From a virus, in IMG/VR virus record IMGVR_UViG_3300037189_019970, positions 1-20,597 of that record: 20,597 bases of DNA. One strand, 5' to 3'. The notes under the pieces are model-generated. The model was not told the DNA's origin. It saw only the letters and a list, made by a program, of their open reading frames with translations, and did no database searches. Of the stretch, positions 1-20,597 are shown in pieces (positions within the stretch are counted from its first letter, which is position 1; each line of letters opens with the position of its first letter). The position numbers and the translations under genes were made by a program.

Positions 1-210
1 CCTGCTCAAGGTTTAATAACATACTTAACAGGATCAACAAACGAAGGATTATACTATTATAATAGTGGTTCTCAAGTTGGATGGCATAAAGTATTAACTA
101 ATACTGGGTCACAAAATATAACAGGTTCATTAAATGTACAAGGTAACTTAACCCAAAATGGAACAAGTTTACAAGCATTATCAATTGCTTATGCAATAGC
201 ATTAGGATAA
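1..210 (+). CDS. Tail-fibre-like structural protein, 3' end only
   Basis: The frame is open from the first base and ends with TAA at 208-210, giving the last 69 residues of a protein whose start lies outside the window. The visible part contains GLYYYNSGSQVGWHKVL followed by a beta-rich SGS/TGS-type stretch (TGSQNITGSLNVQGNL) and ends in a short hydrophobic tail (IAYAIALG). Repeated small, Ser/Gly/Thr/Asn-rich strands of this kind are common in phage fibres and other virion appendages. It sits upstream of other appendage-type genes in the same direction. The specific protein cannot be identified from this fragment, and the structural role is inferred from composition and context. Confidence 0.6.
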   Translation, partial: PAQGLITYLTGSTNEGLYYYNSGSQVGWHKVLTNTGSQNITGSLNVQGNLTQNGTSLQALSIAYAIALG

Positions 211-218
211 TTTTTATA

Positions 219-229
219 TATTTATTATT
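219..229 (+). promoter_or_regulatory. Late-promoter-like motif (variant TATTTATT)
   Basis: TATTTATTATTA starts 9 bases after the upstream stop codon and runs into the ATG at 230. It is a variant of the TATTTATAATAAAA motif found before many genes here. Its core ends only 3 bases from the start codon, closer than at the other sites (14-32 bases), so it may serve the gene at 397 or be a chance A/T match. Confidence 0.35.
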
Positions 230-385
230 ATGACAATATACGAAGTACAATTATTACAAGATAGAAGATGGGAAACAGTATTTAGTTGCTATGACCAATA
301 TCGTTCCGAACAAGTTATGGTTGAATTACAAAATAAAACTACATCTGGAGAACAATATAGATTAGTAGAAAATAACACAAATTAA
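230..385 (+). CDS. Small hypothetical protein, 51 residues
   Basis: ATG at 230-232 opens a 51-codon frame ending at TAA 383-385, filling the gap between the fibre fragment and the gene at 397. The product begins MTIYEVQLLQDRRWETVF and ends in a charged, polar tail (QYRLVENNTN). The order suggests a strand (YEVQLL), a second strand (WETVFSCY), a helix (QYRSEQVMVELQNK) and a last strand (QYRLVEN), a compact beta-beta-alpha-beta pattern seen in many very small phage proteins. There is no signal peptide or membrane segment. I do not recognise a family. Its fit in an otherwise empty 186-base gap, its strand and its ordered predicted structure support it as a real gene. Confidence 0.6.
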   Translation: MTIYEVQLLQDRRWETVFSCYDQYRSEQVMVELQNKTTSGEQYRLVENNTN

Positions 386-396
386 AGAGTAAATAA

Positions 397-915
397 ATGA
401 AGGCATTATTAGAAACATATACGTTTAGCCCATCAACTAAACAAGTTACTTTTATAACTACCCAAACAATAACTCTTGAGCGTTTATTATTAATTACAAA
501 TGTAACTACCAATCAAATTATATATAACTTTGCTGACCCAAACTCAGGAGGTACATTATCTGGAAAAGTACTTACTTTAAGTTATAATACAACTGCAATG
601 TCTGCATCTGATAAATTACAAATTTATTTAGAAAATGGATATTCACCTGCTTCCGATGAAACACTTCAACTAGTTAATGAACAAACAGAGTTATTAAGAC
701 GTATGACTAAGTTACTGGAACCATCTTCAAGAGCAACATCTACTGGTTTACAAATGGTTGATGCTTCTTTTACTACAATTACTGCTACAAATCAACATAA
801 CTTAACATTTTTAGGTGGTGCACAAAACTCAACAATAACAGCAGCAGAAGCAATGTTTTTCCCTCAATCAAGACAATCATACGCATTAATAAGACAAAAC
901 TTAATATTTAGCTAA
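397..915 (+). CDS. Hypothetical virion-associated protein, 172 residues
   Basis: The first half (about residues 1-80) is beta-rich and threonine-rich (FITTQTITLERLLLITNV, LTLSYNTTAMSASDKLQIYL). A predicted amphipathic helix follows at about 86-107 (ETLQLVNEQTELLRRMTKLL), and the C-terminal part is polar, ending in QSYALIRQNLIFS. The stop is followed after one base by the ATG of the 906-residue gene, so the two are probably translationally coupled. AAAGAG lies just before the start but is too weak and too far to call a firm ribosome binding site. Proteins with this build (short beta domain plus a helix carrying LLRRMxKLL) occur among unannotated structural genes of marine and freshwater phages as far as I recall. 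A virion role is inferred from position; the exact role is unknown. Confidence 0.6.
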   Translation: MKALLETYTFSPSTKQVTFITTQTITLERLLLITNVTTNQIIYNFADPNSGGTLSGKVLTLSYNTTAMSASDKLQIYLENGYSPASDETLQLVNEQTELLRRMTKLLEPSSRATSTGLQMVDASFTTITATNQHNLTFLGGAQNSTITAAEAMFFPQSRQSYALIRQNLIFS

Positions 916-916
916 T

Positions 917-3637
917 ATGGCTTTAGTAAACAGACTTAGAAAAATAGTAGATCAACCCGTATGGGAATGGATGAGATACTCTCCATTTACAAACAACGCA
1001 AGTTCTACTTATATATTACCTCCATTAACAGGAAGTGGAAATCAGTACATATATGCCATTGCTAGTACTACCTTTTATAAATACGATACCTACTCAGATT
1101 CATGGGCTATCATAAATAGTGGTGTTCCTGTTAGTGTAACTAGTACATGTACTGGTACTTGGAAAGTAGATGATGGTTATCATACTTATGCTATAGCTGG
1201 AAGTGGTTCTACAATTACTGGAGCATTTTTAGCTGGTGAAACAGTTAAAGGATATAAAATAAAAGTTATAAATGGGTTAGGAGCAGGACAAGAACGTACT
1301 ATAACTGATGTATCTGAAACTACAACATTTGATTACCTTACTGTAACAGCCTTCCAGAACACATCTAATACTACAGGTTTTATAACTGATTCATCTAAAA
1401 AATGGAGAATAAATCAATGGAGAAACTACCAAATTCGAGTTTATTTAGGTACTTCACAACAGTACTTTGTAAGAACTATTCTTTATAATAATAATGATAC
1501 CTTATACTTTGCAGATGCTAACTGGCATGCTATAGATACTCATAATGCTTATAATCATGGTTGGGATTCTACTTTCTTAACACCTAGCACTTCTTATGGT
1601 TCAAGAGCAGTCATTGAATCTAGTGTTATAACTTTAGATTCACCCTTAACTACTACTTTAGATATTACAAGTGAATGTGTGGTTAAATGTGGAACATTAC
1701 ATTACATAACAAATGTAGCAGCTGGTTCATTTTTTACTCATTATTGGTGGGAACCACTTAGAGGCCAATGGTTCTCAAGCCATACCCAAACTGGAGTTAT
1801 ACCTTCATATACTGCTGCTTCTGAATTATATATTGAAGGAATTGATAGTACAATTGTAGCAGCATATGACACAGGATCTATAACAACTGCTACATCTAGA
1901 TCATTTACTGATAATACTAAAACATGGGTTCCTGGCCAATTTAATAACTATAAAGTTAGAAATTTAACTAATGGTCAAGAACATACTATTATTAGAAATA
2001 CTAATGATACTATCACTATAGGTCATGACTGGGATTTTCCATTAAGTGCTAGTAATTTATATGACATAGTACCTGATGATGATAAGTATTATATGATGGG
2101 GGCAGCTAATGCTACATTAGCCCAATACTCAGATGAAAGTAATTCATGGTCTCCTTCTCAAGTATTTGATTGGGGTGTAGCTAATATAGCATATGTTCAA
2201 TATTCTTCTAGTACTGAAATGAAATTTCCAATTTCTACTATTACTAGAACTGGAGCAGTAGCAACTGTAACAACAATTGCTAACCATTCTTTTAAAGATG
2301 GAGATAGAATCTTTGTATCTGGGGCTTTAGGAGCTGATGCATCTTTTTATAATGGATTTTTTGTAGTAACAAGTTCATACCCTTTATCTACTGCATTAAC
2401 AGCAGGCACAGGCCCTACCCAATTTACTTATGGTATGAGTAGTACACCTTCAGCTAATGCTACATTAAACTCTCATACTACTTCTCCAATTTTTGATGTG
2501 TCTAAAAACTGGATAACAAATGAGCATGTTGGTAAAGTATTACAAATATGGAATAACACAGCTCAAAATCCTACTACTTATTATCGCTTAATAGCTAGTA
2601 ATACATCCCAATCATTAACATTAAACTCAGTCCTTCCTGCTACAATAGCAGGAGCAATTTGGGGATATAATATTATTTCATCTGCCTCATTCCAGGCGAG
2701 TTATGGATTAGACCCAGCTCCTTATACTGGTAGTACTTATTTTGTATCAGGTAGTACAGTTAATGGAGCACCATTTGTATATGTTACAGCTAGCTTATCA
2801 GCAAGTGTTTTAGCTTTACCATTAGGAGCCCCAATAACAGGATCAGGTATCCCTGCAGGTACATTTTATAGATCATTTGATATAGCACCTACAGCTCCTC
2901 AGTTTATATCAATGTCTATAAGTGCAAATGCTACAGCTACTGCTAATATTTTTACTACATCAAGTATGGCTTCAACTTGGGGACATGGTGTATGTACTTC
3001 TGGTACTACTACTGTGTTAACTGATAGTAATAAAAACTGGCCTTCTAACTTTTGGGCGGGTGCTCGTTTAAGAATTTTAGCTGGAACAAACGTAGGTAAT
3101 GAATATATTATTACTGCTAATACTAGTAATACTCTTACTGTAGCATTAACAACTGCTTTTGATTCAACAAGTGTTTATAGTATTATACCTAATGCTCTAA
3201 GAACAACAGGAGGAGAACTAAAATGGATTTATGGATACGGACCATCAGGTTCTGCTGCTAATAGAGGAAAATATATTTACTTATTTGAAGGTAACTCTAC
3301 TACAAGATATACTAAATATAACATTAATACTATGCAACTTGAATTCCCAAGAGCATCTTTATTAGGAGTAAACACTAGTGAATTATTAGGAACAGGCACA
3401 ATGTATGCTTATGATGGAGAAAGTAGATTATATATTCAATCTAATGCTACTGCCCGTATATATTATTTAGATGTTGACTTAGATATAACACACAACGCAG
3501 GCCAAATACCAGCAGGTATGAGTACAGCTGTTCAAGGTCGAAGAATGTGGATGATTAGAACAGAAGATAACTTAAAATACCTTTATGTAGCAAGACATAC
3601 TGATACTCCACTCTGGAGACAACTAACATTCTTTTAA
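917..3637 (+). CDS. Large repeat-containing virion protein (Kelch-like), 906 residues
   Basis: This is probably a surface or appendage protein of the virion. Residues 1-60 have a basic start (VNRLRKIVDQPVWEWMRY) followed by a blade-like Kelch stretch (YIYAIASTTFYKYDTYSDSW); similar stretches recur (YYMMGAANATLAQYSDESNSW; YIYLFEGNSTTRYTKYN). Between them lie four copies of a module beginning D-x-x-K-x-W, at D158, D332, D527 and D703, each followed by a G or R/K-rich strand and ending NT-x-x-TLT or similar. A fifth partial copy without the DxxKxW start begins near residue 112 (GYKIKVINGLGAGQERTI). There is no signal peptide, helix-rich shaft or enzymatic motif. The beta-propeller-like reading is from pattern only. 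It lies one base after the 172-residue gene and three before the next one, so it is part of one transcription unit. Confidence 0.7.
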   Translation: MALVNRLRKIVDQPVWEWMRYSPFTNNASSTYILPPLTGSGNQYIYAIASTTFYKYDTYSDSWAIINSGVPVSVTSTCTGTWKVDDGYHTYAIAGSGSTITGAFLAGETVKGYKIKVINGLGAGQERTITDVSETTTFDYLTVTAFQNTSNTTGFITDSSKKWRINQWRNYQIRVYLGTSQQYFVRTILYNNNDTLYFADANWHAIDTHNAYNHGWDSTFLTPSTSYGSRAVIESSVITLDSPLTTTLDITSECVVKCGTLHYITNVAAGSFFTHYWWEPLRGQWFSSHTQTGVIPSYTAASELYIEGIDSTIVAAYDTGSITTATSRSFTDNTKTWVPGQFNNYKVRNLTNGQEHTIIRNTNDTITIGHDWDFPLSASNLYDIVPDDDKYYMMGAANATLAQYSDESNSWSPSQVFDWGVANIAYVQYSSSTEMKFPISTITRTGAVATVTTIANHSFKDGDRIFVSGALGADASFYNGFFVVTSSYPLSTALTAGTGPTQFTYGMSSTPSANATLNSHTTSPIFDVSKNWITNEHVGKVLQIWNNTAQNPTTYYRLIASNTSQSLTLNSVLPATIAGAIWGYNIISSASFQASYGLDPAPYTGSTYFVSGSTVNGAPFVYVTASLSASVLALPLGAPITGSGIPAGTFYRSFDIAPTAPQFISMSISANATATANIFTTSSMASTWGHGVCTSGTTTVLTDSNKNWPSNFWAGARLRILAGTNVGNEYIITANTSNTLTVALTTAFDSTSVYSIIPNALRTTGGELKWIYGYGPSGSAANRGKYIYLFEGNSTTRYTKYNINTMQLEFPRASLLGVNTSELLGTGTMYAYDGESRLYIQSNATARIYYLDVDLDITHNAGQIPAGMSTAVQGRRMWMIRTEDNLKYLYVARHTDTPLWRQLTFF

Positions 3638-3640
3638 TAT

Positions 3641-4018
3641 ATGGCTGATAACTCAAATAGAATAGTAGTAAATTTAACCACTAACAATGTTGTTGTTAAT
3701 AATACTGATAATAACCAATTAACAGTAGTACAACCTGTAACAGATATTATACAAGTAAACTCACCCGGACCACAAGGTGCTATAGGTCCATCAGCCCCTT
3801 TTACTAATATAAGTACTAATATTTGGGCTACAACAAGTAGTTTACAAGTAACAAGCTCAATAAATATAAGTGGTAGCATTACTTTAAATAACCTACTAAC
3901 TATATTACCTACACATCCCCTCCCATCCGGGGTAGCTACTGGATCATTTGCTGTATCTTCTAGTGTTCCGCCAAAACCTTATTTCTTTGATGGGACAAGT
4001 TGGAATGTTCTTTATTAA
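3641..4018 (+). CDS. Small fibre-like protein with short collagen-like segment, 125 residues
   Basis: The N-terminal 40 residues are rich in Asn, Thr and Val (IVVNLTTNNVVVNNTDNNQL). A short Gly-X-Y stretch follows (SPGPQGAIGPSAP), then SGS-type beta strands (LQVTSSINISGSITLNN) and a C-terminal segment ending PKPYFFDGTSWNVLY. Short collagen-like runs and endings of the form YFFDGTSW are frequent in phage tail-fibre and fibre-accessory proteins, so an appendage role is likely. The ATG lies three bases after the 906-residue gene, and the stop codon TAA (4016-4018) abuts the promoter-like motif of the next unit. An open frame on the opposite strand across the first two thirds is a shadow caused by the repetitive A/T composition. 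Confidence 0.65.
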   Translation: MADNSNRIVVNLTTNNVVVNNTDNNQLTVVQPVTDIIQVNSPGPQGAIGPSAPFTNISTNIWATTSSLQVTSSINISGSITLNNLLTILPTHPLPSGVATGSFAVSSSVPPKPYFFDGTSWNVLY

Positions 4019-4032
4019 TATTTATAACAAAA
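4019..4032 (+). promoter_or_regulatory. Late-promoter-like motif
   Basis: TATTTATAACAAAA directly follows the upstream TAA. The core TATTTATA ends 14 bases before the ATG of the gp13-like gene. It matches the motif shared by most unit starts in the window, with C in place of T at position 10. Confidence 0.55.
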
Positions 4033-4040
4033 CCTAACAC

Positions 4041-5195
4041 ATGGCTAACATCCCAATATATCCTGGTTCAAGTTCATTTATCCCTGGTAATACACCTTTT
4101 GGATTTTATGACTATGATTATGACTTTCAAATTGATGCCGATAAAATAGTAACATTTTGTGCTCGTCGATTAGGGTATCCATTAGTGGATGTTGAACTTC
4201 AAGACTTAAACTTCTATACTGCATTTGAAGAAGCAATTACTACATATGGAAATGAAGTTTATGCATATAAAGTTAGACAAGATTATCTTGATATAGAAGG
4301 ATTTACTACTTCATCTGCATTAAACCATTCATTAATTCGCCCTAACCAAGGAGGAATTATTCGTATCTCTGAACAATATGGAATTGAAGCTAATGTAGGA
4401 GGAGATGTTAACTTCTACTCAGGATCTATAATACTTAAAGAACATGTTCAAGATTATGATTTAAATGAATGGGCTGCTTCCCAAAGCTTATCAGGTCAAA
4501 ATGTTACAATAACTCGTTTATTTAGAAATCAAATTCCTGCTTCTGTAAGATACTTAGATCCTTACATTGGAGCTGGTAATGAGTATTTAAACATATTAAA
4601 TGACTTTGGTTGGGCTAACTACGGTATAGCTAATACTGCTACCTTATATCCTATTTATTTTGATATTCAAAAGATTCAAGAGATTGAAATGAATGACTTA
4701 GTAAGGAGATCACAAATATCTTTTGAACTTAGAAATAATAAATTAAGATTATTCCCTAAACCTGGTGAGGGAGAAAATGGAGTTAGATTATGGTTTGAAT
4801 ATTACCTTAAATCTGAAAAAAACACCCCAGTTGCTCCTTCTGGATCAGGATTAGTTACTAATGTTTCTAATGTACCATTTGCAAACCCCATATATGGGCA
4901 GATTAATTCTATTGGTCGTCAATGGATATTTGAGTATACATTAGCACTATGTAAAGAAATATTAGGATATATTAGAGGTAAATACTCAACTATCCCCATC
5001 CCTAACTCAGAAGTAACATTAAATCAAGGTGATCTTATAGCTGCTGCTACTGCTGAAAAAACTGCTTTAGTTGACAAATTAAAACTTTATTTAGAAGAAA
5101 CTTCTAGGGAAAAAATACTAGAAAGAAAATCTTTAGAAACAGATGCTAGATTAAAAGAATTACAACAAACCCCTTACTTAATTTATATAGGATAA
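4041..5195 (+). CDS. Neck protein, T4 gp13-like, 384 residues
   Basis: Likely one of the two head-completion proteins that close the portal after DNA packaging and let the tail join. After a Tyr/Asp-rich leader (residues 22-29), a helical segment at about 34-80 (IVTFCARRLGYPLVDVELQ, then EEAITTYGNEVY) matches the gp13-type beginning in which a C-terminally numbered helix bundle is followed by a Y-rich motif. Later come QKIQEIEMNDL, strands around LRLFPKPG, a conserved-looking WIFEYTLALCKEILGYIRGK and a C-terminal helix with many Lys/Glu. The last part (GYIRGKYSTIPIPNSEVTLN) follows the gp13 family pattern of KRxxGxxxGxxxLPGGxTLNG. At 384 residues it is longer than T4 gp13 (309). The gp14-like gene starts one base after its stop, as expected from T4 order. 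Assignment is from remembered family pattern and order. Confidence 0.65.
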   Translation: MANIPIYPGSSSFIPGNTPFGFYDYDYDFQIDADKIVTFCARRLGYPLVDVELQDLNFYTAFEEAITTYGNEVYAYKVRQDYLDIEGFTTSSALNHSLIRPNQGGIIRISEQYGIEANVGGDVNFYSGSIILKEHVQDYDLNEWAASQSLSGQNVTITRLFRNQIPASVRYLDPYIGAGNEYLNILNDFGWANYGIANTATLYPIYFDIQKIQEIEMNDLVRRSQISFELRNNKLRLFPKPGEGENGVRLWFEYYLKSEKNTPVAPSGSGLVTNVSNVPFANPIYGQINSIGRQWIFEYTLALCKEILGYIRGKYSTIPIPNSEVTLNQGDLIAAATAEKTALVDKLKLYLEETSREKILERKSLETDARLKELQQTPYLIYIG

Positions 5196-5196
5196 C

Positions 5197-5703
5197 ATGG
5201 CTTTATTTGGCGGAGCAAGAGATATCAGTTTATTTAGAAACCTTAATCGAGAATTATTAGGGGATATTATCACTCAACAAATTGCATACTATAAGTATGA
5301 TTATGGAAAAAATAAAGTTAATATATATGGTGAAGCTATAGATAAATTTTTCTTTACTCCTGTTCTTTTAAATTGTTTAATTCAAAGAAACGACCAAACA
5401 TGGGGATCAAGTGATTTAGGTCCTGATGTTACAAGAACTATGACCTTTAACTTATTTAGAGATGATTTAAAAGATGCACAAGTTGTACCTGAAGTAGGAG
5501 ATATAATCATGTGGTATGAAAGTTTCTTTGAACTAGATAATATCCAAGAAAATCAACTTTTTGTTGGTAAATCTGAAGAATATCCATATAATCCTAATCC
5601 ACTTAATCCTGGGTTAGAAAACTTTGGATCTAGTATTTCAATCATATGTCAAGGACAATTAATCCCATCTGATAAATACAGTTTAACTAAAGCTAGAATC
5701 TGA
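5197..5703 (+). CDS. Neck protein, T4 gp14-like, 168 residues
   Basis: Probable partner of the gp13-like protein in the neck. Residues 15-35 (NLNRELLGDIITQQIAYYKY) form an N-terminal helix of the type that opens gp14 homologues, followed by YGEAIDKFFFTPVLLNCLI at 44-62, a strand-rich centre (RTMTFNLFRDDL) and the pattern V-x-E-V-G-D-I-I-M-W at about 97-106, comparable to the RPKxGDLIYFP motif of gp14-like proteins, then FFELDNI. At 168 residues it is shorter than T4 gp14 (256), so part of the family's periphery is missing. It starts one base after the gp13-like stop and overlaps the next gene by one base (TGATG). Identification rests on motif pattern and gene order. Confidence 0.62.
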   Translation: MALFGGARDISLFRNLNRELLGDIITQQIAYYKYDYGKNKVNIYGEAIDKFFFTPVLLNCLIQRNDQTWGSSDLGPDVTRTMTFNLFRDDLKDAQVVPEVGDIIMWYESFFELDNIQENQLFVGKSEEYPYNPNPLNPGLENFGSSISIICQGQLIPSDKYSLTKARI

Positions 5704-6632
5704 TGCCTGCTAGAAAACCCATACCTAAAACCCAAGCTGAAATCAGCAATGAGAGAATTAACCCATATAGCTCAGAGTATGGTAATGCTAATGATTCATC
5801 TTTTGAATTAAATCCTTTAAATAGAGGTAATCAAATATCATCTACTGGTGATACCTCTAAATCTTTTAACATCAGTATCTCAGATATAGATGAAGCAATT
5901 CATTATTATTTTACTAATGTTATTAAACCTTCTGTATATCAAAACAATACCCAAATCCCGGTTCCTATAATATATGGAAGTCCTGAGAGATGGAAAGCAG
6001 TTCAAGCAGATGGGTATTATAGAGATCAAAATGATAAAATAATGTCTCCTTTAATTATGTTTAGAAGAGAATCATTAGAAAAAAACTTTAATATGGGGAA
6101 TAAATTAGATGCTAATCGCCCCCACAATTATGGAATTTTTGTAGAAAAATGGAATCAAAGAGATGCATATGATAATTTTGCTTTATTAAATAATCGTAAA
6201 CCTCAAAAGAAAATTCATGCTGTTGTTATTCCTGACTATGTAACTATAAGTTATAAATGTATAATTATGACTTATTTTGTAGAGCAAATGAATAAAATAG
6301 TTGAAGCTATAAATTACGCTTCTGAAGCATATTGGGGAGATCCTGAAAAATTTAAATTCATAGCTAGAATAACTTCTTTTACTACTAATAACTCAATATC
6401 ACAAGGTGAAGAAAGAATAGTTCAAACCGAATTTACTATCACACTTAGAGGACATATAATCCCTGATTCTATCAATAAAGAATTAGCATCAATAAAATAC
6501 TTCCCAGATAAAACTCAAGTAGTCTTTAGTACTGAAACTTCAATTACCCCCGAAGACTCAACATATCCTAATAGATCTACACCTTTTTACCCATCAGATA
6601 TTACTTCCTTTACGGATGGAGTTGATTCTTAA
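5703..6632 (+). CDS. Tail sheath stabilizer/completion protein, T4 gp15-like, 309 residues
   Basis: Expected to form the hexameric ring that caps the finished sheath and tube and joins the tail to the neck. The N-terminal 60 residues are polar and probably flexible. The core follows the T4 gp15 arrangement: a helix (IDEAIHYYFTNVI), then IPVPIIYGSPERW at 85-97 (T4 has RVPITYASKEHF), LIMFRRESLEKN, YKCIIMTYFVEQMNKIVEAI at 184-203 (T4 has YELSIFTRYEDDMFQIVEQI), an Arg/Lys strand (FKFIARITSF) and EERIVQTEFTITLRGHIIPD at 236-255 (T4 has RRRIEWSLTFEVNGWMYPP). Its place directly after gp13- and gp14-like genes is the T4 order. The C-terminal 50 residues are poorly ordered. Start ATG overlaps the upstream stop. 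Confidence 0.72.
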   Translation: MPARKPIPKTQAEISNERINPYSSEYGNANDSSFELNPLNRGNQISSTGDTSKSFNISISDIDEAIHYYFTNVIKPSVYQNNTQIPVPIIYGSPERWKAVQADGYYRDQNDKIMSPLIMFRRESLEKNFNMGNKLDANRPHNYGIFVEKWNQRDAYDNFALLNNRKPQKKIHAVVIPDYVTISYKCIIMTYFVEQMNKIVEAINYASEAYWGDPEKFKFIARITSFTTNNSISQGEERIVQTEFTITLRGHIIPDSINKELASIKYFPDKTQVVFSTETSITPEDSTYPNRSTPFYPSDITSFTDGVDS

Positions 6633-6645
6633 AAATGATTATATA

Positions 6646-6659
6646 TATTTATAATAAAA
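6646..6659 (+). promoter_or_regulatory. Late-promoter-like motif
   Basis: TATTTATAATAAAA, an exact copy of the consensus, in the 40-base gap between the gp15-like gene and the coiled-coil gene. The core ends 19 bases before the ATG at 6673. Confidence 0.55.
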
Positions 6660-6672
6660 ATAAGTTTATAAT

Positions 6673-6921
6673 ATGAAAACAGTTTTATCAAATGAAGAAT
6701 TAGATTCTTTAAAAAATCTTAAAGAACAATATAACCAAACAGCTTTAACATTAGGAAGACTTGAATTAGAAATTCTTAATTTAGCTGAAGAAAAAGAAAA
6801 AATTAAACAACAATTTTCTGATTTAAAAAATCAAGAATTAGAATTAGTTAATCAAATCAAAACCAAGTATGGTGAAGGAAGTATAAGTTTAGAAACCGGA
6901 GAATTTTCCCCTGTATCCTAA
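6673..6921 (+). CDS. Coiled-coil protein of unknown function, 82 residues
   Basis: Residues 5-65 are almost one continuous charged helix with leucines at heptad spacing (LKNLKEQYNQTALTLGRLEL and on through EEKEKIKQQFSDLKNQELEL), predicting a dimeric or trimeric coiled coil. The last 17 residues (KYGEGSISLETGEFSPVS) are not helical and look like a small docking tail. No membrane segment, signal or catalytic motif is seen. It stands alone between the gp15-like gene and the sheath gene and has its own promoter-like motif. I recall similar Lys/Glu-rich proteins with a KYGxGxIxxxTG ending in structural regions of uncultured myoviruses, but know no function. A role as an assembly factor or sheath-associated chaperone is only a guess. 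Confidence 0.65.
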   Translation: MKTVLSNEELDSLKNLKEQYNQTALTLGRLELEILNLAEEKEKIKQQFSDLKNQELELVNQIKTKYGEGSISLETGEFSPVS

Positions 6922-6941
6922 ACTTTGAATAGAGTTCGCCA

Positions 6942-6958
6942 TATTTATTAATAAAAAA
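6942..6958 (+). promoter_or_regulatory. Late-promoter-like motif (variant TATTTATT)
   Basis: TATTTATTAATAAAAAA lies in the 47-base gap before the sheath gene. The core ends 19 bases before the ATG at 6969. One base differs from the core consensus (T for A at position 8). Confidence 0.5.
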
Positions 6959-6968
6959 CATATAAAAC

Positions 6969-8687
6969 ATGGCCGAAACTTTAATATCCCCTGGTGTTTT
7001 AGCAAGAGAAAACGATCAATCTTTTGTTTCTGCAACCCCTGCACCTATCGGTGCAGCTATTGTTGGTCCAACTTTGTTGGGTAAAGTAGGTATTCCAAAA
7101 ATAGTAACCACTTATTCTGATTATTTACAAAATTTCGGAGGTTATTTTGTTAGTGGAGGTAATACTTACAACTATTTAACAGCATTATCTGCATATAATT
7201 ATTTTAACAACGGTGGTACTAGTTTATTAGTTACTCGTGTTGCAAGTGGTTCATTCACTCCTGCATCTAGTTCTAATGTAAGTGGTAGTACAACAGCTGT
7301 TAATAATATATTTTCATTAGAATTTCTTACTGATGGTATCATTGGTAACAATAGTGGATCAGAAGTAAGCAGTTCATTGCCTAGTGGTAGTTCTTATAAT
7401 GTTCGTTGGGAGGTCCAATCACCAAATACATCATCAGGAACATTTACTCTATTAATTAGAAGAGGAGATGATACTGCTAATACTCCTACTGTTTTAGAAA
7501 CTTGGACTAATCTTTCATTAGATCCTAATCAATCTAATTATATTGAAAAAGTAATTGGTAATCAAGCAAGAAACATTCGCACTGACGATGGTATATACAT
7601 ACAACAATCAGGTAGTTATCCTGTAAATAGTAAGTATGTAAGAGTAAAAACTGTAAACCAAAAGACCCCTAATTTCTTTGATAATAACGGAGCAGCAGTA
7701 TCAACATTTACTGGTTCTATCCCTGCAGCTCAAAGTGGTGCATTTGGTGGGGGAACTGGTGAAAATGTTCCAGTAAGCTGGCAAGCTAATTTTTACGAAA
7801 ACATGGGTGGTTCAAATCTACAAGGAATAGGCCCAAATGACTATACTCAATCATTTGCTATCTTAGCAAATAAAGATGATTATAAATATAACATTATTAC
7901 GGCACCTGGATTAATGCGCGGTGAAACAGGCCACGTTACCCCAATTAATACATTGATTAACAATACCCAAGACAGAGGTGATGCTATTGCAGTTATTGAT
8001 CTAGTAAAATACGGAACAACTATAGCTTCAGTTAAAACACAAGCTGCTGCTTTAAATACTAGCTACGCGGCTGCATACTGGCCATGGGTTCAAATTGTAG
8101 ACCCTGATACTCAAAACCTAGTATGGGTTCCCGCCTCTACAGTAATCCCAGGCGTTTATGCTTACAACGACCAAGTAGCTGCTCCATGGTTTGCACCAGC
8201 AGGTATTAATCGTGGTGGATTAACTCAAGTGATATTAGCTGAAAGAAGATTATCATCTGCAAATCGCGATGACTTATACTCAGCTAAAATAAACCCAATC
8301 GCTACCTTCCCAGCAACTGGAGTTGTAGTATTTGGTCAGAAAACATTACAAAATAAAGCAAGTGCTTTAGATCGTGTAAATGTTCGCCGCTTATTAATTA
8401 CTCTTAAGAATACTATTTCTAATATATCTAACACATTAGTATTTGAACAAAATACATTAGCTACTAGAAATACATTCTTAGCACAAGTAAACCCATACTT
8501 AGAAAGTGTACAACAACGTCAAGGTTTGTATGCTTACAAGGTAGTAATGGATGAAAGTAACAACACTCCAGATGTAGTAGATAGAAACCAATTAAGAGGA
8601 GCTATTTATTTACAACCAACTAAGACAGCTGAATTTATTATATTAGATTTCAACATCTTGCCAACAGGAGCTACTTTCCCATCATAA
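6969..8687 (+). CDS. Tail sheath protein, T4 gp18-like, 572 residues
   Basis: The contractile sheath subunit, polymerising around the tail tube and shortening on infection. The N-terminus has the classic sheath opening (ISPGVLARENDQSFV, then GAAIVGPTLLGKVGIPKIV and a TYSDYLQNFGG segment). Residues about 90-270 form the variable, Ser/Thr/Gly-rich protruding domain. The conserved C-terminal part begins around 295 (YNIITAPGLM) and includes AAYWPWVQIVDPDTQNLVWV, PASTVIPGVYAYNDQ, APAGINRGGL and the C-terminal NVRRLLITLKNTI and VMDESNNTPDVVDRNQLRG, all standard for the family. The length is somewhat under T4 gp18 (659), the difference lying in the variable domain. The tube gene follows as in T4. 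Confidence 0.97.
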   Translation: MAETLISPGVLARENDQSFVSATPAPIGAAIVGPTLLGKVGIPKIVTTYSDYLQNFGGYFVSGGNTYNYLTALSAYNYFNNGGTSLLVTRVASGSFTPASSSNVSGSTTAVNNIFSLEFLTDGIIGNNSGSEVSSSLPSGSSYNVRWEVQSPNTSSGTFTLLIRRGDDTANTPTVLETWTNLSLDPNQSNYIEKVIGNQARNIRTDDGIYIQQSGSYPVNSKYVRVKTVNQKTPNFFDNNGAAVSTFTGSIPAAQSGAFGGGTGENVPVSWQANFYENMGGSNLQGIGPNDYTQSFAILANKDDYKYNIITAPGLMRGETGHVTPINTLINNTQDRGDAIAVIDLVKYGTTIASVKTQAAALNTSYAAAYWPWVQIVDPDTQNLVWVPASTVIPGVYAYNDQVAAPWFAPAGINRGGLTQVILAERRLSSANRDDLYSAKINPIATFPATGVVVFGQKTLQNKASALDRVNVRRLLITLKNTISNISNTLVFEQNTLATRNTFLAQVNPYLESVQQRQGLYAYKVVMDESNNTPDVVDRNQLRGAIYLQPTKTAEFIILDFNILPTGATFPS

Positions 8688-8704
8688 AAACTGAAGTTTA
8701 ATAA

Positions 8705-8718
8705 TATTTATAATAAAA
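8705..8718 (+). promoter_or_regulatory. Late-promoter-like motif
   Basis: TATTTATAATAAAA, exact consensus, in the 41-base gap between sheath and tube genes. The core ends 16 bases before the ATG at 8729. It would let the tube gene, needed in high copy, be transcribed independently. Confidence 0.55.
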
Positions 8719-8728
8719 TAATAAAAAC

Positions 8729-9217
8729 ATGGCTATTTTAAATCCAAACGAAATATTTTTTACATCCTTTGAACCGAAATTAAAGAATAGATTCTATATG
8801 TATGTAGAAGGAATTCCTAGTTACCTTATTAAGGGTGTAAGCGGTATGGGATTTACACAAGAAGAAATCACTCTTAACCATATAAATACTTACCGTAAAA
8901 TTAAAGGTAAATTAAAATGGAATGATTTATCACTAACGCTATTTGACCCAATCACTCCATCAGGTGCACAAGCCGTAATGGAATGGGTACGCCTCCACCA
9001 TGAATCAGTAACCGGACGTGACGGATACTCAGATTTTTATAAAAAGGATGTTAAAATTGAAGTATTAGGTCCTGTAGGTGATATAGTAAGTGAATGGATC
9101 ATCAAAGGTGCATTTATTAAATCTGCCGAATTTGGTGAATATAACTGGGATACTGAAGCTGAAGCTCAAAACTTAACTATGGTATTAGGTATGGATTACT
9201 GTATCTTGAACTACTAA
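8729..9217 (+). CDS. Tail tube protein, T4 gp19-like, 162 residues
   Basis: Subunit of the inner tail tube through which DNA passes. Length is essentially that of T4 gp19 (163). Visible family features are the opening strand RFYMYVEGIPSYLIKGVSG, the turn GFTQEEITLNH, the positively charged IKGKLKWNDLSLTLFDPI, a helix around SGAQAVMEWVRLHHESV, the KKDVKIEVLGPVGDIVSEW strand pair and the C-terminal GAFIKSAEFGEYNWDTEAEA-type ending, which is the standard gp19 fold order. It follows the sheath gene with its own promoter-like motif and is closed by a strong intrinsic terminator, which fits a gene expressed at very high level. Confidence 0.96.
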   Translation: MAILNPNEIFFTSFEPKLKNRFYMYVEGIPSYLIKGVSGMGFTQEEITLNHINTYRKIKGKLKWNDLSLTLFDPITPSGAQAVMEWVRLHHESVTGRDGYSDFYKKDVKIEVLGPVGDIVSEWIIKGAFIKSAEFGEYNWDTEAEAQNLTMVLGMDYCILNY

Positions 9218-9239
9218 TTAAAATTAATATTTTTAAAAG

Positions 9240-9266
9240 AACCCACAGAAATGTGGGTTTTTTTTT
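9240..9266 (+). terminator. Intrinsic terminator after tail tube gene
   Basis: Perfect stem ACCCACA / TGTGGGT with a GAAA tetraloop (9241-9258), extended by one A-T pair, followed by an uninterrupted T run to 9266. It begins about 20 bases after the tube stop codon. It is the clearest terminator in the window. Confidence 0.92.
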
Positions 9267-9285
9267 ATCTTCCTATTTTTCAATA

Positions 9286-9293
9286 TATTTATA
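9286..9293 (+). promoter_or_regulatory. Late-promoter-like motif, diverged downstream half
   Basis: The core TATTTATA is intact but the following bases are TCCGAATATAAAG rather than ATAAAA. It lies between the terminator and the gp26-like gene, 32 bases before the ATG at 9326. A new start signal is expected here because of the upstream terminator. Confidence 0.5.
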
Positions 9294-9325
9294 TCCGAAT
9301 ATAAAGTTTTAACAAATAAAAATCT

Positions 9326-10117
9326 ATGAGCGAATCAAATCCAAAAACAGAAATTACTTCTGAAAAGCCAAAATTCCCTACTGAATTTATTTCTTTACCT
9401 TCTAAAGGTTTACTTTACTCAAAAGGAAACCCCCTTTCTAATGGTAAAATTGAAATGAAATACATGACAGCTAAAGAGGAAGATATTCTTACTAACCAAA
9501 ATTACATTAAACAAGGAACAGTAATTGATAAATTATTGCAAGCTTTAATTGTATCTCCTATTAACTATGATGATTTAATCATTGGTGATAAAAATGCTAT
9601 TATGTTAGCAGCTCGTGTTTTAGGATACGGAGCAGAATACACTTTTGATTGGAACGGAGAAAAAGTAACAATAGATTTATCTACTTTAGAAGAAAAACCA
9701 TTTAATGAAAGTTTATTTGTTCCACATGAAAATGTGTTCTCATATACTTTACCTCATTCAAAAAATGAAATTACTTTTAAACTTTTAACTCATGGAGATG
9801 AAAGAAAAGTTGATGCTGAAGTAAAAGGATTACAAAAAATCAACAAAACAGCATCATATGAACTTTCTACCCGATTAAAACATATGATCATCTCAGTAAA
9901 TGGTGATTCTGAAAGAAAAACTGTTAGAGAATTTGTTGATAATTATCTTTTAGCTAGAGATTCCCAATCATTCAGAGAACATTTACGTAACATCACCCCA
10001 GATATTGATATGACTATTTCTTTTGAAACATCGGAAGGCCTACAGGAGGGGGTCAGATTACCTATGAATACTAGCTTTTTTTGGCCTGACGCCGGAATAT
10101 CGGATAAGTCTTTTTAA
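9326..10117 (+). CDS. T4 gp26-like baseplate hub / tail-assembly chaperone candidate, 263 residues
   Basis: The N-terminal 60 residues carry FISLPSKGLLYSKGNPLSNG and IEMKYMTAKEEDILTNQNYI, followed by KLLQALIVSPINYDDLIIGD, NAIMLAARVLGYGAEY and a D-W-N-G strand region. This is the pattern I associate with the T4 base plate family that contains gp26. Residues 150-225 are charged and helical with LARDSQSFREHLRNITPDI near the end. In the normal frame it ends FFWPDAGISDKSF with TAA at 10115-10117. The gene sits between the tail tube and tape measure genes, the position held in most long-tailed phages by the tail-assembly chaperones (lambda G/GT). A run of seven T (10076-10082) near its end overlaps a start-less open frame, so a longer 349-residue product is likely. 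The choice between hub subunit and chaperone is open. Confidence 0.7.
   Translation: MSESNPKTEITSEKPKFPTEFISLPSKGLLYSKGNPLSNGKIEMKYMTAKEEDILTNQNYIKQGTVIDKLLQALIVSPINYDDLIIGDKNAIMLAARVLGYGAEYTFDWNGEKVTIDLSTLEEKPFNESLFVPHENVFSYTLPHSKNEITFKLLTHGDERKVDAEVKGLQKINKTASYELSTRLKHMIISVNGDSERKTVREFVDNYLLARDSQSFREHLRNITPDIDMTISFETSEGLQEGVRLPMNTSFFWPDAGISDKSF
10044..10052 (+). other. Internal Shine-Dalgarno-like sequence upstream of slippery run
   Basis: AGGAGGGGG inside the gp26-like gene, 23 bases before the T run and 11 bases before an in-frame ATG (10064). Real start codons in this window almost never have such a sequence. It could stall ribosomes before the shift, as internal Shine-Dalgarno sites do in other frameshift cassettes, or initiate a short internal product. 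The distance is longer than in known stimulators. Confidence 0.35.
10076..10082 (+). promoter_or_regulatory. Candidate programmed ribosomal frameshift site (+1 or -2)
   Basis: AGC TTT TTT TGG in the gp26-like frame contains seven T in a row. A +1 shift (or -2) on TTT moves ribosomes into the next open frame, which reads GGC CTG ACG CCG and runs to 10376. A -1 shift meets TGA at 10087-10089 and is ruled out as a productive event. A 4-bp hairpin (CCGG AATA TCGG, 10092-10103) with a possible GAC/GTC extension lies shortly downstream. The site is read from the sequence; the shift itself is inferred. Confidence 0.6.
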
Positions 10118-10376
10118 GCAAATACATGATATAGTATATCACGGTAAAGGAGGATACGATTGGTTTACAATATATGAAATGCCTATTTGGTTAAGAAATT
10201 TTACTCATAAAATGATTGCCGATAGTGTAGATAAAGAAAACCAAAGATACCAAAATTCATATGGTAACAAAGGAAAAAAAGGAATGTCAAATTCTAATTC
10301 TACAGTTACTAATATAGATATAGGAAATCCTAATCAATCCGTAATAAGTGCTATAAAAAATAATCAACGAATTTAA
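10083..10376 (+). CDS. Frameshift-read C-terminal extension (tail-assembly chaperone-like), 97 residues
   Basis: This frame is open from 10068 to TAA 10374-10376. Its first ATG is at 10179 (65 codons), but the protein-like part starts earlier: GLTPEYRISLFKQIHDIVYH, then GKGGYDWFTIYEMPIWLRNF, then a charged helix and a polar Asn/Ser-rich tail. There is no ATG, GTG or TTG between 10068 and 10179, and the ATG at 10179 would cut through the compact YDWFTIYEMPIWLRNF segment. Entry by a frameshift from the gp26-like gene explains this and gives a 252 + 97 residue fusion. By position it resembles the T part of lambda GT, which recruits tube protein to the tape measure. A separate short protein from 10179 remains possible. 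Confidence 0.6.
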   Translation, partial: GLTPEYRISLFKQIHDIVYHGKGGYDWFTIYEMPIWLRNFTHKMIADSVDKENQRYQNSYGNKGKKGMSNSNSTVTNIDIGNPNQSVISAIKNNQRI

Positions 10377-10404
10377 AAGGTGTTACAAAAGTAATGCCTT
10401 TTAA
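10373..10404 (+). terminator. Hairpin at stop codon, probable weak terminator
   Basis: A 14-bp stem with two G-U pairs and an AAAA loop: arm 10373-10386 (TTAAAAGGTGTTAC) pairs with 10391-10404 (GTAATGCCTTTTAA). It includes the TAA of the frameshift-read gene. Only four T follow the GC part, so termination may be partial. The promoter-like core of the tape measure gene begins at the very next base. Confidence 0.6.
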
Positions 10405-10418
10405 TATTTATAATAAAA
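10405..10418 (+). promoter_or_regulatory. Late-promoter-like motif
   Basis: TATTTATAATAAAA, exact consensus, immediately after the hairpin. The core ends 24 bases before the tape measure ATG at 10437. Confidence 0.55.
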
Positions 10419-10436
10419 TTATAATTATATTTTTGC

Positions 10437-13298
10437 ATGGCTAAAAAACCACCAGCTAAAGGCCCAGCAGCTGCTCCACCACCACCACCAGCACCTGATT
10501 ATTCAGGTGCAGTTGATACTTCTAAAGGATTGTTAAAAACAATGCAAAAGTTAGGTGATGTTCAAGGGAAAGTCGCTCAAGGTGCTAAAGATCTTACTAA
10601 ATCCTTTAATCAAACTGGTCAAGAAGTTGATAAAGCTGGAAAGAGTAAATTTTGGACAGTGGGTAAATCATCTATGGATGGGATGGTTAGTGGGGCTAAA
10701 CTATTGGGTAAGGGAATAACAGCTACTTTAAGCCCATTAGCTATGATGGCTAAAAAATTCCTAAGTGTAACATCTATAATAAGCTTTATTACCTCTGCTT
10801 ATGAAAAAGGTAAAGAAGCAGCAATGAAATTCAGTACTCAAAATACTGAATTAGCTAGAACAATGGGTTTAGCACAAGGGGAGGCATCTAAATTAGCTGG
10901 GCAAGCTAGAGCCATAGGAGCACAAATGGGTATTACTAATGACCAAGCTGTACAAGCCATGGGTCAAATATACTCAGCATTAGGGTCTACAGAAAAGCTT
11001 AGTCAAAGCACATTAAACACATTTATGAGATTAAGTGTATTTGCAGGAGTATCTGCAGATACATTAGCTGAATTAGCTAAAACTGCTAAAATTACAGGAC
11101 AAGATGCTGGAAAATTTGCAGATGCTGTTGCAGATACTTCATTAAGCTTTATTAAAGCCAATAAAATGGCAGTTAGTATGAAAAGCGTAATGGAGTCTGT
11201 AGGTAAAGTATCAGCATCTGTTAAATTAACATTAGGTGGTTCTGCTGAAGCTATTACAAAAGCAGTATTATCTTCTAAAAAATTAGGTATGGAACTTACA
11301 AAAGTTGAAGACATAGCTAATGGTTTATTAAACTTAGAAGACTCTATAGCTGCAGAAATGGAAGCAGAATTGCTTACTGGTAAAGATTTAAATTTAGAAA
11401 AAGCAAGAGAAGCAGCATTAAACGGTGATATGGTTACATTATCGGATGAGCTTGCTAAAAATATAGGAACTTCTGCAGATTTTGCTAAAATGAACCGGGT
11501 TCAACAAGAAGCTGCTGCAAAAGCTGTAGGTATGAATCGTGAAGAATTAGCTCAAACTTTAGCTAATCAAAAATCAATAGTAGCAGAAAATGGTAATTTA
11601 GTAGATAGCCAAAAAGATGGAGCTAAATCAATGGAATCTAGTGCTTCTATGGCTGAACAGTACCAAAGACGACAAGAAGGAATAGCTGCTGCTTTTATAG
11701 GAGTTTTCAAAGCATTAGAACCAGTTGTATTAATATTCCAAGAATTAGCTACTAAATTAGCTCCACCATTAGCTAAATTACTAAGTTCACTTGTTCCTAT
11801 AATAATGCCGATTGTAGATTTAATTGTACAATTAGTAGAATCATTTGCAAGTATTTTAAATGAACTTATTCCTCCAATAGTAGAAATTGTTAAAGTATTA
11901 GTAGATGCAGCTAAACCACTTATGCAAATCTTTATGGATATAATGGCAGCTATTCTCCCTCCTGTAAAGGCTCTTTTAGAAGCATTAATACCAGTTATAC
12001 AAGCAATATTTACTGCTCTTCAACCATTTTTTCTAGCAATGGCTGAACTTTCTAAAACGCTTATTCCTATAGTAGCAAGTATTCTTCAATCTCTTTTACC
12101 AATAATCCAATCAATATTTGAGGCAATTGCACCTATTATGACGCAGTTTGCTGAATTGATAACAAGTTTACTTCCAACTGTTAAGGATATTTTTACTGCT
12201 ATTATTCCTATAATCCAACTAATTATAGATGCGCTTAAGCCATTTATGCAAATCTTTATGGATTTGTTAAATATGCTGCTCCCCCCAATAGCACAGTTTA
12301 TAAAAGATTTAATTCCTATTATTCAAAAAATATTTGAAGCTCTTAAACCTGTAATTGAGGCATTTGCTGAATTAGCTAAAAAATTAGTTCCTATGATAGC
12401 GGAATTATTTAAAACTTTAGCTCCTGCAATACTTAAATTAGTAGATGCATTAATTCCTATCCTTACTATGGTTGCAGATCTAGCTGTAGATCTTATGCCC
12501 GTTGTTTTAGATATATTCCAAGCTTTACTACCAGCAATAATATCTTTAGTAGATGCTCTTATGCCTATTATAGAAATTATAATGGCAGTAATTAAACCTA
12601 TTTTAAATATTCTTATTCCTATAATTAAATTTGTAGCTAGTTTATTTGGTGATATAGTACAAATTTTAGCAGGTGTGTTGAAATTTATATTTGATATAAT
12701 AGGGGCAATAGCTAACTTTTTAGTACCTATAGTTGATGTAATTGCTGGAGTATTTAATGAAGTAGCTGTTATAATAGGGGGAATAATAGATTCTATAACA
12801 TGGTTTATAGATCTTTTAGTTGATGGAGTTATGAGTGCTGTAAATTCTATAGGAGATGCAATCAAATCTATAGGACAAGCAGTTAGACAATTTCTTATTG
12901 CTCCTATTAATTTAATTATTGAAGCTATTAACTGGTTTATTGATGGTATAAATGAAGCTCTCCGTATTGAAATGCCAGATTGGATGGGAGGTGGATCATG
13001 GAGTCCTAATCTTCCAAAATTAGAATTATTAGCGTTAGCAAAAGGAGGTATAGTTACATCACCAACTACTGCCCTTATTGGTGAAGCTGGTCCTGAAGCT
13101 GTTATTCCATTAGATAGATTCCATGATATAATGAATGAAGCATTTGCTCCTGTAGTACAATTATTAACATTAATGGTTGAAGGTGGAAAAATGCAAGCTG
13201 AAACTCTTGTAGCTATAAATAACAAAGAAGCAACTATTACCTTAGATGGTAATAAAATAGGAGAAGCATTAGTAACATCATTCTCTGGGTTATTTTAA
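10437..13298 (+). CDS. Tape measure protein, 953 residues
   Basis: Sets tail length during assembly and is expelled with DNA, as T4 gp29 or lambda gpH do. It opens with a Lys/Pro/Ala-rich stretch (residues 2-21), then a long helical region with a hydrophobic segment near 90-125 (SPLAMMAKKFLSVTSIISFI). Helices rich in Ala/Gln/Lys follow to about 435. Residues 441-732 are tandem repeats of about 36 residues with prolines at fixed places. A hydrophobic region follows (735-835), with the typical tape measure C-terminal motif at 870-890: GGIVTSPTTALIGEAGPEAV followed by IPLDRF. At 953 residues it predicts a tail of about 140 nm if 1.5 angstroms per residue holds. Two long open frames on the opposite strand are shadows of its repetitive coding. 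Confidence 0.93.
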   Translation: MAKKPPAKGPAAAPPPPPAPDYSGAVDTSKGLLKTMQKLGDVQGKVAQGAKDLTKSFNQTGQEVDKAGKSKFWTVGKSSMDGMVSGAKLLGKGITATLSPLAMMAKKFLSVTSIISFITSAYEKGKEAAMKFSTQNTELARTMGLAQGEASKLAGQARAIGAQMGITNDQAVQAMGQIYSALGSTEKLSQSTLNTFMRLSVFAGVSADTLAELAKTAKITGQDAGKFADAVADTSLSFIKANKMAVSMKSVMESVGKVSASVKLTLGGSAEAITKAVLSSKKLGMELTKVEDIANGLLNLEDSIAAEMEAELLTGKDLNLEKAREAALNGDMVTLSDELAKNIGTSADFAKMNRVQQEAAAKAVGMNREELAQTLANQKSIVAENGNLVDSQKDGAKSMESSASMAEQYQRRQEGIAAAFIGVFKALEPVVLIFQELATKLAPPLAKLLSSLVPIIMPIVDLIVQLVESFASILNELIPPIVEIVKVLVDAAKPLMQIFMDIMAAILPPVKALLEALIPVIQAIFTALQPFFLAMAELSKTLIPIVASILQSLLPIIQSIFEAIAPIMTQFAELITSLLPTVKDIFTAIIPIIQLIIDALKPFMQIFMDLLNMLLPPIAQFIKDLIPIIQKIFEALKPVIEAFAELAKKLVPMIAELFKTLAPAILKLVDALIPILTMVADLAVDLMPVVLDIFQALLPAIISLVDALMPIIEIIMAVIKPILNILIPIIKFVASLFGDIVQILAGVLKFIFDIIGAIANFLVPIVDVIAGVFNEVAVIIGGIIDSITWFIDLLVDGVMSAVNSIGDAIKSIGQAVRQFLIAPINLIIEAINWFIDGINEALRIEMPDWMGGGSWSPNLPKLELLALAKGGIVTSPTTALIGEAGPEAVIPLDRFHDIMNEAFAPVVQLLTLMVEGGKMQAETLVAINNKEATITLDGNKIGEALVTSFSGLF
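11757..12632 (+). repeat. 36-residue (108-base) tandem repeats in tape measure protein
   Basis: Eight consecutive units start at residues 441, 477, 517, 553, 589, 625, 661 and 697. Units 3 to 7 are exactly 36 residues with prolines at unit positions 3, 14 and 28. The second unit is 40 residues, with four extra residues before its middle proline. The first lacks the third proline and the last drifts. Typical unit text: LIPIIQKIFEALKPVIEAFA followed by ELAKKLVP. DNA identity between units is low, so the repeat is old or under protein-level selection. Confidence 0.85.
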
Positions 13299-13314
13299 TA
13301 TTTATAAATAAAAA
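13299..13314 (+). promoter_or_regulatory. Late-promoter-like motif, palindromic form
   Basis: TATTTATAAATAAAAA starts right after the tape measure stop codon, with the core ending 19 bases before the ATG at 13326. TATTTATAAATA is a perfect palindrome, so it contains the T4 late promoter box TATAAATA on both strands. Confidence 0.55.
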
Positions 13315-13325
13315 CATTTACAATT

Positions 13326-13688
13326 ATGCCAAGCTTATTAGATTTACTCCCAACTACTAATTTAGGACCTACAAACAACTATGAGGGTGAGAATCAAACT
13401 CCTTCAATTCAACCTGGAGAAGGACTTGAAGACTCAAACCTAGATTTAACAGACAATGGACCTATTAATGACCCTAGTAGTGGATTCCAACAAACCTACC
13501 TCCCAGACACAACATACAGTAATGTAGTAGGCCAAGCTGCTCCACCAGATGATGCTTCAAATCTATATAACAATGGATTTAATGGACCATATGGATTTGA
13601 TATTGAAAACAATTCTCCTGTTAGTGCATACGGATTTGTCCAAACATATTTGCCTAATAATACTTACGAAAACAACCTACCAGGGTAA
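13326..13688 (+). CDS. Small Pro/Asn-rich protein with internal duplication, 120 residues
   Basis: A low-complexity acidic protein, rich in Asn, Pro, Gly and Asp and nearly without Lys or Arg. A motif occurs twice, 50 residues apart: GFQQTYLPDTTY at 53-64 and GFVQTYLPNNTY at 103-114. There is no predicted helix of note, signal peptide or membrane segment, so it is probably extended or disordered and binds a partner through the repeated motif. It sits between the tape measure and the 629-residue baseplate candidate, whose ATG lies three bases after its stop, suggesting the two are coupled and may act together. I do not recognise the family. Confidence 0.6.
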   Translation: MPSLLDLLPTTNLGPTNNYEGENQTPSIQPGEGLEDSNLDLTDNGPINDPSSGFQQTYLPDTTYSNVVGQAAPPDDASNLYNNGFNGPYGFDIENNSPVSAYGFVQTYLPNNTYENNLPG

Positions 13689-13691
13689 TAA

Positions 13692-15581
13692 ATGGGATTA
13701 ATAAATTTAGTTGCTAATCAATCCGACTTTTACTACTACCAATCTAAAGGATATGTTGGTGGTTTAGGTAATTTCTCTGCTAAAAAGTTACCATATGGAG
13801 ATGACTTAATGGGAAATGGGAATAGCAATCAACCATATATTAAAACCCCAATCCCTGATACCTTTTCAACAGCCCCCTCCCAAACTAAAGATGTATTTTT
13901 AAGAGGAGGAGATAACTATCTTTCTATTGTTTCTACCAATATCCAAAGAATATCAGCATTTATAAATGATGATCGTAATCCTTCTTTTGGAATATTTTTA
14001 GATAAACAAAAAGAATTATACAAGCAACAATCAAAACTCCCTTCTACTATACTCCCATCTCGCATTTATGATCCTAATAATCTATACATAAACTTAGCAG
14101 GAGGATCACAGGGATTACATGAACGAGGAAAAGGAGAATCCAATCTCCCTCCAATAAATTTAAATGCTCCTCTTGGCCCTCAATTATCTGCCCTAGCCCT
14201 TGCAGGAAGAATAGGTAATGTATTTGATAAGGAAACTACATACGAAACTCAAACCCGAACTATATATAACAATGTACAATTTGGGGGAAATTTTTTCCAA
14301 AATACTAATTCTAACAGATTAGGATTATTATGGGCTTTAAAAATTAATACTGTTGCACCAACTGGAGCAGGAATTGTAGTTGCTAATAGTTTTAATATAG
14401 CTCTTCTTAATAGTAATAATTTATTTTATTACCCTGAAGGACCAAATGGCCCATTAAACTTCTATAGAAGAGTAACTGACACTACAGGATGGTCTGATGA
14501 CTCTGGAGGGATAGTTCAAATTGGATCTGCTCCTCAAGTTGGAGGAATTAATGCTTGGTTTTCTGTATTTACAAGTAAAAATTTATTTAAGTATAGTAAC
14601 GATAATACTTTTAAAAATGCTCCTGTTCCTGGATCTTCAATAAAAGACTTCCGACAATTTATAAGCACTGACCAAGCACCAGATGCTGGCTCAGTTGCTG
14701 CAAATAATTTATCATTTACTGATTACACTAAATTTAACAGGATTTCTACCTATAAAATGGGTGACCCTGGGGTAGGAGGTTTAAATCGTTCTAACCCATA
14801 CTCTTTTGCTCCATTAGGGGCAAACGGCCAACCAGATATTGATTCTGTTGTTGATCAAGTTAATTTTAAATCTATATACTCAAGTGATCAACCTGCTGCT
14901 GATGTTAAAGACTCAGATTCAGTCCCATTTTATATAGCTGTCATCAATTTAGATGATCCTACTAAAAATAATTATATTCATTTTAGAGCATACATAAGTG
15001 GACTTTCTGATGCTTATGGAGCAGAATGGGCAAATTTTAAATACACAGGACGAGGAGAAAATTTCTTTACATACGGTGGATTTACTAGAACTTTAAGTAT
15101 GAATTTTGTAGTTCATGCCAATTCAAGAGCAGAACATAAAGTTATGTATCAAAAACTTAATTATTTAGCTTCTTTATTAGCTCCTAATTATTCAAGTTTT
15201 AATAAATCTGTAAGTGGATTTATGAGAGGTAATATAGTAAAACTTACTATTGGTGACTATTTAGTAGACCAACCTGGGATTATTACTGCATTAACATTTA
15301 ATATAGATGATGGATATTCTTGGGATATAGGTAAAAATAGTGATGGAACAAAAGATGAAAACGCATTAAATTTACCCCAAACTATAAACGTATCAGGATT
15401 CTCATTTACACCTATCCATTCATTCCTTCCAAAGACACTTAATCAAGAATGGATTGATAATATTCCTAATTCTAATTTTGATACTCCATATATTAACATG
15501 GGTATTAACCAAACTACCGGATTAACTGCTAATAAGTTTACTACTTCTGGAAATGCTGCTATTACTGGTCAAGCTTTATAA
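13692..15581 (+). CDS. Putative baseplate protein with tube-like C-terminal domain, 629 residues
   Basis: The N-terminal 190 residues are polar (SDFYYYQSKGYVGGLGNF and a Pro/Asn-rich linker). A beta-rich middle part (about 190-400) follows. The C-terminal domain, about 413-545, has IHFRAYISGLSDAYGAEW, then YTGRGENFFTYGGFTRTLSM, a NFVVHANSRAEHKVMYQKL helix, FMRGNIVKLTIGDYLVDQPG and ends in DGYSWDI. This order (FRA strand, W/GR, Y..R..S strand, E..M...L helix, L.IGD strand, WD end) is like the tail-tube fold also used by tube-baseplate junction proteins such as T4 gp48 and gp54. Gene position between the tape measure and the gp53-like gene agrees. The assignment is by pattern, so call it a junction candidate, not proven. 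Confidence 0.5.
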   Translation: MGLINLVANQSDFYYYQSKGYVGGLGNFSAKKLPYGDDLMGNGNSNQPYIKTPIPDTFSTAPSQTKDVFLRGGDNYLSIVSTNIQRISAFINDDRNPSFGIFLDKQKELYKQQSKLPSTILPSRIYDPNNLYINLAGGSQGLHERGKGESNLPPINLNAPLGPQLSALALAGRIGNVFDKETTYETQTRTIYNNVQFGGNFFQNTNSNRLGLLWALKINTVAPTGAGIVVANSFNIALLNSNNLFYYPEGPNGPLNFYRRVTDTTGWSDDSGGIVQIGSAPQVGGINAWFSVFTSKNLFKYSNDNTFKNAPVPGSSIKDFRQFISTDQAPDAGSVAANNLSFTDYTKFNRISTYKMGDPGVGGLNRSNPYSFAPLGANGQPDIDSVVDQVNFKSIYSSDQPAADVKDSDSVPFYIAVINLDDPTKNNYIHFRAYISGLSDAYGAEWANFKYTGRGENFFTYGGFTRTLSMNFVVHANSRAEHKVMYQKLNYLASLLAPNYSSFNKSVSGFMRGNIVKLTIGDYLVDQPGIITALTFNIDDGYSWDIGKNSDGTKDENALNLPQTINVSGFSFTPIHSFLPKTLNQEWIDNIPNSNFDTPYINMGINQTTGLTANKFTTSGNAAITGQAL

Positions 15582-15597
15582 GAATTGTCTTGTTTTA

Positions 15598-15611
15598 TAT
15601 TTATAATAGAA
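15598..15611 (+). promoter_or_regulatory. Late-promoter-like motif
   Basis: TATTTATAATAGAA in the 44-base gap before the gp53-like gene. The core ends 20 bases before the ATG at 15626. The A-rich half has one G. Confidence 0.5.
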
Positions 15612-15625
15612 TAATAATTTTATAA

Positions 15626-15961
15626 ATGACTAGTCGATACCGAGATATAAAATCTGCAATTACTGATCCTTCTATTGATATAAAAAATAAAAGGACTTTT
15701 GCTATTATGGGAACAGTAAAATACCCTAAAATCTCATTCAGCAATGATGATATACAAGTTATCACTACAGAAGGAGACAGATTAGATTTACTTGCCCAAC
15801 AATTTTATAAGGATAGTACACTATGGTGGATAATAGCCTCAGCTAATCCTAATGTGTTATCTCAAAACTCCCTTTTCCCTCCTGTAGGTAGTCAACTTCG
15901 AATTCCTATATATATTCAAAATATATTGGCCTCATATTATGTGCTTAACCATTTATCTTAA
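15626..15961 (+). CDS. LysM-domain baseplate wedge protein, T4 gp53-like, 111 residues
   Basis: After a polar N-terminus (SRYRDIKSAI, then KYPKISFSNDD at 32-42), residues about 43-96 form a LysM-like module: VITTEGDRLDLLAQQFYKDS, then LWWIIASANPN and PPVGSQLRIP at 85-94. The GDRLDxLAxxFY, LWWxIAxAN and P-x-G-x-x-LRIP signatures are those of LysM units in T4 gp53 and in the tail-tube-binding LysM proteins of other contractile systems. At 111 residues it is shorter than T4 gp53, so little besides the LysM part is present. It opens a unit with its own promoter-like motif and is followed after 20 bases by the large hub candidate. Here the LysM module is expected to bind baseplate or tube protein rather than peptidoglycan. 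Confidence 0.75.
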   Translation: MTSRYRDIKSAITDPSIDIKNKRTFAIMGTVKYPKISFSNDDIQVITTEGDRLDLLAQQFYKDSTLWWIIASANPNVLSQNSLFPPVGSQLRIPIYIQNILASYYVLNHLS

Positions 15962-15981
15962 TAATTAAACTATAACAAGTT

Positions 15982-18900
15982 ATGGGAAATTTAACCGGAG
16001 AACCATTCCAGGAAGGGGTAACAAAACAAATTGACATTAGACAACGCCGTTTAGGAAAACTCAACCGCTCCCCAGAAGATTTAGTATTCTATAATAGTAG
16101 TACAGCATTCTTAAGATTAGCGTCTTCAATCGATGTTGAGTGTCCTGTAGATCCTAGTGGTAATGTAAATCCTAATCTTCCTATAGAAAAACTCCCATTT
16201 CTTACTCCGGCTTCGGATTATATTGGAAATAACTTAGCTAGAAAATGTGTATTGTTTGGAGGAACTATAGATATTTCCAATAGTAAAGATTTAACCTCAG
16301 AAAAAGCATTAGAAGCAGCATTAAATGGAACTACTACTGATCCTTCATTAAATTTTGGCCTTAATTTAGATCCATTTTCTAGACCATTAATAGGAGCATA
16401 TGGGTGGGGAGGAATTCATCAAGGATATAAACCTATGCCTGCTATAATGTCTACTAATATATCATATTATAATAGAGGAGCAATAGCAAAAGCAACAGTA
16501 AAAATACAAGTTAATAGTATTAAACAGCTTGAAATTATTGATGTTCTTTATTGTAGAGTAGGATATACTATGCTTCTTGAATGGGGAAATACTATGTATT
16601 TTAATAATAATAATGAATTAGAAGCATTTAATAATTTTTCCACTGAACCTCTAATTGGTTTTTTTAATGGTTCTGCTACTCAAAATGATATCATAGCATA
16701 TATTAAAAAAGAAAGAGAAACACATTCTTTTAATTATGATGCAATGTTAGGAAAAGTAGTTAATTTTAAATATGATTATAAACCTGAAGGGTATGAAGTA
16801 GAGTTAACTCTTATAGGTATGGGGGACGTAATTGAGAATTTTAAAATTAATAAAGGAACTGGAAAAACGGTAGATCCTAATGCTTTAAGTGAAAAGGCAA
16901 GTACTAGAAAAGAACAAGCAAAGAAAGCTTTAGAAGATGCTAAATCACAATTAAATGCACTTTGGAGTGATAGAGGTAATAAGATAGGATTTAAATTAAA
17001 TTTAGATGATACTGTTAATACCTTTTATAATAACGCTGGACAAGCTCCGGACATTGCATCTTTTAAAGCTGGAGATGATAGTTGGTTAAATAGTACTTCT
17101 ACACTGTACATACAAAAGCTAGAAGAAGTAGCTACATTTATGCAAAAACAGCATTGGCAAAACCCTTCAGTTCAAATTAATGGGGTTGGAGTTGGAGGAT
17201 TCACAGACTTCCATTATAAAGCATTAGGAGTAACAACAGATATCTCCCAACCTAAAACTGATTATAAAGTTGCAGATATAAATAATAACCCACTGTTTTT
17301 AGGAGCAGCTGGAGATAAACTTGCTGCATTTGCCCAACAATTAAAATCAGCTGTATCCGCTGTTAAATCAGCAACAGCTAATATTACTAATACTGACGCT
17401 GCATTTGATCAAGCAAAAGTAATTGAAAGTAATGCTATTGTACAAAATCAAAGTAGATGTAGCCTTACTCAATGGTTATATGATAACGTATATAGAAAGA
17501 GCCAAGCTGAAGCTACAGTAGCTATTGGAGCTTATTCTAATGGTTTTACCAACCCTGTCCTAAAAATACCTTTTAAAAAACATGAGGGGCAAAGTAGCTG
17601 TAATTTTGAACAAGCATATATTAAATTAGGAGTTTTATTTAGTTATTTAAGAAATGAACTTTTAGTATATGATAGTTCTAAAACAAATGCCGCCCCTGAA
17701 CAAAAAGCTACTAGCTTATCTACAGGAGTACCAATTGATGTTGGAGTTCCCTTTTTTGATTTTGATTTAGATAGGATTAAAACAGTTTGTATGAATTTCC
17801 CCAACCAAATGTCCGGAAACCCAGAAATATGTGTTATTCCTTTTAATTATTATGATAAAGAAACTCTTAAAACTCCTATAGATGGAAAAACTAAAGTTAC
17901 TGCAGTATATAATTTTAATTTAATAGGAGTTGAAGATGACAATAGCGGATATATAGTAAAAGGAAACCCATATCTAGGAAGACCTTTAGACATATATGTT
18001 AACATTAATCATATAACTAATTGTATTGATTCTTCCACGGATGCATATGGTAAAACAAGTATGTTACCATTTTTAAAATCAGTAATAAATGGTATAAATG
18101 TTGCTTTAGGTGGAATTAATAGATTATCTATAGGATATGATGCTGAAATTAATTCTATAAAATTAATAGAGGAACATAATTTACAATATGAAGAATTAAT
18201 GACCGGAGGTGAAATAGCTACTTTTAATGTTTATGGAATAGCTAATGCTCCCGTACAGCAATCCCAAGAACAAACTACATCTCCTAATGTAAGTAATTTA
18301 TGGGGAAGTTTTGTTACTGACGCCAATTTTAGTATTAAAATCCCACCTAACATGGCAGCTATGGCCTCTATCTCAGCCCAAGCTTCCGGGAATATAGTAG
18401 GAGAAAATGCTACAGGATTATCTAAACTTAATAAAGGATTAACAGATAGAATTATTACTTTTAAACTTGACCCAGCTTCTATAGGACTCCCAACTCCTGG
18501 AGAAGCTAGTGATCCTACAGTAATTTTTGGAAAGAATTTAGATCTTCAATCAACTCTTTTTAAAGCAATTTATATTGATAAATTTTTAGATAAAGACTCA
18601 ATTTCAAGTTTAGTAGATATTAATAAAGACCTAGCTTTTTATATCACAGGATTTGCGGCTGAAAAAGAAAAAATGCCACCCCCATTTTTCCTCCCATTTG
18701 ACTTACAACTTACAATGAATGGCCTTTCAGGAATAACTAACTATCAAAGATTTGCAGTAACTGAAAATATTCTTCCAACTACTTATAAAACATCTGTAGT
18801 AAAAGATGATAATACAAATCAAACTGTTACTCAAGGGATTATAGATTTTCTTATTAAAGGAATATCTCATAATATTGCTGGAAATAAATGGACTACTACT

Positions 18901-18987
18901 ATTGATAGTTTAACTGTAATTTCAAATAGATTTTCACGCTCAAAAGGATCTATAACTGTGACTAATACACAGACTAATACACAATAA
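15982..18987 (+). CDS. Large baseplate/hub structural protein candidate, 1001 residues
   Basis: No single family is certain. The N-terminal part (1-290) has IDIRQRRLGKLNRSPEDLVF, a SRPLIGAYGWGGIHQGYKPM segment, ISYYNRGAIAKATVKIQVNS, and IIDVLYCRVGYTMLLEWGNT, then strands to about 290 (NFKYDYKPEGYEVELTLIGM). The strand-helix order SI-YYNRGA-VKI-QL-LY-GYTMLLEWG suggests a hub-type beta domain; similar segments recur in unannotated myovirus baseplate genes as I recall. Residues about 305-325 form a short coiled coil, followed by a polar helical insertion with SAVSAVKSATANI. The second half has further strands, such as GNPYLGRPLDIYVNINHITN and EINSIKLIEEHNL. Its size, and its position between the LysM wedge gene and a lysozyme gene, fit a gp27/gp5-type hub. 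It contains at least eight cysteines. Confidence 0.45.
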   Translation: MGNLTGEPFQEGVTKQIDIRQRRLGKLNRSPEDLVFYNSSTAFLRLASSIDVECPVDPSGNVNPNLPIEKLPFLTPASDYIGNNLARKCVLFGGTIDISNSKDLTSEKALEAALNGTTTDPSLNFGLNLDPFSRPLIGAYGWGGIHQGYKPMPAIMSTNISYYNRGAIAKATVKIQVNSIKQLEIIDVLYCRVGYTMLLEWGNTMYFNNNNELEAFNNFSTEPLIGFFNGSATQNDIIAYIKKERETHSFNYDAMLGKVVNFKYDYKPEGYEVELTLIGMGDVIENFKINKGTGKTVDPNALSEKASTRKEQAKKALEDAKSQLNALWSDRGNKIGFKLNLDDTVNTFYNNAGQAPDIASFKAGDDSWLNSTSTLYIQKLEEVATFMQKQHWQNPSVQINGVGVGGFTDFHYKALGVTTDISQPKTDYKVADINNNPLFLGAAGDKLAAFAQQLKSAVSAVKSATANITNTDAAFDQAKVIESNAIVQNQSRCSLTQWLYDNVYRKSQAEATVAIGAYSNGFTNPVLKIPFKKHEGQSSCNFEQAYIKLGVLFSYLRNELLVYDSSKTNAAPEQKATSLSTGVPIDVGVPFFDFDLDRIKTVCMNFPNQMSGNPEICVIPFNYYDKETLKTPIDGKTKVTAVYNFNLIGVEDDNSGYIVKGNPYLGRPLDIYVNINHITNCIDSSTDAYGKTSMLPFLKSVINGINVALGGINRLSIGYDAEINSIKLIEEHNLQYEELMTGGEIATFNVYGIANAPVQQSQEQTTSPNVSNLWGSFVTDANFSIKIPPNMAAMASISAQASGNIVGENATGLSKLNKGLTDRIITFKLDPASIGLPTPGEASDPTVIFGKNLDLQSTLFKAIYIDKFLDKDSISSLVDINKDLAFYITGFAAEKEKMPPPFFLPFDLQLTMNGLSGITNYQRFAVTENILPTTYKTSVVKDDNTNQTVTQGIIDFLIKGISHNIAGNKWTTTIDSLTVISNRFSRSKGSITVTNTQTNTQ

Positions 18988-18990
18988 CCT

Positions 18991-19635
18991 ATGAATTTTA
19001 ACTCTCCTTCTACAGCCACCTCAGATTTTTTTATCCGAATTCAAGCTTTGATAGATACTATTGCTTGGAGTGAAGGTACTGACTTAAAAAATGAGAATAT
19101 TGGGTATAACATGATAATAGATGGTATACCAAATGATGGGACAACTAAATATACAGGTACATATGCTTCATATAGTAAACCTAATACTTTAGAAAAATGG
19201 GGAAGAAGTTATATTAATGGAGATTCTAAATTTAATAATCACCCTAACATTTTAATTAAATGGAAGCAAGGATCTGATACTAATCAAAATAATTTTTCAA
19301 GTGCTGCTGGGAGATACCAGATCCTAGCTCCTATATGGAAAGATCTTGCGAGTAAATATTTTATTGATAATTTTTCCCCATCTAACCAAGATAAAATATG
19401 TTTAGCAATGATTGAGAGAGCTCTTCCATATGTTAAACAAGGTAAATGGGAATTAGCTATTACTTCTATTTGTAAATCCTGGCCTTCTCTCCCAGGTTCA
19501 GGATATTTAGATCAAACCGCATACCCTGTAAATAAAATATTATCTAAACTTAAAGAATATTACCAAACAAATAAACCTCTTCCCCCAGAAACTGCTGTTT
19601 TTTGTAACCAATATTTTTCTTTTTATCTTTCATGA
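18991..19635 (+). CDS. Lambda R-type lytic transglycosylase (GH104), probably tail-associated, 214 residues
   Basis: Expected to cleave the glycan strands of peptidoglycan by transglycosylation. It aligns by eye along its length with lambda endolysin R: LIDTIAWSEGTD (lambda LDMLAWSEGTD), GYNMIIDG (GYDVIVGG), AAGRYQILAPIWKDLASKYF at 105-124 (GAGRYQLLSRWWDAYRKQLG), FSPSNQDKICLAMIERALP (FSPKSQDAVALQQIKERGALP) and WPSLPGSGY (WASLPGAGY). The Glu of SEGTD, here E28, corresponds to the essential E19 of lambda R. At 214 residues it exceeds lambda R (158), mostly through about 30 extra residues between GYNMIIDG and the HP motif (NHPNILIKWKQG). There is no signal peptide. It overlaps the next gene by four bases (ATGA) and sits amid baseplate genes with no holin or spanin visible, which suggests a virion enzyme used at infection, like T4 gp5, rather than a release lysin. 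Confidence 0.85.
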   Translation: MNFNSPSTATSDFFIRIQALIDTIAWSEGTDLKNENIGYNMIIDGIPNDGTTKYTGTYASYSKPNTLEKWGRSYINGDSKFNNHPNILIKWKQGSDTNQNNFSSAAGRYQILAPIWKDLASKYFIDNFSPSNQDKICLAMIERALPYVKQGKWELAITSICKSWPSLPGSGYLDQTAYPVNKILSKLKEYYQTNKPLPPETAVFCNQYFSFYLS

Positions 19636-20519
19636 CCTATATACCTAAAAATAGAATTCTAACTAATCTATACACTGATGGATCGGAATTTGTATATGTA
19701 TCAAACCCATCAAAAGAGTATATAGGATATTACCATAAATTATACACAGGAAAAATATACACAGGGAAAAACCAATATGATACTCCTATCCAGGAAATTA
19801 TTCCTGCAACTCCATCAAATGTAGTTGATTCATATACAGATGTTTATATTCCTTCAATTAATAATAAAGTAACTACTATATTTAATAGCCCGTTACCCAT
19901 TAACACTAATTACTCATATACCGATTCTATACTGGAGTATGCTAAATTGGTTGATGATATTCAACAGCCCACGTTAAGAGAATTACCTTCGCCATATACC
20001 CCGTTTCCACAACAGAGTGACTATGATAGTGGAAGTTTTAATAGATATTTTGCAAGAAGAAATGTTGATTCATCATATATAGAGATAGATAAACTCACAT
20101 ATGATAATTTTTCCTCCCAATCTGTAAGAGACTATAAAAAAGCCAAATACGCTACTGATGTATACTCAGTATACTCAACAATATGGAAAATCAGTGGAAA
20201 TATAGAAGCTACATATAATTCTAATTCTACATCTATAAAAGATATTCAATCTGGTAATAATATTAAAGGATTAGATGCATATTTAAAGTATAATTTTTTG
20301 CAATTTTACAGATACACTCCCCAAAATGGCTTATTCGCATCCGGAGATGAATTAATTACAGTTACTGGAGAATCATATAGTGGATACTATCATATAGAGG
20401 AAATAAAAGGACCTACTGAAGACTCAACCCCAGCTATTGGTCAAAGAAAATTACTTTATCGTAAGTACTCACCACAATTTCAACAAAAGAAAACTGTTAG
20501 AAATTTGGGAATAGGATAA
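19632..20519 (+). CDS. Structural protein of unknown role with repeated GYYH motif, 295 residues
   Basis: No enzymatic motif, signal peptide or membrane segment. Residues 16-45 carry DGSEFVYVSNPSKEYIGYYH then KLYTGKIYTG, and near 236-260 a similar stretch recurs (GDELITVTGESYSGYYHIEE, then IKG). This G-x-E-(F/L)-x-x-V...Y-x-GYYH unit looks like an internal duplication. Related GxYHxxxxGxxxxG modules occur, as I recall, in neck or tail structural proteins of uncultured marine phages. Between them is a helix around RDYKKAKYATDVYSVYSTIW. It starts within the stop of the lysozyme gene (ATGA overlap), so is almost certainly cotranslated with it, and ends the baseplate cluster. The virion role is inferred from location. 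Confidence 0.6.
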   Translation: MTYIPKNRILTNLYTDGSEFVYVSNPSKEYIGYYHKLYTGKIYTGKNQYDTPIQEIIPATPSNVVDSYTDVYIPSINNKVTTIFNSPLPINTNYSYTDSILEYAKLVDDIQQPTLRELPSPYTPFPQQSDYDSGSFNRYFARRNVDSSYIEIDKLTYDNFSSQSVRDYKKAKYATDVYSVYSTIWKISGNIEATYNSNSTSIKDIQSGNNIKGLDAYLKYNFLQFYRYTPQNGLFASGDELITVTGESYSGYYHIEEIKGPTEDSTPAIGQRKLLYRKYSPQFQQKKTVRNLGIG

Positions 20520-20558
20520 TATTTTATTATATTAATATTGTACTAATAAATAAAGGTT

Positions 20559-20597
20559 ATGTTTTGGTTAATAGAGACTCCAACTCAATTGGAGGCA
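20559..20597 (+). CDS. Start of next gene, 13 residues visible
   Basis: ATG at 20559 opens a frame that continues to the window end, reading MFWLIETPTQLEA. AAAGG lies just before the ATG, one of the few starts here with any Shine-Dalgarno-like sequence. The product cannot be identified from 13 residues. The upstream gap of 39 bases holds only a diverged A/T stretch (ATATTTTATTATATTA). Confidence 0.4.
   Translation, partial: MFWLIETPTQLEA

Follow-up and report, generated by a model that had tools for sequence, protein, structure and literature searches.

Programmed +1 ribosomal frameshifting as the probable source of two products from a gp26-type phage tail-assembly chaperone gene

The comparisons presented here indicate that a gp26-type tail-assembly chaperone gene in viral DNA (IMG/VR record IMGVR_UViG_3300037189_019970) very probably gives rise to two products by programmed +1 ribosomal frameshifting. 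The window, by which we mean the whole stretch of 20,597 bases analysed, carries a contractile-tail module with sheath, tube, the gp26-like gene, an overlapping small frame and the tape measure gene. The features of concern are the following.

8729..9217, + strand: tail tube protein gene (context, upstream; PHROG_4542, E = 1.8e-23)
9326..10117, + strand: gp26-like gene, 0-frame short product of 263 aa, G-like (PHROG_150, Pfam T4_baseplate, AlphaFold2)
9326..10376, + strand: predicted +1 fusion of 349 aa, GT/gp51-like (translation; profile alignment with cyanophage -1 fusions, E = 3.9e-8)
10043..10052, + strand: SD-like purine tract CAGGAGGGGG, putative stimulator, 24-33 nt 5′ of the first slip-site codon
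10076..10082, + strand: slip site UUU UUU U(GG) (codon conservation in relatives; TTC variants)
10082..10090, + strand: UGG CCU GAC in the 0 frame, with UGG as putative A-site codon; the +1 reading is GGC CUG AC(G) (TGG in 79/80, CCT in 79/80, GAC in 76/80 loci)
10083..10376, + strand: C-terminal domain GLTPEYR..., +1 frame, 97 aa plus stop, gp51-C/T-like (out of frame in 80/80 relatives; conserved in alignment)
10437..13298, + strand: tape measure protein gene (context, downstream; PHROG_58, E = 4.2e-32)

A preliminary description of the window had outlined this arrangement, and its coordinates for the gp26-like ORF (9326-10117) and for the run TTTTTTT (10076-10082, in the frame AGC TTT TTT TGG) are correct. 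As had been reported, the second frame is already open at 10068; its first ATG, GTG or TTG in the window sequence is the ATG at 10179, and it ends with the TAA at 10374-10376. A -1 slip on the run would lead to TGA after two codons, which holds for the window and for 210 of the 211 distinct sites described below. The location between the tail tube and tape measure genes, where the gene pairs for lambda G/GT-type chaperones lie, was borne out by the profile matches on the 5′ (PHROG_4542) and 3′ (PHROG_58) sides, and the annotation of the isolate immuto, a phage of Flavobacterium sp. LMO8, gives the same order. Elsewhere in the structural module, positions 18991-19635 encode a lysozyme/endolysin-like protein (PHROG_90, E = 1.8e-24; PHROG_17230), and positions 15982-18987, after a baseplate wedge-like gene, encode a 1001-aa protein that no PHROG profile matched at E = 0.001. 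The window contains no tRNA genes, and an Rfam search of it gave no matches.

Relatives were collected in several ways. IMG/VR was scanned with the gp26-like protein; one of the six search peptides contains FFW, and 80 loci with 75 distinct junctions were kept. A second scan used the bare 15-mer TTTYTTTGGCCTGAC and gave at least 120 stretches; of the 119 loci taken from it, 80 were read individually and 39 entered by pattern alone, and several contigs are shared with the protein scan. The third scan, which served as a test of direction, was restricted to sites with a first codon ending in a base other than T and gave 43 stretches, 42 of them homologous. Because the 15-mer and UUC-type patterns fix most of the site, including the pyrimidine of codon 1, statements about invariance rest on the 80 protein-scan loci. 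Together, 79 protein-scan loci, the isolates immuto and Mel-JY01, 118 loci from the 15-mer scan, the window and the 42 UUC-type loci make 242 sites, which collapse to 211 distinct sites when grouped by the surrounding 250 nt: 170 with UUUUUU, 15 with TTTCTT and 26 with TTCTTT, the last being the distinct UUC-type sites (L063 among them). Left out were a UAC variant whose BLAST start is offset (L024) and two chance hits (L113, from the 15-mer scan, and L340). For some analyses the set was thinned to below 80% identity, which leaves 138 sites.

In all 80 relatives from the protein scan, the C domain is shifted by +1/-2 against the gp26-like gene and stays open across the gp26 stop, a shared frame relation that is far beyond chance. 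The relatives include proteins just 29-38% identical to those of the window. The conserved part of the C frame begins at the GGC at 10083 (GLT...); in the 0 frame, the end of the product varies beyond WPD. After the junction, mismatches in the C frame amount to 0.541, 0.465 and 0.636 at codon positions 1-3, a three-base periodicity that speaks weakly for this frame, since the same ungapped measure shows none on the gp26-like gene upstream (0.694, 0.670 and 0.660). The window has a start-less second frame that overlaps the first gene and joins it near its end at a conserved slip site, as in lambda G/GT. The earlier suggestion of a programmed shift that joins the two frames is supported by this comparison through the overlap, frame and slip site conserved in relatives. 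The putative frameshift has been missed in the annotation of immuto and SP-15, where a short hypothetical gene begins inside the C frame. Searches of named phages with the C domains of two divergent relatives gave only Mel-JY01 in one case and nothing in the other.

The junction UUU YUU UGG CCU GAC is near-invariant. Among the 80 protein-scan loci, codon 0 is TTT in 79 and TTC in one, and codon 1 is TTT in 77 and CTT in three, so that it is UUU or CUU throughout. The putative A-site codon is TGG in 79 loci and TAC in one, followed by CCT (79; CCA in one) and then GAC (76), GAG (3) or GAA (1). The site is kept in the isolates, as TTT CTT TGG in immuto and TTT TTT TGG CCT AAG in Mel-JY01, and all but one of the 80 examined loci of the bare 15-mer scan lie in this gene context, the exception being a chance hit. 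Of four further loci found in metagenome bins, one (L353) is cut off; the three that were read have the C domain in +1 after UUU UUU UGG (L351, L352) or UUU UUU UUC (L350). The non-UGG codons of L350 (UUC) and L024 (UAC) indicate that UGG is not strictly required. The four bins carry the labels Winogradskyella, Flavobacteriales, Sphingobacteriales and uncultured bacterium, which hints that part of the clade may infect Bacteroidota.

The final frame is the same whether ribosomes shift by +1 or by -2, and the preliminary description had left this choice open. A -2 shift, which would add one Phe (NTSFFFGLTPEYR), has a precedent in phage Mu, according to a review. It is compatible with the window, where the P-site UUU would re-pair two bases back on UUU, and with UUU CUU sites, where tRNA-Leu(GAG) could pair with UUC. 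The 42 homologous stretches of the direction test all read TTC TTT TGG CCT GAC, with a T run just four long, and all have the C domain in +1. These loci favour +1, because a -2 shift would put tRNA-Phe on UCU, whereas +1 moves it from UUU to UUU. Distant relatives also keep the C domain in the same frame, at UUC UUU CGU in GXN1, UUU CUA in LR756508, UUU UUU CAC in SP-15 and UUU UUU UGG in RM378. At the 42 loci, GXN1 and LR756508 a -2 shift would need a mid-codon mismatch, yet the frame is kept, and each of them allows the tRNA to re-pair well after a +1 move. These loci settle the choice for +1 as far as comparison of sequences goes, and we regard a -2 shift as improbable. The two shifts predict different tryptic junction peptides for the window, LPMNTSFFGLTPEYR for +1 and LPMNTSFFFGLTPEYR for -2.

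A second line of evidence comes from the base before the slip site. In none of the 170 distinct UUU UUU sites is this base a T, against a third-base baseline of 40% T. A T does precede the run in 11 of the 41 sites in which the run is broken by an internal C (Fisher p = 4.5e-9 for the difference, uncorrected for relatedness). With a T in this position UUU UUU would become part of the -1 heptamer U_UUU_UUU, and the avoidance of T fits selection for a clean +1 site. The canonical -1 heptamer X_XXY_YYZ is thus absent from the 170 UUU UUU sites, and the C domain is not in the -1 frame.

It might also be supposed that the two frames encode independent proteins, the C domain being started by reinitiation or at a non-standard start codon. 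Mel-JY01 is annotated with two overlapping genes, and at 122 of the 211 distinct sites the C frame contains some ATG, GTG or TTG no later than C codon +4. In the cyanophage-type relatives considered below, an ATG in the C frame just after the gp26 stop makes reinitiation possible; Cygsa01, where a clear heptamer is missing, also carries an ATG there. The other 89 distinct sites, the window included, are start-less over the same interval, and the C frame of the window has no ATG, GTG or TTG from 10068 to 10178. The preliminary description had held that homologues with a conserved in-frame ATG near 10083 or 10179 and no overlap would speak against the shift; no such ATG that would serve all relatives was found among the 211 distinct sites. 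Conservation begins at GGC directly after the slip site, and the avoidance of T before UUU UUU is a signature of frameshifting. A CUG start in GGC CTG was considered and rejected, the codon being CAG in L063 and CTA in L083. We consider two independent proteins to be quite improbable.

Transcriptional slippage on the T7 run would produce mRNAs that are one base shorter or two bases longer, and seven consecutive T residues are indeed present in the window and in most relatives. A C interrupts the run in 41 of the 211 distinct sites (15 TTTCTT and 26 TTCTTT), where the frame relation persists, and the codons around the run are constrained as well. The broken runs and the isolates argue against slippage, which we hold to be very unlikely, and also against a sequencing or assembly error that conceals a single real frame. 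An error had been raised earlier because the site is a homopolymer, and can be dismissed: it could not recur in 80/80 contigs and in immuto and Mel-JY01, also where the run is broken.

Selection on the nucleotide sequence is concentrated around the site. In the 138 thinned sites, the departure of synonymous codon choice from the gene's own usage gives z of at most 3.6 at codons -45 to -16, rising to 5.6-62.9 at codons -15 to -1 and to 20.5-213 at codons 0 to +5, leaving aside UGG, for which there is no synonymous codon. For the C frame z is 9.5-281 at codons 0-6, in part a consequence of these bases being shared by the two reading frames; further on it is mostly below 5, apart from smaller peaks (5.3-14.2) at codons 13, 16, 17, 20, 33, 34 and 37. 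The codon usage of the gp26-like gene was the baseline for both frames.

The upstream constraint includes a purine-rich tract resembling a Shine-Dalgarno (SD) sequence. Strong pairing with the anti-SD is seen at -38..-18 in 108 of the 138 thinned sites, compared with four in a control interval; at -14..-2 it is seen in nine, compared with three. The SD-like 8-mers start mostly at -33, -30 and -23. At codon -10, Glu is encoded by GAG in 101 of 111 cases, compared with 18% (599/3319) upstream. By site type, the tract is present in 129/170 UUUUUU, 14/14 UUUCUU and 10/26 UUCUUU sites, a fifteenth UUUCUU site being too near its contig end for this count. These patterns suggest that the distant SD-like tract is strongly selected. 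A tract this far upstream would lie outside the ribosome when the slip codon sits in the P site, and we know of no precedent for an SD-like tract at a distance of about 23-33 nt. Internal initiation from the tract was considered and rejected, as start codons are not conserved at any constant distance.

RNA structure was also considered. RNAalifold gave no consensus structure over four stretches around the site, and no hairpin was supported beyond column composition: for hairpin A p was 0.062, and for hairpin B p was 0.0005, yet one of its three shifted controls reached 0.001. The mean fold z for 60 of the 138 sites was -0.81 (-60..0), -0.70 (+20..+80) and -0.46 (+60..+120), and -0.22 and -0.05 in two upstream controls.

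The short product is assigned to the gp26 type by profile and predicted fold. It matches the baseplate hub profile PHROG_150 over residues 14-253 (E = 5.5e-10) and Pfam T4_baseplate at E = 0.0016, the latter with 18.6 bits, under the cut-off of 24.5. AlphaFold2 predicts its fold with a pLDDT of 93 and a pTM of 0.86, and among the predicted structures of BFVD the model matches the SP-15 baseplate hub subunit (E = 1.2e-17, TM 0.77/0.82), which points to a gp26-type fold. A search by sequence found no solved structures, and Foldseek found nothing significant for the short product in the PDB, where the HK97 chaperone 2ob9 had E = 2.4 and a probability of 0.25. When 989 chains were compared with VIA-align, five entries had Z of at least 2, led by the chaperone YqbN (5.2), the HK97 tail assembly chaperone (4.4) and a protein of unknown function from a PICI-like element (3.6). 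Such Z values may reflect common arrangements, and all these PDB fold matches fall short of the usual thresholds of trust. Taken with the gene position, this ranking would favour a lambda G/GT-like role. The record of Acinetobacter phage Stupor names its gp26 'tape measure protein assembly chaperone'.

A related organization may exist in cyanophage-type relatives. In a cyanophage-type set of 80 loci (L227-L306; 53 distinct), gp26 is directly followed by a C domain in the -1 frame that is open across the gp26 stop. Each of the 53 distinct loci has T_TTT_TTC before the gp26 stop and an ATG just after it, and an SD-like tract is present within -38..-6 in 49 of them, compared with none of 53 in the control. 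The tract (e.g., GGAGGG) lies ~9 nt 5′ of the heptamer; Sf-FS3 is annotated with two genes. The arrangement presumably resembles the dnaX-type -1 frameshift. The small frame corresponds to PHROG_634, 'baseplate hub assembly catalyst', named after gp51; the profile gave no match to the small frame of Mel-JY01. In phiAS5, IC12, RL38J1, RAS14 and XacN1 the C domain is likewise in -1 and adjoins U_UUU_UUN, and in Cygsa01 it is in -1 with an ATG right after the stop. The gp26-type genes of the jumbo phages RAS14 (L088), XacN1 (L089) and LR756511 (L090) have their -1 C domain at T_TTT_TTT or T_TTT_TTC. It is likely, judging from the 53 cyanophage-type loci, that cyanophage-type gp26 genes use a -1 version of the shift. 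The preliminary description had considered such a cassette unusual for a gp26-type gene; this needs revision, the +1 cassette being general in the clade of the window and a -1 version likely in the cyanophage type.

In T4 itself, the hub assembly chaperones gp26 (208 aa) and gp51 (249 aa) have PF12322 and PHROG_150 as shared profile matches. Genes 26 and 51 (L210) are paralogues that are neighbours on opposite strands, and gp51 is longer by a C-terminal extension of ~48 residues. Of the two proteins gp51 alone reaches the end of PHROG_150, and its C-terminal part also matches PHROG_634. Profile alignments that span the junction connect the fusion of the window with the cyanophage -1 fusion (probability 95.0, E = 3.9e-8), and the cyanophage fusion with the T4 gp51 family (probability 97.8, E = 9.4e-13). 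Compared directly, the window fusion matches gp51 weakly (E = 0.028, probability 1.8) and gp26 not at all (E = 0.28). The short product is thus most likely the counterpart of gp26, and the fusion, by way of the intermediates, the counterpart of gp51, which would include the C-terminal extension. T4 seems to have exchanged the shift for two genes, to judge from these alignments.

We infer from conserved sequence how the two products would arise and act; this applies to the occurrence and frequency of the shift, to pausing at UGG, to what the SD-like tract does and to the function as a chaperone. Most ribosomes would read UUU UUU UGG in the 0 frame and terminate at 10117, giving the short form. 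Some would pause with UGG, a likely pause codon, in the A site; the P-site tRNA-Phe would then move from the UUU at 10079-10081 to the UUU at 10080-10082, and reading would go on at the GGC at 10083 to give the 349-aa fusion. If lambda G/GT is a guide, the tape measure protein would be coated by the short form, and the fusion, the rarer of the two, would bring in tail tube subunits through its C-terminal domain. In T4 this pair would be split between two paralogous genes, 26 for the short form and 51 for the long form.

Several known systems share parts of this organization. Lambda G/GT-type fusions are made at a few per cent, and both products are absent from the virion and bind tape measure and tube. 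With lambda G/GT and its counterparts in P2, Mu and HSTV-2 the window has in common the position between tube and tape measure genes, a short and a (here predicted) frameshift-extended product, and a second frame that lacks a start. It differs from lambda in having a putative +1 shift at YUU_UGG instead of a -1 heptamer, an SD-like tract 24-33 nt 5′, and a gp26-type protein of ~250 aa, longer than lambda gpG at ~140 aa. The cyanophage-type loci share with the window the out-of-frame C domain directly after gp26 and open across its stop, but differ in the -1 frame, U_UUU_UUC, the SD-like tract only ~9 nt away and an ATG after the stop that would allow reinitiation.

The prfB (RF2) site CUU_UGA resembles the window in that a P-site YUU would slide onto UUU before a slow A-site codon beginning with U. 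In contrast to prfB, the A-site codon here is the sense codon UGG (79/80 loci) and not an in-frame stop. The SD of prfB lies 3 nt upstream of its slip site, whereas the window has no SD within a few nucleotides 5′ of the slip codon.

Frameshifted tail chaperones are already known; what would be new here is the +1 direction at a sense codon, the T4 gp26 family and the distant SD-like element. A review names -1, -2 and +1 cases of G-T frameshifting and describes T4 as the exception. No report of a gp26/gp51 frameshift was found in the literature, among the matches listed. That G and GT can be encoded by two paralogous genes with no frameshift has been published for the tail chaperonin gp143/gp144 of 0305phi8-36 (PMC2147016). 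The proposal for T4 concerns other proteins, and the section on gp143/gp144 shows no frameshifting relatives from their family.

Finally, we lean towards the view that the G/GT two-product system reaches T4-type phages, with +1 frameshifting at YUU_UGG in the clade described here, -1 frameshifting at U_UUU_UUC in the cyanophage type, and separate genes 26 and 51 in T4, and that the +1 site combines a sense codon with a selected SD-like tract ~23-33 nt 5′, which, lying beyond the usual reach of the ribosome, would be a new kind of +1 stimulator. If gp26 is the short form and gp51 the fusion form, the exceptional status of T4 vanishes. In that case gp51 would also acquire a function open to testing, that of recruiting the tube as the partner of a tape measure chaperone. 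With its clear sequence rules and its upstream element, the clade offers, in 211 distinct sites, an extensive natural collection for the study of +1 frameshifting at a sense codon.
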